Below, in pieces: positions 1 to 64,000 of a DNA stretch of 64,000 nt. The notes below the pieces were generated by a model, which ran no database searches, was not told the origin of the DNA, and worked only from the letters and a program-made list of their open reading frames with translations. The stretch's first letter is position 1; the number at the start of each line of letters is the position of its first letter. Source of the DNA: Terriglobus albidus (GTDB taxonomy: Bacteria; Acidobacteriota; Terriglobia; Terriglobales; Acidobacteriaceae); assembly GCF_025685425.1 (NCBI RefSeq), contig NZ_JAGTAS010000058.1, positions 806,001 through 870,000 on the forward strand, written 5' to 3'. The position numbers and the translations under genes were made by a program.

Positions 1-2
1 CC

Positions 3-179
3 CGCGAAGTCTTCCAGATCCCTGAGGACTTCGACGTAGGCGCCGTATGGGCCATGGGATATCTCGGCGATCCGAATACGCTGCAAGGTGGTATGAAAGA
101 CCAGGAACTCTCTCCCCGCAAACGTAAACCGTTCGATAGCTACGTCTTCTCCGAGTGGGACAAGCCGGCAAAATTCTAA
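3..179 (+). CDS. nitroreductase family protein, C-terminal part
   Basis: This is the last 58 codons of a gene entering from the left edge, in one open frame ending in TAA at 177-179. The tail reads GYLGDP, then LSPRKRKPFDSYVF and a final SEWDKP. A late GYxGDP followed by an R-x-R-K-P-x-x-x-x-V-F element and a closing Trp is what flavin-dependent nitroreductases of the NfsA/RutE-like superfamily carry at their C-terminus. Those enzymes are soluble FMN dimers that reduce nitro compounds or quinones with NAD(P)H. The N-terminal FMN site lies outside the window, so the call rests on the tail only. A strong intrinsic terminator follows 6 bp after the stop. Confidence 0.6.
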   Translation, partial: REVFQIPEDFDVGAVWAMGYLGDPNTLQGGMKDQELSPRKRKPFDSYVFSEWDKPAKF

Positions 180-184
180 ACAAT

Positions 185-211
185 AAAGGCCCGCCAGCAG
201 CGGGCCTTTTC
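185..211 (+). terminator. rho-independent terminator
   Basis: A 9-bp GC-rich stem (AAGGCCCGC / GCGGGCCTT) with a 5-nt loop is followed by a T run. It closes the nitroreductase transcript. Confidence 0.85.
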
Positions 212-233
212 TAACGAGTTCGGTACAAACCTT

Positions 234-352
234 GTCATCCTGAGCGAAGCGAAGAATTCGCTTCTAGACTGCATAGACAATTCCGTGAGCCGATACTCTG
301 GTGCCCCATGTCCCCAGGGGACATGGGCATTCGCGCGGCGCGCGAATGCTTT
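234..352. repeat. dispersed intergenic repeat cluster
   Basis: The segment starts with GTCATCCTGAGCGAAGCG, a short motif seen between genes in many Acidobacteria. It ends with two neighbouring hairpins: CCATGTCCC/GGACATGG and GCATTCGCG/CGCGAATGC. Related hairpins recur near 4650-4712 and 47470-47560. No coding potential is visible. Confidence 0.6.
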
Positions 353-364
353 TCTAAACGGAAA

Positions 365-913
365 TCATTCCAAAATCGGATGACTACCCTCTTCAAACGT
401 CACAATTCGACCATGCAAAACCATCGAGGATATCTGCCTCGCCACTTGCAGTGATATCCCATTTTTTTGCTGAAGAAACAAAGGATGGCTCGGGTCATCA
501 ACAAAAAACACCGGGCGCTGCCCCACCCTCTGTAGGCGAACCGTGACCGGGAGGTTGAAAGGATCGGGCACCATACCCATCTTGTTCGCTATTCTTCCTT
601 TGAACGGTCCATGATGGTCCTCGCGACCCGCTTCCTCCCAACAGTCCGAAATCTCATCGAAATCTCTCTCCCAGAGAGTCACCCAAACTCCCCACAAAAA
701 GGGTTCATCCTGTCCGAGAATTGGAATCTCGATGAGTCCTCGAAGGAAGAAATTCTTACCATCTAAAATGCATTGATCGGAACCAGCAACCACACGGTTC
801 TCGAACTCTTCACGCGAGAAAGATGCAACAGGATCAGGGAAATCGGCCGCAAAACTGAACGGGATTTCCTGGTGGGTCTCCCCACACGTCGAACAGACCC
901 ACGCCTCGCTCAT
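365..913 (-). CDS. DUF2199 domain protein
   Basis: This 182-residue soluble protein has no signal peptide or membrane segment. It begins with a probable zinc pair (CSTCG, residues 8-12). It then shows the DUF2199 layout: a conserved Asp-Gln-Cys, a FFLRG segment, an IPI strand, and the WGVWVTLWERDF block. The family has no established biochemical role, and the single CxxC pair suggests a structural metal rather than a catalytic site. The gene lies 12 bp upstream of nothing co-directional: it follows fumA on the same minus strand after a 12-bp gap, so the two may share a transcript. The family call is confident; the function is unknown. Confidence 0.8.
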   Translation of the reverse strand: MSEAWVCSTCGETHQEIPFSFAADFPDPVASFSREEFENRVVAGSDQCILDGKNFFLRGLIEIPILGQDEPFLWGVWVTLWERDFDEISDCWEEAGREDHHGPFKGRIANKMGMVPDPFNLPVTVRLQRVGQRPVFFVDDPSHPLFLQQKNGISLQVARQISSMVLHGRIVTFEEGSHPILE

Positions 914-925
914 TCCTAGCCACTC

Positions 926-2452
926 CTACTGAAAGATCGCCACTCCCTCAAACTCCCCGGCAATCCTCGCCTTCCACTCCGCCGGCCCGGTCTCATGCAC
1001 ACTGACACCCTTGGAATCCACCGCCACCGTCACCGGCATATCCTTCACCGTGAACTCGTAGATCGCTTCCATGCCCAGGTCTTCAAAAGCCAGCACACGC
1101 GATGCCTTGATCGCTTTCGAGACCAGATAAGCGGCTCCACCCACAGCCATCAGGTAAACAGCCTTGTTATCGCGAATCGCCTCGATCGCGGCGGGCCCAC
1201 GCTCGCTCTTACCCACCATGCCCAGCAGACCTGTCTGCTCCAGCATCTGGCGCGTGAACTTGTCCATGCGCGTCGCCGTCGTGGGACCCGCCGGGCCAAC
1301 GACCTCTTCACGCACGGGATCGACTGGGCCAACGTAGTAGATAAAGCGACCGGTAAAGTCGACCGGCAGCTTCTCGCCCTTATTGAGCATATCGATCATG
1401 CGCTTGTGCGCGGCATCGCGGCCGGTCAGAAGCTTGCCGTTCAGCAGCAGCACCTCGCCGGGCTTCCAGGTTGCTACGTCTTCGCGGGTCACTGTGTCGA
1501 GATCAACACGGCGCGCATTCGCGGGCGAGTACGTCAGCTCCGGCCAGTCTTCCAGAGATGGAGCTTCAATATGCGCCGGTCCCGAGCCATCCAGATGGAA
1601 GTGTGCATGGCGCGTCGCCGCGCAGTTGGGAATCATCGCCACGGGCAGGTTTGCCGCGTGCGTCGGATAATCAAGGATCTTAATATCGAGCACCGTCGTC
1701 AGACCGCCCAGGCCCTGCGCTCCAATACCCAGCGCATTGATCTTGCGGTAGAGCTCGATACGCATCTCTTCCAGCTTGTTCTGCGGACCGCGCGCGATCA
1801 ACTCCTGCATATCGATCGGCTCCATCAGCGCTTGTTTGGCCAGCAGCATCGCCTTCTCGGCTGTTCCACCGATACCGATACCCAGCATGCCCGGCGGGCA
1901 CCAGCCGGCGCCCATCGAGGGCACGGTTTTCACCACCCAGTCCACAATCGAGTCCGACGGATTCAGCATGGCGAACTTTGATTTCGCCTCGCTGCCGCCA
2001 CCCTTGGCCGCAACAATAACATCGATGCTGTCGCCCTGCACCAGCTCAATGTTCACCACGGCAGGCGTGTTGTCCTTCGTATTCTTACGGCCGAAGGCCG
2101 GATCCGCCAAAACGCTGGCGCGCAGACGGTTGTCCGGATGATTGTAGGCACGGCGCACTCCCTCATCGCACATGGACTGCACGTCCATGGTCGCGCCTTC
2201 CCACCGCACACCCATACCGATCTTCAGGAAGACGGTCACAATGCCGGTGTCCTGGCAGATGGGACGGTGACCCTCGGCGCACATACGGCTGTTGATCAGA
2301 ATCTGCGCCATCGCATCCTTCGCCGCGACCGACTGCTCCAGCTCATACGCCCGAGCCAGATTCCTGATGTAGTCCACCGGGTGGTAGTAGCTGATGTACT
2401 GCAGCGCGTCGGCGACGCTTTGGATGAGATCTTCCTGTTTAATCGTGGCCAT
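926..2452 (-). CDS. fumA: fumarate hydratase, class I (iron-sulfur)
   Basis: The enzyme interconverts fumarate and (S)-malate in the cytosol as part of the TCA cycle. The 508 residues join the alpha domain (about 1-290) and beta domain (about 330-508) in one chain, as in E. coli FumA. Three cysteines at 66 (PICQDTG), 185 (GWCPPG) and 277 (IPNCAATRH) have nearly the spacing of the FumA ligands for its oxygen-sensitive [4Fe-4S] cluster. The beta half carries YYVGPVDP and GPAGPTTATRMD. The start is ATG at 2452. The gene is read away from a DUF3224 gene; an aspartate ammonia-lyase, which also makes fumarate, lies 0.7 kb away on the other strand. Family assignment is secure. Confidence 0.95.
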   Translation of the reverse strand: MATIKQEDLIQSVADALQYISYYHPVDYIRNLARAYELEQSVAAKDAMAQILINSRMCAEGHRPICQDTGIVTVFLKIGMGVRWEGATMDVQSMCDEGVRRAYNHPDNRLRASVLADPAFGRKNTKDNTPAVVNIELVQGDSIDVIVAAKGGGSEAKSKFAMLNPSDSIVDWVVKTVPSMGAGWCPPGMLGIGIGGTAEKAMLLAKQALMEPIDMQELIARGPQNKLEEMRIELYRKINALGIGAQGLGGLTTVLDIKILDYPTHAANLPVAMIPNCAATRHAHFHLDGSGPAHIEAPSLEDWPELTYSPANARRVDLDTVTREDVATWKPGEVLLLNGKLLTGRDAAHKRMIDMLNKGEKLPVDFTGRFIYYVGPVDPVREEVVGPAGPTTATRMDKFTRQMLEQTGLLGMVGKSERGPAAIEAIRDNKAVYLMAVGGAAYLVSKAIKASRVLAFEDLGMEAIYEFTVKDMPVTVAVDSKGVSVHETGPAEWKARIAGEFEGVAIFQ

Positions 2453-2553
2453 GGGTAAGTTCCTGTATCCATTTTACGGCTCGGATAAGATCGTTGTACT
2501 CGCAGCGCAGGCACGGAACCGTTACGCAGGGCGCTCGATCTCCAGGACTGACT

Positions 2554-3018
2554 ATGCGCAAACTCCTGATTGCCGCTGCCCTCTCGCTCTCCACGACTCT
2601 TCTACAAGGACAATCCCCTGCCATGAATCACGCCACCGGCACCTTTGAGGTCAAAGTCATGCCCACCGGACACGATCCGGAGCCGACCATCAGCTCCCTT
2701 TCGATCGACAAACAGATTCACGGCGATCTCGAGGCCACAACCAAAGGCGAGATGCTCGCCGCCGGCGACCAGAAGGCCGGCCTTGGCGGCTATGTCGCCA
2801 TCGAGCGCGTCACCGGCAAACTCAGTGGCAGGATCGGCACCTTTGCCCTGATGCACTCCGGCACGATGGTTCCAGGCCAACCTTATGATCTGAAGATCAT
2901 CGTCGTCCCAGGCTCGGGAACCGGAGATCTCTCCGGTATCTACGGCACCTTCCATATCATCATCGACAGCGCAGGCAAACACTCCTACACCTTCGACTAC
3001 GCCTTCTCCACCAAGTAG
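2554..3018 (+). CDS. secreted DUF3224 domain protein
   Basis: The ATG at 2554 gives a 154-residue protein with a signal peptide (MRKLLIAAALSLSTTLLQG) and is preferred over the upstream start, whose 20 extra residues would bury that signal. The mature part matches DUF3224, a small beta-barrel family: a GTFEVK opening, an E-A-T-T-K-G-E-M segment, GGYVAIERVTGKLSGR, FALMHSGTM, and a closing GSGTGDLSGIYG strand. DUF3224 proteins resemble allene oxide cyclase-like barrels but have no assigned reaction. Export to the periplasm is an inference from the signal. Confidence 0.75.
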   Translation: MRKLLIAAALSLSTTLLQGQSPAMNHATGTFEVKVMPTGHDPEPTISSLSIDKQIHGDLEATTKGEMLAAGDQKAGLGGYVAIERVTGKLSGRIGTFALMHSGTMVPGQPYDLKIIVVPGSGTGDLSGIYGTFHIIIDSAGKHSYTFDYAFSTK

Positions 3019-3044
3019 ATGGCTGCCCATAGATCGGCCTCGTA

Positions 3045-3126
3045 TTTTTTGTTTGTCATTTCGCAGCGACCGGGCCCCGGCCAGCTTCGCTGGCTGGGTG
3101 AAGGGAGCGGAGAAATCTGCTTCTCT
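3045..3126 (+). repeat. GTCATTTCGTAGCG-type dispersed repeat, copy 1
   Basis: The core reads TTTGTTTGTCATTTCGCAGCG and, after a variable GC-rich middle, GGGAGCGGAGAAATCTGCTTCTCT (each written here in under 25 bases). Further copies lie at 12558, 14217, 47312 (inverted), 47403 and 62151. All six are between genes. Confidence 0.7.
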
Positions 3127-3191
3127 GCCCATCCACCGCACTACGCCATCAGGACACTCCACAAGCGATAATAGGGACCGGCTGAGCCCTC

Positions 3192-4586
3192 ATGAAAACC
3201 CGTACAGAAAAAGACTCTCTCGGCACCATCGAACTTCCCGCTGATGCCCTCTACGGAGCGCAGACTGCCCGCGCCATCCGCAACTTTCCTATCAGCGGTA
3301 TGCGCGCTCACCCAGCTTTGATTCGCGCCATCGCGGCCATCAAAATGGCAGCGGCCGAGGCCAATCGCGACCTGGGCACAGTCACCGCCGAACGCGCCAA
3401 CGCCATCATGGCAGCCGCCAAAGAGATCCTCGACGGCAAACACCATGACCAGTTCGTGGTCGATGTCTTCCAGGCCGGCGCCGGTGTCAGCTTTCACATG
3501 AACACCAACGAGGTCATCGCCAACCGCGCCAACCAGATCCTGGGCGCGAGGCTCGGCAGCTACGAGAAGGTGCATCCCAACGATCACGTCAACTACGGTC
3601 AGTCGACGAATGACGTCTTCCCCACAGCCATGCGCCTCTCCGCGCTATTGGCCCTTGAAGATCTCTACCCGGTGCTGAAATCGCTTGCCGCTACTTTCGC
3701 AAAGAAGGCGGGAGAGTTCGACCACGTCCTCAAGTCCGGCCGCACCCACATGCAGGATGCAACCCCTATCCGCCTGGGACAGGAGTTCGCGGCCTACGGT
3801 TTGGCCATCGCCCACGCCTGCCGCACGATCAGCCGCACCTCGGCCAGCTTGCGCGAGCTCGGTCTGGGAGGCTCGGCTGTCGGCACCGGCCTCAACACCC
3901 ATCCGCAGTACCGCGCTCTGGCGATTCAGAACCTCTCCACGCTGACGCGGCAGCCGCTCTGCCCCGCGCCCGATATGCGCTATGCCATGCAGAGCTGTGC
4001 CCCGATGGCCGATCTCTCAGCCTCGCTGCGCACCCTTGCTCTTGAGGTCATCCGCATCTCCAATGACCTGCGCCTGCTCGCCAGCGGCCCCAATACCGGC
4101 CTGAATGAGATTCAGCTTCCCGCACTGCAGCCCGGCTCCAGCATCATGCCTGGCAAGGTGAATCCGGTGCTAGCTGAGCTCGCCGCCATGGTTGCCTTCC
4201 AGGTCATCGGCAACGACACCGCCATCGGCTATGCTGTGCAGGCAGGACAGCTTGAATTGAATGTGATGATGCCCACCATCACGTACAACACGCTGCAGTC
4301 GATCCAGATCCTGACCAACATGCTGCGCGAGTTCGATGAACGCTGCATCGCCGGCATCACCGCCAACGAAGATCGTTGTGCTTTTTACGCGGAGTCGACA
4401 GTCTCACTGGCCACGGCGCTCAATCCCTACATCGGATATGCGAAAGCGGCGGAGCTGGTAAAGGAGTCCATTGCGAGCGGCAAAGGCATCCTCTCACTCG
4501 CTCGGGAGAAAGAACTCCTCACCGACGAACAGATCACCGAGATTCTCGATCCACAAAAGATGACCGAACCCCGCGAAACGATTTAA
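3192..4586 (+). CDS. aspA: aspartate ammonia-lyase
   Basis: This 464-residue member of the fumarase/aspartase superfamily deaminates aspartate to fumarate and ammonia. The AspA branch is favoured over class II fumarase by the N-terminal YGAQTARAIRNFPISG, where the NFPISG form is typical of aspartases. It is further supported by the HVNYGQSTNDVFPTA block, the SGRTHMQDATPIRLGQEF block and the mobile catalytic loop GSSIMPGKVNPV near residues 315-326, which holds the catalytic Ser. The protein should be a cytosolic tetramer. Together with the class I fumarase nearby it could feed aspartate carbon into the TCA cycle. A class II fumarase cannot be wholly excluded without alignment. Confidence 0.88.
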   Translation: MKTRTEKDSLGTIELPADALYGAQTARAIRNFPISGMRAHPALIRAIAAIKMAAAEANRDLGTVTAERANAIMAAAKEILDGKHHDQFVVDVFQAGAGVSFHMNTNEVIANRANQILGARLGSYEKVHPNDHVNYGQSTNDVFPTAMRLSALLALEDLYPVLKSLAATFAKKAGEFDHVLKSGRTHMQDATPIRLGQEFAAYGLAIAHACRTISRTSASLRELGLGGSAVGTGLNTHPQYRALAIQNLSTLTRQPLCPAPDMRYAMQSCAPMADLSASLRTLALEVIRISNDLRLLASGPNTGLNEIQLPALQPGSSIMPGKVNPVLAELAAMVAFQVIGNDTAIGYAVQAGQLELNVMMPTITYNTLQSIQILTNMLREFDERCIAGITANEDRCAFYAESTVSLATALNPYIGYAKAAELVKESIASGKGILSLAREKELLTDEQITEILDPQKMTEPRETI

Positions 4587-4835
4587 CCCATACTTGAGTG
4601 CCTCATATCCGGGGTTCCCACGAGATATCCGGGGTTCCCACGAGCTTGCTCGGTTGGGGTGGTGTCTCGGCTACGCCGAGATGTGGGCATTCGCGCCCCG
4701 CGCGAACCATTTATTACCGCTAGTGTGGTGAACGTTCTGGGGGATAGCCGGCAACAGGGAAAATGCTCTAAACCAAACAAAAGCGAAGACTTCACCCGTC
4801 CCTCGTTAACACAGCCCCAAGCCCCAGAACTTTTT
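4587..4835. other. gene-free stretch with repeats after aspA
   Basis: No gene is seen. The stretch holds a perfect 20-bp tandem duplication (ATATCCGGGGTTCCCACGAG at 4605-4624 and again at 4625-4644), a hairpin unit of the GGGCATTCGCGC type (about 4650-4710), and a remnant of the 116-bp mobile element ending at 4770. Confidence 0.7.
4720..4770. mobile_element. truncated copy of the 116-bp palindromic element (remnant)
   Basis: Only the right end is recognisable: GGCAACAGGGAAAATGCTC followed by TA at 4769-4770, the same terminus as in the five full copies. The left half, including the central GGGCGTTTTC hairpin, is missing. The left limit is approximate. Confidence 0.6.
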
Positions 4836-4836
4836 C

Positions 4837-5050
4837 TTGCAACTTCCTGTGCCGGAGGCTAGTCTCTACAACTGACATGCGGATGCGCACGTTCCAGCCC
4901 GGCTTTTGCTTTACCTACCGCTACTGGTGGCCAGTAGCGGCTCAGGCGAAGCGCGGGCGCGTGTTCCAGGGATAATACCCAAAATCCAGCACAAAAGCCC
5001 AAGTTTCAAGACCCGAGCCGCGACCCCACCAAGGTCGCGGCTTTTGTTTT
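4837..5050 (+). ncRNA. candidate structured leader or small RNA ahead of aroK
   Basis: A weak promoter (TTGCAA at 4837, 17-bp spacer, TAGTCT at 4860) precedes about 180 nt without a convincing ORF. The segment contains a perfect 10-bp hairpin (CCGCTACTGG / CCAGTAGCGG at about 4918-4940) and ends in an intrinsic terminator at 5016-5050. The terminator lies 33 bp before the aroK start, so this is either a transcription attenuator or a separate small RNA. I do not recognise a known riboswitch or 6S RNA fold. Confidence 0.35.
5016..5050 (+). terminator. intrinsic terminator or attenuator before aroK
   Basis: A perfect 10-bp stem (AGCCGCGACC / GGTCGCGGCT) with a 7-nt loop is followed by TTTGTTTT. 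Confidence 0.75.
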
Positions 5051-5082
5051 CCCCAAATCCAGCCACAAAAGAGGACAATGAA

Positions 5083-5661
5083 ATGGTGACCGTCGAAAGC
5101 GCAAAGAAACCCCAACCCCAAACTCCATCACTGATTACCGTCACCACCGAGCGCGTGGTGTTGACTGGCTATATGGGCGCCGGCAAGTCGACGGTTGGCC
5201 GCGCCCTGGCTAAGGAGCTTGGCTGGGAGTTCTGCGATCTCGATCACCTCATCGAAACCACGCACGGCGCAACCATCGCCGAACTCTTTGCCCAGCATGG
5301 CGAGCCCGGCTTCCGGCAGCTTGAGACCCGCGCTCTGGCTGCGGCTCTTGGCCGTCCAAACGCTGTCATCGCTCTCGGCGGCGGAGCGTTGGAGTCGCTT
5401 ACCAATCGCCTGCTCCTCGAACAAAAGCCCAACACCCTTACGGTCTTCCTCGACGCCCCATTCGAGGTCCTCTTCGATCGCTGCGTGCTTCAGCCGGATG
5501 CCGCTATCCGCCCCGTTCTCAAGGATCCTGATGTCGCTGCAGCCCGCTTCAAGGCACGTCGACCGCAATACCAGCGCGCAGCCCAGATCGTCGTTGACAC
5601 CGAACCGCTCACCCCGGCTGAGACCGTCACACGGTTGATTGAGGAGTTGCGCCGCAAGTAA
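5083..5661 (+). CDS. aroK: shikimate kinase
   Basis: The enzyme phosphorylates shikimate at O3 with ATP, a late step of aromatic amino acid synthesis. The ATG at 5083 has GAGG 8 bp upstream (5071-5074) and gives 192 residues, close to the usual 170-190; a longer upstream frame would run through the terminator hairpin and is rejected. Visible motifs are the Walker A loop GYMGAGKSTVGR (about 28-39), the shikimate-binding DLDHLIE (Asp-x-Asp), an FR of the GEPGFRQLE segment, and the GGGA motif in IALGGGALE. The first 25 residues before the core are a poorly conserved extension rich in Lys, Pro and Gln. A terminator-like hairpin just upstream suggests attenuated expression. Confidence 0.92.
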   Translation: MVTVESAKKPQPQTPSLITVTTERVVLTGYMGAGKSTVGRALAKELGWEFCDLDHLIETTHGATIAELFAQHGEPGFRQLETRALAAALGRPNAVIALGGGALESLTNRLLLEQKPNTLTVFLDAPFEVLFDRCVLQPDAAIRPVLKDPDVAAARFKARRPQYQRAAQIVVDTEPLTPAETVTRLIEELRRK

Positions 5662-5731
5662 CTTCGCCCGCCAGGCGCAGTTCCTGCATCGTATGCTTTG
5701 ACGAAAGCTGCGTTTGCACGGAGACCTGCGC

Positions 5732-6775
5732 TTGGCGGAACCACCCATCATTAATCCCCCGAAAGACCGCGCCCGCGAGATTCGCGGCTACATTCTCTTT
5801 ACCTTTCTGGTGATGCTCGCCGGCTTTCTCGCCTGGAAGCTGATCCATGAGCTCGAGATTCTCTACGTTTCGGCCATCTTCGCCGTCGTACTGACTCCCG
5901 TCGTGCATGCCATCATGCGCTGGAAGATCAGGAGCTGGAGTCCCAGCAAAGGCACCTCCGTACTTGTCCTGATGATCGGCATCCTCGGTCTGCTGACGCT
6001 GCTCTTCTGGCTCGGTCTTCCACCGGTCATCTCCGATCTGAAGGAGTTCGCGCAGGATCTTCCCTCCCGTATTCCGGGAGCGATTGCCAAAATCAAACGC
6101 ATCCCCATGGCCGACAGACTCGGTATCGACTCGGTCACCCAGCATGTCGAACAGGTGCTCGCCGCCACCGCCGGCTACATCGTCGCCGGCCTGCCGAAAT
6201 GGATCGCCCGCGTCGCCGACATCATCATGGCAATCATCCTCACGATGTACTTCATCCTTGAGGGCGACACCGTCTACCACTACTTCCTCTCCATGGTGCC
6301 TGCCATCTATCGCACCCGCCTGGATATGACGCTGCAGAAAGCCGAGCTGCGTGTCAGCCGCTGGCTTATCGGGCAACTCTCGCTCATGGCGCTTCAAGGT
6401 GTCTACAGCATCATCGTTTTCTGGAGCCTGCACGTCCGCTACTTCATGCTGCTGGGTGTGCTGATGGGCATCACCAATATCATTCCTGTCGCCGGCAATC
6501 TGATTACCATCATCATCGTCTTCTGCGTTGCCGCAGTAGACTCCTGGACCAAGGCCTCCCTTGTCCTGCTCTTCTATGTCATCTATTCCCAGGTGGAGAA
6601 CGCGTGGCTCGTGCCCCGCATTATGCGCTCCAGTGTCGACCTGATGGGCATTACTGTCCTGGTCGCACTACTCTGCGGCACCGCCGTCGCCGGCATCGTC
6701 GGCGCGCTGGTTGCTGTCCCCACCGCCGCCCTTGTGGCGGTGATCGCCGGGGAGTATCTGGTACGGGGAGATTGA
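5732..6775 (+). CDS. AI-2E family transporter (TqsA/PerM-like)
   Basis: This is a polytopic inner-membrane protein of 347 residues. Hydrophobic segments are visible at GYILFTFLVMLAGFLAW, the LYVSAIFAVVLTPVV segment, LVLMIGILGLLTLLFWL, MAIILTMYFILEG, and four or more in the last 150 residues. The order and the terminal PRIMRSSVDLMGITVLVALLCG block are those of the AI-2E exporter family, which is named for TqsA but includes many sodium/proton-linked exporters of unknown cargo. The TTG at 5732 is chosen because GGAG lies 8 bp upstream; a TTG at 5714 is the alternative. Substrate cannot be inferred. Confidence 0.82.
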   Translation: MAEPPIINPPKDRAREIRGYILFTFLVMLAGFLAWKLIHELEILYVSAIFAVVLTPVVHAIMRWKIRSWSPSKGTSVLVLMIGILGLLTLLFWLGLPPVISDLKEFAQDLPSRIPGAIAKIKRIPMADRLGIDSVTQHVEQVLAATAGYIVAGLPKWIARVADIIMAIILTMYFILEGDTVYHYFLSMVPAIYRTRLDMTLQKAELRVSRWLIGQLSLMALQGVYSIIVFWSLHVRYFMLLGVLMGITNIIPVAGNLITIIIVFCVAAVDSWTKASLVLLFYVIYSQVENAWLVPRIMRSSVDLMGITVLVALLCGTAVAGIVGALVAVPTAALVAVIAGEYLVRGD

Positions 6776-6779
6776 GGAA

Positions 6780-6888
6780 GGTTGAATAATTGAATGATTG
6801 AAAAATTGAAAAACGCGATAGTGGCCATACCTCCCGCCTAGCCAAGCCCCTGATTCAATCATTCCATCCTTCAATTATTCAATTGTTT
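6780..6888. repeat. octamer-armed inverted repeat, copy 1
   Basis: The left arm (6781-6813) is four tandem octamers of the form TTGAATNN or TTGAAAAA. The right arm (6852-6886) is four octamers of the form TTCAATNN. About 40 bp of unrelated sequence separates them, so the whole folds as a long AT-rich hairpin. A second element of the same design lies at 16792-16912. Confidence 0.75.
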
Positions 6889-6906
6889 TTCTCCGTCCTT
6901 ATTGTG

Positions 6907-6970
6907 TTGCAGGTCATGTTTTTAGCGTCCTATACTCGTGCGGTTTGGCCACCGACCGGTCTGGTCAAAC
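6907..6970 (+). promoter_or_regulatory. promoter and dyad ahead of glutamate dehydrogenase
   Basis: TTGCAG (6907-6912), an 18-bp spacer and TATACT (6931-6936) form a good sigma-70-type promoter. Just downstream a 28-bp imperfect dyad (GTTTGGCC...GGTCAAAC, 6943-6970) covers the expected start of transcription and could be a repressor site or a leader hairpin. Confidence 0.5.
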
Positions 6971-7053
6971 CAGTTCCGCTGCCGATCTATACCGTGGCAG
7001 CACGACGGCCGGAGAGACGCTGCTGACAGCGACAACCATGAAGGACAAAAAAC

Positions 7054-8328
<1,275 letters not shown>

Positions 8329-8350
8329 GGCATGTCATCGCCCTCCGGCA

Positions 8351-8380
8351 GAACAGTGGATCGCAAGGTCCACTGTTTTG
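8351..8380 (+). terminator. intrinsic terminator after gdhA
   Basis: A 9-bp stem (AACAGTGGA / TCCACTGTT) with an 8-nt loop runs into a short T-rich stretch. Confidence 0.7.
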
Positions 8381-8421
8381 CTTGGCGGCAATCCCCGGCA
8401 AGTGACTAGAATAAAGTTGCC

Positions 8422-9105
8422 GTGAATCTCCCGAACTCCATCACGATGAGCCGTATCGCCAGTGTCCCCCTGCTCATTTGGGCGCTGTCCCCGGTCTTTC
8501 CCTGGAAGCACGTTTCTGGTGCGCAGGAGATCACTGCCTCAATCATCTTCATCCTCGCCTCCATCACCGATGGCGTCGACGGCTATCTTGCCCGGCGACG
8601 AGGCCAGGTCACCACACTCGGCATACTGCTCGACCCTCTGGCTGACAAACTTCTGATCACCACGGGATACATCTGCCTGGTCAGTTACACACCCTCCGTT
8701 GTGAAGGCCTGGATTGCCGTCCTGGTCATTGGCCGTGAGTTCCTGGTCAACGGCCTGCGCTCCATCGCCTCCAATGAGGGCTTCACCATCGAAGCCAGCG
8801 AGATCGGGAAACTCAAGACCGTGCTCCAGATCGTCAGCGTTACAGCCGCCATCATGAATCACGGCTGGCAGACCTGGAATATCTACGGCTTCATCTTCGA
8901 CTGGCACCTGGTCGCCATCACCGCGATCTACTGGATGGCTATCGTCTCGATCATCTCGGCGGTGGACTACTTCGTCGGCTTCTGGAAGAAGATCGACACC
9001 AAGTCCGAGATCCGCCGCAAGCGCCGCTCTTTCGTTCTCAGCCGCAAAAAGAAGAAAATTCTCCCAGGCGCATCGGGTCCCCAGTCGGCGAATCCCCTCC
9101 ACTAA
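8422..9105 (+). CDS. pgsA: CDP-diacylglycerol--glycerol-3-phosphate 3-phosphatidyltransferase
   Basis: This integral membrane enzyme makes phosphatidylglycerol phosphate from CDP-diacylglycerol and glycerol 3-phosphate. The CDP-alcohol phosphotransferase signature is complete: D-G-V-D-G-Y-L-A-R-R with the metal-binding aspartates in LLDPLADK (about residues 50-76). Several hydrophobic helices follow. The protein starts at GTG (8422) and is 227 residues, 30-40 longer than typical PgsA because of a basic C-terminal tail (RRKRRSFVLSRKKKK). The opening LPNSITMSRIASVPLLI is the usual N-terminus of the family. A bidirectional terminator lies downstream at 9274. Confidence 0.92.
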   Translation: MNLPNSITMSRIASVPLLIWALSPVFPWKHVSGAQEITASIIFILASITDGVDGYLARRRGQVTTLGILLDPLADKLLITTGYICLVSYTPSVVKAWIAVLVIGREFLVNGLRSIASNEGFTIEASEIGKLKTVLQIVSVTAAIMNHGWQTWNIYGFIFDWHLVAITAIYWMAIVSIISAVDYFVGFWKKIDTKSEIRRKRRSFVLSRKKKKILPGASGPQSANPLH

Positions 9106-9180
9106 CCCCCAAATGGTGCCTCACCCACCGCTTTGCGACGGATCGATCTCGAGCGAACCTCTTTCTTGAAATTCTTGGGT

Positions 9181-9225
9181 ATTCCCTCCCACCCTAACGT
9201 TGTGAGGGGTGGGGCACCCATGCAA
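9181..9225. repeat. GTGGGGCACCC-type dispersed hairpin repeat
   Basis: CCCACCCTAACGTTGTGAGGGGTGGGGCACCC resembles the hairpin at 62008-62046 and a diverged unit near 60157-60190; only the shared core GGGTGGGGCACCC is exact. Confidence 0.5.
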
Positions 9226-9273
9226 GGAAAATGGATAGAAGAAGCCAGCAAAGCCACCGAAAGAGACAACAAC

Positions 9274-9302
9274 AAAAGCCCCGCCGAAGGCGGGGCTTTT
9301 GT
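9274..9302. terminator. bidirectional intrinsic terminator
   Basis: A perfect 12-bp stem (AAAAGCCCCGCC / GGCGGGGCTTTT) with a GAA loop has A and T tracts on either side. It can serve pgsA from the left and the gvpL/F-like gene from the right. Confidence 0.85.
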
Positions 9303-9319
9303 GCGGAGTTCTTTCGAAG

Positions 9320-10120
9320 TTACGCGCTGACAGCGGTTACCGGCACACGTGCCGCAGCGGCGACCACCTGAGCCGGAACCGCCGGCTGGTGGGTCTGATG
9401 TCCGGTCTGAGGACGATGCACGAAGTGATACGGCGGCCAGGGCCCGGAAAGCTGGAATTGGCAATCCTTCATCGTCTGATGCGCCTGAACATACTTATTC
9501 TGGTAGCGCTCCACGCACTTGCGATCAATCAGGTGAGCGATGTCAATCAGCAGCTTGCCGGAGTCCAGACGCTTGCAGGAGATCTCCTCCGCCAGCGGCA
9601 GGAACATACGGTTCAGTTGCACTGACAATGCCCGGGCACGAGCCTGACGCTCACGCTGGCGGGCAGCCTGCTCACGCAGACCAGCCAGATACTCTTTGCC
9701 GGCACAGCAGGTCTGTACCTTAGAGGCGCCCTCGACATCGTCGACCAGGACCTTCAGGTGCATCTCCGCCTTGCCCTGGAAGCGCTCCAGGTTGGCGACA
9801 AATTGGCGATGGTTGGAACGAATCGATCGCCGCAGCGCATCGTCATCCGTAAAAGTGGTGTTGAAACGAAATGGCAGAAGCGTCGTCTGTTTAAAGCAGT
9901 CGGCGATTACGCGTGCGTGATCCTTCTGACACTGCTGGTCGATGCGGGCTGCATCTTCCTCGGAGTGCTCAGAAACCAGAACGGCGAGGTCGCTCGCCGG
10001 AAAGAGGAATACCTGATTTCCAAAGAGGCCTTTTACGTTCTCCAGGGGCATCGGACGACGATGCCGCGAAAGCTCCGGAAACGCCTGCCGTTCAGCGATA
10101 CAGTATGCATACCAAGACAT
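9320..10120 (-). CDS. GvpL/GvpF family protein, orphan
   Basis: The start is ATG at 10120, with GGAGAG 6 bp upstream; ten further upstream residues are less likely. The 266-residue protein opens with WYAYCIAE, as GvpL/F proteins do. It then has the LAVLVSE segment, an H-x-x-V helix, the LPFRFNTTF strand, a GKAEMHLKV strand, and a late LSGPWPPYHF block, all hallmarks of the two-domain GvpL/F fold. In gas-vesicle makers such proteins help nucleate the vesicle. No gvpA or other gvp gene is in this window, and the C-terminus has a 40-residue His/Pro/Ala-rich tail. A non-gas-vesicle role is possible. The family call is firm and the role is open. Confidence 0.8.
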   Translation of the reverse strand: MSWYAYCIAERQAFPELSRHRRPMPLENVKGLFGNQVFLFPASDLAVLVSEHSEEDAARIDQQCQKDHARVIADCFKQTTLLPFRFNTTFTDDDALRRSIRSNHRQFVANLERFQGKAEMHLKVLVDDVEGASKVQTCCAGKEYLAGLREQAARQRERQARARALSVQLNRMFLPLAEEISCKRLDSGKLLIDIAHLIDRKCVERYQNKYVQAHQTMKDCQFQLSGPWPPYHFVHRPQTGHQTHQPAVPAQVVAAAARVPVTAVSA

Positions 10121-10348
10121 ATTCTCTCCGCATAAAACCTTGGGAATCATATAGATCCCTCGGCCGTTATCGACGTATGAAGTGCGGTGAAACTCAACAA
10201 CGTTTGGCAGCTGGTTCGACCACTATGGCGGACTGAACCGATTGCGAAACGGATACTATGCCCGCCATACAACGTTTGGCAAGCAGATGTTTTCTTGCGG
10301 GTTTGAAGAAAAAACCGAAGGCACCAGCGGCCTGTTCGCGGTCTCCGC

Positions 10349-11017
10349 TTATCCCTTACGATTCAAGCGCATGGAGGGAGTTCGCCAGCCGAAGAAATTC
10401 GATAACAGGCGCAGCAGAAAACCCGTCGCAGATCCCAGGGTTGAGCTTGTCTCCGGAGACAACCCAAGCCGTTCGGCGGTGAGATAGGTTGCAGCAGCAG
10501 CAGTTGCGGCCAGGGCGTAAGGCTCGCCCCTCTCAAAGACAGCTGGTGTCCGGCCGGTGAAGACATCACGCAACGCTCCACCGCCGACTGCGGTCGTAAT
10601 TCCCAGCAGCAGGCACGGCAGAAAAGCCAGGCCGGCATCCTGGGCCCGCGTGGCTCCAGCGACGGCAAAGAGGCCGAGCGAAACCGCATCGATAAAGAAG
10701 ATGAAGCGTTGCACACGCGCACCCACCGCGGAGCCGAAGAACAGCGCCAGCGTCGCTCCGCCAAGAGCACAAGTGAGATAGGACGGATGTTCGAATGAAA
10801 GTGGTACGCCCTGCTGCAGAATGAGGTCGCGGGTAACTCCGCCACCCACACCCGAGATCAGGCCCAGGCCGAGTACACCTATCCAGTCGTAGTGGTATCG
10901 CTGGTCGCGCCGCACGGCCAATGCTCCGGCAAACGCACCTACTCCGAGCGCCAGATACTCGATAACGGTCGAGATCGTAGAGCTGCGAATAGGAGCATGC
11001 GGCAGCGCGGGCAGCAT
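10349..11017 (-). CDS. TRIC (trimeric intracellular cation) channel family protein
   Basis: This 222-residue protein has about seven hydrophobic segments and two internally related halves. Each half carries a GGG-x-x-RD turn: SGVGGGVTRDLIL (about 56-68) and AVGGGALRDVF (about 145-155). This is the arrangement of bacterial TRIC channels (formerly UPF0126), which conduct K+ and Na+ across the inner membrane as homotrimers. The ATG at 11017 is 3 bp after the stop of a 44-codon gene, so the two are probably translationally coupled. An orphan GvpL/F-like gene lies downstream after a 0.2-kb gap. Confidence 0.88.
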   Translation of the reverse strand: MLPALPHAPIRSSTISTVIEYLALGVGAFAGALAVRRDQRYHYDWIGVLGLGLISGVGGGVTRDLILQQGVPLSFEHPSYLTCALGGATLALFFGSAVGARVQRFIFFIDAVSLGLFAVAGATRAQDAGLAFLPCLLLGITTAVGGGALRDVFTGRTPAVFERGEPYALAATAAAATYLTAERLGLSPETSSTLGSATGFLLRLLSNFFGWRTPSMRLNRKG

Positions 11018-11020
11018 GGG

Positions 11021-11155
11021 CTATTTTTTTCCGTCCTCAGGCAGCTTGTCACGCCAACTCGGCCCGTTAGCCTCGCGGCGCTTACGCGAATCCTCGGGGT
11101 TCGAGATGCCGACGAGGGAAAGAATGCGAACAATCATATCGATAAGAGACTTCAT
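11021..11155 (-). CDS. small conserved-looking protein, 44 residues
   Basis: Reading the minus strand from ATG at 11155 to TAG at 11021 gives a 44-residue protein: MKSLIDMIVRILSLVGIS, then NPEDSRKRREANGPSWRD and KLPEDGKK. It has a short amphipathic or hydrophobic N-terminal helix and a strongly charged tail. It ends 3 bp before the start of the TRIC channel gene, and GAGGG precedes the start by about 8 bp. Its position, ribosome site and sensible composition support a real gene; the function is unknown. It could associate with the membrane and the adjacent channel, but that is inference. Confidence 0.55.
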   Translation of the reverse strand: MKSLIDMIVRILSLVGISNPEDSRKRREANGPSWRDKLPEDGKK

Positions 11156-11297
11156 GTCACGTGCCCTCGTCTGCGTGAGGGAAAGATGACATCATCTTAT
11201 GAGACTGCCCGTTGATGTGGCTATGGGATGAGAGTCCCGTAACCCGAGACAAACCGCACAAAAACCCCCATTTTTGCTGAGAGGAAATCGCGAGTTC

Positions 11298-12449
11298 ATG
11301 TCCCTGTTCAAACATGCGCGCGGATTAGCGCTGTTCTTTGCCCTGATTCCGGCAGCCATGCCGGCTGAAGATAAGCCGAATACCGAAAAATCAAACCCCG
11401 ATGTCATCGTCTTCAAGAACGGCGACCAGTTGACCGGAACTCTGGTGCGCGGCGTCGGCAATTCCATCCTCTTCAAAAGCGATATCGTTGGCGAAGTCAC
11501 CATTCCGTTAAGCAAGATCAAGGAGCTCCACTCCAGCGGCAGCTTCGCTGTCCTCAAGAAAGACACCCCTGCGACCCGTACCAATACTCAGACCGGCATG
11601 GTCACCGTCAACGACAGCACCGTCACCTTGCTGCATCCCATGGGACAGGTTGAGACGCTTCCGGTCAGCAACGTAGCCTACATCATCGACCAGGCCGTCT
11701 ACGACCGCGAACTCGAAAAGAAGGCCGGCCCTCTCTATGGATGGACGGGCAGCATCTCCGCCGGAGCATCGTTCGTTCAGAGCACCCAACATGGAGGCAC
11801 GTTCACAACAGGCGTGAAACTGATACGCACTATCCCTTCCGTACCCTATCTGCCGACACGAAACCGTACCCTTTTCAATATTTCAGAGAGCTACGGAAAA
11901 CTCACCACGCCGGTGATTCCACAGACGATTCCGGCGTCGCCTGACTCTGTGGTTAAGACCAGCATCTTCCACACCGACCTCGAACGTGATCAGTACGTCT
12001 CGAAGAAGTTCTACTACCTCGGCACCACAGCCTTCGACCACAACTTCTCCTCCGGTCTCGATCTGCAGCAGATCTACGGTGCCGGTCTCGGTTGGACACC
12101 TGTCCTGGACGGGAAGCAACAACTCGATGTTAAAGGCGATATTCATTACGAAAAGCAGGAGTTTGAGAACTCTGCCAGCAACCTGAACCTGATCGGCGCG
12201 ACCATCGGTGAGGCCTACAAGCGAACCCTGCCGCGCTCCATGATCTTCACACAGACAATGCAGTTCCTACCGGCCTTCAATGAAACCAATGCCTACTCGG
12301 CAAACTTTACTACCAGTGTGGCGATGCCGGTCTTCAAAAAGCTCAGCATGAGTATCGCCGCCAGCGACGGTTTCCTGAATAACCCATCGCCCGGCTTCAG
12401 AAAGAATACCTTCCAGTTCGTCACCGGCGTAACCTACACGCTGCCGTAA
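11298..12449 (+). CDS. DUF481 outer-membrane beta-barrel protein
   Basis: The start at ATG 11298 exposes a signal peptide (SLFKHARGLALFFALIPAAMPA) and gives 383 residues. A small N-terminal domain (about 32-75) reads DVIVFKNGDQLTGTLV and VTIPLSKIKEL, the SH3-like strand pattern seen ahead of DUF481 barrels such as YdiY. From about residue 140 alternating strands with aromatic ends continue to a C-terminal QFVTGVTYTLP, fitting an outer-membrane barrel. The cargo is unknown. It is flanked downstream by an intrinsic terminator. Confidence 0.78.
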   Translation: MSLFKHARGLALFFALIPAAMPAEDKPNTEKSNPDVIVFKNGDQLTGTLVRGVGNSILFKSDIVGEVTIPLSKIKELHSSGSFAVLKKDTPATRTNTQTGMVTVNDSTVTLLHPMGQVETLPVSNVAYIIDQAVYDRELEKKAGPLYGWTGSISAGASFVQSTQHGGTFTTGVKLIRTIPSVPYLPTRNRTLFNISESYGKLTTPVIPQTIPASPDSVVKTSIFHTDLERDQYVSKKFYYLGTTAFDHNFSSGLDLQQIYGAGLGWTPVLDGKQQLDVKGDIHYEKQEFENSASNLNLIGATIGEAYKRTLPRSMIFTQTMQFLPAFNETNAYSANFTTSVAMPVFKKLSMSIAASDGFLNNPSPGFRKNTFQFVTGVTYTLP

Positions 12450-12456
12450 ACGGAAA

Positions 12457-12490
12457 GAAAAGCCCGCATCGTCAGGATGCGGGCTTTCAC
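12457..12490 (+). terminator. intrinsic terminator after the DUF481 gene
   Basis: An 11-bp stem (AAGCCCGCATC / GATGCGGGCTT) with a short loop and flanking A/T tracts. Confidence 0.8.
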
Positions 12491-12557
12491 TTTGGAACAT
12501 TCAAAGACAGAATCGCCGTGTCCTGACAGACGTGGCTGTTCGTGCGCAGGTCGACTC

Positions 12558-12610
12558 TTTTGTTTGTCATTTCGTAGCTCCCGGAGGGAGCGGAGAAATC
12601 TGCTTCTCTA
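12558..12610 (+). repeat. GTCATTTCGTAGC-type dispersed repeat, copy 2
   Basis: It contains TTTGTTTGTCATTTCGTAG and then GGGAGCGGAGAAATCTGC with TTCTCT, as in copy 1. Confidence 0.7.
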
Positions 12611-12639
12611 CCACCTGCGTTTCTAGCCATCTATCCAGC

Positions 12640-12755
12640 TAGAGCATTTTCCCTGTAGGTGTAGTGTAGGGTTTCTACATCTATGGGCGTTTTCCGCAAT
12701 GAAAATGCCACGGCACTCTTCTTTCGGGAATACCGGCAACAGGGAAAGTGCTCTA
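12640..12755. mobile_element. 116-bp palindromic MITE-like element, copy A
   Basis: The element begins TA-GAGCATTTTCCCTGT and ends ACAGGGAAAGTGCTC-TA (right end with one change), so it has about 15-bp terminal inverted repeats flanked by a TA duplication. A central hairpin GGCGTTTTC/GAAAATGCC is present. It has no ORF. Its right TA is part of the TAG stop codon (12755-12753) of the minus-strand cytochrome c gene. Confidence 0.8.
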
Positions 12756-13391
12756 ATCTCCCAGCAGATTACGAACCGGATCGGGCAGATCATTGCCAGC
12801 CTCCTTCAATAGCAACGTGAGCTGCCAGATCTGTTGGCTGCTCAGTTTGCCGGCAAAGGCATGGCCGCTCACCTTCGGACTTCCCTTGGCAATCACCGTA
12901 TAGATCGCCGACGGAGCCTTGTGACCAACACTGGATGCACCCGCAACCCAGAACTGCGGAGCTCCTCCAGTTCGTGGCTTTCCGCTCGGCGTTCCATGGC
13001 AGGCGGCACATTGCTTGCGGTAGATCGGAGCCGCAGCCTCAAAGACATCCTCGCTGGCGGCAAACGGGGGTTGCCCAGCGGCAACTTCAGCCGGATTCGG
13101 CGGCGCTACCTCAGACGGAGCAGGCGTCACCGGCTGCTGATGCGGCTTATCCTGTGGTTTCGATAAGGGCGGCCGCTTCGCTGCCGATGCCTCTTCAGCG
13201 CCCGGATTTTCTGCTGCCCCATTTTCTGCTCCTGGATAATCGCCATGAATCCCCGCGGAGCCGCGAATACCACGCAGAGCCGCCGGATGCAGGTACAAAT
13301 AGCCTGCACCTGCGACAAGCCCACCGCCCAGCAGCGCGCCAAGCAGCAAGCCGGATGTACTGGAAGAGCCTTTACTGGATCGTTTGGCCAT
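12753..13391 (-). CDS. membrane-anchored c-type cytochrome
   Basis: The 212-residue protein has one N-terminal hydrophobic anchor (about 14-34), then a Pro/Ala/Glu-rich linker of roughly 75 residues. A single cytochrome c domain follows with the heme motif CAACH at 128-132. Candidate Met ligands are few, so the sixth ligand is uncertain. There is no lipobox. It probably faces the periplasm, tethered by the anchor, and acts in electron transfer with an unknown partner. The stop codon TAG overlaps the end of a mobile element; removing the element and one TA restores GAT TAG, so the protein end was not altered by the insertion. Confidence 0.82.
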   Translation of the reverse strand: MAKRSSKGSSSTSGLLLGALLGGGLVAGAGYLYLHPAALRGIRGSAGIHGDYPGAENGAAENPGAEEASAAKRPPLSKPQDKPHQQPVTPAPSEVAPPNPAEVAAGQPPFAASEDVFEAAAPIYRKQCAACHGTPSGKPRTGGAPQFWVAGASSVGHKAPSAIYTVIAKGSPKVSGHAFAGKLSSQQIWQLTLLLKEAGNDLPDPVRNLLGD

Positions 13392-13492
13392 GAATTCCGC
13401 GCCGGGGATGTTCTAATAAAAGGGTGTGCCGCAAATGACGGCCCACCTGGTTTGAAACTAACAGAGCAAGAAGGCTGCAGGGGTATCGTTTG

Positions 13493-14170
13493 ATGTTCGG
13501 TTTGAAGCGGATCGTGTGCGCGCTGGCCTTGGCCGCGCTGGTGGGAACGGCTTTTCACGGCGAGGCACAACAGGACCGCCGGCAGCGGCGCATGAACGCC
13601 AATCGCCAGGCGCGTATCGCCAAAATGATTGAGGACACCTACTCCCACAAGTACGAGGTCTTCGGCGGCATCGGCTACCTGCGCTTCCGCTCGGGTGAGT
13701 TCCTGCAGCGCAACAACGAGATCAGTTGGCAGGTTGCCGGGAACTACTACCTGAACCCGCGTTGGGCAGTTGTCGGTGATGTCCGCGGCCACTACGGCAA
13801 TGCCAAGACGGGCAACAACCCCTATAACATCTGGGATCCGCTCATCACGCACTACACCTTCATGGGCGGACCGCAGTACCGCTTCTACCGGAAGGAACGT
13901 CTGAGCGCGAACGTCAACGTTCTCGGCGGTATGGCCATGGGCAACTTCGACGGTGGCTCCAAGGGTGTTCCCGCTCCTGCTCTGGGTATGTGGAAGACCG
14001 GCAACGCCGGCGCCTTCGCCCTTGGCGGAAGCGTGGACTACAGCTTCTACCCGAACCTGGCCTTCCGTTTTGCTCCGACCTACCAGATCACAACCTTCGG
14101 CTCCACCCTGCAACATAACGTGGGCTTCAATGCCGGTCTCGTCTATCGCTGGGGCCATCAGAACAAGTAA
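13493..14170 (+). CDS. outer-membrane beta-barrel protein
   Basis: A 225-residue protein with a signal peptide (FGLKRIVCALALAALVGTAFHGEA) and a mature part beginning with a basic QQDRRQRRMNANRQAR stretch. From about residue 50 there are eight or so amphipathic strands with Tyr/Phe/Trp at their ends and a final NAGLVYRWGHQNK. This is the OmpA/OmpW-size 8-strand barrel pattern. No known family motif was recognised. ATG at 13493 is preferred over the TTG immediately before it. A terminator follows at 14187. Confidence 0.7.
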   Translation: MFGLKRIVCALALAALVGTAFHGEAQQDRRQRRMNANRQARIAKMIEDTYSHKYEVFGGIGYLRFRSGEFLQRNNEISWQVAGNYYLNPRWAVVGDVRGHYGNAKTGNNPYNIWDPLITHYTFMGGPQYRFYRKERLSANVNVLGGMAMGNFDGGSKGVPAPALGMWKTGNAGAFALGGSVDYSFYPNLAFRFAPTYQITTFGSTLQHNVGFNAGLVYRWGHQNK

Positions 14171-14186
14171 GTTTCTACAAAAACGA

Positions 14187-14220
14187 GAACAGCCCGGCAT
14201 TCGCCCGGCTGTTCCTTTGT
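14187..14220 (+). terminator. intrinsic terminator after the barrel gene
   Basis: GAACAGCC / GGCTGTTC stem with a GC-rich inner loop, followed by CTTTGTTTG. It runs directly into a dispersed repeat. Confidence 0.7.
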
Positions 14221-14267
14221 TTGTCATTTCGCAGCGAGCGGCGCGAGCGGAGAATCCGCTTCTCTAC
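14217..14267 (+). repeat. GTCATTTCGTAGC-type dispersed repeat, copy 3
   Basis: A short version with TTTGTCATTTCGCAGCG and AGCGGAGAATCCGCTTCTCT, between the barrel gene and the ybgC-like gene. Confidence 0.65.
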
Positions 14268-14675
14268 CTACTCTCCCGCCATCCGGGCGGCATACGCATC
14301 TGGCAGATTCGCCCGCCTGAACTCGCGGTCGATCACCACATGCACGGTCTCCCCCTCGCAGAGTAGTTCCTCATCCCCGACACGGACTACCTGGTAGCCG
14401 ATACGGATAATCGATCCCCGCACCTGCTTCACTGTCGTACGGACCGCAATCTCATCGTCGTACCTCGCTGGGCGCTTGTACCGGGCAGTCACCTCCGCGA
14501 CGGCGATCAGAATGCCCTCTTCTTCTAACTGCTTATAGGGCAGGCCGATCGAGCGCAGAAGCTCCACCCTGCCAACTTCAAACCAGACAACATAGTTCGC
14601 GTGGTAAACCACACCCATCTGGTCGGTCTCGGCATAGCGGACCCGGATACGTGCTTCGGCTGTTGGTGCTGGCAT
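14268..14675 (-). CDS. ybgC: YbgC/FadM family acyl-CoA thioesterase
   Basis: This 135-residue hot-dog fold protein has the YbgC signature at its N-terminus: RVRYAETDQMGVVYHANY (about 10-27), in which the Asp is the catalytic residue, followed by WFEVGRVELLR. Proteins of this type hydrolyse acyl-CoA thioesters in the cytosol and in some bacteria associate with phospholipid synthesis or the Tol-Pal system. No tol or pal gene is nearby, so the physiological link is open. The gene is divergent from the nicotinamidase gene with 23 bp between starts. Confidence 0.85.
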   Translation of the reverse strand: MPAPTAEARIRVRYAETDQMGVVYHANYVVWFEVGRVELLRSIGLPYKQLEEEGILIAVAEVTARYKRPARYDDEIAVRTTVKQVRGSIIRIGYQVVRVGDEELLCEGETVHVVIDREFRRANLPDAYAARMAGE

Positions 14676-14698
14676 AGTCCTAGTGTACGAATAACTGC

Positions 14699-15331
14699 AT
14701 GACCTTCGCGTTATCTTCCACTGACGCCCTTATCGTTATCGACCTGCAGAACGACTTCTGTCCAGATGGCGCGCTGGAGGTGCAAAGGGGCGATGAGATC
14801 GTCCCCCTGGTCAACCGTTTGCAACAACGTTTTGCCCACGTCGCACTTACCCAGGACTGGCACCCAGCCGGACATATCTCGTTTGCGACCTCCCATCCCG
14901 GCACTCATCCCTTCGAGACCATTCAGGTCGCCTACGGCCCCCAGGTGCTATGGCCCGATCACTGCCTTCAGGGCAGCGAGGGAGCGGCCTTCCATCCGCT
15001 GCTCGACACCACACGCGCCGAGATGATCGTCCGCAAGGGCTACAACCCGCGCATCGACTCCTACTCCGCTTTTCTGGATAACGACCACTCCACGCCAACT
15101 GGCTTGGCCGGAGCCCTCAAAGAACGCGGCATCCAGCGTCTGTTCTTTTGCGGCCTGGCGTATGACTACTGCGTTCACTTCTCCGCCATGGATGCCGTAA
15201 CCCTGGGTTTTACCGCCTGCATCATCGAGGATGCCTGCCGCGCCATTGACCTCAACGGCTCTGTCGCCCGAGTCAACGCAGAGATGCAGCAGGCAGGTAT
15301 CATCCGCCTCTACAGCGACATGCTGCTCTAA
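14699..15331 (+). CDS. pncA: nicotinamidase
   Basis: The enzyme hydrolyses nicotinamide to nicotinate and ammonia in NAD salvage. The isochorismatase-like fold shows the catalytic triad Asp15 (IVIDLQNDF), Lys113 (IVRKGYN) and Cys158 (LAYDYCVHF). Metal ligands are Asp53, His55 (TQDWHPAGH) and probably His88 (WPDHCLQGS). The length, 210 residues, matches E. coli PncA (about 213). The start is ATG at 14699; it has almost no leader before the divergent ybgC-like gene, so the two promoters must overlap the neighbouring coding starts. Confidence 0.92.
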   Translation: MTFALSSTDALIVIDLQNDFCPDGALEVQRGDEIVPLVNRLQQRFAHVALTQDWHPAGHISFATSHPGTHPFETIQVAYGPQVLWPDHCLQGSEGAAFHPLLDTTRAEMIVRKGYNPRIDSYSAFLDNDHSTPTGLAGALKERGIQRLFFCGLAYDYCVHFSAMDAVTLGFTACIIEDACRAIDLNGSVARVNAEMQQAGIIRLYSDMLL

Positions 15332-15565
15332 CACTCCCATCAAAAGCCTCTATGGGACGTTATTTCGGCGCCTGCGAGATCATCCCCTCAACCAGCTCCC
15401 CGACGCCACCGAGATGTTTGCCGGTTCCGCTCCGCTGCCCGAGAGTTAGAGCCGGACCCTCGCCCCTGAGCTACAATCGAAGAAGGTTCTAAAGCAGCGC
15501 GTCACGCCCTGCCTCATCCGGCCCTTGCGCCCGGAAAACCATCAGAACAGTTCAGGAGACACACC

Positions 15566-16126
15566 ATGGCGATTCCCGCCACCCAGATGCGCCCGGGCAT
15601 GATCATCAAGCACAACGACAAGCTCCACCTTGTCTTCTCCGTGGAGCACCGTACCCCCGGTAACCTGCGCGCCTTCATTCAGGCCAAGCTGCGCAACCTC
15701 TCCTCCGGAGCGATGTTTGAGCATCGCTTCCGCTCGGGCGATGCCATCGACCGCGTCGTTGTCGATGAAGTGGCCATGGAGTACCTGTACAACGACGGCG
15801 ACGACTACATCTTCATGGACACAACCACCTACGAGCAGACCACCCTCTCCCGTGAGATCCTCGGCGACGCCGTGGACTACCTGCTCCCGAACATCGGCAT
15901 CTCCGTCAGCTTCTATGACGGCAAGGCCGTCGGTATCGAGCTGCCGCAGGTTGTGGAGATGACCGTCGTCGAGACCGAGCCGGGCATCAAGTCCGCAACC
16001 GCCTCGTCCGTGACCAAGCCCGCCAAGACAGAGACCGGCCTGGTGGTGCAGGTTCCTCCCTTCATCAACGAAGGTGAGAAGATCCGCATCGACACCTCCG
16101 AAGGCGCCTACATGTCACGAGCCTAA
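15566..16126 (+). CDS. efp: elongation factor P
   Basis: EF-P binds between the P and E sites of the ribosome and relieves stalling at polyproline. The 186 residues contain the three expected beta-barrel domains: KOW-like (1-65), OB (66-128) and C-terminal (129-186). GGAG lies 7 bp before ATG 15566. The loop that carries Lys34 in E. coli (PGKGQAF) reads P31-G32-N33-L34-R35-A36-F37 here, so the tip residue aligned to Lys34 is Asn33, with an Arg two positions later. The protein therefore cannot be beta-lysylated by EpmA at that site. Family identity is certain; the mode of activation is not. Confidence 0.95.
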   Translation: MAIPATQMRPGMIIKHNDKLHLVFSVEHRTPGNLRAFIQAKLRNLSSGAMFEHRFRSGDAIDRVVVDEVAMEYLYNDGDDYIFMDTTTYEQTTLSREILGDAVDYLLPNIGISVSFYDGKAVGIELPQVVEMTVVETEPGIKSATASSVTKPAKTETGLVVQVPPFINEGEKIRIDTSEGAYMSRA

Positions 16127-16143
16127 GTCTGCGATTACTTCTG

Positions 16144-16174
16144 AAAAAGCTCGCCATCCGGCGAGTTTTTTTTC
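16144..16174 (+). terminator. intrinsic terminator after efp
   Basis: GCTCGCC / GGCGAGT stem with a 4-nt loop and eight Ts. Confidence 0.85.
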
Positions 16175-16508
16175 ATTGGCTGTAAGGCACTCCGAACACC
16201 ATCGCTGCTGTCCTCGCCGGACGGTGCATCTCTCCCACAATCTTGGGCGCTTTGCCCATCGCCCGCCACACCCGCAGCGCCTCGGCGTTCATGTAGTACG
16301 TCCGCGCCTGCTCACGTGTCTTGCCACTCTCGCCGTAGATGCTGATCGTGCGCAGCAGGTCTTCCTGGCCGGTCGCCTGCAGATACTCCCACATGCTTAC
16401 CGACGGAGAGTTGCCGGTATCGCGCATCTCCTCCACACTCTGTGCCACCACGCTATAGTTCAAAGCCACATTCCGATTATCCACTTGCTCTACACTGACC
16501 AGAGTCAT
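16173..16508 (-). CDS. hypothetical protein, 111 residues
   Basis: A soluble-looking protein with ordinary amino acid composition, no membrane segment and no motif that I recognise. The C-terminal part (ALRVWRAMGKAPKIVG, then MHRPARTAAMVFGVPYSQ) looks folded. The start codon on the minus strand (16508-16506) overlaps the ATG of the divergent acylphosphatase gene (16507-16509) within one CATG, which is unusual; a downstream start may be used. There is no good ribosome site at the ATG. It ends against the efp terminator. A real gene is more likely than not but is not proven. Confidence 0.45.
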   Translation of the reverse strand: MTLVSVEQVDNRNVALNYSVVAQSVEEMRDTGNSPSVSMWEYLQATGQEDLLRTISIYGESGKTREQARTYYMNAEALRVWRAMGKAPKIVGEMHRPARTAAMVFGVPYSQ

Positions 16509-16788
16509 GGTGCGTCATTACCTCATCTCCGGTCGCGTGCAGGGTGTTGGCTTTCGCTGGTTCGTTCATCGCGAAGCCGCGGAACTGAACCTCAATGGCT
16601 GGGTCCGCAATCTCCCTAGCGGAGAGGTGGAATGCGTAGCTGCCGGCCCCGAAGACAGACTCAAAGAGCTGGAAGGCCACCTCCGCCAAGGCTCACGCGG
16701 CTCACGCGTCGACCGCCTCCAGATCCACGATCTTGATGACAATGAAGCCGACAAGCTCGGTCCCTTCCAGATTGAAGGGGCCTGGTGA
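16507..16788 (+). CDS. acyP: acylphosphatase
   Basis: This small cytosolic enzyme (93 residues) hydrolyses acyl phosphates such as acetyl phosphate and carbamoyl phosphate. The signature GRVQGVGFRWFV (9-20) supplies the phosphate-binding loop with Arg17, and GWVRNLPSGEVE (31-42) supplies catalytic Asn35. Length and order match the family. GTG at 16510 is an alternative start. An octamer-armed hairpin repeat separates it from apt. Confidence 0.93.
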   Translation: MVRHYLISGRVQGVGFRWFVHREAAELNLNGWVRNLPSGEVECVAAGPEDRLKELEGHLRQGSRGSRVDRLQIHDLDDNEADKLGPFQIEGAW

Positions 16789-16791
16789 GAC

Positions 16792-16912
16792 GGTTGAATC
16801 GTTCAATTGTTGAATAGTTGAATGGTAGCGACTGCTCTAGCGGAGTGGCTGCGAGATTCGACCTGGCTACGTCTCACTATTCAACGATTCAACCATTCAA
16901 CAATTCAACTAT
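16792..16912. repeat. octamer-armed inverted repeat, copy 2
   Basis: The left arm (16793-16825) is TTGAATCG, TTCAATTG, TTGAATAG, TTGAATGG. The right arm (16878-16912) is TTCAACGA, TTCAACCA, TTCAACAA, TTCAACTA. The arms can pair into one long stem around a 50-bp centre. The design equals copy 1 at 6780-6888, although the centres do not obviously match. Confidence 0.75.
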
Positions 16913-16928
16913 CCTCTAAAATTTCCTC

Positions 16929-17468
16929 ATGGCGACACCCATTAACTGTGAACCACTCAAGTCCCTCGTGCGGACTGTTCCTGATTTCCCTAAGCCCGGC
17001 ATCCTGTTCTACGACATCACCACGCTGCTGAAGGACAAGGCCGGCTTCGCGCAGATGATCGATGCCTTCGCCGCCTATTACATCGACAAGGATGTCGACC
17101 TGGTGCTCGGCATTGAGGCCCGCGGCTTCATCTTCGGACCGGCGCTCGCCTATCGCCTGAACGCCGGTTTCGTACCGGTCCGTAAGCCGCGCAAGCTGCC
17201 TGCCGCCACTGCCAAGGTTACCTACGACCTCGAATACGGCTCCGACTCGCTCGAAATCCATCTGGACGCCGTTCAGCCCGGACAGAAGGTCGTTATTGTC
17301 GATGACCTGCTTGCCACCGGAGGCACTATGGAGGCCACCACCCAGCTCGTCCGCCAGCTTGGCGGCATCGTGGTCGGCCTGGGCTTTGCCGTTGAGCTCG
17401 ACTTCCTCAAAGGCCGCGCCAAGTTCCCGGACTACGACGTTTACTCGCTGCTGCACTACAACGAGTAA
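16929..17468 (+). CDS. apt: adenine phosphoribosyltransferase
   Basis: The enzyme makes AMP from adenine and PRPP in purine salvage. The 179 residues show the type I phosphoribosyltransferase loop [16 protein letters not shown] (about 122-137), an early [15 protein letters not shown] that is characteristic of Apt, and [14 protein letters not shown]. Length is typical. The start is ATG at 16929, immediately after the octamer-armed repeat. Confidence 0.95.
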
Positions 17469-17489
17469 CCGGCTGAATTTCCACTATCC

Positions 17490-17530
17490 CAGGCCTTCCG
17501 TAGAGATTTCTGCGGAAGGCTTGCCTATTT
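17490..17530 (+). terminator. probable terminator after apt
   Basis: GCCTTCCG / CGGAAGGC 8-bp stem with a 12-nt loop. The downstream tract is only weakly T-rich. Confidence 0.5.
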
Positions 17531-17588
17531 CTGCAGATTTGCGCAGAAATGATGCTTCTCCTCACCCGGCTTCGCTAGACTTTTCTTC

Positions 17589-18518
17589 GTGAGCCTGGCC
17601 GCCATTCACGCCCGGATGAACCGCATTCTCGACCGCATCTGCAGCGGTGAGGGCATTCGTCCCACCGAGCTGCCGGGACTACGTACCGTCCGTTGCCATA
17701 AGAACATTCCCCGCAGCTCCGTGCTTTACGAGCCCTCCATGGTGATCATCACCAGTGGCAGCAAGCGAGGGTATGTTGGCAGTCGAAGCTTCCTCTACGA
17801 CACCGAGAACTACCTGGTCCTCGCCGCGCCCCTTCCCTTCGAGTGCGAGACCTTCTGCGAGCCCCATGCACCCATGCGTGGCGTCTCCATCCTGCTCGAC
17901 ATGGCTGTTCTCGCCGACCTGGTCCTCAAACTTCCGCCTGCCCCCGTGCTGTCTGGCACGCAGCCCAGGACCATCGACGCGACGCCTCTGCCGGAGGCGC
18001 TTGCTGAAGCGACGCTGCGCCTTCTGGAAGCCTACGAAAGCCCCAACGACCGCATGATCCTAGGCCCGCAGATCATGCGCGAGATCACGTATCGTGTCCT
18101 CACCGGTCCACGCGGGCAGGTCCTTCGCGATCTACTGGCGATGCAAGGCAACATCAGCCAGGTCTATCGAGCTATGCATCGCATTCATACCGAGTATCAC
18201 CAGCCACTCGATATTCCTACTCTTGCCTGCGATGCCGGCATGAGTCTCTCTGCCTTCCACCACCACTTCAAGAACATGACCTCTACCTCACCGCTGCAGT
18301 ACCTGAAGACAACGCGGCTGCATAAGGCGAGGCTCATGATGATCCAGGAGGGCATCGGCCCGTCGGCCGCCGCAACCCGTGTCGGCTACGAAAGCCCATC
18401 TCAGTTTTCCCGGGAGTTTAAACGACTCTTCGGAGTTTCCCCTGCGGAGGAAGCGCTTCGCCTGCGGTCGAATCTGGGCACGCAGGCGCAACACCCGCTC
18501 CGCGTCGCTATGATCTGA
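17589..18518 (+). CDS. AraC family transcriptional regulator
   Basis: The 309-residue protein starts at GTG 17589. The first about 170 residues form an AraC_N-type cupin (RCHKNIPRSSVLYEPS, then a strand-rich core with FECETFCEPHAPMRGVSI). The C-terminal about 100 residues hold the double HTH, with PTLACDAGMSLSAFHHHFKN for the first and AAATRVGYESPSQFSREFKR for the second. It lies 38 bp before a zinc alcohol dehydrogenase on the same strand. This resembles the E. coli YqhC-YqhD pair, in which an AraC_N regulator senses aldehydes and activates an aldehyde-reducing alcohol dehydrogenase. Control of the neighbour is an inference. Confidence 0.88.
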   Translation: MSLAAIHARMNRILDRICSGEGIRPTELPGLRTVRCHKNIPRSSVLYEPSMVIITSGSKRGYVGSRSFLYDTENYLVLAAPLPFECETFCEPHAPMRGVSILLDMAVLADLVLKLPPAPVLSGTQPRTIDATPLPEALAEATLRLLEAYESPNDRMILGPQIMREITYRVLTGPRGQVLRDLLAMQGNISQVYRAMHRIHTEYHQPLDIPTLACDAGMSLSAFHHHFKNMTSTSPLQYLKTTRLHKARLMMIQEGIGPSAAATRVGYESPSQFSREFKRLFGVSPAEEALRLRSNLGTQAQHPLRVAMI

Positions 18519-18556
18519 TTTCCAACCGAACCACTCGTAAGGAGACAAGAACCATC

Positions 18557-19597
18557 ATGATTGCCACCAAAGGCTACGCTGCGCACAATGCGACCACCGA
18601 CCCGACTCCGTGGAACTTTGAGCATCGCGATCCCGGTCCCAACGATGTCCTGCTCGACATCCTCTTCTGCGGCATCTGCCACTCCGATATCCACCAGGCG
18701 CGCAATGAGTGGGGCAATGCCATGTTTCCCATGGTCCCCGGCCACGAGATCGTCGGCAAGGTTGCAGCAGTCGGCTCGGCCGTCACCAAGTTCAAGGTAG
18801 GCGACTCCGCCGCCATCGGCTGTATGGTCGACTCCTGCCGCACCTGCCCCTCCTGCAAGGCCGGAGAAGAGCAGTACTGCGAGAACTTTGCTACCGTCTT
18901 CACCTATAACTCCAAGGACAAGCAGGGCAACCTCACCTTCGGTGGATACGCCAATCACATCGTCGCCGACGAAGCCTTCGTGCTGAAGGTTCCCGGCAGT
19001 CTCGATCTTGCTGCCGCTGCTCCTCTGCTCTGCGCCGGCATCACCACCTACTCTCCGCTGAAGCACTTCGGGGCCGGCCCCGGCAAGAAGGTTGGCATCA
19101 TCGGCCTCGGCGGCCTCGGCCACATGGGCTTGAAGTTCTCGCATGCCTTTGGAGCGAAGACAGTGCAGTTCACCACTTCCCCCTCCAAGATCGAAGACGC
19201 AAAGAAGCTGGGCGCCGATGAGGTCATCCTGACCAAGGAAGCCGACTGGACCAAGAACCACATCCACAGCTTCGACTTCATCCTGGATTGCGTCGCTGCA
19301 CCGCACGATGTGAACCCGTATCTCAGCCTGCTGAAGCGCGACGGCGTTTATTGCACCGTCGGTGTTCCGGAGACACCTCTCTCCATTCAGGCATTCAGCG
19401 TGCTTGGCCGCAAGCATGTCACCGGTTCCATGATCGGCGGCATCAAGGAGACCCAGGAGATGCTGGACTTCTGCGGGCAGCACAATATCGTTTCTGACAT
19501 CGAGATGACCAGCTTCACCAAGCTCTCAGAGGCCTGGACTCGCGTCGTCAAAGCCGACGTGAAGTATCGCTTCGTGCTCGACTGCAAGGCGCTGTAA
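18557..19597 (+). CDS. zinc-dependent NAD(P) alcohol dehydrogenase (YahK/cinnamyl alcohol dehydrogenase type)
   Basis: The medium-chain dehydrogenase of 346 residues should reduce aldehydes or oxidise primary alcohols. Catalytic zinc ligands are Cys41 (CGICHSD) and His63-Glu64 (GHEIVG). A structural zinc site is made by four cysteines in CRTCPSCKAGEEQYC (about 94-108). The Rossmann motif is GLGGLGHMGLKF (about 180-191). The C-terminal SMIGGIKETQEMLDFC is as in YahK and CAD-like enzymes. It follows an AraC_N regulator; transcription ends at the hairpin at 19617. Confidence 0.9.
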   Translation: MIATKGYAAHNATTDPTPWNFEHRDPGPNDVLLDILFCGICHSDIHQARNEWGNAMFPMVPGHEIVGKVAAVGSAVTKFKVGDSAAIGCMVDSCRTCPSCKAGEEQYCENFATVFTYNSKDKQGNLTFGGYANHIVADEAFVLKVPGSLDLAAAAPLLCAGITTYSPLKHFGAGPGKKVGIIGLGGLGHMGLKFSHAFGAKTVQFTTSPSKIEDAKKLGADEVILTKEADWTKNHIHSFDFILDCVAAPHDVNPYLSLLKRDGVYCTVGVPETPLSIQAFSVLGRKHVTGSMIGGIKETQEMLDFCGQHNIVSDIEMTSFTKLSEAWTRVVKADVKYRFVLDCKAL

Positions 19598-19616
19598 CGC
19601 TCGAAGTACATCCAAC

Positions 19617-19646
19617 AAAGCGGCCCGCCAGAGTGCGGGCCGCTTT
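19617..19646 (+). terminator. intrinsic terminator after the alcohol dehydrogenase gene
   Basis: AAAGCGGCCCGC / GCGGGCCGCTTT stem with a 6-nt loop. Confidence 0.8.
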
Positions 19647-19684
19647 GCATGGTGAAGACCTTGTTATAGGGTACCCATCGCAAA

Positions 19685-19720
19685 AAACAAACGCCCGGCA
19701 TAGTGCCGGGCGTTTGTTTG
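19685..19720. terminator. bidirectional intrinsic terminator
   Basis: A perfect 16-bp stem (AAACAAACGCCCGGCA / its complement) around a TAG loop, with T tracts on both strands. It serves the minus-strand gene ending at 19733. Confidence 0.85.
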
Positions 19721-19732
19721 CAAAACCATCCC

Positions 19733-20428
19733 TTACTTCGAAAGCTTCAGATCGATGACCTCAACTTCGGTATTGTGTGCCGCGCGGATGCCATAGGCTC
19801 CATCGGTCGACTTCAGCTTGCCGGAGGCCATCACATCGGTCTTGTTCGCCGACCAGACCTGCGTACCGTTGATGCTGCAGCTTACGGTGTCTCCTTTGAC
19901 CTGCATGGAGATCTGCTGGACGACTTCAGCGTCCTTCCCCGCCGCCTTGTGAACGGCTTCATTCTCCTGCCCCGTGCGTCCGTTCATCTGGAACGGTCCC
20001 GGCCCCATGCCGCGCACGATGAACTTTCCACTTCCATACGCTGCACAATAGAGGAAGCTCTGGTTCTCCGTTCCCATGTCGTTGGCGCCGATCACAATGC
20101 CGTATGGATGCGGGTGATCGTTCAGGTTCATGTAGTGGGGCTCGCGGAAGGTTGCCGAGACGGTGTAATCGCCTTTGGCCATATCGGACACATTCCAGTA
20201 GGTTGTCGCCGGTCCGGTCGTCACATGCAGATTCTTGCCGTCCATCGCCAGCCGTGAGTTCTCAATCGTCTCGCCGCGCTTTGCGGAGAGATCATCGACC
20301 ACGCCCTTCCATCCGGGCGCGAAGATACCGCCGTGTTCCACCTTCCGGTTGGCATCCTGTGGTGGGCCCTGTGCCACGGCAACGCCGCCGAGCACCATCA
20401 ACATGACTGCAATCTGGGTACACTTCAT
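19733..20428 (-). CDS. secreted DUF1080/LamG-like protein
   Basis: ATG at 20428 with GGAGA 7 bp upstream gives 231 residues and a signal peptide (KCTQIAVMLMVLGGVAVAQ). A longer frame reaching 21340 is rejected because it would run through a mobile element and antisense to mqnC. The mature part is strand-rich: WKGVVDDLSAKRGE, GDYTVSATFREPH, PYGIVIGAND, KDAEVVQQISMQVKGD, and SINGTQVWSANK. This is the jelly-roll pattern of DUF1080/3-keto-disaccharide hydrolase-like and LamG domains, which bind or cut sugars. A catalytic site was not identified, so a lectin-like role is possible. Confidence 0.65.
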   Translation of the reverse strand: MKCTQIAVMLMVLGGVAVAQGPPQDANRKVEHGGIFAPGWKGVVDDLSAKRGETIENSRLAMDGKNLHVTTGPATTYWNVSDMAKGDYTVSATFREPHYMNLNDHPHPYGIVIGANDMGTENQSFLYCAAYGSGKFIVRGMGPGPFQMNGRTGQENEAVHKAAGKDAEVVQQISMQVKGDTVSCSINGTQVWSANKTDVMASGKLKSTDGAYGIRAAHNTEVEVIDLKLSK

Positions 20429-20557
20429 CACGGGTCTCCTTTTTCCGCGGGAAAAGCCTAGCAGGCTCCTGCTGAGACGCGCCAGCGGGCGTTCGGTTAT
20501 CATTCGGCAAAAATCTGGCCTGGCCAAACCTTTCCTTCGTCCCGCCTGCCGCTGCGC

Positions 20558-20673
20558 TAGAGCATTTTCCCGGTCGGTGTAGTCCAGGGGGTTCGCATCT
20601 ATGGGCGTTTTCCGCAATGAAAACGCCGCTGCACTCCTCTCCCGGGATACCCAGCAACAGGGAAAATGCTCTA
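20558..20673. mobile_element. 116-bp palindromic MITE-like element, copy B
   Basis: TA-GAGCATTTTCCCGGT at the left, AACAGGGAAAATGCTC-TA at the right, with the central GGCGTTTTC/GAAAACGCC hairpin perfect. It lies 13 bp before the mqnC start codon, so its right end is the mqnC upstream region. No ORF. Confidence 0.85.
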
Positions 20674-20686
20674 TCGTTAAAGAGAT

Positions 20687-21733
20687 ATGGGAATCACTCG
20701 CGAACAGGCCCTGGACTGCTTCCGCTCGGACGATCTGATCGGTATCGGCATGGAAGCTGACGCCGTACGCCGCAGGCTGCATCCTCACGGCATCGTGAGC
20801 TACATCATCGATCGCAATATCAACTACACCAACTTCTGCACCGAATATTGCACCTTCTGCGCCTTCTACCGGCCCCTGAAGGGCAAGCTCGCCAGCGAGG
20901 GCTACATCCTCGATTTCGAGACTATCTACCAGAAGATCGCCGAAACTGTAGAGATGGGCGGTACCGGTGTGCTGATGCAGGGCGGCATTCACCCCGACCT
21001 GAAGATCGAATGGTTCGAGTCCCTCTTCCGCGGCATCAAAGAGCGCTTTCCCCAGATCTGGCTCCACTGTCTCTCCGCCAGCGAGATTCTGGCCATCGCT
21101 GAATACTCTGAGCTCTCGCTGCGCGACACCATCATGCGCCTGCGCGACGCCGGCCTGCAGTCCATCCCGGGCGGCGGCGCCGAGATTCTCGACGACGAAG
21201 TGCGCCATCGTATCGCCCGGTTGAAGTGCAAGACGGAGGACTGGGTCAGCGTCCACCGTACTGCGCACGAGCTTGGTATGCGTACCACCGCCACCATGAT
21301 GTTCGGTGTCGGCGAGACCTTCGAACAGCGTGTGAATCACTTTGAGGTCGTCCGCCGCCTGCAGGAAGAGACCGGCGGGTTCACCGCCTTCATCCCCTGG
21401 AGCTTCCAGCCGAAGAACACTGCTCTCGGCGGCCGTGGCTGGGACGAAGCCACCTCGGTCGAATACCTGAAGACCCTCGCCATCAGCCGGATGTTCCTGG
21501 ACAACATCGAAAACGTACAGTCGAGCTGGGTCACGCAGGGCTTGAAGGTTCTGCAGATGGGCCTGCGCTTCGGCGGCAATGACGTTGGCTCCGTCATGCT
21601 GGAAGAAAATGTGGTGAAAGCCGCGGGCACGGCCAACTGCACTACCGAAGAGGAACTGCGTCGCATCATCCGCGATGCCGGTTTCCGCCCCGTCCAGCGC
21701 GACACCCTCTACCAGACGATGTTTCTGAACTAA
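20687..21733 (+). CDS. mqnC: cyclic dehypoxanthinyl futalosine synthase
   Basis: This radical SAM enzyme closes the dehypoxanthine futalosine ring in the futalosine route to menaquinone. The CX3CX2C cluster motif is CTEYCTFC (Cys51, 55, 58), preceded by NINYTNF as in MqnC and followed by AFYRPLKGKLASEGY. Further family blocks are GGTGVLMQGGIHPDL and SIPGGGAEIL, and an HxTAHxLGMRTTATMMFG-like segment. Length (348) is normal. AAAGAG is close to the ATG at 20687. The upstream 13 bp join a mobile element, so the promoter must lie in or beyond it. No other mqn gene is present here. Confidence 0.93.
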   Translation: MGITREQALDCFRSDDLIGIGMEADAVRRRLHPHGIVSYIIDRNINYTNFCTEYCTFCAFYRPLKGKLASEGYILDFETIYQKIAETVEMGGTGVLMQGGIHPDLKIEWFESLFRGIKERFPQIWLHCLSASEILAIAEYSELSLRDTIMRLRDAGLQSIPGGGAEILDDEVRHRIARLKCKTEDWVSVHRTAHELGMRTTATMMFGVGETFEQRVNHFEVVRRLQEETGGFTAFIPWSFQPKNTALGGRGWDEATSVEYLKTLAISRMFLDNIENVQSSWVTQGLKVLQMGLRFGGNDVGSVMLEENVVKAAGTANCTTEEELRRIIRDAGFRPVQRDTLYQTMFLN

Positions 21734-21916
21734 TCTGCCGTAGTCGTATTCCGGCTGCGGCCGCTATCCCCGAGAGTCCGTGGAACTGAGGATTCCGGCC
21801 CAACGCTCTTCTTCTCAAGCCAGGGTGCGCGCCAAATCCTAACAATCTCGCTACGGACATCCCTGCATGCCCTCAAGTAAGATGAAAACAATAGTTTTCT
21901 TCGAGTTTCCAGACCC

Positions 21917-23581
21917 TTGATCGCCTATCTCAACCTGATTGCGAGCCTGCTCCTGGCCCCCAAGGGCCTCGGCCACTACGTCCGGTCTCACTACCTGGAC
22001 AACACCTTTCGTCAGTACGGCACCCTGTACCGCTGGAACGCCTTCGATACCTGGCTCCTCGTGCCCTACTTCATCGTCATGGTGATCCTGGCCTTTTATG
22101 GCATCCATCGCTATCAGCTGGTTTATCTCTACTACAAGCACCGCAAGAACGCCGCCAAGTCGAGTGAGCCGCCATCGCGCTTTCCCGAAGGTGAGCTTCC
22201 CTTCGTTACGATCCAGCTCCCGACCTTCAATGAGCAGTACGTTATTGACAGGCTGATCGACGCCTGCTGCAAGCTGGACTACCCCCGCGACCGCTTCGAG
22301 ATCCAGCTCCTGGACGACTCTACCGACGAGACGAAAGAGGTAGCAGAGCAGATCGTCCGACGCTATGCCGAGGGTTTCCCGGGCATGCCGCCGCAGCCCA
22401 TCAGCTTCCATCACCGCGAGAATCGCTATGGCTTCAAGGCCGGTGCGCTCGATGCGGGCCTGAAGAGCGCTAAGGGCGAACTCATTGCGATCTTCGATGC
22501 CGACTTCGTTCCGCCCAGCGACTGGCTGACGAAGGTGATCCATCACTTTGCCGAGCCAAATGTCGGCATGGTGCAGACCCGCTGGACCCACCTGAACCGC
22601 AACTACAGCTTTCTTACCCAGGTGGAAGCCATCCTGCTCGATGGTCACTTCGTTCTGGAGCACGGCGGCCGCCATCGCGCCAACGTCTTCTTCAATTTCA
22701 ACGGCACCGCCGGTATGTGGCGCCGTACCGCCATCGACGAGGCCGGTGGCTGGCAGCACGACACACTCACGGAAGACACCGACCTCAGCTACCGCGCACA
22801 GTTAAAGGGCTGGCATTTCAAGTACCTGCAGGACGTTGAGTGCCCCGCTGAGCTCCCCATCGAGATGACCGCCTTCAAGACCCAGCAGGCGCGCTGGGCC
22901 AAAGGCCTCATTCAGACCGGCAAGAAGATTCTTCCGCGCGTTCTCAAGTCAGACGCCCCCTTCCACACCAAGCTGGAAGCCTGGTATCACCTGACCGCTA
23001 ACATCAGCTATCCGCTGATGATCATCCTGTCGACGCTGCTGATGCCAGCCATGATCATCCGTAGCTGGCAGGGCTACATTCAGATGCTGCTCATCGACTT
23101 CCCTCTGTTCATGGCCAGCACCTTCTCGATCTCCAGCTTTTACCTGGTCAGCCAGAAGGAGCTCTTCCCAAAGACCTGGTATCGTACCTTCCTCTATCTG
23201 CCCTTCCTGATGGCGCTCGGCGTGGGCCTCACGATCACCAACACCAAGGCGGTGATGGAGGCTCTCTTTGGCATGAAGTCGGCCTTTGCCCGCACCCCGA
23301 AGTACCGCGTTCAGAAGAAGGGTGAGAAGAACAAGGCACAGAAATACCGCAAGCGCCTCGGCATCATTCCGTGGATCGAGCTGGCGCTCGGATGCTACTT
23401 CGCCTTCACCGTTTGGTACGCCTTCGAAAGCGAAAACTACTTCACCGTGCCCTTCCTTCTGCTCTTCGTTCTGGGTTACTGGTACACGGGTCTGCTCAGC
23501 CTGCTTCAGGGGCGTTTCGACAGGCTGGTAGCCGGCAGCAGCTCAGAGATACACGAAAAGCCGTATCCAGTGGGCATCTAG
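21917..23581 (+). CDS. family 2 glycosyltransferase, cellulose synthase-like, membrane bound
   Basis: The 554-residue processive-type GT2 enzyme starts at TTG 21917. A hydrophobic helix (about 50-75) precedes the GT-A domain, which has FVTIQLPTFNEQYV, LLDDSTDET, the DxD motif in IFDADFVPP (about 193-201), TEDTDLSYRAQLKGW with the catalytic Asp, and QQARWAKG (about 323-330), the Q/RxxRW motif of polymerising enzymes. Four or five C-terminal helices follow. This matches CslA/glucomannan-synthase-like bacterial proteins. It probably makes a beta-linked glycan; the product and any partner genes are not evident here. Confidence 0.87.
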   Translation: MIAYLNLIASLLLAPKGLGHYVRSHYLDNTFRQYGTLYRWNAFDTWLLVPYFIVMVILAFYGIHRYQLVYLYYKHRKNAAKSSEPPSRFPEGELPFVTIQLPTFNEQYVIDRLIDACCKLDYPRDRFEIQLLDDSTDETKEVAEQIVRRYAEGFPGMPPQPISFHHRENRYGFKAGALDAGLKSAKGELIAIFDADFVPPSDWLTKVIHHFAEPNVGMVQTRWTHLNRNYSFLTQVEAILLDGHFVLEHGGRHRANVFFNFNGTAGMWRRTAIDEAGGWQHDTLTEDTDLSYRAQLKGWHFKYLQDVECPAELPIEMTAFKTQQARWAKGLIQTGKKILPRVLKSDAPFHTKLEAWYHLTANISYPLMIILSTLLMPAMIIRSWQGYIQMLLIDFPLFMASTFSISSFYLVSQKELFPKTWYRTFLYLPFLMALGVGLTITNTKAVMEALFGMKSAFARTPKYRVQKKGEKNKAQKYRKRLGIIPWIELALGCYFAFTVWYAFESENYFTVPFLLLFVLGYWYTGLLSLLQGRFDRLVAGSSSEIHEKPYPVGI

Positions 23582-23665
23582 CAAACACAGGATTTCGCTC
23601 TATAGCTGTTTCGCGCGCGGTGGTGTAACGTGCTCACTGACGCTTCAATCTTCATGGATTTCCCA

Positions 23666-25033
23666 ATGAGACCTATGCGTAAGTTGCATCTTGCCGCTCT
23701 GTGCCTTCTGCTCGCCGCCACCGTCGCTCACGCTCTGGATTCCGTTCCTCAGTCCGAGTACCGTCAGCGCCGTATCGCTCTCGCCGAGAAGCTGAAGGGA
23801 GGCGCGGCTCTCCTCTTCGCGGCCGAAGAACCGCAACTGGATTTCATGCCCTACAGACAGGATGAGGACTTCTATTACCTCTCCGGCTGGAATGAACCAG
23901 GTGCAGCTCTCCTCATCGTCAGCGCAAGTCAGGCTTCGGTCGACCGGCTGGGGACACAGATCCCCGAGCACAGCTATCGCGAGGTCCTCTTTCTGCCGGC
24001 CCGCAACCTCGTGACTGAGAAGTACACCGGCATCAAGATGGACGCCGCAACCAAGGACGTCGCCGAAAAGACCGGCTTCGCCGAGGTCATGCCCATGTCC
24101 TCGCTGCCCCAGGTTCTGGGCAGTTTCCTCGCCGAAGATCGCCGCCGTGCCTCCAGCCTGTTCACGCAGACTGATATGCCTTCCGCTCATGCCGCTGTGG
24201 AGTTCACAGGTGCGACACTCGGCAACTCAGGGCTAGCGGCAAAAGAGATACGCTCGCTGTTGATTCCACAGCGCATGGTCAAGTCTGATGCTGAGATCGA
24301 TCTGCTGCGCAAAGCGGCCGTAGCTTCTGCCGCGGCACAGAAAGCCGGAATGAAAGCGATCAAACCCGGCGTGCGTGAACGCACCATCGCCGGCCTGGAG
24401 ATTGCGAAGATGTTGGATGGCGGATGCGAGCGTCCCTCTTATGCTCCTATTGTCGGCAGCGGCATCAACTCCACGACACTGCACTACTCCTCTAGCGAAG
24501 CCACGATGGAGAAGGGCGATGTCGTCGTCATTGACGCAGCCTGCGAGTATTCCATGTACGCCTCCGATATCACCCGCACCATGCCCATCGGAGGCAGGTT
24601 CACACCGCGACAGCGCGAACTCTACGAGATTGTCCTTGGAGCCCACCGTGCAGCCGCAGCAGCCTTCGTCGCCGGCAAGATGCGCCTTGGCAACATCAAT
24701 CAGCGCGGCCCTGAGGTTACTGACAGCCTCGACAAAATCGCCTATGACTACATCAACACCCACGGCAAGGACCTGCACGGCGAACCTCTTGGCAAATACT
24801 TCCTGCATGGACTGGGTCATCACGTCGGCATCAACGTGCATGATCCCTATGACCCTGCCAAACCGCTCGATAAGGGAAATGTCTTCACAATCGAACCTGG
24901 TATCTACATCCCCGAAGAAAAGATCGGTATTCGCATCGAAGACACCTACTACGTCGATGCAGAGGGCAAACTGGTCGACCTCATTACGAACCTTCCTGTT
25001 GACGCAAATAGCGTGGAAGCAGAAATGCGATAG
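23666..25033 (+). CDS. Xaa-Pro aminopeptidase family (M24B), secreted
   Basis: The start was set at ATG 23666, giving a signal peptide (MRPMRKLHLAALCLLLAA); ATGs at 23654 and 23675 and a GTG at 23630 also fit. The N-terminal domain (about 30-190) is of the creatinase/AMP_N type. The pita-bread catalytic domain has the dimetal ligands: two Asp in DAACEYSMYASDITRT, His in HGLGHHVGI, Glu in TIEPGIYIP, and Glu in RIEDTYYV. The protein should cleave the residue before a proline from peptides, here outside the cytoplasm. It is followed by a small membrane protein gene after 11 bp. Confidence 0.88.
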   Translation: MRPMRKLHLAALCLLLAATVAHALDSVPQSEYRQRRIALAEKLKGGAALLFAAEEPQLDFMPYRQDEDFYYLSGWNEPGAALLIVSASQASVDRLGTQIPEHSYREVLFLPARNLVTEKYTGIKMDAATKDVAEKTGFAEVMPMSSLPQVLGSFLAEDRRRASSLFTQTDMPSAHAAVEFTGATLGNSGLAAKEIRSLLIPQRMVKSDAEIDLLRKAAVASAAAQKAGMKAIKPGVRERTIAGLEIAKMLDGGCERPSYAPIVGSGINSTTLHYSSSEATMEKGDVVVIDAACEYSMYASDITRTMPIGGRFTPRQRELYEIVLGAHRAAAAAFVAGKMRLGNINQRGPEVTDSLDKIAYDYINTHGKDLHGEPLGKYFLHGLGHHVGINVHDPYDPAKPLDKGNVFTIEPGIYIPEEKIGIRIEDTYYVDAEGKLVDLITNLPVDANSVEAEMR

Positions 25034-25044
25034 GATCGAAAACG

Positions 25045-25425
25045 ATGACTAAGTCGATACTTCTTATGGCTGTTGCGGTACTGGCCGGATACCTTGCCGT
25101 TATTCTCGCGTATCTCATCGTCACATTTGTCATCACGTTGCTGATGCCGACTTTCGTGATGCAGAAGGGCCGGTTCACCAGTTCTTATACAACATTGCAT
25201 GCGCTCCTCTGGGCGGTATGCGGCTTCGCTGGTGGATATGTAGCCACAGTGCTGGCTCCGGTCGACAAGAGCTATCAGCCCTACCTGCCTGCGGGAATTC
25301 TGCTTCTGACGGTCAGCTATATCGTCTTCACGAATACAGGACAACTGAATCATTCGAGGGTCGGCCAGACACTGCTCGCAGCCCTCGGCGTCGCCGGCGG
25401 ATCAGCTCTGTGCCTGACTCTCTAA
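25045..25425 (+). CDS. small four-helix membrane protein, unknown function
   Basis: The 126 residues hold about four hydrophobic segments (AVAVLAGYLAVILAYLIVTFVI, LHALLWAVCGFAGGYVATVL, YLPAGILLLTVSYIVF, and TLLAALGVAGGSALCLTL). I recognise no family. It starts 11 bp after the aminopeptidase stop, suggesting co-transcription, with no obvious SD. The stop (25423-25425) lies 9 bp before element copy C. Confidence 0.6.
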   Translation: MTKSILLMAVAVLAGYLAVILAYLIVTFVITLLMPTFVMQKGRFTSSYTTLHALLWAVCGFAGGYVATVLAPVDKSYQPYLPAGILLLTVSYIVFTNTGQLNHSRVGQTLLAALGVAGGSALCLTL

Positions 25426-25434
25426 GCATTGCTC

Positions 25435-25550
25435 TAGAGCATTTTCCCTGTTGCTGGGTAGCCCGAAAGAGGAGTGAAGCGGCGTTTTCATTGCGGGAAA
25501 ACGCCCACAATGCGGAAACCCTACTCTACACCTACAGGGAAAATGCTCTA
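25435..25550. mobile_element. 116-bp palindromic MITE-like element, copy C (reverse orientation)
   Basis: TA-GAGCATTTTCCCTGT left, ACAGGGAAAATGCTC-TA right. Internal sequence is the reverse complement of copies A, B and D, including CGGCGTTTTCATTGCGGG. No ORF. Confidence 0.85.
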
Positions 25551-25785
25551 AGCGCTGAGGCGCTCTATACCAGCCTGGGGCAACGCCCCAGCTATGTGTT
25601 GCCAAAGAGAGTTAAAGGGCTGAATACCCGTTCCATAATTCCGCAGCCTAGCCAAGAAAAAACGATTCGCGCAACGCGCGAATCTCCCACCTATCGCGTC
25701 GCGATGGATGGGGCACCCAGTGTATGGCTTGTTTCGAATTGTTGATGCAGCAGGGGACTCAGCAACTTCAGCTTTGAGGGCCAAA
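25551..25785. repeat. GGGCAACGCCCC-type repeat cluster in a gene-free stretch
   Basis: The stretch between copy C and the terminator at 25804 holds no gene. It carries GGCGCTCTATACCAGCCTGG, GGGCAACGCCCC and AAAGGGCTGAATACCC, shared with the cluster at 41531-41800. It also has a degraded ACGCGCGAATC...GGGGCACCC unit. Confidence 0.6.
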
Positions 25786-25803
25786 AACGGATCCCATTAA
25801 ACC

Positions 25804-25833
25804 AAAAGCCGCGAGCCTTCGCTCACGGCTTTC
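25804..25833. terminator. intrinsic terminator downstream of the minus-strand barrel gene
   Basis: AAAAGCCG(C)GAG / CTCACGGCTTT imperfect stem with a CTTCG loop region. Confidence 0.7.
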
Positions 25834-25850
25834 AAGCAACTCGCAATACT

Positions 25851-26768
25851 CTACCAACGCAAACCGAACGTTACGGGAATGTAGCTCGTCCGATAGTTAT
25901 TCGGCGTGTAGTAGATGTTGTTGTTCGGCTGATTGTCCACCCACGTATAGCGCGCCTCGGCAAACAGCTTCTGGTTGCTGTAGTGCGACAGCTTGTGCGT
26001 AAAGCCCAGGCCGATATTCACGCCACCAGCGTTATTCGAATAGTGATCGAAGGTCTGGTTGGATTGAACTGGATAGCACCCATAGAAGTAATCGCAGTAG
26101 TAGCCGACCTGAGGCAGGGTGAAGTTCGTCACCTTGCGGTAGAAGCCGCCGCCACCCGTTATATAAGCGCTGGAAGAGTCGTTCTGCATGAAGGTAACGA
26201 TCGGGTTCAGCGTAATCGACCAGAGATGTGTATTGCCATCCAGGCCGGTCGCATCGAAGCCGATCGCTGAGTAATCCGAGATCATCTTCCGCAGGATATA
26301 GCTCGGGATGTTCATCCGGTCATAGTCGTACTGCAGCAGAACGCCGAAGTACTTGTTGAAGTTCACGCCGCCGCCCACAGCAATCTTCCAGCCTAGCGTC
26401 TGATAGTTGCTTGTGGAACCAACAGGCGAAACGAAACCTCCGCCCACCATAAAGGTGTACCGGTTCGATCCGTCGGGATTATGGTTCCGGTCGTTATAGC
26501 GCGGACGGCCGTACTGACGGCGCGGTGGTGGTTGCATCTCGCTGGAGAAGTTCATCTCCGGCTCAACCGAGGCCACGACCGACGAGCTGTAAGACGCTGA
26601 CGGCGTCGTGTCGTGCAGGTATTCATTGAGCGAAGGGAGAGACGGAGTCAGATCCAGCTTCGGTTCGCTCGCACTTTGCGCCTTTGCAACCAGCGAACCT
26701 GCCGCCAAGACAAATAAACCCATGATCCGCGCCATGCGCCGGCCGGTAAACTCAGTGCTCATCAGCAT
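25851..26768 (-). CDS. outer-membrane beta-barrel protein (OmpA-like barrel)
   Basis: AAGGAG lies 9 bp before the ATG at 26768; the ATG at 26774 would be only 3 bp from it. The 305-residue protein has a signal peptide (MGLFVLAAGSLVAKAQS, about 16-32) and about 70 residues of low-complexity linker with PPPRRQYGRPRYND. A barrel domain follows with GGGFVSPVG, WKIAVGGGVNFNKYFG, and LFAEARYTWVDNQ, ending in FGLRW. The terminal Phe/Trp and the strand spacing fit an 8-10-strand outer-membrane barrel. No peptidoglycan-binding OmpA C-terminal domain is present. Confidence 0.78.
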   Translation of the reverse strand: MLMSTEFTGRRMARIMGLFVLAAGSLVAKAQSASEPKLDLTPSLPSLNEYLHDTTPSASYSSSVVASVEPEMNFSSEMQPPPRRQYGRPRYNDRNHNPDGSNRYTFMVGGGFVSPVGSTSNYQTLGWKIAVGGGVNFNKYFGVLLQYDYDRMNIPSYILRKMISDYSAIGFDATGLDGNTHLWSITLNPIVTFMQNDSSSAYITGGGGFYRKVTNFTLPQVGYYCDYFYGCYPVQSNQTFDHYSNNAGGVNIGLGFTHKLSHYSNQKLFAEARYTWVDNQPNNNIYYTPNNYRTSYIPVTFGLRW

Positions 26769-26888
26769 GTACATACGCTCCTTCTTCAAAAGGGCGGGGG
26801 AGGCCCGCCGTCAGCCTGTTCAGACACCGGTTTTTCCCGGTTGTTGTGTAGGACGCTCTTAGACGAGAAATGGATTCGTCACAAAAGG

Positions 26889-26929
26889 GAAAGCGGGTCC
26901 TGTGTCGGCAACACAGGACCCGCTTTCCT
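26889..26929. terminator. strong intrinsic terminator after rng
   Basis: A perfect 17-bp stem (GAAAGCGGGTCCTGTGT / its complement) with a CGGCA loop. It ends the minus-strand rng transcript. Confidence 0.85.
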
Positions 26930-26937
26930 TCAAAAGA

Positions 26938-29900
26938 TTAGTGAATGTCGAACTGCTCCGGGTGTAGGCTCGGATCGCTCTTCACCAGGATGGTCTTGCC
27001 CGTCAGCTCTTCTATCTCATGCAGCCAGCTTGCATTGTTGCTCTTCAACTGCTTGACCACCTCCGGATGTACACGCAACATGATGTCGCCCTTTTCGATA
27101 TGGCGATACATCTTGCGCATCTCGATGTAGATCTCATTGGCGACCGTAACCGGCGACTTCACCATACCCGTGCCGGTGCAGATGGAGCACTGCGTACTCA
27201 GTGTGCGCTCCAGAGATTGCTTGACACGCTTACGGGTAATTGCCACCAGGCCAAAATCGTTGAACTGCAGCACCTTTGAAGGAGCACGATCGTTCTTCAG
27301 TTCCTCTTCGAGCGCGGCCAACACCTTCTGGCGGTTCTTACGCTCGTCCATGTCGATAAAGTCGATCACGATGATGCCGCCAAGATCGCGCAGGCGGATC
27401 TGCCTCACGATCTCGGGAATGGCATCGAGGTTTGTCTTTACGATAGTGTCTTCCAGGCGAGCTGTCTTACCCACGTACTTGCCGGTGTTGATATCGATGG
27501 CTACCAGGGCCTCAGTCTGGTTGATCACGATCGATCCACCGGACTTCAGCCATACCTTCGAACGCAGCGCTTTGTTGATCTCCTCAGAGATACCGAACTG
27601 CTCAAATAATGGCGTCTCCTTGCTGTAGAGCTTCACTCGGCGAATCAGCGAAGGCTCGAAGCGCTGCAGGAAGCGCAGCACACGCTCGTACTCGGTCTCG
27701 CTATCGACCCAGATATGAGAGAAGTTGTCCGTCACCTGGTCACGCAAGATGCGCTCCACCAGATTGAGGTCGTGATAGATCAGCGCGGGCGACTTGGAAG
27801 ATTCTGAGCGTCCTTTGACATCGTTCCAAAGGTTAATGAGGAAGCGGAGATCGCTGCGCAGCTCCTGCTCACTGGCGCCATCCGCAGCCGTACGCACAAT
27901 GAACCCGCCGGTCGCATCGCCCTTTTCGCTCAGCAGCACCTGCTTGAGGCGGCGGCGCTCATCGTCACTCGAGATCTTGCGGGAGACACCCACATGGTTG
28001 ACCGTGGGCATAAATACCAGGAAGCGGCCGGGAAGGGCGATGTGCGAGGTGATACGCGCACCCTTCTTGGCGATGGGCTCCTTGGCGATCTGTACCAGGA
28101 TCTCCTGCCCCGGCTTCAGCAGATCGCTGATCGCCGGCAGGTTGGTGGTCTGCATCGAGGCCCGGCTCGGACCACGTCCGCCACGCCCACGATCCCGGCC
28201 GCGGTCACGTCCACTGCGTCCACGACGATCGCGCCGTCCTCCACGCTCACGGCGAGGCTGTGCCTCACCTTCAGCCGCTACCTCTTCTGTCTCCTCTTCC
28301 GGGGACACCTCATCCTCAGACGTCTCTTCGAACTCGCCCTCGATCAGAGGCTCATCCCGCTCCTCTTCCTCTTCTTCCTCGGCTTCTGTTGCTTCGTCGA
28401 TGGACATATCGCGGAGCATCGTACCCAGATCCGCGGCGCCTTCCAGCGTCTCTTCTTCCAGATCGTCTTCGAGATATTCCTCGTCGGCCGTATGCATCGC
28501 CAGAGGCTCGAACTCGTACTCGTCTTCGTCGATCAGTTCTTCTTCGAACTCGCCCTCATGCAGCGCCTCGACTATCGGCGCCTCGACCGTAGCCGCTTCA
28601 ACCGGCGTTACCGGATGCTCCGCTTCGGAGAGCGTCACCGACTGCACCGCAGCCTCATGCTCAATGGGAGAGGATGGGACCTCCGGCGTCTCCACTTCGG
28701 AGATCATCTCGCCCGTCGGCTGCAGCGTGGTGAAGGCATGCTCGACCGCGGCATTTTCCTCCGCCGCAGCCTCCTCAACCATCACCTCTTCTTCAAACTC
28801 CGGCTCCGCCTTCTGGCGAAACTCGCTCTGACCTGGATCGACGCGAAACGATACTGAGCCCTCGGTGGGCTCATACTCGGCGGGTGCCGCCGGCTCCTCG
28901 GGTTTTTGCTCGACTGATGCCGTTTCCTCGACTGGTTCTGCCTGGACCTCTTCCCGAGCCCCTACAGCCCCAGGAGCGAACTCCAGATCCGTCGCCGTAC
29001 TCAGCACTTCTGCAGGCTGCTCAGCAGCCACCGGAACCTCTTCAGCAGCCGGAGCAACCGGTACAACGGGAGCGGCGGCCTGCGGGGTACTGCGACGGCG
29101 GCTCAACGACTCCCCAGGCAGTGCAAATCCACCATCCCAGCCGGTTGTGTCGACCTCTTCCACCAGCGTTGCGGGCTTTGCTACACCCGAGATTATGGGC
29201 GCAGCAGGCGCGGGCTTCTCCTCGACTACGGCAGCGGCTGTCTCTCCGCCGCGGCGGTACTTCGAAAGCGACTCGCCCGGCAGGATAAACGGAGCCTCCA
29301 GATCGGCGGCTACCTCGGCCGTAGGCTCCGGCATCTCTGCCGGATGAGCCTCGGGTTCAAACTCCACTGGATCGGACTCGTGTTCAGAACGCAGCTCTCC
29401 GCTAAGGGTCTGCGACTCTTCGCGGCGGCCACGGCCACGGCGGCGGCCACGACGGCCACGCCAACGGCGGCTGCCGCCCTCTGTCTCCTGTTCATCGGCG
29501 GAACGCTGTTCGCCCTCTCCGCGGTCAGCCGATCCAGTAAACTCAGCGGTCTCTTCCTCGCCGAAGCCGCCCTCAAGCACCAGGGTCTCGCCCGTTGGAA
29601 CAGCCTCCTGCCCGCCCTGTTGTTCACCACCGCGATCTCCACGGTCCCGCCCACGGCGTCCACGGCCACGGCGACGGCCTCCACGCTCCCGCTGTTCACC
29701 GGTCCCGGCGCCACTTTCTACGGGCGTGGCGCTGCCTTCCGTTTCAAACTCCTCTGAGTCGGGCGTCTCTTCCAGAAAATCGGTGATATAGAGGAAGGCG
29801 TCGCGCTCAAGTCCGATATCGACAAACGCCGACTGCATACCGGGCAGAACACGGGTTACTTTGCCTTTGTAGATCGAGCCGGCGAGAGTGTATTCGTTCT

Positions 29901-29994
29901 CGCGCTCGTAGTAGATCTCCGAAAGCGCCTCGTTTTCCACGATGGCCAGCCGCGTTTCGTGCGGCGTTGAGGAGATAAAAATTTCCTTCGACAT
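26938..29994 (-). CDS. rng: ribonuclease E/G family protein with a giant insert in its S1 domain
   Basis: The endoribonuclease cuts single-stranded RNA in rRNA maturation and mRNA decay. The start ATG 29994 (MSKEIFISS) gives 1018 residues, twice the length of E. coli RNase G. The S1 domain begins normally (IYKGKVTRVLPGMQSAFVDIG, here about 39-59) but is interrupted near residue 75 by about 540 acidic, Pro/Ala-rich residues with two Arg/Gly-rich patches. It resumes at about 618 (LLKPGQEILVQIAKEP). The catalytic part has AIDINTGKYVG and GGIIVIDFIDMD, holding the two Mg-binding Asp, and the CSICTGTG zinc link. It lies after rodA, the same neighbourhood as E. coli mreBCD-rng. Confidence 0.92.
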   Translation of the reverse strand: MSKEIFISSTPHETRLAIVENEALSEIYYERENEYTLAGSIYKGKVTRVLPGMQSAFVDIGLERDAFLYITDFLEETPDSEEFETEGSATPVESGAGTGEQRERGGRRRGRGRRGRDRGDRGGEQQGGQEAVPTGETLVLEGGFGEEETAEFTGSADRGEGEQRSADEQETEGGSRRWRGRRGRRRGRGRREESQTLSGELRSEHESDPVEFEPEAHPAEMPEPTAEVAADLEAPFILPGESLSKYRRGGETAAAVVEEKPAPAAPIISGVAKPATLVEEVDTTGWDGGFALPGESLSRRRSTPQAAAPVVPVAPAAEEVPVAAEQPAEVLSTATDLEFAPGAVGAREEVQAEPVEETASVEQKPEEPAAPAEYEPTEGSVSFRVDPGQSEFRQKAEPEFEEEVMVEEAAAEENAAVEHAFTTLQPTGEMISEVETPEVPSSPIEHEAAVQSVTLSEAEHPVTPVEAATVEAPIVEALHEGEFEEELIDEDEYEFEPLAMHTADEEYLEDDLEEETLEGAADLGTMLRDMSIDEATEAEEEEEEERDEPLIEGEFEETSEDEVSPEEETEEVAAEGEAQPRRERGGRRDRRGRSGRDRGRDRGRGGRGPSRASMQTTNLPAISDLLKPGQEILVQIAKEPIAKKGARITSHIALPGRFLVFMPTVNHVGVSRKISSDDERRRLKQVLLSEKGDATGGFIVRTAADGASEQELRSDLRFLINLWNDVKGRSESSKSPALIYHDLNLVERILRDQVTDNFSHIWVDSETEYERVLRFLQRFEPSLIRRVKLYSKETPLFEQFGISEEINKALRSKVWLKSGGSIVINQTEALVAIDINTGKYVGKTARLEDTIVKTNLDAIPEIVRQIRLRDLGGIIVIDFIDMDERKNRQKVLAALEEELKNDRAPSKVLQFNDFGLVAITRKRVKQSLERTLSTQCSICTGTGMVKSPVTVANEIYIEMRKMYRHIEKGDIMLRVHPEVVKQLKSNNASWLHEIEELTGKTILVKSDPSLHPEQFDIH

Positions 29995-30426
29995 GGTCTG
30001 GTCTCTTTCTTCTAAGACCAGGCGAATCAATTACCTGCCGAACAGAAAAGGAGAAAAACCCGTGCTACGCCCCCGCCCCGTGCCCGCCCCATCCTGGGGG
30101 AGCCCCGACGTGTGTTGAAACTGACATTGAGGGGATTACAACCGGGAAAACGCAGACGGATTTTGTGACCTGTGCTGCCTCTTTCTGAGGTGCGGCCGTT
30201 CGCGGTCCGTGTACGTTCATCGCTTCTTCTTCAATCCTGTCCAGCGGGCGGAATGGTCTTCGCCTGGCCGGAATCACATAAAATCTTTGTTCGCCGCCCG
30301 CGCTCATGTAGCGCCGCTAGGACGGCTGTAGGCCGTCTGCCGGAGATCTCGCCTCGGGCAGGTCCTGCCCATAGTATGCACTATCCCGGGTGCTGCGTCT
30401 AAACCGGCCTTTAATCTTGTGGGATT
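29995..30426. other. gene-free region between rodA and rng
   Basis: No convincing ORF was found. The region must hold the rng promoter or a long leader read on the minus strand. Small hairpins are present (for example GACGGC...GCCGTC near 30321-30340), but no known riboswitch or RNase E autoregulatory fold was recognised. Confidence 0.5.
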
Positions 30427-31527
30427 TCAGTTCACAAATCGCCGCATCCGCACGTTCATCACGATTCCCAGCGCCATAAACGTAAACAGCACCGACGATC
30501 CTCCATAGCTCATCAGCGGCAGAGGAATTCCCGTCACCGGCATAAACCCGATCACCATGCCGATATTGACCGCCATCTGGAAGACAATGATCGCCACAAT
30601 CCCCATCACGATGAACGTTCCCGGCGGATCCGGCGCCGTCTGGGCGTTCTGGATCAGGCGCATCAGGATCAGGAAGTAGAGCAGCAACACTCCCAAGGCA
30701 CCCACAAACCCATGCTCCTCGCAGAAGGCGGCAAAGATAAAGTCGGTATAGGGAATCGGAAGAAAGTCTCCCTGCGTCTGTGTCCCCTTCGTCGCGCCTT
30801 TTCCCCAGACGCCTCCCGATCCAACCGCGATCAGAGACTGGCGAATCTGGTAGCCGGAACCCTTAGGGTCGTTATCCGGATTGATGAAGTTGGTCAGGCG
30901 CGCCTTCTGGTAGGGCTTCAGCAACTTCCCGGTCTTCCACACACCGCCCAGCAGCAACAGAAATCCCAGAATAAGGATGGCCGCCTGCTTAAAACGGATG
31001 CCGCCCAGAAATAGACCGCAGATCAATATCGGAGAGTAGGTGAGGGCCGTTCCCAGGTCAGGCTGCTTCAGCACCATCAGCATGGGGACGCCCACCAGCA
31101 GGAAGGCTTTGCCGATGTCTTTCCAGGTCAGATCCCGACCGCCCAGGCTCCAGAAATACCGCGCGACCGCCACAACCAGCACCAGCTTGATCCATTCACT
31201 TGGCTGAAAATGGATGCCACCGGGGAACTTGATCCATCGCTTCGCCCCAAGCACCCTGGTGCCCACCGCCGCCACGGCGATGAGTGCAAAAATACTGGTG
31301 CCATAGGCCCACGGAACAATCTCCAGCAACTGGTGATAGTCGATCAGCGAGACGACAAACATCAGCACCAGGCCCACGGCGAGGTATTCGAGCTGCTTCT
31401 TCTCAAAGCCGTGGAATTTGGTGTGCATCGTCGCCGAATAGATCTCAAAAACCGAGATCACGCTCAGCAGGAGCACGAAGCCGAGGAGAACCCAGTCAAA
31501 GTCGCGAAACGAAGAAAAACGGCGCAT
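30427..31527 (-). CDS. rodA: rod-shape peptidoglycan glycosyltransferase RodA
   Basis: This SEDS family polymerase builds glycan strands from lipid II for cell elongation with its partner PBP2. The 366 residues have about ten hydrophobic helices. Family blocks are visible: GIHFQPSEWIKLVLV, LKQPDLGTALTYSPI with the catalytic-Asp region, GSGGVWGKGATKGTQTQ with FLPIPYTDFIFA, and the late GIPLPLMSYGGSS. It follows mrdA on the minus strand with a 66-bp gap and ends the mre-mrd block. Confidence 0.94.
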   Translation of the reverse strand: MRRFSSFRDFDWVLLGFVLLLSVISVFEIYSATMHTKFHGFEKKQLEYLAVGLVLMFVVSLIDYHQLLEIVPWAYGTSIFALIAVAAVGTRVLGAKRWIKFPGGIHFQPSEWIKLVLVVAVARYFWSLGGRDLTWKDIGKAFLLVGVPMLMVLKQPDLGTALTYSPILICGLFLGGIRFKQAAILILGFLLLLGGVWKTGKLLKPYQKARLTNFINPDNDPKGSGYQIRQSLIAVGSGGVWGKGATKGTQTQGDFLPIPYTDFIFAAFCEEHGFVGALGVLLLYFLILMRLIQNAQTAPDPPGTFIVMGIVAIIVFQMAVNIGMVIGFMPVTGIPLPLMSYGGSSVLFTFMALGIVMNVRMRRFVN

Positions 31528-31593
31528 GAATCAGGCAATTTCAGTGTAATGGTATCCAGCAGTGGCAGCATGAAGGCAATCACGTCCTCCGCA

Positions 31594-33498
31594 CTAGTTC
31601 GTAACAGAGTCTTCTTTCTTCGCGGCATTTTCCAGCGGTGTAGCCGGTTTCGGGGCTTCGGCAACCTTCATCAGGTTCCCGGCCTTCTTCCGCTGTTTTT
31701 CCACGAAGCTATTCACTACCTGCGCGCCCAGCTTGGCGGCGTTGGCTCCCCAATCGCCGTTCTCCCATAGCACCGCCACTACAATATCCGGGTTCCGCCG
31801 GGGCGTCATCCCCACAAACCACGCATTAGGAACCGTCTTATGGCCGCCGCCGCTCCTGGCGAGAGCTGCGTGGCTCATGACCTGCGCGGTACCTGTCTTC
31901 CCGGCAAAGTCCACGCCTTCCAGGTGCGACGCGGCGGCTGTCCCGCTGTTCAGGGTCTCGGCCATCGCATCCGTAATAAGCTGCCAGTTCTCGGTCTTGA
32001 GGCTGACCTGCTTATCGCCGCTGCCGGGATAGGTATCCAGGACCGCCTGTTGATATTGCTGTGGGATCTGGCCGTCCAGGATGACATGCGGCCGCTTCAG
32101 AGCTCCGCCGGAGGCGATGCCGCTCAACGCCCGCGCAAGTTGAATCGGCGAGGCCTGAACGGCGCCCTGACCGATGCCGACCGAGATCACCTCGCCGGCA
32201 TACCACTTGTCGTGGAAGTTCTTCAGCTTCCATGCCGTTGAGGGCATCGTGCCCGTAGCTTCATCCGGAAGGTCGATGCCTGTCTTCTGGCCGATACCGA
32301 CCGAGTTGGCATACTTTGCGATCGTATCGATCTGCAGCCGTTCCGCCAGGGTGTAGTAGAAGGTATCGCAGCTCCAGGGAATGGCATGAGAGATGTCCAC
32401 ACCGCCGTGGTGCTTATCGCATGCGAAGAAGTGGCCGAAGAAGGTTCCACCCCCGGCACAGTTCACGTGCATATCCTGGGCGACGCCCTCTTCCAGGCCA
32501 GCGTAAGACATGATGATCTTGAACGTAGACCCCGGCGCGAGCTGCGCCTGGATGGTCTTATTCATCATCGGGTGATCGGGGTCGTTGAGGATCTTGTTCC
32601 AGTACTCCTTCGTCAGCCGCACCGCAAACTGATTCGGGTCATACGTGGGGCGGGAGACCATGGCGAGAACCTCACCCGTATGGGGATCCATGGCGACGAT
32701 CGCTCCCGTCTTCCCTTCCATCGCCTTCTCCGCCGCCATCTGCAGGTCCAGATCGATACTCAGCTTGAGGTCCTTGCCCGGGACCGGGTCCTGCTGACCG
32801 AGCTGGCCGACCTCGCGGCCTCGGCTGTCCACCACCACATCGCGTGATCCATCGGTACCGCGCAGCACCGCGTCATAGGTCGCTTCCACGCCCGACTTCC
32901 CGACCACGTCGCCGGCCTGGTAGAAGGCATACTTCTCTTTATTGAGGTCGTTTTCGCTGATCTCGCCCACATACCCAATCAGGTGCGCGGCGAAACCGCC
33001 ATTGGGATAGAGACGGCGCTGTTCGTCCAGCGTTTCCAATTCCGGCAACTCGTTCCGGTGCGCCTCGATAAACGCGACCTCATCCGGTGAAAGATCCTGC
33101 TTGAGCGGAATCGGCTGATACTTCGGAGCGAACTGATAGCGGCGCAGCACATACTGGATCTGGTCGACCGTCATGTGCAGGCCCTGGGCGATCATAGGCA
33201 GGTCGGCATCCCAGTCACGAGCCGGTTCACGCAGCAGGTAGCAGGAGATGGAGGCATAGTTGTCCACCAGCAGGCGGCCTTCACGATCGAAGATCTTGCC
33301 CCGCGGAGCCATGATGGGGACCTTGCGGACACGGTTCTGCTCCGCCAGCACGCGGTAGTTATCCGCACTGACCACCTGCAGCCGCCATAATCCGGCGATC
33401 AACACCACCAGAAGCAGGGCGACGGCATACTGCACCGAGTTCAGCTTCAACGGGGAGACCTTCTCCTCGCGGGCCGTTACCTTCTGCTCCTCTATCAT
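31594..33498 (-). CDS. mrdA: penicillin-binding protein 2 (elongation transpeptidase)
   Basis: A 634-residue class B PBP that cross-links peptidoglycan with RodA. One N-terminal membrane anchor is at about 22-40. A pedestal domain starts with RGKIFDREGRLLVDN. The transpeptidase domain has Ser-x-x-Lys in APGSTFKI (about 321-328), SCDTFYY, and KTG in FAGKTGTAQV (about 530). The C-terminus is Lys/Ala-rich with PATPLENAAKKED. It sits between mreD and rodA as expected for an elongasome cluster. Confidence 0.94.
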   Translation of the reverse strand: MIEEQKVTAREEKVSPLKLNSVQYAVALLLVVLIAGLWRLQVVSADNYRVLAEQNRVRKVPIMAPRGKIFDREGRLLVDNYASISCYLLREPARDWDADLPMIAQGLHMTVDQIQYVLRRYQFAPKYQPIPLKQDLSPDEVAFIEAHRNELPELETLDEQRRLYPNGGFAAHLIGYVGEISENDLNKEKYAFYQAGDVVGKSGVEATYDAVLRGTDGSRDVVVDSRGREVGQLGQQDPVPGKDLKLSIDLDLQMAAEKAMEGKTGAIVAMDPHTGEVLAMVSRPTYDPNQFAVRLTKEYWNKILNDPDHPMMNKTIQAQLAPGSTFKIIMSYAGLEEGVAQDMHVNCAGGGTFFGHFFACDKHHGGVDISHAIPWSCDTFYYTLAERLQIDTIAKYANSVGIGQKTGIDLPDEATGTMPSTAWKLKNFHDKWYAGEVISVGIGQGAVQASPIQLARALSGIASGGALKRPHVILDGQIPQQYQQAVLDTYPGSGDKQVSLKTENWQLITDAMAETLNSGTAAASHLEGVDFAGKTGTAQVMSHAALARSGGGHKTVPNAWFVGMTPRRNPDIVVAVLWENGDWGANAAKLGAQVVNSFVEKQRKKAGNLMKVAEAPKPATPLENAAKKEDSVTN

Positions 33499-33525
33499 CG
33501 CTTCCGCTCTCCAGATCTCTTCCTA

Positions 33526-34056
33526 CTATGCGCGCTGTTTCGTGTAGTCCAGAAGAAAAAACAATGGGACTCCCACGGCCGTATTTACTCCTGCACGCAA
33601 CAACTCATGCAACCAGCTCGTGTGCACGTTTGCGTTCTGCAACAGCCACTGATAAATCCCCAGCAACATCAAGCTCTGCAACAGGCAGAAGCCGAAGTTC
33701 ATCACCACGCGCGTCGCCAGCGCATCCACATCCACGCGCAGGCTGATCGACGCCGCCACATACCCCACTACCGCCTTGACCATGCCATTGATGCCGATCG
33801 GCTGGTTCAATAGCAGATCCTGCAACACACCAACCAGAGCCCCCGTCATCACGCCCGAGATCGGGCTGCGCCGCTCCACCGCGAAAAAAATCACTACTAT
33901 CAGTGGCAGGTCCAGAATCAGCAACCAGGGCGCCAGCTTCGGCAAATATGCGCCGGCGAACACAGCGGCCAGCGGCACCAGAAGACTGACCGCAGGATGG
34001 AAGACGTGCTCATCCATCTCCCGGCGGGAGCTGTACATCCTTCCCAGGGCGGCCAT
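33526..34056 (-). CDS. mreD: rod-shape determining protein MreD
   Basis: A 176-residue protein with about five hydrophobic segments and the short charged turns usual in MreD. It is identified mainly by its place between mreC and mrdA and by its size. Its ATG (34056-34054) shares one base with the mreC stop (TAATG), so the two are translationally coupled. MreD sits in the inner membrane and helps link MreC to the polymerase. Confidence 0.88.
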   Translation of the reverse strand: MAALGRMYSSRREMDEHVFHPAVSLLVPLAAVFAGAYLPKLAPWLLILDLPLIVVIFFAVERRSPISGVMTGALVGVLQDLLLNQPIGINGMVKAVVGYVAASISLRVDVDALATRVVMNFGFCLLQSLMLLGIYQWLLQNANVHTSWLHELLRAGVNTAVGVPLFFLLDYTKQRA

Positions 34057-35156
34057 TAGTGCTGGTCACCGCCTGCTTCTGTAGACGGAGCAGCGGCCGC
34101 ATTGTCATGACGCGCGCCCGGTGTCAGCGTCGCCGCCGACGGCGTAGCGCCGGGGCTGTATGTGTCCTGGCGGAGGGCCGGCGTGGGTCGCGGCAGCGGA
34201 GCTTCCTTCGCATCCTTCGCCTCTTCGTCAGGAGTCTGGGGCTTCAACTGGGGCAGATGCTCTCCGCGCACTCCGGTCTCCGGCTCATTCTCTGTGGAAG
34301 CTACCTGCTCCGGAGCGGCGGCACCTTTCTCCACCACGACCAGGACTTCTTCAAGCCGCGCCAGATTTGCCGTAGGCTTCACCGTCACCAGCGCATAGTT
34401 GCGGTCTTGGCCAATGCTGTCCACCACGCCAGCCTTCAGGCCGCGCGGAAAGACCTGGTCGCCTCCGCTGGTCAGTACAGGTTCACCCGGTTTGATGCGG
34501 CTGTCAGGCAGCACATCCAGAATACGGAGCCGACCATCCGTTGTACCGCGAAGCACACCGCGAATTCGCGTTGTTTCCAGAACGACGCCCGCTCCCGAGG
34601 TAGTGTCACTGATGAGCAGCACCTGCGCGGAATGCTGAAAGACGTCACGGAGTTTGCCCACGATGCCATCTGGAGTAATCACTGCCATATCCGGCTTCAG
34701 GCCGTCAGCGATCCCCTTGTCGATATACAGCACGCGCGACTGCTCGCTCCCGCTGGTGCCAATCACCTGGGCTGCTACCGTTTTCGCGATGTACTGCTGC
34801 TTGAACTCGAGCAATGCCTGCAGCCTCTGTCCCTGCCGGGCATCCTCTGCCATGGCGGCCTGGTACAGCCGCATGCGGTTCAGCTCGTCCTTCAGTTGCT
34901 CGTTCTGCCGGCGAACACTCCGCAGGTCGATGTAATTGTGCCAGGTCCCACGAATCCCCTGACCCGTGGCACGGAACAGGCGCTCGAAAGGAGAGACCAG
35001 TGCCACGGCCCAGTACCGGAAGACACGGACACGCTTCCCGTCCTCGCGCGAGCCATAGTCGGGCCGCCGCACCTGCACCGCCAGTCCAATGGTGAAAACC
35101 ACCAGCACGGCAATCAGTACGAGAGCATTTCTATACCTGGCAAAGAACCCATCCAT
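34056..35156 (-). CDS. mreC: rod-shape determining protein MreC
   Basis: The 366-residue protein has one N-terminal membrane helix (about 10-28), a coiled coil (RQNEQLKDELNRMR, about 82-95), and two beta-barrel periplasmic domains with ARVLYID-like AQVIGTSGSEQSRVLYIDKG and AVITPDGIVGKL segments. A Pro-rich C-terminal extension of about 80 residues is unusual in its length. It is separated from mreB by a 118-bp mobile element (copy D) plus a GGCCC-rich hairpin stretch, so mreB and mreC may be less tightly linked than usual. Confidence 0.94.
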   Translation of the reverse strand: MDGFFARYRNALVLIAVLVVFTIGLAVQVRRPDYGSREDGKRVRVFRYWAVALVSPFERLFRATGQGIRGTWHNYIDLRSVRRQNEQLKDELNRMRLYQAAMAEDARQGQRLQALLEFKQQYIAKTVAAQVIGTSGSEQSRVLYIDKGIADGLKPDMAVITPDGIVGKLRDVFQHSAQVLLISDTTSGAGVVLETTRIRGVLRGTTDGRLRILDVLPDSRIKPGEPVLTSGGDQVFPRGLKAGVVDSIGQDRNYALVTVKPTANLARLEEVLVVVEKGAAAPEQVASTENEPETGVRGEHLPQLKPQTPDEEAKDAKEAPLPRPTPALRQDTYSPGATPSAATLTPGARHDNAAAAPSTEAGGDQH

Positions 35157-35217
35157 GACGTGAGATCCCGGCCCGACGGGCCTCCCGGCCCCGATGGGCC
35201 GTCCTCTTGACCTCGAC

Positions 35218-35335
35218 TAAAGCATTTTTCCTGCAGGTGTAGTGTAGGGCTTCTGCATCCATGGGCGTTTTCTGCAATGAAAACGCCGCTCCACGCCCCC
35301 TCACGGGATACCCAGCAACAGGGAAAATGCTTCTA
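35218..35335. mobile_element. 118-bp palindromic MITE-like element, copy D
   Basis: Left end TA-AAGCATTTTTCCTG and right end ACAGGGAAAATGCTTC-TA, slightly decayed at the tips, with the central GGGCGTTTTC/GAAAACGCC hairpin. It sits between mreB and mreC. Its right TA is the TA of the mreB TAG stop (35335-35333). The reconstructed empty site reads TCGACTAGTCGA, a perfect palindrome. Confidence 0.8.
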
Positions 35336-36397
35336 GTCGATAGAAATCTTACGCAGCAGCTTGAAGTCCGAGAGCATCTTTCCCGTACCCAGAACCACGG
35401 ACGCCAGCGGGTCGTCAGCGATCGAGACCGGCAGCCCCGTTTCTTCGCGAATCCGCTTGTCCAGGTTCTTGATCAATGCTCCACCACCGGTCAGCACGAT
35501 ACCGCGGTCGCTGATGTCGGCAGACAGCTCCGGGGGAGTACGTTCGAGCGCTACGCGGATAGCGTTCATGATCGTGGCGATCGACTCGCCCAGCGCTTCG
35601 CGAATCTCCGAATCGTCGATCGAAATGGTCTTCGGAACGCCTTCGATCAGGTTGCGGCCCTTAATCTCCATGGTCAGCGGCTTGTCCAGTGGATATGCCG
35701 AGCCGATCTCCATCTTGATCTGCTCCGCGGTGCGCTCTCCGATCAGGAGGTTGTACTTGCGCTTGAGGTAGTTCATCACCGACTCGTCCATCTGGTTGCC
35801 GGCCATGCGGACTGAGCGCGAGTAGACGATACCGGCCAGTGAGATCACGGCGATATCCGTAGTTCCGCCGCCAATATCCACAACCATGTTGCCGCCGGGC
35901 TCCGTAATCGGCAGACCCGCACCGATCGCAGCCACCATCGCCTGCTCGACCAGATAGACCTCACTCGCCTTGGCGCGGTAGGCGGAGTCCTCAACTGCCC
36001 GCTTTTCCACCTGCGTGATCTCAGAAGGCACACCGATGATGATGCGCGGATGCACCATGCGCTTGCGGTTATGCGCCTTCTGGATGAAGTAGTTCAGCAT
36101 CTTCTCCGTCACCTTGAAGTCGGCGATCACACCGTCTTTCATCGGCTTGATGGCAACAATGTTGCCCGGAGTCCGGCCAAGCATCTCCTTGGCCTCTTTT
36201 CCCACAGCCTCGACCTCGCCCGTCGACTTATTGATCGCGACAATGGAGGGCTCATTCACGACGATTCCCTTCCCATGGGCATAGACCAGGGTGTTTGCAG
36301 TGCCCAAATCGATTGCGAGATCGCTGGAAAATAGGCTGAAAAGGGAACGGAGGCTACGCCCCCGCGATGTGCGCTGCTGAAAACCGTTTGACGACAT
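35333..36397 (-). CDS. mreB: cell-shape actin MreB
   Basis: MreB polymerises under the membrane and positions the elongation machinery. The 354 residues contain all actin-fold motifs: phosphate-1 loop IDLGTANTLVYA (about 29-40), GGNMVVDIGGGTTDIAVISL (phosphate-2, about 168-187), and ADISDRGIVLTGGGALIKN (adenosine motif). A 20-residue N-terminal extension rich in Ser, Arg and Gln precedes the core, and may help membrane binding. The TAG stop lies within the duplication of element copy D; the C-terminal KISID is the same with or without the element. Confidence 0.96.
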   Translation of the reverse strand: MSSNGFQQRTSRGRSLRSLFSLFSSDLAIDLGTANTLVYAHGKGIVVNEPSIVAINKSTGEVEAVGKEAKEMLGRTPGNIVAIKPMKDGVIADFKVTEKMLNYFIQKAHNRKRMVHPRIIIGVPSEITQVEKRAVEDSAYRAKASEVYLVEQAMVAAIGAGLPITEPGGNMVVDIGGGTTDIAVISLAGIVYSRSVRMAGNQMDESVMNYLKRKYNLLIGERTAEQIKMEIGSAYPLDKPLTMEIKGRNLIEGVPKTISIDDSEIREALGESIATIMNAIRVALERTPPELSADISDRGIVLTGGGALIKNLDKRIREETGLPVSIADDPLASVVLGTGKMLSDFKLLRKISID

Positions 36398-36611
36398 TTT
36401 GAAGCTGAAGTCCTGATCCGTAGATTAGTTCCATTGTAAGACCACAAAATCAGCTTTGGGTCTGAGGAACACAAGAAAACCGCAGCCGCTCGAACGTATC
36501 TGCACCATACCGGGAACAAGCTTAGGAAAGCACAACTACTGCCAACGTGTGATCAAAAGCGGCGCGGCATAGCCCGGTTGATATCCTTAATCGGAAAGTG
36601 AGTTGTACACC

Positions 36612-37727
36612 ATGATTATTGGCGTCCCCAAAGAAGTGAAGGACCACGAAACGCGCGTCGGTATTACCCCAGCCGGCGTACGAGCCCTCACCGAAGCCGG
36701 CCACAAAGTGCTGGTGGAACACAACGCCGGAGAGCTCTCTGCCTTTCCCGACGACGATTACCAGAATGCCGGGGCCGAGATCGTTGGCTCCGCCTATGAC
36801 ACCTGGAGACTCGCCGACATGGTCGTCAAGGTGAAAGAACCCGTCGAAAAGGAGTACGGCCACTTCCGCGAAGGCCTGACGCTGTTCACGTATCTGCATC
36901 TGGCTCCTCTTAAGGACCTTACCCAGAAACTGCTGGACAAGCAGGTCACCGGCATCGCCTACGAGACCGTACGCGACCGCTTCAATACCCTTCCGCTCCT
37001 CACCCCCATGTCTGAGGTCGCTGGACGCCTCTCCGTTCAGGTCGGCGCCGAGTACCTGACCAAAGCGCATGGCGGCCGCGGCCTTCTGCTGGGCGGTGTT
37101 CCGGGCGTTCCTCCGGCGAACGTTGCCATCATCGGCGGCGGCATCGTCGGCACCAACGCCGCCAAGATCGCCGTCGGCATGGGAGCCAAAGTCACCATTC
37201 TGGATCTTTCGTTGCAGCGCCTGCGCGAGCTGGACGACATCTTCGGCGGCCGCGTGGCCACTGTCGCCTCCAATAGCTACAACATCGCCCGTGCCGCCGC
37301 AGAGGCCGATCTACTGGTCGGCGGAGTGCTCATCCCGGGCGCAGCCGCTCCCAAGCTGGTCACCAAAGAGATGGTCGCCACCATGAAGAAGGGTGCGGTC
37401 ATCGTCGATGTAGCCATCGATCAGGGCGGATGCATCGAGACGGCGCACCCGACCACGCACTCAGACCCCTCCTACGAAGTCAACGGCGTGGTGCACTACT
37501 GCGTAACCAACATGCCGGCCGCCGTTCCCAATACCAGTACGCTGGCTCTGACCAACGCGACCTTCCCATACGTCATGCGTCTGGCGCAGCACGGCGCCGA
37601 GGCAGCCATCCGCCAGGACAAGGGCATCGCTGAGGGTGTCAACACCTACCGGGGACACTGCACCTATGGCGCGGTCGCAAAGGACCAGAGCCGCGAGTAC
37701 ACCCCCATCTCGTCACTGATTCAGTAG
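36612..37727 (+). CDS. ald: alanine dehydrogenase
   Basis: The enzyme interconverts L-alanine and pyruvate/ammonium with NAD. ATG at 36612 ([16 protein letters not shown]) gives 371 residues, the usual length. The catalytic Lys lies in [11 protein letters not shown] (about 75) and His in FTYLHLA (about 96). The nucleotide fold has [19 protein letters not shown] (about 174-192). The C-terminal [15 protein letters not shown] block is standard. It is divergent from mreB, with a terminator at 37738. Confidence 0.94.
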
Positions 37728-37737
37728 CCTAAGAAGG

Positions 37738-37772
37738 ACGGCGCCGCATGCTTTTGCCTGCGGCGCCGTTCT
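37738..37772 (+). terminator. intrinsic terminator after ald
   Basis: An 11-bp stem (ACGGCGCCGCA / TGCGGCGCCGT) with a 10-nt loop, then TCTGCTTTG. Confidence 0.75.
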
Positions 37773-38016
37773 GCTTTGTCTGCCTCTGGCTTCCTCTGAG
37801 GTGCGTTCATGCAACCGGTAAGCCATTCATTTAAAAGACATCTCTACATGCCATAATCTCTCCACCAAGGAACAGAGCCGTTGCCTCATTCTTTCGCTGA
37901 AGGCGAAAGAAGGGATCCTCGCGAACTCGTTCGCTGAGATTTTGCATGGGGTATCGCGGTTCGCGCGACCGCTTTTGCCTTGCTTAGGCCGTTCCATCCA
38001 TTGCTCTCAGGACGCC

Positions 38017-41000
38017 CTACCGCCGGATTCGCACAGCAAACTGCGCAACTCTAGGATCGGTCGTCGTGCTGGTAATGCTTCCGAATGCCGACGATCCAAA
38101 CGAGCCATTCGGCTGCGAGAACGCCGGGGTATTCGTTACGTTGAACAACTCCGCCCGGAACTCGACATCCGTTCGCTCTCCGACGACGGTATGCTTCACC
38201 AAAGCCAGATCAGCATCGCGATACGCCGGGCCGCGTACAGGGTTACGCGAAGCGTTCCCGAAGGTAAACTGCGGCGCCGTCTGGAATGCCGCGGTATTGA
38301 AGAAACGCTGCGGAGTCCGCTGCTCGGCAGGCAGCGAAGGCGACGCCACCATATTGGGCCGCTGCAGCACAATACCAGCAAAAGAGTTGTTATTCGTCGC
38401 CTGCGTGACCGTGACCGGCATGCCGCTCTGCATCGTGCCGATAAGATTCACCGTCCATCCACCCAATAGAGCTGTGGCTGCGCCATGGCCGCGGAACTTC
38501 GGCAGGTCATAGACCACGCTGGCTGTCAGCACATTCGGCATATCGCCGCTTGATGAATCGCGCTCCAGGTAAGGACGGAAGGTATCCGCCGCAATCAGCG
38601 ACGAGCTGTTCGGTGAAGAAAGCACCGTGGAGGAAAACACCGACGAGGCATCGTCGATCAGCTTGGAGTGCGCATAGCTCACCAGCAGATACAAGCCACT
38701 GGAGAGTCGCTGCTCCAGTCGAGCCTGCAACGCGTTGTAGTTGCTGGTGCCGGAGTTGTTGCGATACGTCGCCACGTTCTGGAAGCGGGGATAGGGCTTC
38801 AGCAACTGTGCCGCGGCGATGGTGGGTGTGTTAAGCGTTGAGCCCGTGGGCAACTGTCCGTAATAGGGATTGGTCACACGGGCAGTCAGCGCCGTACCCT
38901 GCGCCAGCTGAGCAGCTGTAAGCTGATTCAGGTTCGAGTCCGGAATGCCGACGTGCACAATGTGGGATCCGACGTAGGCCAGCTCCAGCGACATGTTTTT
39001 GGTAATAGCGCGCTGCACGGCCAGGTTCCACTGCTCCGCGTATCCCGATCCCGCCTTGCGATTCGCCGTGTAAACGCTCTGTCCCAGACCAGCATCCGGA
39101 GTCAGCGGAATCGACGACACCGTCGGGCCGCTGCTCAGCTTGAATGGAGACACATAGCCGTCCTGCGTGCGCTGCTGCACATTCTGGATGAAGGGATACT
39201 GCGGTGTTGTAAACGGCGTCGTGATGCCGCTCTGGTCAATAAAGACGATCCCAAAACCGCTGCGCAGCACGGTCTTCCCATCGACCGCGTAGGCCAGACC
39301 GACACGCGGTGCGACATTGGCCCAGTGCAACTGACGCGCGGTGCGAGAGTAGCCATTCACGCCCAGATAGTCGAGTTGTTGCGTCGCCAGGTTGAAGACA
39401 GCTCCCTGGTTGTGCGTCTCCGTCGATGGCATGTGCAGCGCCCAACGCGTTCCCAGGTTCAGCGTCAGACGAGGCGTAATCCGCCAGTCATCCTGCAGGA
39501 AGAACTCATGGATGTAATCGCGCGGGCGAATCGTCTTCGTCTGCAGATCGATGGCGAAGGTATCTACCTGCCCCAGCAGAAAGCTGGCAAAGGCATTGCC
39601 TCCGCTGGCGCCGCCGGTCCCGGTGGTATTCGTACCAGTCGTTGTGAAGGCGAACGAGCCCGTCGGGTTCGGCGGCGAGATAGCGTTCAGCTCATACCGG
39701 CGCAGATCGCCACCGGCTTTGAGAGTATGGCCGCTGTGTGTCCACACCACCATGTCGACCAGCTCGCCAATGGAGGTCTGATATCGCGCTGAAGTGCTGG
39801 CATTGGCGCCAAGCTGCTGCAGGCCGGTAAAGGTGAAGAGCGGCAGCGTGTTATTGAAGGCCGCATTGACCGGAATGCCGGGAATCCCCAAACCGGCCGA
39901 TGGGGAATTGGCGAGCGAGACACCGATCTGCGAGTTGCCACGGCGCGTGTATCCCAGCCGGAAGTTATTCAACACACGAGGCGAGAAGACGTGCGTCTCA
40001 TTCAACACTACCTGCTGGCCTAGAACATCCGTCAGACCGGAGACATTGCCGGTCCCAAGCACTGAGCCTGAGATGGAACCCGATCCATCGGCAAACGGCG
40101 TCACCGGCCGCTCGACCTCATGGTAGTAGGTGTAACGCGCAAAACCGCTATCCTTCACGCCGAAAGCTCCATCCAGGCGAACGTCGAACTGGTTCTGATG
40201 ATCATCATCCGGAGCCGTGCGGGTGTAATTGTTCGCCGAGCCACTGCTGGTCGGTGTTGGAATACGGCCGAGCAGCCGCTGCGCAACCGGATCGAAAGCC
40301 GATGTGATGACATCGTTCGTAAACTCCCTGCGCTGCACCTGCCCGTTCACAACCGTCGTCGACGAGGGATCGTAAATCTTCGCCACACCGGTAAAGATGC
40401 CCTGCCGCATCGCCGCCGTGGGTACGGTGGAGATGCGGGTGACACCGATGCGCTGTTTGATCCCCTGGTAGTCCGTAAAAAAGAAGAGATGATCACGCTT
40501 GATGGGTCCGCTCAGGGTCGCACCGAAGAGGTTGCGGCGATATTGTGGTTTGCGGGCCGTGGAAGAGGCAAAGTAGTTGCGCCCATTCAATGCCTCATGA
40601 CGGAAGAACTCGAAGACGCTTCCGTGAAAAGCATTCGCGCCGCTGCGTGTGGCAACGTTCACGACACCACCGTTGAAGCGGCCAAACTCCGCGGGAACGT
40701 TGTTGGCCGCAACCGTGAACTCGGCGATGCTGTCGAGGATCGGAAAGAAGGCGACCTGTCCAGGCTCCGGCTGCAATGCAGAGATGCCGTCGTACAGATA
40801 CTCATTCGTACGCGGCCGGCCGCCGTTGATGCGCGGCAGCACCGTGCCCGGCGGCAGCTCCACACCGGGAGCCATCTGGGTCAGCTGAATAAAGTTTCGC
40901 GAGTTCAGAGGAAACGCCACGATGGCATGGCTGGGGATCGTAGTCGCGATATCACTGGTCGATGCCTGCAGTAGCGGAGCATCCTCATTCACCGTGACCG

Positions 41001-41352
41001 AGTCTCCTGCTCCACCCGCCTTCAATTGCAGCTCCAGCGTGACTGTCTGTCCGGTGGTAACCGTCAGGCCGCTACGTTCCAGACGAGCGAATCCCGCCTG
41101 CGCCACAGCAAGGCTGTAGCTTCCTGAGGTGAGTTGCGTAAAGGAGAACCCACCCGATGATCCCGCGACTGTCTCTCGTGCAATTGCAGTTGCGGTTTGT
41201 GTGAGCGTGACCTTTGCCCCCGCCACTGCGGCCCCGCTCGCATCCACGACACGTCCTTTCAGCTCGCCGAGTACCTGTCCATCGGCATGGCCGAGAAAGG
41301 CAAGAAAGCAAACGAAGGCGATCAGAAGAGACCTGCGCGGAAATCTGAACAT
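38017..41352 (-). CDS. TonB-dependent receptor with carboxypeptidase-regulatory-like domain
   Basis: This 1111-residue outer-membrane protein is of the Oar-like type common in Acidobacteria. It has a signal peptide (1-25), a CarboxypepD_reg domain (about 28-110; GELKGRVVDASGAAVAGAKV), a plug region (about 120-240; FPLNSRNFIQLTQMAPGV and NGGRPRTNEYLYDG), and a long barrel to the C-terminus (FAVRIRR). Such receptors import large or scarce substrates, often glycans, with TonB energy. The cargo is not evident. The promoter region carries a near-perfect 18-bp inverted repeat between the -35 and -10, and the transcript may be nearly leaderless. Confidence 0.9.
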   Translation of the reverse strand: MFRFPRRSLLIAFVCFLAFLGHADGQVLGELKGRVVDASGAAVAGAKVTLTQTATAIARETVAGSSGGFSFTQLTSGSYSLAVAQAGFARLERSGLTVTTGQTVTLELQLKAGGAGDSVTVNEDAPLLQASTSDIATTIPSHAIVAFPLNSRNFIQLTQMAPGVELPPGTVLPRINGGRPRTNEYLYDGISALQPEPGQVAFFPILDSIAEFTVAANNVPAEFGRFNGGVVNVATRSGANAFHGSVFEFFRHEALNGRNYFASSTARKPQYRRNLFGATLSGPIKRDHLFFFTDYQGIKQRIGVTRISTVPTAAMRQGIFTGVAKIYDPSSTTVVNGQVQRREFTNDVITSAFDPVAQRLLGRIPTPTSSGSANNYTRTAPDDDHQNQFDVRLDGAFGVKDSGFARYTYYHEVERPVTPFADGSGSISGSVLGTGNVSGLTDVLGQQVVLNETHVFSPRVLNNFRLGYTRRGNSQIGVSLANSPSAGLGIPGIPVNAAFNNTLPLFTFTGLQQLGANASTSARYQTSIGELVDMVVWTHSGHTLKAGGDLRRYELNAISPPNPTGSFAFTTTGTNTTGTGGASGGNAFASFLLGQVDTFAIDLQTKTIRPRDYIHEFFLQDDWRITPRLTLNLGTRWALHMPSTETHNQGAVFNLATQQLDYLGVNGYSRTARQLHWANVAPRVGLAYAVDGKTVLRSGFGIVFIDQSGITTPFTTPQYPFIQNVQQRTQDGYVSPFKLSSGPTVSSIPLTPDAGLGQSVYTANRKAGSGYAEQWNLAVQRAITKNMSLELAYVGSHIVHVGIPDSNLNQLTAAQLAQGTALTARVTNPYYGQLPTGSTLNTPTIAAAQLLKPYPRFQNVATYRNNSGTSNYNALQARLEQRLSSGLYLLVSYAHSKLIDDASSVFSSTVLSSPNSSSLIAADTFRPYLERDSSSGDMPNVLTASVVYDLPKFRGHGAATALLGGWTVNLIGTMQSGMPVTVTQATNNNSFAGIVLQRPNMVASPSLPAEQRTPQRFFNTAAFQTAPQFTFGNASRNPVRGPAYRDADLALVKHTVVGERTDVEFRAELFNVTNTPAFSQPNGSFGSSAFGSITSTTTDPRVAQFAVRIRR

Positions 41353-41360
41353 ATGACGAA

Positions 41361-41390
41361 TTTATACGATTTGAATCGTATTAACCAAAC
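41361..41390 (-). promoter_or_regulatory. promoter with embedded operator ahead of the TonB-dependent receptor gene
   Basis: On the minus strand TTGGTT, a 16-bp spacer and TATAAA (forward 41361-41366) end about 9 bp before the ATG. The repeat ATACGATT-N2-AATCGTAT (41364-41381) fills the spacer and overlaps the -10, the classical place for a repressor. Expected transcription starts only 2-3 nt before ATG. Confidence 0.5.
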
Positions 41391-41530
41391 GGACGCGCAG
41401 ATTGGCGCGGATTGCATGGGGTGGGAAACAGGCTGGCTTTAGAAACTGCGGAAAGTCGATTTTCAAAAAGCGCAAAACGATCGCAATCAGAATGCATATA
41501 AGCGATCCTTGGATATTGGTACGGAGAATC

Positions 41531-41935
41531 AAGCGCTGAAGGCGCGCTCTATATCAGCCTAGGGCAACGCCCCAGGTTTTGGCGCCCACAAGACGTCAAA
41601 GGGCTGAAGGCCCGCCCTATAATAAGAGCCTTCAATCCGACCGTATCGTTTCGATAGGCATACAACGATTCACGAACCGTTTCGTTTCTGACGATTGGGG
41701 ATTATGGAGCGGGCCTTCAGCCCTCTTACCGTTTTCCTATCTCCGTACCTGGGGCGTTGCCCCAGGGTGGTATAGGTCGCGCCTTCAGCGCTCAGCACAT
41801 CTTTCTGGCTCAACAAAGAATAGCCTTTAGCCCTGGGCCTTCTCTGAATGCCAAAGAAAAAGTCCAAGGCTAGCGCCCATTTCTTTTCGAGCTGATTGAC
41901 GGAGGCTGAAGCCCGCGGCTCCCGCCCAAAAACTA
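41531..41935. repeat. inverted pair of GGGCAACGCCCC-type repeats in a 590-bp gene-free region
   Basis: The left unit (41531-41622) has GCGCTGAAGGCGCGCTCTAT, TAGGGCAACGCCCCAGG and AAAGGGCTGAAGGCCCGCCC. The right unit (41701-41794) has the same modules in reverse order and strand. About 78 bp separate them. Further decayed units (TTTAGCCCTGGGCC, GGCTGAAGCCCGCGG) follow to 41935. No gene is seen between 41353 and 41943. Confidence 0.7.
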
Positions 41936-41943
41936 CAAACGCC

Positions 41944-42357
41944 CTACTCCAACCGCTCAATCATCACGTCGGTCGACTTCACCAGGGCTGCAGCCGTCTG
42001 TCCCTTTTTCAGGCCGAGCTCGCGTGCTGCCTCCGCCGTAATAATGCTGTTGATCCGCTGCTCGCCGACCGACAGAACCACCTGCGCCAGCAGGCCTTCA
42101 ATCCGGACGCTGACAATCTTCCCGACAATCTGGTTCCGGCCGGAGACCCGGCGGTACCGCTCGCGCGACTCCTCCTGAGGCCGTTTCCGGTCCTCAGCAA
42201 GGTATGGCTTCAGCGCCGGCTCCGGAATACGATGATGCCCTCCCGGGGTCGTCACCGTCTTCAACTTGCCGCTCAGGATCCACTGTTTGATGGTCGGATA
42301 ACTGATGCCGAGCATCCGAGCCGCTTCCCGCGCACTGAACATTGCCACCGTCGCCAT
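41944..42357 (-). CDS. HTH and Mop (TOBE) domain regulator, candidate molybdate sensor
   Basis: The 137-residue protein joins a MerR/excisionase-type helix-turn-helix (about 5-55; FSAREAARMLGISYPTIKQW then PGGHHRI) to a molybdenum-pterin binding-like Mop/TOBE domain (about 68-137; GRNQIVGKIVSVRIEG, VVLSVGEQRINSIIT and LGLKKGQTAAALVKSTDVMI). Mop domains bind molybdate or tungstate oxyanions. The obvious reading is a small metal-responsive DNA-binding protein. It is divergent from an NtrY-like kinase with 33 bp between starts. No molybdate transport gene is in the window. Confidence 0.8.
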   Translation of the reverse strand: MATVAMFSAREAARMLGISYPTIKQWILSGKLKTVTTPGGHHRIPEPALKPYLAEDRKRPQEESRERYRRVSGRNQIVGKIVSVRIEGLLAQVVLSVGEQRINSIITAEAARELGLKKGQTAAALVKSTDVMIERLE

Positions 42358-42390
42358 ACAGCATTCTGTACCATAATCTTCACGGACCGC

Positions 42391-44661
42391 ATGAGCCCCG
42401 CCACGCCAACGCGCAAGGCCCTTACCATCGTGCTCGGTGTGTGTCTGCTGGTCCTGTTCCTCACCCTGGCTGCCCTGAACGCCTTCAAGCTCGACTTCCT
42501 GGACCCCTCCTCCACGCCGCAGATCTTTCTCTTTACGGCTCTGTCGACCATCGCCTTTCTGCTTTTCGTGGTGGTCTTAATCCTGCTGACGCGCAACCTG
42601 CTGAAGCTCTATGCGGAGCATCGCTCGCGCCTTCTCGGTTCCCGGCTTCGGGCGCGCATGGTCTGGGGCGCCGTCATCCTGTCACTGCTGCCCATCGCCT
42701 TCATGTTCGCCTTCAGCTATCTGTTGATGAATCGCGCCGTCGAGCGCTGGTTCTCACAGCCGGTGACGCAGCTCCGCGACGATTCCAACTCGCTCGCGGT
42801 GGAGCTCTCCCGCTACGCTGCTGCCAACGCACGCGCCGAGGCGCAGGCCATCGCCACCTCTCTCCCCGGCAACAACAAAGATCTGCTCAGAAAACTGCAG
42901 GAACACGAGATCACCTTGCAGGGCGGCTTTGTCGCCATTTACCGCAACAATACTCTGGTCGCGGCCATCCATCTGCCACAGGAGCAGAATGGCCATGTTG
43001 TCATCAAACAGCTTCTTCCGGAGGGAAGCGCTGCGGCCGCGGCGGCCGCATCGGTCTCGGAGCTACTCCAAACGGCGCTCCGCTCCGACGACCCCCTTTA
43101 TTCCGTAGGCAACCAGGACTTCGCTCTGGGTACAGCATGGGTCAAACCCAATGGAGACATCGTTGTCGTCGGCCTTCCGCTGCCGCCAGGTATGTCCGAC
43201 ACCGTTAGCCGCATCCGCACCGCTGCCGATACCTACTGGACCCTCTTCCGCACGCGCCGCTCCATCCGCAACCAGTACATGCTGCTGCTGCTCATGATCA
43301 CCGGCCTGGCGCTCTTCGCCTCGGTCTGGCTGGGCCTTCACCTTTCCCGGCAGGTCACCCGGCCCGTAGAGACATTGGCTGACGCAATGGAAGATATTGC
43401 CGCCGGTAACTACGCCCGCCGCGTCGAAGCCAGCGCCACGGAGGAACTGGGTGAGCTGGTGCGGTCGTTCAATCACATGGCGACCGACCTGCAGAGCTCC
43501 CGCGCGCAGATCACCGAATCGACCCAGCAGCTCTCTCTTGCCAATGCCGCCCTGGAGGCCCGCCGTAAAGAACTGGAGACAATGCTTGAGACCATTCCCA
43601 ACGGCGTGGTCATGCTGGATATCCACCAGCGGGCCGTCCTGGCGAACCGCGCCTTCAGCGAGATGCTTGATCCTGGCGGCCAGCGTGCCTTCACCGGTGT
43701 AGCCCTCTCCTCCGTCATCCCCGCTGAACACATGCCGGAGTTTGAGCGGCTCTTCCGGCGATCGCATCGTATGGGTTCGGCATCGACTGAGATCGAGATG
43801 ATGGGCCTGAACCTCTCCGTTACGGTCGCTCTGCTGGAGTCCGCCGAGCGAAACCATCGCGGCTATGTCCTTGTTCTGGAGAATGCAACGGAACTGCTGC
43901 GCGCCCAGCGCCAGTCTGCGTGGAAAGAAGTTGCCCGCCGCGTCGCCCACGAGATCAAAAATCCGCTTACGCCCATCTCGCTTTCGGCAGAGCAGATCCA
44001 GCGCCACGCCGGCCGCATTGAAACCCAGCTCCAGGAGGCGCAGCTCGAGTCGCCCTCGCCGCAGGTGATTCGACGCAGCTCCGAAACCATTCTCTCCGCC
44101 GTCGAGAGCCTGCGTACACTTGTCGATCAGTTCTCGTCGCTCGCCGAGTTCCCCATGGCGCGTCCCCGCCCCGCGGACCTGAACACCATCGTCGAAAACT
44201 CGCTGGCTCTCTTCGCCGGACGCACCCAGAACGTGCGCATCCGTCAAAACCTCTCGCCGTCCCTGCCTCTCGTCCTGGCTGATCCCGAAGCGTTGAAGCG
44301 TGCTCTCTCCAATCTGATCGATAACGCTCTTGAGGCCATGCAGAGCCAGCTTCTGCGCGAGCTGCGTATCTGCACCTCACTTCTGCCCTCGGGCATGGTG
44401 GAGCTGATAGTGGAAGATACCGGTACCGGCGTCACCGACGAGATGCGGGAACGTCTCTTCCTTCCCTACTTCTCCACCAAACAGCGTGGAACGGGACTCG
44501 GTCTCGCCATCGCCGCTAAGATCATACAAGAGCACCACGGCACTATCCGCGCTGAGAACGCCACACCAGTCGGCGCACGTTTCATTATCGAGCTGCCCTC
44601 GGCATCGGAATCAGACAACCAGGCCACACAACCTAACCAGCAACTCACAGCCAGCAACTGA
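42391..44661 (+). CDS. NtrY-like sensor histidine kinase
   Basis: ATG at 42391 (MSPATPTRKALTIVLGV) is the first start outside the divergent regulator gene and gives 756 residues. Three helices lie in the first about 125 residues. A periplasmic region of about 170 residues and another helix (about 293-320) follow. HAMP (LSRQVTRPVETLADAMEDIAAGNYARRV), a PAS domain (about 395-500), the phospho-acceptor H box VAHEIKNPLTPISLSAEQ (about 517-534), and the ATPase (GTGLGLAIAAKII) complete it. This is the NtrY layout. Its partner is the NtrX-like gene 10 bp downstream. The signal is not evident. Confidence 0.9.
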   Translation: MSPATPTRKALTIVLGVCLLVLFLTLAALNAFKLDFLDPSSTPQIFLFTALSTIAFLLFVVVLILLTRNLLKLYAEHRSRLLGSRLRARMVWGAVILSLLPIAFMFAFSYLLMNRAVERWFSQPVTQLRDDSNSLAVELSRYAAANARAEAQAIATSLPGNNKDLLRKLQEHEITLQGGFVAIYRNNTLVAAIHLPQEQNGHVVIKQLLPEGSAAAAAAASVSELLQTALRSDDPLYSVGNQDFALGTAWVKPNGDIVVVGLPLPPGMSDTVSRIRTAADTYWTLFRTRRSIRNQYMLLLLMITGLALFASVWLGLHLSRQVTRPVETLADAMEDIAAGNYARRVEASATEELGELVRSFNHMATDLQSSRAQITESTQQLSLANAALEARRKELETMLETIPNGVVMLDIHQRAVLANRAFSEMLDPGGQRAFTGVALSSVIPAEHMPEFERLFRRSHRMGSASTEIEMMGLNLSVTVALLESAERNHRGYVLVLENATELLRAQRQSAWKEVARRVAHEIKNPLTPISLSAEQIQRHAGRIETQLQEAQLESPSPQVIRRSSETILSAVESLRTLVDQFSSLAEFPMARPRPADLNTIVENSLALFAGRTQNVRIRQNLSPSLPLVLADPEALKRALSNLIDNALEAMQSQLLRELRICTSLLPSGMVELIVEDTGTGVTDEMRERLFLPYFSTKQRGTGLGLAIAAKIIQEHHGTIRAENATPVGARFIIELPSASESDNQATQPNQQLTASN

Positions 44662-44671
44662 GTCCTCCCCC

Positions 44672-46021
44672 ATGAATCACATTCTCGTCATCGACGACGA
44701 AGCCTCTATTCGCACCTCACTCGAAAGCATCCTCAGCGATGAGCAATATCACGTCGCCAGCGCCGCCACGGGCGGCGAAGGTCTGGCGCTGCTGCAGGAT
44801 GGCACCTGGGACGCCGTTCTGCTCGACATCTGGCTGCCGGATGCTGACGGTCTTGATCTGCTGGCGCAATTTCGAGCGCTGAATCTCTCCTCACCGCCGG
44901 AGGTCATCATGATCTCCGGCCACGGCACTATCGAATCTGCGGTTCGCGCCACCAAACTGGGCGCCTTCGATTTCCTCGAAAAACCGCTGTCTCTCGACCG
45001 CACGCTGCTCGTGCTGCGGAACGCGATCCAGGCCCGCCAGCTCCGCCTGGAGAACCAGGAGTTCAAACGCCAGCTTGCCACCAGCGCCACACTCACCGGG
45101 CAGTCCGTCCCACTGAAGGCGTTGCGGCAGCAGATCGCTCTGATGGCGCCTACCAACGGCCGGGTTCTCATCTATGGTGAGTCCGGAGCCGGCAAAGAGC
45201 TGATCGCACGCACCATGCACGGGGAATCGCTGCGCAAGGAACATCCCTTTGTCGAGCTCAACTGCGCCGCCATCCCCGAAGACTTCATCGAAGCCGAGCT
45301 GTTCGGCCAGCGCGGAGACGGGACGCAGAATAAGCCCGGCACCTTCGAGCGCGCTCACCTGGGCACTCTCTTCTTAGATGAGGTCGGCGACATGAGCCTG
45401 AAGACGCAGGCCAAAGTCTTGCGTGCCCTGGATGAGCAGCGCTTTACTCCGGTGGGCGCCACTTCGCCCATCGCAGTGGATGTCCGCGTTATCGCCGCAA
45501 CCAACAAGGACCTGCAGGAAGAGATCGCCCGCGGCAACTTCCGTGAGGATCTCTTCTATCGCCTGAACGTCATCCCTTTCTTCGTTCCGCCGCTGCGCGA
45601 CCGCAAGGAAGACATTCCTCTGCTCGTACGCGAGTTTCTGCTGGAATTCGGCCGGCAGTACGGCCGCCCACGCATGGAGATCGCGGATGACGCCATCGCC
45701 ACACTGCAGCACTATCACTGGCCCGGCAATGTGCGTGAGCTACGTAACGTCATTGAACGTGTGCTGATCCTGAATCCGCGCGTGCAGCGCATCGAACGCA
45801 AACATCTTCCCGTACTGGTCTATCGCGAGCCAGGCAAACCAGGCCGGACAGAAGACTTCCCCACGCTGCTGCAGGCACGTGAGGCCTATGAGCGCGATTA
45901 CATTTTGAAAAAACTGGACGACGTCCACGGCAATGTAAGCCGCGCGGCCGAACTCCTTGGCCTGGAACGCTCACACCTCTACCGCAAGATGAAGGCCCTC
46001 GGCATCAACATCAAGGAATAA
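44672..46021 (+). CDS. NtrX/NtrC-type response regulator with a degenerate sigma-54 contact loop
   Basis: ATG 44672 gives 449 residues: receiver domain (1-120, phospho-acceptor Asp52 in LLDIWLPDADG), AAA+ domain (about 140-370, Walker A GESGAGKELIAR near 168-179), and a Fis-type HTH at the end (NVSRAAELLGLERSHLYRKM). The loop that should read GAFTGA reads GDGTQNKPGTFERA here, so the residues that touch sigma-54 are missing; this is also known for some NtrX proteins. It then may act as a repressor or sigma-70 regulator. It is probably the partner of the upstream kinase. Confidence 0.9.
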   Translation: MNHILVIDDEASIRTSLESILSDEQYHVASAATGGEGLALLQDGTWDAVLLDIWLPDADGLDLLAQFRALNLSSPPEVIMISGHGTIESAVRATKLGAFDFLEKPLSLDRTLLVLRNAIQARQLRLENQEFKRQLATSATLTGQSVPLKALRQQIALMAPTNGRVLIYGESGAGKELIARTMHGESLRKEHPFVELNCAAIPEDFIEAELFGQRGDGTQNKPGTFERAHLGTLFLDEVGDMSLKTQAKVLRALDEQRFTPVGATSPIAVDVRVIAATNKDLQEEIARGNFREDLFYRLNVIPFFVPPLRDRKEDIPLLVREFLLEFGRQYGRPRMEIADDAIATLQHYHWPGNVRELRNVIERVLILNPRVQRIERKHLPVLVYREPGKPGRTEDFPTLLQAREAYERDYILKKLDDVHGNVSRAAELLGLERSHLYRKMKALGINIKE

Positions 46022-46029
46022 GCAAGACC

Positions 46030-47289
46030 ATGACGAATGCAGCACCCCGTACCAACTGGGCCGGAAACTACACCTATAACGCCGGCGATCTGCTGATCCC
46101 TGCCTCCGTGGAAGAGGCGCAGGAGCTGGTGCGGCAGACACCGCAACTACGCGCACTGGGCACGCGGCACTGCTTTCACGGTATCGCCGACAGCGACGGT
46201 GCCCAAATCTCCCTGGAGCGCCTGACCTCGATCACGCTGGATGAAGCGGCACGAACCGTAACCCTGGGTGCAGGTGTTCGCTACGGTGATCTGGCCGTGT
46301 GGCTGCACAGCCGGGGTTATGCCATCCATAACCTCGCGTCTCTGCCGCATATCTCGGTCGTGGGCGGTGTGATGACAGCAACCCATGGATCAGGGCTGCG
46401 CAATCGTAATCTCGCCGCTGCGGTCGTCGGTCTGGAGATGCTGAACGCCAACGGCGACCTGGTCACGCTGACGCGCGATGCGAATCCCGATATTTTTCCC
46501 GGAGCCGTTGTCTCCCTTGGTGCACTCGGCATTGTCACTTCGATCACACTGCAGATCGAACCGGCCTTCGAAGTTGCGCAGACAGTCTATGAGAATCTCT
46601 CCTTCGATCATCTGAGAGACAACCTGCGCACCATCATGGACGCAGCCTATTCCGTCTCACTCTTCACCACGTGGCAGAACCACCGTGCCACACAGGTGTG
46701 GTTGAAACAACGTGTGGATGACGGTGTTGCTGCACCGGCGGAGTTTTATGGAACGACACAAGCGACTGCCAATCTGCATCCACTCGCCGGACACGATCCT
46801 GTGAACTGCACCCAGCAGCTTGGTGTGCCCGGTCCGTGGCACGAGCGCCTGCCGCACTTCCGTATGGAGTTCACTCCCAGCTCCGGCGCGGAGATCCAGA
46901 CCGAGCTCTTCGTCCCTATCGACATGGGCTATGACGCCATCCTCGCCGTCGAGACGCTGAAGGATGAGATCACACCGCATCTGCACGTCACCGAGTTGCG
47001 AGCCATCGCCGCTGACGACCTCTGGATGAGTCCAAACTACCGCCGCGACTCGCTCGGCATTCACTTCACATGGAAGGCCGAACCGGAAGCCGTAGCGCAC
47101 CTGGTTCCAAAGATTGAAGCCGTACTCTCACCCTTTGGCGCCATTCCCCACTGGGGCAAGTTCTTCACCATGGACCCGCGTGTTCTGCAGCGCCGCCTGC
47201 CTAACCTGACCCGCTTCAAGAACCTGATCTACCACTACGATCCGAAGGGTAAGTTCCTGAACGAGTTTCTGGAGAACACGATCTATTAG
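46030..47289 (+). CDS. FAD-linked alditol oxidase-like protein
   Basis: A 419-residue VAO-family flavoenzyme, the same length as Streptomyces AldO, which oxidises xylitol, sorbitol and related alditols and makes hydrogen peroxide. The N-terminal GTRHCFHGIADS (about 44-55) puts His47 where AldO has its covalent FAD link (His46). Further motifs are LASLPHISVVGGVMTATHGSG and GALGIVTSITLQIEP. The C-terminal DPRVLQRRLPNLTRFKNLI is of the ALO (D-arabinono-lactone oxidase) domain. No secretion signal is seen. It starts 8 bp after the ntrX-like stop, so it may be co-transcribed with the two-component pair. A gulonolactone-type substrate cannot be excluded. Confidence 0.82.
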   Translation: MTNAAPRTNWAGNYTYNAGDLLIPASVEEAQELVRQTPQLRALGTRHCFHGIADSDGAQISLERLTSITLDEAARTVTLGAGVRYGDLAVWLHSRGYAIHNLASLPHISVVGGVMTATHGSGLRNRNLAAAVVGLEMLNANGDLVTLTRDANPDIFPGAVVSLGALGIVTSITLQIEPAFEVAQTVYENLSFDHLRDNLRTIMDAAYSVSLFTTWQNHRATQVWLKQRVDDGVAAPAEFYGTTQATANLHPLAGHDPVNCTQQLGVPGPWHERLPHFRMEFTPSSGAEIQTELFVPIDMGYDAILAVETLKDEITPHLHVTELRAIAADDLWMSPNYRRDSLGIHFTWKAEPEAVAHLVPKIEAVLSPFGAIPHWGKFFTMDPRVLQRRLPNLTRFKNLIYHYDPKGKFLNEFLENTIY

Positions 47290-47311
47290 GACTTCTGTGC
47301 GAGTCCGAACT

Positions 47312-47456
47312 GGTAGAGAAGCGGATTTCTCCGCTGCGCTACGAAATGACAAATAAATAGACATGTCGAGCTTCGCCCAGCGAATGTATTCGCCAGGAAA
47401 ATTTTTGTTTGTCATTTCGTAGCGACCAAAGGGAGCGGAGAAATCTGCTTCTCTGC
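47312..47456. repeat. inverted pair of GTCATTTCGTAGC-type repeats, copies 4 and 5
   Basis: Copy 4 (47312-47356) is inverted relative to copy 5 (47403-47456). The arms can pair into a hairpin after the alditol oxidase stop, a plausible barrier between this gene and the convergent era gene. Confidence 0.7.
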
Positions 47457-47465
47457 TGATTACCA

Positions 47466-47562
47466 AACGCAGTTCGCGCGGAGCGCGAATACCCATGTCC
47501 CAGGAGCGGGGCACCACCCCAAGGAACAAGTTCGTTGGGGACCCGGGACATGGGCCACCGGT
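47466..47562. repeat. CCATGTCCC-type dispersed hairpin repeat
   Basis: TTCGCGCGGAGCGCGAATACC, CATGTCCCAGGAGC and a final GGGACATGGGCC form paired arms like the unit at 299-352. Confidence 0.6.
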
Positions 47563-47573
47563 GATACCCTTCC

Positions 47574-48584
47574 CTACTCTTCGTTCGATTGCTTGATCGC
47601 CAGATCTTCCAACTGCTTGCGCCAGTCGAGATCATCGATAAATCCACGCGACGATCTCCACTCCGACTGCACCTTCACAAACAACTCCAGAAAGACCTTG
47701 CCACCTAGCAGATACTCCATCTCCTTGCGGGCAGCGGTTCCGATCTGTTTCAGCATCGCTCCGCCTTTGCCAATCAGAATCGCCTTCTGGCCATCGCGTT
47801 CGCAGTAGATCGCCGCGGCGATGCGCGTCGCGGCGCCCTTCTTTACCGGCTCCTCAAAGCGCTCGACGACAACCGCCGCCGCATAGGGCACCTCTTCGCC
47901 GGTATAGAGCAGTACCTTCTCGCGGATGAGCTCCGCTACCAGGAAACGCTCCGGTTGGTCGGTAATCTGGTTCTTCGGGAAGTAGCGTTCGCCCAGAGGC
48001 AACACCGCAACGATGGCCTCGATCAATCGCTCCAAGCCATCCTTTTTCTTCGCCGAGATCGGGATGACCGCAGCGAACTCATGCTGTTTTTGCCAGTACG
48101 CGATCTGGGGCAGCAACTGATCGCGCTGTAGCTCATCGATCTTATTCAGCGCCAGGATCACCGGGCAGTCCAACTTTTTCACCAACCCGAGCGTGAAGTT
48201 GTGCTCGTCCAGCGACAGCTTCGCCTTGCCGGTTACTGTTTCTCCCTCCTGTGGCAGCCTGTGGGTCACGTCCACCATGAAGATCACCGCATCGCGGCTC
48301 TCCAGGGCGTCGTGCACCTCCTGCATCATGCGGCGGTCAAGCTCAGTGCTGGGCTTGTGGATTCCCGGCGTATCCACCAGGACGATCTGCGCCGCTGGAT
48401 GTCCAGGATGGCGTGTTGTCTTTTTCTTAAGAGGGACCTCCAGCACCGCCTGAATGCGATTGCGTGTGGTCTGTGGTTTGTGCGTCACAATGGCCAGCTT
48501 CTGGCCGAGCAGCGCGTTCACCAGCGTCGACTTGCCGGCATTGGGACGGCCGACGATGGAAACGAATCCGGAACGAATAGGCAT
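47574..48584 (-). CDS. era: GTPase Era
   Basis: Era binds the 3' end of 16S rRNA during 30S assembly. The 336 residues have the GTPase G1 GRPNAGKSTLV (about 12-22), G3 DTPG (in LVDTPGIHK), G4 NKID (ALNKIDEL), and a C-terminal KH domain (ILIGKGGAMLKQIG). A lysine-rich insert KKKTTRHPGHP lies in the switch region (about 54-64), longer than usual. It is the last gene of phoH-ybeY-corC-era on the minus strand, 2 bp after corC. Confidence 0.95.
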   Translation of the reverse strand: MPIRSGFVSIVGRPNAGKSTLVNALLGQKLAIVTHKPQTTRNRIQAVLEVPLKKKTTRHPGHPAAQIVLVDTPGIHKPSTELDRRMMQEVHDALESRDAVIFMVDVTHRLPQEGETVTGKAKLSLDEHNFTLGLVKKLDCPVILALNKIDELQRDQLLPQIAYWQKQHEFAAVIPISAKKKDGLERLIEAIVAVLPLGERYFPKNQITDQPERFLVAELIREKVLLYTGEEVPYAAAVVVERFEEPVKKGAATRIAAAIYCERDGQKAILIGKGGAMLKQIGTAARKEMEYLLGGKVFLELFVKVQSEWRSSRGFIDDLDWRKQLEDLAIKQSNEE

Positions 48585-48586
48585 CG

Positions 48587-49918
48587 CTATTGATTATCCG
48601 CCGTCTCGGGCGAAGCGGCCATCTGCACCTTCACACGCTGCACACGCCGGTCGGTCGACGACAGGATCTCCAGCCGCAGGCGCCCGGCGTCCACCACCTC
48701 TCCCGAGTGCGGAATATGACCGGCTAATTCGCTTACCAGACCGCCGACCGTCGTTGCCTCCGCATTCGAAGGCAACTCCAGATCGACCGGAAACTCATCG
48801 TTTTGACTCTCAAAGAGATCCCGCAGGCGCGAGACTTCAAAACGCCCAGGAACCGACCATCCCTCTTGTGGATTGCCGACCGGCTCGTTGGTCTCTTCTT
48901 CGACATCGTGCTCATCCTCGATGTCGCCGACAATCGCTTCGAGCAGATCTTCAATCGTGAGGAGCCCGGCCACTGCGCCATATTCGTCTACCACGATGCG
49001 CATGTGCTGCTTGGCCCGCTGCATCTCCTTCAGCAGCTCGTTGACCTTCTTGGTTTCAGGAACAAACGCGACCGGTTTCTGAATACTGGCCACCGTCTGA
49101 CGAGCTGCCTCAGAATCGGCTACTCCCAGTAGATCGCGCGCAAACGCAATGCCGGTAATGATGTCGATGGACTCGCCATAGACCGGCACACGCGAATACG
49201 CCTCTTTTGCCATCAGGCTTGTGAATTCTTCCAGCGTCATGGTGGCGGGAACACAGAACATCTCCGGACGAGGCGTCATCACTGCCCGCGCAACCTTATC
49301 GCCGAACTCCACGACGCTGCGCACCAGCTCGCGGTCGCTCTCCTCCAGAATGCCCTCTTCCTTGCCGGCATCCAGCAGCGCGTCCACACCCTCCGAGGAG
49401 TTCTCTTCCTCCTCCGGTTCCTCGGGCTCCGCCAGCGCAATGATGGAGATCAACAGGCTCAACAAACCCGTGATGGGCAAGAGCGCCAAAAAGATCAGTA
49501 CCAGCGGCAGGCGAAGGCGCGCAATCCACAGTCCCCTCGTCCGGACAAAGAGCAGATAGGGGATCAGGCGATCGAAGAGGATGACGATACTCACCAGCTC
49601 GACCGCTGTCATCGCGAAGTCAGGCAGACGGGGGCCATGCCGCAGGATCGGCAACAGCGTCAGCGAACTGTAAAGTTTGGCGCCGAACAATACGGCGATC
49701 GCCGTCAGCGTGATCTGTCGCAACACTGAGGCCGAAAGCGCCAGCGTATCCCGGCCGAGGATCATCTTCGGCTCAACCGCACGCGTCCAGGCATCGACAT
49801 TCTCCTGGAAATCGCGGGAGAGGAACTTGCCCATCTCCGAGTAGACCCGGTCGATGTAGGAGGCGAGCGTTTGTACGACCAGCAACAGAACCAGCGATCC
49901 CAGGGCCCAGTAGCTCAT
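48587..49918 (-). CDS. CNNM/CorC-HlyC family membrane protein with CBS pair
   Basis: The 443 residues have an N-terminal DUF21 (CNNM transmembrane) domain with three to four helices (about 1-180), two CBS domains (about 215-340; VMTPRPEMFCVP and PVYGESIDIITGI), and a C-terminal CorC_HlyC domain (about 355-430). Related proteins transport or efflux Mg or Co or modulate other carriers. The ATG overlaps the ybeY stop (ATGA), and era follows after 2 bp, as in many bacterial ybeY operons. Confidence 0.9.
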   Translation of the reverse strand: MSYWALGSLVLLLVVQTLASYIDRVYSEMGKFLSRDFQENVDAWTRAVEPKMILGRDTLALSASVLRQITLTAIAVLFGAKLYSSLTLLPILRHGPRLPDFAMTAVELVSIVILFDRLIPYLLFVRTRGLWIARLRLPLVLIFLALLPITGLLSLLISIIALAEPEEPEEEENSSEGVDALLDAGKEEGILEESDRELVRSVVEFGDKVARAVMTPRPEMFCVPATMTLEEFTSLMAKEAYSRVPVYGESIDIITGIAFARDLLGVADSEAARQTVASIQKPVAFVPETKKVNELLKEMQRAKQHMRIVVDEYGAVAGLLTIEDLLEAIVGDIEDEHDVEEETNEPVGNPQEGWSVPGRFEVSRLRDLFESQNDEFPVDLELPSNAEATTVGGLVSELAGHIPHSGEVVDAGRLRLEILSSTDRRVQRVKVQMAASPETADNQ

Positions 49919-50367
49919 CGCCTGCCACCCTCCACGCGCGCAATCAGGCTGCTGGGCAGCCGCAGCTTCGCCCGCAAACGTGCCTCTTCGGCAGCCATCT
50001 CTCCGCTGTCGGTCTCATGGTCGTAACCCGCCAGATGCAGCAGGCCATGCAGCAAGAGCGTCTTTATCTCATCCTCGAGGGTGAGGCCGAAGCGCCTTGC
50101 CTGTTTTGCGGCAGTATCGAGCGAGACAGCAAGGTCTCCTACGATTCCCTCGGCAAAATCGCCGGCAGGGAACGACAGGACATCCGTCGCTTTGTTCTTG
50201 CCGCGGAAGTCGCGGTTCAGCCGCTTCACCGTCTTATCGTCCGTAAGTAGCACATCCACCTGGCCTTCCAGGCACACGGCGCGGCGCGCGCGCAGCAGGT
50301 AGCGCGATAAGCGGGTTCGATTGACCTCCGCGGCAGCAGGCATCTGTTGTGGTTCGATGCGAATCAT
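49915..50367 (-). CDS. ybeY: endoribonuclease YbeY, rRNA maturation factor
   Basis: This 150-residue zinc protein helps process the 3' end of 16S rRNA and quality-control ribosomes. The zinc motif HGLLHLAGYDHETD (about 112-125) has the three His of HxxxHxxxxxH. FRGKNKATDVLSFP is the second family block. The start is ATG 50367; no SD is visible between it and the hairpin at 50380-50402. It is the second gene of the phoH-ybeY-corC-era group, but a mobile element and a terminator-like hairpin separate it from phoH. Confidence 0.93.
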   Translation of the reverse strand: MIRIEPQQMPAAAEVNRTRLSRYLLRARRAVCLEGQVDVLLTDDKTVKRLNRDFRGKNKATDVLSFPAGDFAEGIVGDLAVSLDTAAKQARRFGLTLEDEIKTLLLHGLLHLAGYDHETDSGEMAAEEARLRAKLRLPSSLIARVEGGRR

Positions 50368-50379
50368 GCAGAAACAGGA

Positions 50380-50402
50380 AAGAGGGCGTAACGCCCTCTT
50401 TT
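50380..50402 (-). terminator. hairpin with T tract between phoH and ybeY
   Basis: AAGAGGGCG / CGCCCTCTT stem with a TAA loop, ending in TTTC on the minus strand, 13 bp before the ybeY ATG. It may act as a terminator or attenuator inside the operon. Confidence 0.55.
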
Positions 50403-50429
50403 CATGATGGTACCCGATTCAATGCCGTC

Positions 50430-50546
50430 TAGAAGCCTTTTCACTGTTGCTGGGCATCCCGCAAAAGGAGTGCAGCGGCGTTTTCATTACGGAAAACGCC
50501 CACAGATGCGAAAGCCCTGCACTACACCTACAGTAAAAATGCTCTA
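50430..50546. mobile_element. 117-bp palindromic MITE-like element, copy E (reverse orientation)
   Basis: Ends are TA-GAAGCCTTTTCACTG and CTACAGTAAAAATGCTC-TA, the most decayed of the full copies, with the inner GGCGTTTTC/GAAAACGCC hairpin intact. It lies between phoH and ybeY. Its right TA belongs to the phoH TAG stop (50546-50544). Confidence 0.75.
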
Positions 50547-51578
50547 CTGCGGCTTTGCGATTCGTTTGACCGGAGGGGGCGCCGGCAGGGCGTCCCCAAG
50601 AGAGGTTTCGAGTCCCAGCGGAAGCTCCTGCTGTTCCCGGTTGTAGGTGTCGTAGGCACGCACAATACGCTGCACCAGATGGTGGCGTACGACGTCCGCA
50701 TCTTCAAAGTGAACAAAACCGATGCCTTCCACACCATCCAGCACCCGCAGCGCCTCCAGCAGGCCGCTCTTCTTGGGATTCGGAAGATCGATCTGCGACA
50801 GGTCGCCGGTGATGATCGCCTTGGAGTTGGATCCAAGACGGGTGAGGAACATCTTCATCTGCTCGTTGGTTGTGTTCTGGGCCTCATCCATGATGATGAA
50901 GGCGTCATTCAGCGTACGGCCGCGCATAAAGGCCAGCGGCGCGATCTCGATGACGTTGGTCTCCAGCATCTTGTCCACCCGCGGCGGATCCAGCAGATCG
51001 TACAGAGCGTCATACAGCGGACGCATATACGGGTCTACCTTCTCCTGCAGCGACCCGGGCAGGAAGCCCAGGCGCTCGCCGGCTTCAACCGCCGGACGCA
51101 CCAGGATGATACGGCTGATCCTCTTCGCCATCAGCGCCGAGACCGCCATGGCGACGGCAAGATAGGTCTTGCCGGTACCAGCCGGTCCAATGCCGAACGA
51201 CATATCGTTCTGTTCGATGGTTTCAATGTACTTTCGCTGATTGGGCGAACGCGGCTGTACCATGCGCTTTACGCCGGTAGAGCGCTGCCGTCCGCTTTCG
51301 ACCAGTCCGCGCAGCGTAATGCGCGGGTCTGAGACAACCAGCTTCAACATGCCATGCAACTCACCGTTCTGCAGGACAATGCCTTGATTGCAAAGCTGGT
51401 CGTAGTCCGTGAAGATCTTCTCGATCCGTTCAATACTCTCCGGATCGCCCGTCACCATCACCGCATCCGATCGCAGGTCGATGGCAACACGCAGGGCCTT
51501 TTCCATCAGGTGAAGGTTTTCGTCGCGGGTCCCGAACAGGGGCTCGATGTTGGGCGTAATTTCAAGCGCTTTTTTCAT
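50544..51578 (-). CDS. phoH: PhoH family ATPase
   Basis: ATG at 51578 (MKKALEITPNIEPLFG) gives 344 residues; a TTG one codon upstream is not needed. The N-terminal about 110 residues form the R3H/KH-like PhoH N-domain. The RecA-like ATPase has Walker A GPAGTGKTYLAVAMAV and Walker B FIIMDEAQNTT with the ITGDLSQIDLP block. The protein often travels with ybeY and is thought to act in RNA metabolism. The TAG stop coincides with the insertion site of element copy E; the C-terminal RIAKPQ is unchanged in the empty site. Confidence 0.94.
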   Translation of the reverse strand: MKKALEITPNIEPLFGTRDENLHLMEKALRVAIDLRSDAVMVTGDPESIERIEKIFTDYDQLCNQGIVLQNGELHGMLKLVVSDPRITLRGLVESGRQRSTGVKRMVQPRSPNQRKYIETIEQNDMSFGIGPAGTGKTYLAVAMAVSALMAKRISRIILVRPAVEAGERLGFLPGSLQEKVDPYMRPLYDALYDLLDPPRVDKMLETNVIEIAPLAFMRGRTLNDAFIIMDEAQNTTNEQMKMFLTRLGSNSKAIITGDLSQIDLPNPKKSGLLEALRVLDGVEGIGFVHFEDADVVRHHLVQRIVRAYDTYNREQQELPLGLETSLGDALPAPPPVKRIAKPQ

Positions 51579-51774
51579 CAAGCAGATTGCTGACCTCCGT
51601 CAGCAGGTACGGCGGTGAAGGTTGACTGACTCTGGGAATTAGATGCCGCATCCAGCCGCCGCGCTGCGCTTAGCGCTAACGGGAGCCGGACCGGGTTGGC
51701 GAGAGCTGCCAATGAAGTTGCGCAAAGAGTAACCCTGGTAAAAACCGGAGTCAAGCGAAAAAGCCGCCAAAAAA

Positions 51775-51805
51775 GTGCGGCGTGCCCTGGTTGGGGCACG
51801 CCGCG
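51775..51805. terminator. intrinsic terminator after the second TonB-dependent receptor gene
   Basis: GCGGCGTGCCC / GGGGCACGCCGC stem with a TGGTT loop. A 200-bp gene-free gap to phoH follows, without other recognisable signals. Confidence 0.7.
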
Positions 51806-51826
51806 AGGGAGTTGCGTTTCGTCAGG

Positions 51827-54800
51827 TTAGAAGTTGATCCGGCCCGAAAGCTGGAGCTGACGGTTTGCGCCCTGACCCACCTGATTGCCAACGGTCGAGG
51901 TGAAGGCTCCGAAGTTCGAACCTGCCGTGCCGGTAGAGAACGCCTGCCCCGGCTGCACGCCGTTGCTGATGGTCGTCGTGGCCGCGTTGCCGCCGGTCGG
52001 AATACCCTGCGACAGGCGCAGGGCGCCCGGAACAGCGTAGTTCGGATGGTTGAGGATGTTGAAACCTTCCGCCTTGAAGTCAACCTTCACACGCTCGGTG
52101 ATGGCGAAGGTCTTCTCCAGGGTCAAATCAAGCTGGGCCAGCGAGGCTCCATTCAGAGCGTTGCGGCGCAGCGAACCGAAGGTGCCGGGAGTCGGAATCG
52201 TGAACGCAGCAGGATTCAGCAACTGCTTGCCGGCGTTGGTATACGGATTGACGCCAGGTAAGAGGTTCACGCGGCGAATGTTACGGGTGTTACCGCCACC
52301 CGGAACGTTGACCACAGCTGTGGTGCAGACGCCCGCATTCACGCTCGTGGCGCCGCTGGAGTAAGCCGGGCACGAGGAGGAGAGCACAGGCGAGGAGTAG
52401 ACCTTGCCGGCGTACGTACCGGAGACCGGCGTACCGACGTAGGCGATGTCCGGACGGGTGATCAGAACGTCGATCGGGAGGCCCGAGCGGAAATTCACGA
52501 TGCCGCCGGCCTGCCAGCCACCTAGCAGCGCATTGCCGATGCCGCCCAAGTCCATCGACTTGCCATGACCGATCGGCAGGTCATACAGAACCGTCGCGTT
52601 CAGGCTGTGGCGGATGTCGAAGTTGCCACGGCCGTACTCCGTATTGAAGTCGAAGGGGTTCTGCGCCGTGCTGGCTTCATTCGACCCGCTGGTCGTGCCA
52701 AGCTCCTTCGCCCAGGTGTACTGCGCACCCAGCGACAGACCCTGACGGAAGCGGCGCTGCAGCGTCGACTGCAGAGAGTGATAGTGGTTCGTACCACCTG
52801 AGGTCTTGTAGTCGATTTCGCCGAAGCGGCTGCCGAACTCACGAACGGCGGTACCAGCTCCGGTCGAGGCATTGGTCGTCACGCCGGTGATGCGGTTGGT
52901 GATCGAACGGAGGAACAGGTTACGTCCCTGCGATCCGACATAGCCCACCATCAACTGCATCTGTCCCGGCAGCTGCTGCTGGATCGAGAAGGTGTAGGTC
53001 GCCACACGCTCCGGCAGGTGATAGTTGGGCGCATAGGCACGTGGCTGGAACCCCGAGAGGTTGTTGGCATCGAAGCCTGACAGAAGGTTCGCCGTGTTCA
53101 CTGGATAAGGCTGTGCGCCGTTAGAGAAGGTGCGGCCGACGCGATCGTTTGCTTCCGGCTGAACCTGATCTTCCGTCTGGCCCGGGCCGAAGAAGATGCC
53201 GGCGCCGACGCGGATCACCGTGTTGTTATGCAGACCGGCAGGGGCCCAGGTCAGGCCCAAACGAGGTCCGAAGTTCTTGGTAGAGCTGCCAAACCAGCTC
53301 TTGTTGTACTTGGGGAACGCTGCGACGCGGCCGCTGGAGTACAGCGTAGCCGTCGACATGTCGAAGAAGACGTACTTATCGTTGACTTCGTGCAGCGGCT
53401 GGAAGTACTCGTAGCGCAGGCCGTAAGCCAGGGTCAACGTGGGACGGAGCTTCCACTCATCCTGACCGTAACCGATGTAGTAGTTCTGACGCATCTGGGC
53501 ATTGCCGGAGAGGCCGCTGAACGGGCTGAGAGCGCTGAGGTCACCATTGAAAGCAGTCGTGTCCGGAACATTGTTCACGAAGTTGCTGACATTGTTGAAG
53601 GTGTACTGCGTACCGCCGAGCTGGTCATTGAAGATCTTGATGATGCGCGATTCAAAGCCAAACTTCATGTTGTGGTTGCCCTTGATGATCGAGAAGTTGT
53701 CGATCGGCGAGATGCTCCACGCGGTATACGGTGCGCCACGGCCGGTAAAGCTCGAAGAGGTCGTCACCAGACCACCCGGCTTGACGGCATTGGCGATGTT
53801 GAACAGGCTGGCGCTCAGGTCAGCATTGGGGCTGGGTCCGCTGACTCCGTTGACGCGGGTCTTGGCATAGTTGAAGCCCACCTTGGTCTCGTTGAACATC
53901 GAAGCCGAGAGCACCTGGTTCAATGCGATCACGCCGTTCTGCGGAACATACTTGTTCTGCGTCAGGCCCATCGCCGGATCCTGCGTCTGGTTCGCCGTAC
54001 CCTGGTCGCGGTTGAAGCGAACGTAGGAGGAGTACTTCTCATTGAAGCGGTAGTCAAATCGAATGGCCGCGAAGTTCTCCTCCAGCGAGAAGGGCACTGC
54101 GCGGCTCACCGAGACCAGTTCGCGTCCGGTGGCTCCATTGACCGTACCATCTTTGTAGACCGCGCCCGGCAGCTCCATCGCGATCGGATTCGGATCTACG
54201 GGGTAGGCACCTACGACATTGCGGATGGGCGATGTGGAAGGAATGCGGGAGATGGTGTAGTTCGAGATCGTGTTGCCGGTCGAAGCGACATCCCAGTACT
54301 GACGCAGACCTTCATACACGCCGAAGAAGAAGAGCTTGTCCTTGATGAGGGGACCGCCCACCGAACCGCCGAACTGGTTCAGACGGAACTTCGGGGAGTT
54401 ATTGGCGGTGTTGACTGCATTGAAGGTGTTACGAGCATCGAAGAAGTCGTTACGCAGATACTCGAAGACCGATCCGTGGAACGCGTTCGAACCCGACTTG
54501 GTCACGAAGCTGATCTGGCCGCCCGTACCGGTGCCCATCTCGGCGGGGTAGCTATTGGAGTCGACACGGAACTCCTGAATGGCTTCCAGCGACTGCTGCA
54601 GACGGAAGATCGAGTTAGCTTCACCGTTCAAGTTGCCGGGAGCGGCGTCGATAATGGCAGTAGCTTCCACGCCGTCCAGGCGAAGAATGTTCTGCTCCAC
54701 GGCGCGGCCGGAGAAGCGAATCTCACCGAAGTTGCCCGAGCCGACGTTGGTCGCGCCCGGCGCCAGCAGATAAAGTTGCGAGACCTGGCGTCCATTGATC

Positions 54801-55231
54801 GGCAGGTCTTCAATCTCGCGGCTGGCGACGTTGGCGCCGATACGCGCCGAGGAGGTGTCCAGAGCAACGAGCTGTCCGGCATCGACCAGCACAGACGTTG
54901 CGCTGCCGGCCACCGGCAGGCTGATGTCCTTCACCAGCTCCTGGCCCACGGCAAGGACCACGCCCTTGGACTCGGCGTCAGAGAAGCCGCTCGCCGTAAC
55001 CTTCACCTCATACTCCGAGGGCACGAGCGACGGAATGATATAGAGACCCGAGTCGTTAGTCGTCACCGTACGGCTCTCGCCGGTACGAACGTTCTTCACG
55101 ACTACGGTTGCGTTGGGAATCACAGCGCCGCTCTGATCGGTCACGGTACCGACAAGACGCGCGGTCGTCATCTGGCCAAATGACGGGATGCAGAAGATGG
55201 CAAGCAGAAGGGCAAGCCTGATGAGTTTCAT
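51827..55231 (-). CDS. TonB-dependent receptor with carboxypeptidase-regulatory-like domain
   Basis: The second, 1134-residue Oar-like receptor. Signal peptide (1-20), CarboxypepD_reg domain (about 22-105; LVGTVTDQSGAVIPNATVVV), plug (about 130-260; EIEDLPINGRQVSQLYLLAPG and SGRAVEQNILRLDGVEAT), then a barrel ending in LQLSGRINF, with the terminal Phe of outer-membrane proteins. It is only distantly similar to the first receptor. Its cargo is unknown. A perfect 10-bp inverted repeat lies about 36 bp upstream of the ATG. Confidence 0.92.
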   Translation of the reverse strand: MKLIRLALLLAIFCIPSFGQMTTARLVGTVTDQSGAVIPNATVVVKNVRTGESRTVTTNDSGLYIIPSLVPSEYEVKVTASGFSDAESKGVVLAVGQELVKDISLPVAGSATSVLVDAGQLVALDTSSARIGANVASREIEDLPINGRQVSQLYLLAPGATNVGSGNFGEIRFSGRAVEQNILRLDGVEATAIIDAAPGNLNGEANSIFRLQQSLEAIQEFRVDSNSYPAEMGTGTGGQISFVTKSGSNAFHGSVFEYLRNDFFDARNTFNAVNTANNSPKFRLNQFGGSVGGPLIKDKLFFFGVYEGLRQYWDVASTGNTISNYTISRIPSTSPIRNVVGAYPVDPNPIAMELPGAVYKDGTVNGATGRELVSVSRAVPFSLEENFAAIRFDYRFNEKYSSYVRFNRDQGTANQTQDPAMGLTQNKYVPQNGVIALNQVLSASMFNETKVGFNYAKTRVNGVSGPSPNADLSASLFNIANAVKPGGLVTTSSSFTGRGAPYTAWSISPIDNFSIIKGNHNMKFGFESRIIKIFNDQLGGTQYTFNNVSNFVNNVPDTTAFNGDLSALSPFSGLSGNAQMRQNYYIGYGQDEWKLRPTLTLAYGLRYEYFQPLHEVNDKYVFFDMSTATLYSSGRVAAFPKYNKSWFGSSTKNFGPRLGLTWAPAGLHNNTVIRVGAGIFFGPGQTEDQVQPEANDRVGRTFSNGAQPYPVNTANLLSGFDANNLSGFQPRAYAPNYHLPERVATYTFSIQQQLPGQMQLMVGYVGSQGRNLFLRSITNRITGVTTNASTGAGTAVREFGSRFGEIDYKTSGGTNHYHSLQSTLQRRFRQGLSLGAQYTWAKELGTTSGSNEASTAQNPFDFNTEYGRGNFDIRHSLNATVLYDLPIGHGKSMDLGGIGNALLGGWQAGGIVNFRSGLPIDVLITRPDIAYVGTPVSGTYAGKVYSSPVLSSSCPAYSSGATSVNAGVCTTAVVNVPGGGNTRNIRRVNLLPGVNPYTNAGKQLLNPAAFTIPTPGTFGSLRRNALNGASLAQLDLTLEKTFAITERVKVDFKAEGFNILNHPNYAVPGALRLSQGIPTGGNAATTTISNGVQPGQAFSTGTAGSNFGAFTSTVGNQVGQGANRQLQLSGRINF

Positions 55232-55266
55232 ATATGTTTGAGCTTCGCCAGCCAGAGTTACGGCCC

Positions 55267-55295
55267 GTTAACGGAATCGTGAATGTTCCGTTAAC
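55267..55295. promoter_or_regulatory. perfect inverted repeat ahead of the second receptor gene
   Basis: GTTAACGGAA-N9-TTCCGTTAAC, 36 bp before the minus-strand ATG at 55231. The half-sites are typical in size for a dimeric regulator; which one is not evident. Confidence 0.5.
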
Positions 55296-55359
55296 AACCG
55301 CGAAAACATTGGAAAATCGAGGGCTTTCCGATGGCGATTATGTAAGCTCGATGACACTC

Positions 55360-55748
55360 ATGCCGGGCAAAATGCATCCTCGGTTGGAGCGGAGCCAAGG
55401 ATTCCGCCTGGGCCTTGAAACTGCTGCGCGAACAGGGCGAATGGCAGGTCGACGCCCTTCTGACGACCGTCAACGAACACTTTCGCCGCATCGCCATCCA
55501 CGGCGTCCGCGAAGATCTACTCGACCGCTAGGTAGAGGCAGCCGGACTGCCTCTCTGGAAGGTTCTCGGCAGAGCTCGCTGGCCAAAACTGGGACCGCAA
55601 TCTCATCGCCTCACTTCCTGCAGGGGGCGATCCGTGCGGGTAAAACGGCGAGTTCCACACCTTCACCGCCGGCCCCATTCTGCACAAAGAGATCGCAGTC
55701 GAGCCCGGCGAACGCGACGGCTTCGTGTACGCCGAGCTTCTGGGGTAG
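55360..55748 (+). pseudogene. decayed Dph6/MJ0570-type ATP-pyrophosphatase (diphthine--ammonia ligase-like)
   Basis: Stepwise translation shows two blocks of the family. The first (about 55379-55560) reads WSGAKDSAWALKLL (normally SGGKDSAWAL), then TTVNEHFRRIAIHGVREDLL and, across a TAG at 55529-55531 where the family has Gln, VEAAGLPLWKV. The second (about 55565-55748, another frame) reads SLPAGGDPCG, a TAA at 55641-55643 where the family has Glu, and NGEFHTFTAGPI to a TAG at 55746. Together DPCGENGEFHTF is the hallmark of this family. A central segment of roughly 100 residues is gone and a frameshift separates the blocks. It is clearly a dead gene with two nonsense changes. Confidence 0.85.
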
Positions 55749-55750
55749 CC

Positions 55751-55910
55751 AGGTGGGAGCGGTGGGCTTTCAGCCCACCGACACGAAGCTTGTAGGAGAT
55801 TGGGCTTTTAGCCCTGGGCCTTTTGCTCGAACCATCCGAAAGCCCCAGGGCTAAAAGCCCAACAAATTATTTGGCCTAAATCAGCGGGCTGAAGCCCGCT
55901 GCTCCCACCT
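55751..55910. repeat. 160-bp nested cruciform repeat
   Basis: The outer arms are AGGTGGGAGC (55751-55760) and GCTCCCACCT (55901-55910). Inside are TGGGCTTTCAGCCCA, a long inner pair TTGGGCTTTTAGCCCTGGG (55800-55818) / its complement (55844-55862), and CAGCGGGCTGAAGCCCGCTG. The element starts 2 bp after the pseudogene stop. Its modules are related to the clusters at 25551 and 41531. Confidence 0.75.
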
Positions 55911-56024
55911 AACCTCTAACCACTCTTCCCATACCAGTTACCTTCCCCCACACCACCTCAAAAATTCTCTTCCCTCGAAGCCACACCCGGCGTTAGGATT
56001 CTGCCGCCTATTCAGGAGGCTCGA

Positions 56025-56411
56025 ATGCTGAAGCCTTTCTTTGTTCTACCTGCCTTGGTGGCTCTGGCATTTCCACCACAGCAACCCGTACCCGCAACTC
56101 CCGCGCCTGCAACCGGGAACGCAGCCAATCCCGTTAAGCCCACGGCCGAGTCCCAGGCCAAAGCAAAGAAGATGTACGGCTACGACTGCGCAATGTGCCA
56201 CGGCCCAACCGGTGACGGCAAAGGCGACATCGCTATGAAACCGGCGCCAAAAGATCTCACCGATCCCGCATCGTTGAAAGACATGTCCGATGCCGACCTC
56301 TTCGCCATCATCAAAAGCGGCAAAGGGCAGATGCCCGGTGACGGCGACCGCCTGAAAGACGACGACCTCTGGAATATGGTGATCTACGTTCGGTCACTTG
56401 CTAAGAAGTGA
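56025..56411 (+). CDS. soluble c-type cytochrome
   Basis: A 128-residue secreted protein: signal peptide (LKPFFVLPALVALAF), a Pro/Ala-rich linker, and one heme domain with CAMCH (about 55-59) and a candidate Met ligand in GQMPGDG (about 102-108), as in the cytochrome c551/cbb3-like class. AGGAGG precedes the ATG by 8 bp. It likely carries electrons in the periplasm; the partner oxidase or reductase is not in this window. Confidence 0.88.
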   Translation: MLKPFFVLPALVALAFPPQQPVPATPAPATGNAANPVKPTAESQAKAKKMYGYDCAMCHGPTGDGKGDIAMKPAPKDLTDPASLKDMSDADLFAIIKSGKGQMPGDGDRLKDDDLWNMVIYVRSLAKK

Positions 56412-56461
56412 GATAAGCGAGTCTGAACCGGGCGCCTATTTAGAGCATCGCTCGAAAGAGA

Positions 56462-56490
56462 AGCCCCGCCTAACGGCGGGGCTTTCTGTT
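56462..56490. terminator. bidirectional intrinsic terminator
   Basis: AAGCCCCGCC / GGCGGGGCTTT stem with a TAAC loop, between the convergent cytochrome c and nrdJ genes. Confidence 0.8.
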
Positions 56491-56525
56491 TTGCGCGAAG
56501 CGCGTTTGCCTGGACGACCAGTCCA

Positions 56526-59500
56526 TTAGCTGCAGCCGCTCGTTGAACCGCAACTCATGCAGCGATAGCAGCTACCGTTGCGCACCATGATGGCTCCGCA
56601 GGTGGAGCACGACGGAGCATCGCCCATGTCGTACATGCTCTTCATCGCATCGGCCGCATGCACGGTCTTCGCGATGCCGCGGTCTTCCATGCCATAGCTC
56701 GCCACCGGAGCCGCACCCGTCGCCGTCGGATCGGGAGCGATGCCCTCCACTGGAGGCGTGGTGCGAGGGCCGTAGACCTCAGCCGACAGGCTCGGAACCA
56801 CCGTGGCCTGTTCGCCCTCCATCGCGTCCGTCACCGGCACAGCCTTCGCCGGAGCCAGGCCCTGGAAGAGGTCAAGCTGCTGGCCGCTGAGGAAGCGAAG
56901 CTGCATCCAGCGGAAGAGGTAGTCCATGATCGACTTCGCGTAGCCGATCTGCTCGTTGCCCGTCCAGCCCGAGGGCTCGAAGCGCGTGTGAGCAAACTTC
57001 TCGCTCAGCACCTTCAAGGGCACACCGTGCTGCAGCGCCAGCGAAACTGCCGTCGCGAAGGAGTCCATCAGGCCCGAAACCGTCGAGCCTTCCTTCGCCA
57101 TGCGGATGAAGATCTCACCCGGAGCTCCATTCGGATACAGGCCCACCGTGATGTAGCCCTCGTGGCCCGCGATGGAGAACTTGTGCGTCACCGAAGCACG
57201 CTCGGCCGGCAGACGATGCCGTACAGCGCGCGGCGGAGCCGTGGAATCGGTAGCATCGGTGTTCTGGTTGGACTGCGCGATGAGCTGCGCGACCTGAGCC
57301 TCCAGGGTCACGATGCGGGCATCCTTCGCCGCAACGACAGCCGGATCGACCACCGGTTCAGCCGTGGCGTTGATGGCGGCCGTTGCCTTGTCGGCGATGC
57401 CCTCCTTCTTCGCCTTGCCGTCAGAGGCAGAGACGTTCAGCGGCTGCGATCCCTTCGAGCCGTCACGGTAGATAGCAACGGCCTTCAAGCCCTGGCGCCA
57501 GCTCTCGATGTAAGCCTCGGCGATATCGTCCACCGTGGCATCGTGCGGCAGGTTCACCGTCTTCGAGATCGCTCCCGAAAGAAAGGGCTGCGTCGCCGAC
57601 ATCATCTTGATGTGGCCCATGTAATGAATCGAGCGCGTGCCCTTGGCCGGCTTGAACGAGCAGTCGAAGACCGCCAAATGCTCCGGCTTGATACCCGGTG
57701 CGCCTTCGATGGTGCCGGTCGAATCGATATAGCTGACGATCGAGTTCACCTGGTCGTTGTCGTAGCCCAGCTTGAACAGAGCCGACGGCACCGTGTTGTT
57801 CACGATCTTGATCATGCCGCCGCCGACCAGCTTCTTGTACTTCACCAGAGCCAGGTCGGGCTCAATGCCGGTGGTGTCGCAGTCCATCATGAAGCCGATG
57901 GTTCCGGTCGGGGCAAGCACCGTTACCTGGGAGTTGCGGTAGCCGAACTTCTCGCCGTGGGCCAGAGCGCCATCCCACGAGTCCTTGCTGGCCTCAATCA
58001 GCTCATCGAGCTGGGGAGCGACGAAGCCTTCTTCTGAGGTCTTCGATTTGCCGATCTCATTCACGCTGGCGCGGTGCAGACGAATCACATCCAGGAACGG
58101 CTCACGGTTGACGTAGAAGCCCGGGCAGGCGCCGCCCTCGCGGGTGGCGGACTGCGTCAGCGGAGTGGCTGCCGCCAGCGGCTGGCACAGCTCGGCCACA
58201 CGGGACGACTGCCAATACGCATCGCCGCACATGATCGCGGTGAGCGTCGCAGCAAAATCACGGCCGGCGTCGGAGTCATACGGCAGACCAAAGGCCATCA
58301 GCAGAGCACCCAGGTTGGCGTAGCCCAGACCCAGAGGGCGGTAGTCGTGCGAGTTCTTCGCAATCGCCTCGGTCGGATAGCCGGAGTTATCGACCAGAAT
58401 CTCCATCGCAGTAATCACCGTGCGGATAGCAGCGCGGTAGGCCTGAATATCAAACTGTCCGCCCGGTGTGAGGAACTTCAACAGGTTGAAGCTGGCCAGG
58501 TTGCAGGCCGAGTCATCCAGAAACATGTACTCCGAGCAGGGATTCGACGCATTGATGCGCGCCGTATTCTTGCTGGTGTGCCACCGGTTGATGGTGGTGT
58601 CGTACTGCATGCCCGGGTCGCCGCACTGCCAGGTCGCCTCGGCGATCTTGGTCATAATGTCGCGGGCGCGGTACTCCTTGACCGGCTTGCGATCCTTCAC
58701 CGTCAGCGTCGTGAACTGCCCATCGCGCTCCACCGCCTGCATGAACTCGTCGGTCACACGCACGGAGTTGTTCGCGTTCTGGAAGAAGATCGAAGAGTAG
58801 GCCTCGGAGTCCGGACCCGAGCCGTCATAGCCGGCCTGCACCAGCGTCCAGGCCTTGGCCTCTTCCTTCTGCTTGCACTCGATGAAGTCGATGATGTCCG
58901 GGTGCTCCACGTTCAGGATCACCATCTTGGCCGCGCGGCGGGTCTTGCCGCCGGACTTGATCACGCCGGCAAAGGCGTCAAAGCCGCGCATGAAGCTCAA
59001 GGGGCCGGAGGCGGTGCCGCCGCCCGAAAGCGTCTCCATGGAACCGCGGATGGCCGACAGATTTGATCCCGTGCCCGATCCCCACTTGAAGAGCATGCCT
59101 TCGGTCTTGGCCAGCGTCAGGATGGAATCCAGCGAATCGTTCACCGCATTGATAAAGCAGGCCGAGCACTGCGGCTTACGGTAGCCGGTCACCGAAAACT
59201 CAATGGCGCAGGTATGCGCATTCCAGTGCCAGTTCTGCGCGTCGGAGTTCGGCTCCAGACGGTCGCAGCCGACGTTGAACCAGACCGGCGAGTTGAAGGC
59301 AGCTTTCTGCTGGATCAGCAGGTGCGCCAACTCGTCGTGGAAGACGGCCGCGTCTTCCTCGGTGGCGAAGTACCCGTCTTTCTTTCCCCAGTCGCGGATC
59401 GTCTCCGCCACGCGGCTTACCAGTTGGCGCACGCCGGTCTCACGCTCCGGAGTTCCGAGCTGGCCATGCAGGTACTTACTGGCGACGATGTTGGTCGCCG

Positions 59501-59753
59501 TCATGGACCAGTCAGCGGGCACCTCGACGTCCTTCTGCTCGAAGATCGTCTTGCCCTTGAAGTCCTGAATGATCGCATCGCGCTTCTCCCAGACAACCTC
59601 GTCATAGGGGCTAATGCCGGGTTTGGAGAAATAGCGCTGCCAGGTCAACCCGGGGGCAGACTTGGAGGATGACTGGGAGGGGGATTTGGTTGGAACAGAA
59701 GCCGAGGCGGCGACAGAGTCAGCGACAGCAGCGGCCTTACGATTTTCAGCCAT
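56526..59753 (-). CDS. nrdJ: adenosylcobalamin-dependent ribonucleotide reductase (class II)
   Basis: The enzyme reduces ribonucleotides to deoxyribonucleotides with a B12-derived radical, without needing oxygen. The 1075 residues have an N-terminal region with FNSPVWFNVG, the substrate-site blocks CSACFINAVNDSLDSI and GSGTGSNLSAIRG, and the NPCSEYMFLDDSACNLAS loop with catalytic Cys and Glu. A TSCPD domain is at about 860-960, and the C-terminus ends in a zinc-like CSTCG...CMSCG cluster (about 1055-1072) used as a thiol shuttle. GGAG precedes ATG 59753 by 8 bp. The promoter carries an NrdR-like box. Confidence 0.95.
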   Translation of the reverse strand: MAENRKAAAVADSVAASASVPTKSPSQSSSKSAPGLTWQRYFSKPGISPYDEVVWEKRDAIIQDFKGKTIFEQKDVEVPADWSMTATNIVASKYLHGQLGTPERETGVRQLVSRVAETIRDWGKKDGYFATEEDAAVFHDELAHLLIQQKAAFNSPVWFNVGCDRLEPNSDAQNWHWNAHTCAIEFSVTGYRKPQCSACFINAVNDSLDSILTLAKTEGMLFKWGSGTGSNLSAIRGSMETLSGGGTASGPLSFMRGFDAFAGVIKSGGKTRRAAKMVILNVEHPDIIDFIECKQKEEAKAWTLVQAGYDGSGPDSEAYSSIFFQNANNSVRVTDEFMQAVERDGQFTTLTVKDRKPVKEYRARDIMTKIAEATWQCGDPGMQYDTTINRWHTSKNTARINASNPCSEYMFLDDSACNLASFNLLKFLTPGGQFDIQAYRAAIRTVITAMEILVDNSGYPTEAIAKNSHDYRPLGLGYANLGALLMAFGLPYDSDAGRDFAATLTAIMCGDAYWQSSRVAELCQPLAAATPLTQSATREGGACPGFYVNREPFLDVIRLHRASVNEIGKSKTSEEGFVAPQLDELIEASKDSWDGALAHGEKFGYRNSQVTVLAPTGTIGFMMDCDTTGIEPDLALVKYKKLVGGGMIKIVNNTVPSALFKLGYDNDQVNSIVSYIDSTGTIEGAPGIKPEHLAVFDCSFKPAKGTRSIHYMGHIKMMSATQPFLSGAISKTVNLPHDATVDDIAEAYIESWRQGLKAVAIYRDGSKGSQPLNVSASDGKAKKEGIADKATAAINATAEPVVDPAVVAAKDARIVTLEAQVAQLIAQSNQNTDATDSTAPPRAVRHRLPAERASVTHKFSIAGHEGYITVGLYPNGAPGEIFIRMAKEGSTVSGLMDSFATAVSLALQHGVPLKVLSEKFAHTRFEPSGWTGNEQIGYAKSIMDYLFRWMQLRFLSGQQLDLFQGLAPAKAVPVTDAMEGEQATVVPSLSAEVYGPRTTPPVEGIAPDPTATGAAPVASYGMEDRGIAKTVHAADAMKSMYDMGDAPSCSTCGAIMVRNGSCYRCMSCGSTSGCS

Positions 59754-59874
59754 AGGGGATACTCCTAGGGAACGTTTAGATGGTCTTTATACGGATCTGG
59801 ATACGAATCTTGGGACTACGCGCTTCCGTGATTTCTTAGCGACTTGCCGGGCCCCTGAAAAGGAAGCATTTGTG

Positions 59875-59925
59875 AAAGTAACGCTGTCTGTAGGGCATGT
59901 CAACCAGCTTATACAATCTATTGTA
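59875..59925 (-). promoter_or_regulatory. nrdJ promoter with NrdR-like box
   Basis: On the minus strand TTGACA (59903-59898), a 17-bp spacer and TACTTT (59880-59875) form a promoter with a perfect -35. Just upstream lies TACAAT-N2-ATTGTA (59912-59925), matching 11 of 14 positions of the NrdR box core. A second box at the usual spacing was not found. Confidence 0.5.
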
Positions 59926-60214
59926 GTTGTTTTGTGAATACCCCGCGAATGGCGGCCGCGATGGCCCAAGGGCTCAAAATCCGCCCAAAATCGCTGTGGA
60001 AGTTCGCAAAAAGCCTCGCCAGAAGCGAAGTTTACAGTCCGGTTAATACCGCACTCGGCTGAGCTTACGCCTGTTTCCGCCTCGGAAAAGGCGTCATTTG
60101 GGTGGAAAAGTCGATCAAGCTGACGCTTATTGGCGGCAGAGGTTCGATTTCATACGAGTCGGGTGCCCTGCCCTCGCAACGCCAGGGTGGACGGGAAACC
60201 ACTGCGTTTAGACC
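59926..60214. other. gene-free stretch upstream of nrdJ
   Basis: Only a 37-codon ORF (about 59949-60062) is open; it has no supporting signal and is not called. A diverged GGGTGCCCTGCCC...CAGGGTGG repeat unit lies near 60157-60190. Confidence 0.5.
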
Positions 60215-61483
60215 CTACTGATGTACCTCAGCCCGCCGCAGCAACTGCCACAACGCCACACCCACGGGCGGGCACAGGCTCACAATCCACAAGGTCGCCG
60301 AATAGTGCTTCTGGTCAAACAGACGTCCCAGCCAGGGCAGCAACAACCCCGTCAGCAACGCCCAACTCGAAATCGAGAACCCCGCCAGGAAGGCGGCATT
60401 CTGCTTCGGCTGCACGCTGGCGCCATCTGCCAGGGCAAAGACCACAAATCCGCCCGCAAAGAACATCTCCAGGAAGAAGAGCATCAGCACCACCGGCACC
60501 GAGGTAAACATGGGCACAACCGTGATCAGAAAGCTGGCCACCATCAGGAAGAGAAAAACACCGAGGGGCCGCGAGACGGTCCGGCGGCGGCGCAGGTCGC
60601 TCAGCCGGCCGAAGACCAGGTAGCCCACCTCCCAGCCCGCCGGAGGCACCCACAGCATGTGCCCCAGCGACGCCTGCGAGACGTGCAGCACCCTCGACAG
60701 GTACAACGGTGTCGCATACAGTCCAAAGGCCAGGGGAGCCGCTCCCAGGCCGTAGATCGCCGCCGTGGCGAAGAGATCGCGGTTCCAGCGGGCGACAGGT
60801 CGAACTGCATCCTCCAGCGGCTGTGAATGCTTCGGCGGGTAGATTCCGGCGACTCGCAGACCGAGCCAAAGCACCAGCCACAACGCTCCGACAACTGCGG
60901 TAAAGACAAAGGCGGCGCGCCAGCCGTAATGGATCGCCAGTGGCGTAACAATCAGCGGCGTCAGCGCGGCTCCAAGGGAGCCTCCGCTGTAGGCCAGCGC
61001 GAGGCCGAAGGATCGCTGTTCTGCCGGGAGGGCTTCGCTCACCGTCTTCAGACCCGCCGGAAAGGTCGCCCCCTCACCGAAACCAAGCACGCCGCGGAAA
61101 ACGCTCATCGTCAGCAGGCCGGTCATCATGGCATGGCTTCCGGAGGCCAGCGACCAAAGCCCGACTGCCGCAAAACAGGTCCAGAACAAACCCTTGCGGT
61201 CCATCACCCATCCCCAGATGGGATTCGCCGCCATGTAGCAGAGCGAAAAAACCAAGATCGCCTCGCCGTACTGCTGCGCCGAGAGATGCAGGTCGGCAAG
61301 AATGGTCGGCGACAGGATCGACAACACGCTGCGGTCGACATACGAGATGAACGACAGCAACAGCATGGCGATGGCAGGCAGCCAGCGGCGCACCGGACTG
61401 GAAGGGCGCAGCCGGCTGGAAGCGGGAGGAGGTGTAGCCACACTGGAAATCCCAGGGCTGAGAGTCGATACACTGTCGGGCAC
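60215..61483 (-). CDS. MFS transporter, anion:cation symporter-like
   Basis: The 422-residue protein starts at GTG 61483 and has about 12 hydrophobic helices. The first helix pair is joined by VDRSVLSILSPTILADLHLS, and the loop between helices 2 and 3 reads GWVMDRKG, the G-x-x-x-D-R-x-G MFS signature. GFGEGATFPAGLKTVSE in helices 4-5 is the usual ACS (hexuronate/glucarate transporter) motif. Uptake of organic acids is therefore likely, but the substrate is not certain. A 30-residue Pro/Ser-rich N-terminus precedes the first helix. Confidence 0.82.
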   Translation of the reverse strand: MPDSVSTLSPGISSVATPPPASSRLRPSSPVRRWLPAIAMLLLSFISYVDRSVLSILSPTILADLHLSAQQYGEAILVFSLCYMAANPIWGWVMDRKGLFWTCFAAVGLWSLASGSHAMMTGLLTMSVFRGVLGFGEGATFPAGLKTVSEALPAEQRSFGLALAYSGGSLGAALTPLIVTPLAIHYGWRAAFVFTAVVGALWLVLWLGLRVAGIYPPKHSQPLEDAVRPVARWNRDLFATAAIYGLGAAPLAFGLYATPLYLSRVLHVSQASLGHMLWVPPAGWEVGYLVFGRLSDLRRRRTVSRPLGVFLFLMVASFLITVVPMFTSVPVVLMLFFLEMFFAGGFVVFALADGASVQPKQNAAFLAGFSISSWALLTGLLLPWLGRLFDQKHYSATLWIVSLCPPVGVALWQLLRRAEVHQ

Positions 61484-61504
61484 GAGATAACTTTATAGGA
61501 AGCT

Positions 61505-61993
61505 ATGACACTCGACGACGAGATCCGGATCATCACCGAGCAGGAAGCCGCTCTGCAGTTCTCCACCTTCAACGCCGACACGGCTTGGGAACTCGGCAGC
61601 CGTCTGCGTGCCCTGGTTGCCAAAGACAGCCGTCCCACGGCCTTCGGCATCTGGATGGGCGGCCAGACGCTCTTCTACGCCACGACACCCAACGTCGCTC
61701 CAGGCAACGAAGACTGGGTGCGCCGCAAGCCCAATACCGTCGTTCGCTTTGCCAAGTCCAGCTTTCGAGTGGGCAAGGAACTAGCCAGGCAGAACACCAC
61801 CCTCGAAGTCCGCCAGGGACTTACGCTCGCCGAGTATGCTGCACACGGCGGCGGATTCCCACTCACACTGCGCGGGTCAGGCTGCCTGGGAGCCATCGTC
61901 CTCAGCGGCCTGACCCAACCGGAAGATCACGAGATCGTTGTGTCTGCGGTGGTGGAGATTCTCGGTGTCACCGTGCCTCGTCTCGAGATATAG
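61505..61993 (+). CDS. UPF0303 family protein (heme-degrading-like domain)
   Basis: The 162 residues fit the UPF0303/YBR137W group related to the GlcG/HbpS fold: ELGSRLRALV, FGIWMGGQTLFYATTPN, EDWVRRKPNTVVRFAKSSFRVG, AHGGGFPLTLRGSGCLGAIVLSGL, and EDHEIVVSAVVEILG. Such proteins are soluble oligomers; a link to heme or redox stress has been proposed for relatives, and no activity is certain here. It is divergent from the MFS gene with 21 bp between starts. Confidence 0.82.
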   Translation: MTLDDEIRIITEQEAALQFSTFNADTAWELGSRLRALVAKDSRPTAFGIWMGGQTLFYATTPNVAPGNEDWVRRKPNTVVRFAKSSFRVGKELARQNTTLEVRQGLTLAEYAAHGGGFPLTLRGSGCLGAIVLSGLTQPEDHEIVVSAVVEILGVTVPRLEI

Positions 61994-62007
61994 ATAGGCT
62001 TATGCCG

Positions 62008-62046
62008 GGTGCCCCACCCCTCGCAACGCTAGGGTGGGGCACCCCG
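62008..62046. repeat. GGTGCCCCACCC hairpin repeat
   Basis: GGTGCCCCACCCC...AGGGTGGGGCACCCC forms a strong hairpin just after the UPF0303 stop and may double as its terminator. Confidence 0.6.
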
Positions 62047-62150
62047 TGTAGGGAAAGAGCGTCAAAAGCAGATCCCTTCGGGATGACAAACAAAGGGTCT
62101 CGGTTGGTTCATCGAGCGGGATATCTCAAGAATTCTGGTGGCTCACAACC

Positions 62151-62192
62151 CTTTGTCATTTCGTAGCGAAGCGGAGAATCTGCTTCTCTACC
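62151..62192 (+). repeat. GTCATTTCGTAGC-type dispersed repeat, copy 6
   Basis: TTTGTCATTTCGTAGCG and AGCGGAGAATCTGCTTCTCT, between the UPF0303 gene and arsR. Confidence 0.7.
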
Positions 62193-62241
62193 CAGACCTC
62201 ATGAACAAACGGAATGACCGCCAAAAGGCGTAACCGGTCCT

Positions 62242-62640
62242 TTACTCCGCTGCACGCGCCGGCACCGGTGCACCTTCCAGCGTGACAAACTTCTGCGGAG
62301 AGCAGCAGGCCGTCTCCAGTTGCCGCAGATCCGCCTGCATCTTTTTGTCATCTTCCAGCGCCCGGAGTGCCGCGCTCATCGCCTTTCGAAGATCCTTCTC
62401 CTCTGGCCAGGCAATGCTGTAATGCACCCACTTGCCTTCTTTGCGTGTCGCCACCATGCCGGAGCTGCGCAGATATGCCAGATGCCTCGAAATCTTCGGC
62501 TGCGGCTCCTTCAAAATCTCCACGAAGTAGCACACGCAAACCTCACGCCCGTTCAACAGATTGAGGATACGCAGACGCGTCGGGTCAGAAAGCGCGGTAA
62601 AGATTTGCGCCAGTTGCTCCGTTCTCCCCTTCGCCGCCAT
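62242..62640 (-). CDS. arsR: ArsR family arsenic-responsive repressor
   Basis: A 132-residue winged-helix repressor. The N-terminal helices hold ALSDPTRLRILNLL, followed by EVCVCYFVEIL with Cys35 and Cys37, the usual As(III) site of ArsR, and the recognition helix region PQPKISRHLAYLRSSGMV. A C-terminal CCSPQKF might provide further thiols. It is divergent from arsM-arsC and should repress both by binding the shared 79-bp region, releasing on arsenite. The mRNA may be almost leaderless, because the TATAAT box ends 9 bp before the ATG and there is no SD. Confidence 0.92.
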   Translation of the reverse strand: MAAKGRTEQLAQIFTALSDPTRLRILNLLNGREVCVCYFVEILKEPQPKISRHLAYLRSSGMVATRKEGKWVHYSIAWPEEKDLRKAMSAALRALEDDKKMQADLRQLETACCSPQKFVTLEGAPVPARAAE

Positions 62641-62719
62641 GCGAAATTCATTATATACGGCTTGACAGATATGTCCCCAGGAGATACATCTGCTTAAGCA
62701 GATATGTCAGGAGGGACCG
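62641..62719. promoter_or_regulatory. divergent ars promoters with palindromic operator
   Basis: For arsM: TTGACA (62662-62667), 17-bp spacer and TACATC (62685-62690). For arsR: GGGACA (62677-62672, minus), 16-bp spacer and TATAAT (62655-62650). The 16-bp perfect palindrome ATCTGCTTAAGCAGAT (62688-62703) and a direct repeat CAGATATGTC flank these, suitable for ArsR. Confidence 0.6.
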
Positions 62720-63532
62720 ATGGATACTACCTCTGCCGTGAAGGATAAGTACGGCGCCCTGGCGCGCGCCGTCAAACAAAATGAGCCCGCGTGCTGCGAT
62801 CCGCTGATGCAATGCTGTGATCCCATCACGCGCAATCTCTACACCTCCGGCCAGCATGATGTCCTTCCGGAGAAAGCTCTTCTGGCCTCGCTCGGCTGCG
62901 GGAATCCCACAGCGCTGATCGATCTCAAGTCTGGTGAGACGGTCCTTGATCTCGGCTCCGGTGGAGGTATCGACGTATTGCTCTCAGCACAGCGTGTCGG
63001 CCCCACAGGCAAAGCCTACGGCCTCGATATGACCGACGAGATGCTGGAGCTGGCGCGCGAGAATCAGCAGAAGGCGGGCGTCACCAATGTCGAATTCCTG
63101 AAAGGCAATATTGAAGCGATTCCCCTTCCCGACGCGAGCGTAGACGTCATCATCTCCAACTGCGTGATCAATCTCTCCAGCGATAAGGATCGTGTTCTGC
63201 GAGAAGCCTTCCGTGTCCTCAAACCCGGTGGCCGCTTTGCTGTCAGCGACGTTGTTGTTCGTGGACACTTCCCCGACGCGATCCGGAAGAGCATGCTGCT
63301 GTGGGTGGGTTGTATTGCCGGAGCTCTGGAAGAGCAGGAGTATCGACGGAAGCTTACTGCTGCCGGATTCACTGGCGTCGGCCTTGAAATCACGCGCGTC
63401 TATCGCATCGAAGACGCCCGCCATTTCCTCACCGAAGCCGGTATCGATGTGGACTCCATCGCCTCGCAGGTCGAAGACAGATTTGTCAGCGCCTTTGTGC
63501 GTGCCACCAAACCAATGAAAACTCGTTCATGA
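62720..63532 (+). CDS. arsM: arsenite S-adenosylmethionine methyltransferase
   Basis: ArsM methylates As(III) to volatile or less toxic products with SAM. The 270 residues have a Cys-rich N-terminus ([12 protein letters not shown], Cys25/26/32/33), the SAM motif [15 protein letters not shown] (about 74-88), [25 protein letters not shown], and [12 protein letters not shown], which hold the two conserved As-binding Cys. GAGG precedes the ATG by 6 bp. The stop overlaps the arsC start (ATGA), so they are translated together. Confidence 0.94.
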
Positions 63533-63993
63533 TCAACGTTCTTTTTCTGTGTACCGGAAATTCGGCGCGATCCATTCTTGCTGAAGCCCTGCTGAACCAT
63601 CGTGGAGCAGGCCGTTTCCGCGCCTTCAGCGCCGGCAGCCAGCCCGCTGGACTGGTGCGTGAAGGCGCTCTGCGTCAGCTCCAGCGTGAAGGAATCTCCA
63701 CTGCGGACCTGCGGAGCAAGAGCTGGGACGAGTTCGCGCAGCCCGGCGCTCCACAGATGGATATCATCCTCACCGTCTGCGACAACGCCGCAGCAGAGCC
63801 CTGCCCTTTCTGGCCCGGACATCCTGCAACCGCGCACTGGGGCCTGTCCGATCCCGCAGCAGTAGACGGTGGTGAGGAAGCGATCGCACATGCCTATGCG
63901 GAGGCGTTCGCCACGCTCGATCGCCGCATCAGCCGTCTGCTCAAGCTGGAGACCATTACGCCTGAAGCGCTGTCCGAAGCAGGTTCCCTGTGA
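63529..63993 (+). CDS. arsC: arsenate reductase, thioredoxin-coupled (LMW phosphatase fold)
   Basis: The enzyme reduces As(V) to As(III). The 154 residues have the P-loop CTGNSARS (Cys8) and the redox pair Cys84 and Cys92 (TVCDNAAAEPCPFWPG), as in Staphylococcus ArsC, which relays electrons to thioredoxin. Its product is the substrate of the upstream ArsM. The stop overlaps a GTG at 63990 (GTGA), which may start another ars gene beyond the window edge; only four codons are visible, so none is called. Confidence 0.94.
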   Translation: MINVLFLCTGNSARSILAEALLNHRGAGRFRAFSAGSQPAGLVREGALRQLQREGISTADLRSKSWDEFAQPGAPQMDIILTVCDNAAAEPCPFWPGHPATAHWGLSDPAAVDGGEEAIAHAYAEAFATLDRRISRLLKLETITPEALSEAGSL

Positions 63994-64000
63994 ACGCAAC

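Follow-up and report, generated by a model that had tools for sequence, protein, structure and literature searches.

Six short palindromic elements in the 64,000-nucleotide stretch of DNA analysed here (the window; positions 806001-870000 of contig C28 in genome G000, 6.1 Mb in 58 contigs) raise the question of what these repeats are, how they came to their places, and whether their folded form matters.

Copies in the window and across genomes

The six places of a 116-118 bp family reported in the preliminary description proved real, comprising five full copies and one remnant (Table 1). Full copies are flanked by TA on both sides, as had been stated, with a core of 112 bp that comes to 116-118 bp with both TA included, and the two copies described as lying in opposite orientation do so. 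The 15-mer end was found nine times in the window at no more than two mismatches, compared with 0.09 occurrences expected, and none of 100 dinucleotide shuffles reached nine. In the copy at 50430 the ends read TTTTTACTGT and ACAGTGAAAA in the orientation of the element, the change being present on both sides.

Table 1. Copies of the element in the window and copies of its sister family at other loci.
Feature	Position	Strand	Length	Remarks
Remnant, right-hand 32 bp + TA	4737-4770	+		matches only approximately model positions 81-112
Full copy A, TA + 112 bp + TA	12640-12755	+	116 bp	
Central 9-bp hairpin of copy A, 6-nt loop	12686-12709	+		
Full copy	20558-20673	+	116 bp	clean empty site in G128, CTAT, one TA
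Full copy	25435-25550	-	116 bp	absent in G128, flank there diverged
Full copy, decayed ends (AAGC...GCTTC)	35218-35335	+	118 bp	clean empty site in G128, CTAG
Full copy	50430-50546	-	117 bp	clean empty site in G128, TCTAC
Sister-family copy	L002:2105-2217			
Sister-family copy	L043:3990-4138			
Sister-family copy	L060:4203-4314			
Sister-family copy	L063:287-399			
Sister-family copy	L064:1751-1862			
Sister-family copy	L113:3590-3701			
Sister-family copy	L209:7514-7614			
First-family copy inside a sister-family copy	L071:3014-3240			TA on both sides

Two further features of the window adjoin individual copies or repeat elsewhere in it. The 112-bp core of the copy at 20558 stops 15 bp upstream of the ATG of an ORF (20687-21733), and this ATG is retained at the empty site of the same-genus genome G128. 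An Acido-Lenti-1 RNA scores above the gathering score at 41532-41576 (minus strand); an 80-bp direct repeat at 41544-41623 covers part of it and has a 75% copy at 25560-25639, which directly adjoins the element copy at 25435.

A search of the whole genome with the terminal 15 bp extended the family far beyond the window, returning 246 forward and 246 reverse ends at no more than one mismatch, and 0 and 0 for the reversed control pattern. A consensus was built from 59 copies chosen at no more than about 91% mutual likeness (26 from named records and MAGs, 18 from G000, 12 from G128 and 3 from G116); it is 112 bp long and bounded by 15-bp terminal inverted repeats (GAGCATTTTCCCTGT), with GGTGTAG in a subterminal position and, at the centre, a hairpin of GGCGTTTTC, 6 nt and GAAAACGCC with a 9-bp stem. 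Single copies, and the last units of arrays, end on the right in GC-TC-TA: across all groups (n = 177) this end was exact in 126, differed by one mismatch in 34, was otherwise changed in 15 and was of the tandem-seam type discussed below in 2, the corresponding numbers for G000 only (n = 62) being 48, 9, 5 and 0. Mean identity among 48 single G000 copies was only 0.85 (98% for the closest pair seen), and most insertions in this genome are therefore not recent. The copies had been described as having no ORF, and no coding frame was indeed recognised in them, but stops occur in just three or four of the six frames in 125 of 145 single copies. No named RNA family fell on the element at gathering score, and relaxed settings produced one chance-level match.

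In a family sample of 150 genomes, 6 matched copy A; in an order sample of 397, a near-consensus copy had matches in 39, every one belonging to the same family. Five of the 18 same-genus genomes listed had a match, one of them (G262) by short pieces only, and 13 were without one. A 23-base motif was also found in at least 61 stretches from Granulicella mallensis X5P3, Bryocella elongata DSM 22489 and the Acidobacteria MAGs SH_60_12 and Bin6.3, and none of 72,556 plasmid and 50,697 phage records gave a match. Full-length matches in other genera (g64 and g34) reach approximately 71-88% identity, indicating that length and plan are stable. Going beyond the preliminary description, the 112-bp plan of 15-bp ends and a 9-bp central hairpin thus recurs across genera, and it recurs again in a sister family.

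Insertion into TA and candidate transposases

Insertion was examined by comparison with G128, which is approximately 89% identical over the window. All five full copies are missing there: the sites of those at 20558, 35218 and 50430 are clean and carry a single TA, and the copies at 12640 and 25435 are absent within diverged flanks, part of the left flank of copy A being missing as well; the remnant could not be scored. Twelve G000 insertions had both flanks in G128 DNA, the comparison leaving aside 61 elements that lacked synteny in the DNA compared and eight matches whose flanks were short. The site was empty in nine (six single copies and three arrays), one insertion was shared (the single copy L043:2107), and two gave no clear call (the window remnant and array L035). 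Inspected by eye, the nine empty sites comprised six with a clean single TA, two with a changed dinucleotide and one that was messy. The reciprocal case was found once, in a G128 copy whose counterpart in the window is an empty site with one TA.

The target was further defined using 145 single copies, a set restricted to elements with 300 bp of flank on each side. In 82 of these TA stood on both sides; the other 63 had lost it to decay on at least one side. Among the 82, the TA was followed by R in 71 and preceded by Y in 47, compared with 38% and 39%, respectively, for TAs of the window overall, and the favoured target context is YTAR. In G. mallensis X5P3, five copies that are 100% identical each occupy a different TA-flanked site, each on a contig of its own, from which it follows that the family moved recently in this strain.

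It is thus well supported that the element is mobile, targets TA and has mostly lineage-specific insertions. The earlier view of a non-autonomous mobile element that duplicates TA is borne out by ends numbering in the hundreds, by mostly unshared positions and by empty sites that keep just one TA, and none of three patterns that had been named as speaking against it was seen (a want of further copies, empty sites away from TA, or copies at orthologous positions in all relatives). The element is short, bears terminal inverted repeats and occurs in high copy number at non-orthologous places, which are the marks of a MITE. The number of ends, the terminal repeats, the duplicated TA, the empty sites, the largely lineage-specific insertions and the recent movement in X5P3 are shown by the data; the family is, very probably, a high-copy MITE of the RUP/ERIC kind, 112 bp long, with 15-bp GAGCATTTTCCCTGT terminal inverted repeats and insertion into, and duplication of, TA. 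A patchy distribution and the first-family copy nested, with TA on both sides, in a sister-family copy (L071) speak for the same reading. Such an element would be moved in trans by a DDE transposase recognising the 15-bp ends and duplicating TA.

The preliminary description had derived the element from an IS630/Tc1-mariner transposon. This descent has so far found partial support: the TA target and its duplication agree with it; no transposase gene with such ends was found, and the ends of the resident IS630 differ. Two DDE_3 (IS630-type) matches were found in G000, both of one IS type: L029 is a complete 1114-bp IS with TTGATTCCTG ends at TA, and L030 is truncated where its contig stops. Two further copies of this type, 92% like L029, are present in G128. 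Across G000 and four relatives, none of 15 DDE_3 loci was bracketed by element ends, with a few single end-like matches (three mismatches) near them. DDE_3 was present in all five repeat carriers tested and absent from all three same-genus non-carriers tested, a co-occurrence that is suggestive but no proof.

That same lack of an IS630 bracketed by element ends leaves room for a mover of another kind, such as an IS5-type transposase (IS427/IS1031 group) or an undescribed DDE enzyme. The IS427/IS1031 group has GAG ends and makes TA or TNA duplications, and the ends of the present element start with GAG and its target is YTAR. Against such a mover, the DUF4096 and DDE_Tnp_1 profiles had no match in G000 (0 and 0); ten DUF4096 loci from G116 and G052 showed no pair of element ends and a single end near only one (L180); and 15 DDE_Tnp_1 loci from G128 had a single end near one and an ordinary copy near another. 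We consider a transposase outside the IS630 type unlikely, though it is the strongest of the alternatives. As a separate observation, these G128 loci (L189-L203) include one set of ten DDE_Tnp_1 copies with the same score (361 aa) and another set of four (451 aa), with none in G000; the IS load in respect of DDE_Tnp_1 differs between the two genomes.

An autonomous element sharing the ends was not found in G000 by the three DDE models (DDE_3, DUF4096 and DDE_Tnp_1). The loci were also scanned for convergent ends 300-4000 bp apart at no more than four mismatches and outside known copies, which gave two pairs. One, 324 bp apart in the DDE_3 locus L166, does not bracket the gene; the other, 1614 bp apart in L086, encloses a 537-codon open frame for a non-transposase, which we take to be a quinoprotein-like enzyme. 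A pair of sister-family ends 1884 bp apart in L209 likewise encloses a non-transposase frame, which reads like a membrane protein. An IS630/Tc1-mariner enzyme would remain the most likely class of transposase for the MITE, its gene being either absent from G000 or missed by the three models.

Stem symmetry, sister families and the question of host function

The preliminary description had pointed to a G-U pair in the inner stem of copy A as a hint that the folded form matters. The pair is real (GGCGTTTTC/GAAAATGCC), but alone it says little about the fold, since across the 59 chosen copies this position holds 52 G-C, just 4 G-U and 1 A-U pairs and is unpaired in 2. Folding was better than that of shuffles in most cases tested (z-scores of -2.9 to -5.8 for DNA in eight copies, and of -1.2 to -6.1 for RNA in six strands), as is expected of a palindromic element. 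In the 59-copy alignment, ten doubly changed cells were counted, compared with 2.1 in shuffles, nine of them in the ends and one in the central hairpin. Four pairs were concerned, compared with 1.8 in shuffles, which is not extreme; neither the tally of pairs in which both sides had changed (reached by 31 of 500 shuffles) nor that of further pair types (28 of 500) stood out from chance.

The sister family provided a wider comparison. Eight copies occur in the DNA examined, one being interrupted by a first-family copy; the other seven are 101-149 bp long (five of them 112-113 bp) and mostly TA-flanked. Their ends are GAGCA(A/T)TTCTCCTAA or near, and their centre is GCCGTTTTC...GAAAACGGC, in which both arms are changed. 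No sister-family copy was found in the window at up to three mismatches. When 19 copies of both families and intermediates were aligned (rows L230 and L231 entered in opposite orientation in one alignment), 98.1% of 430 cells paired, and nine pairs changed on both sides, two of them in the central hairpin. Doubly changed cells numbered 38, compared with 12.4 in shuffles and with none of 500 as high, but they represent few events, as six rows owe theirs to a single inherited family change; the number of further pair types was within chance (96 of 500 shuffles as high). The idea that the central hairpin repeats the end motif (GCRTTTTCC) internally was discarded, since in the sister family the ends have changed without a matching shift in the centre.

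The suggestion that the fold matters is thus weakly supported within the family and better supported by paired changes between sister families, which indicate that both stems keep their symmetry as the sequence changes, and that both ends of such elements change together. The kept symmetry is equally compatible with a folded form and with inverted repeats bound by protein. The stable length and conserved central hairpin may be kept because they are needed by the mobile complex or for survival after insertion.

Alternatively, the family could be a domesticated repeat serving the host as folded RNA or DNA, for example as a terminator or an mRNA processing site, and the mostly better-than-shuffle folding and the double changes that keep both stems paired across sister families would suit such a role. 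The copies are also rarer in long open frames, those of at least 200 codons spanning 54 of 145 insertion sites compared with 470 of 600 random TA sites, a test that is crude at 59% G+C. Insertions largely unshared with the congener and the 13 listed same-genus genomes without a match speak against a host function, the terminal repeats of any MITE fold, and the central hairpin offers one doubly changed cell within the family; overall we find domestication improbable. Least credible by far is a REP/BIME-type element with a RAYT (Y1) transposase as its mover: G000 has ten Y1_Tnp matches and the element is palindromic and biased away from long open frames, but TA is duplicated at the empty sites, REPs are not known to make a target duplication, and three repeat-free congeners have Y1 matches too, so that the presence of Y1 is not tied to that of the repeat. 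The available text of PMC3733652 further gives a REP length of 20-40 bp, compared with 112 bp here.

Tandem arrays, their seam and known repeats

A gene-free repeat that targets TA is an ordinary kind of bacterial parasite DNA; the oddity, and new beyond the preliminary description, is the seam of its tandem arrays. Direct arrays of 2 to 4 units with a period of mostly 114-115 bp occur in G000, and more than four units are possible at contigs C42 and C55, whose ends fall within arrays; the family is thereby relevant to assembly. The seam is AAAATGC-GAY-TA-GAGC or a near variant and is not symmetric. An open-pattern search of the genome gave 29 seams at 18 loci; all were GC-G[AG](N)-TA-[GA]AGC, mostly with GATTA or GACTA, and TCTA was found in none. 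One further seam (L044, GCGTTTA) was too degenerate and was left unscored. All 26 G000 right ends scored with a following unit (19 arrays) were of the seam type, compared with 0 of 62 in single or last copies; in this scoring identical seam contexts were entered once.

Adjacent units elsewhere show TCTA or a sequence one mismatch from it, in three of three cases in G128 and three of three in two MAGs; the one-mismatch class takes in a G128 copy ending GC-GCTA, and a fourth MAG row (L071) is a sister-family neighbour outside this count. Two seam-type right ends without a scored next unit were found outside G000, in the last unit of the G128 array L136 and in MAG SH_60_12 (L099). After the L099 copy comes GACTAGAGCATTT, likely a remnant of the same seam, and beyond it the DNA is unrelated. 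Separately, at two places in G128 (L136:6737-6846 and 882-1105) the right end is without TC and continues as GCTA or GATA, which repeats the left flank, as if by a longer duplication.

Across 19 arrays and 45 units, units were more alike within arrays (identity 0.952) than between arrays (0.896, a value biased by the choice of array loci by exact pattern) or than single copies among themselves (0.853), and private variants were common to the units of one array. Neighbouring TA insertions were rejected as the source of the G000 arrays, since they predict GCTC-TA-GAGC, as in G128 and the two MAGs, which no scored G000 seam shows. Copying of the seam from the array's own left flank was rejected as well, GATTA being present in 1 of 18 left flanks and GACTA in 0 of 18. 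The array units do not form one clade either (14 changes compared with a shuffled mean of 16.6, 9% of 500 shuffles being as low), although later collapse and homogenisation could mask such a signal.

The seam lacks exactly the terminal TC. According to the available text of PMC2170065, the ISY100 transposase cuts two bases inside the 5' ends, and the two missing bases equal this inset; the TC-less seam is suggestive, and only that, of IS630/Tc1-mariner-type cleavage with a 2-nt inset. We tentatively put forward, as a possible though not the favoured outcome, that the seam is a product of end processing by the transposase, in which the last TC would be trimmed as by a 2-nt recessed cut and the end joined to GAY-TA-GAGC. 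Multimers would then arise by repeated joining or, with the same tentativeness for the two taken together, from one mobile dimer that formed once, uses its outer ends to move as a whole and collapses into single copies. The present data do not separate repeated joining from an old single dimer which spread, was homogenised and then collapsed. To our knowledge, no multimer-forming joining reaction has been recognised for TA-targeting elements. The arrays offer a testable handle on how mini-elements of this kind form tandem multimers, and the family itself adds to the Acidobacteriaceae a well-documented MITE that was recently mobile in one strain.

Among the papers listed, the open PubMed Central literature gave no description of the family, and its end sequence occurs in none of the texts there; comparison was made with better-known repeats. 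The pneumococcal RUP (107 bp, 108 copies, intergenic) resembles the element in short size, TA target and terminal inverted repeats (PMC2229807), but RUP ends resemble those of the resident IS630-Spn1, whereas a matching IS was not found here, and an array seam of the present kind is absent from the available part of the RUP description (PMC2229807). With ERIC/IRU (127 bp) and Correia/NEMIS it shares terminal inverted repeats, target duplication and TA termini, as given in the accessible sections of PMC2229807; the contiguous end pairs number 15 bp here compared with 7 bp in ERIC and 24 bp in Correia (PMC2229807), and these repeats, compared by description and not by sequence, differ in length and host phylum. 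ISY100, of the IS630-Tc1-mariner group, also inserts into TA with TA duplication, as far as the available text goes (PMC2170065), but differs in that a transposase gene with the ends of the present element was not found. A parallel to the arrays is BOX of pneumococcus, likewise a short interspersed repeat with a tandem array of variable number; in the portion of PMC3049150 available, only its middle boxB module is repeated, whereas here whole elements are.
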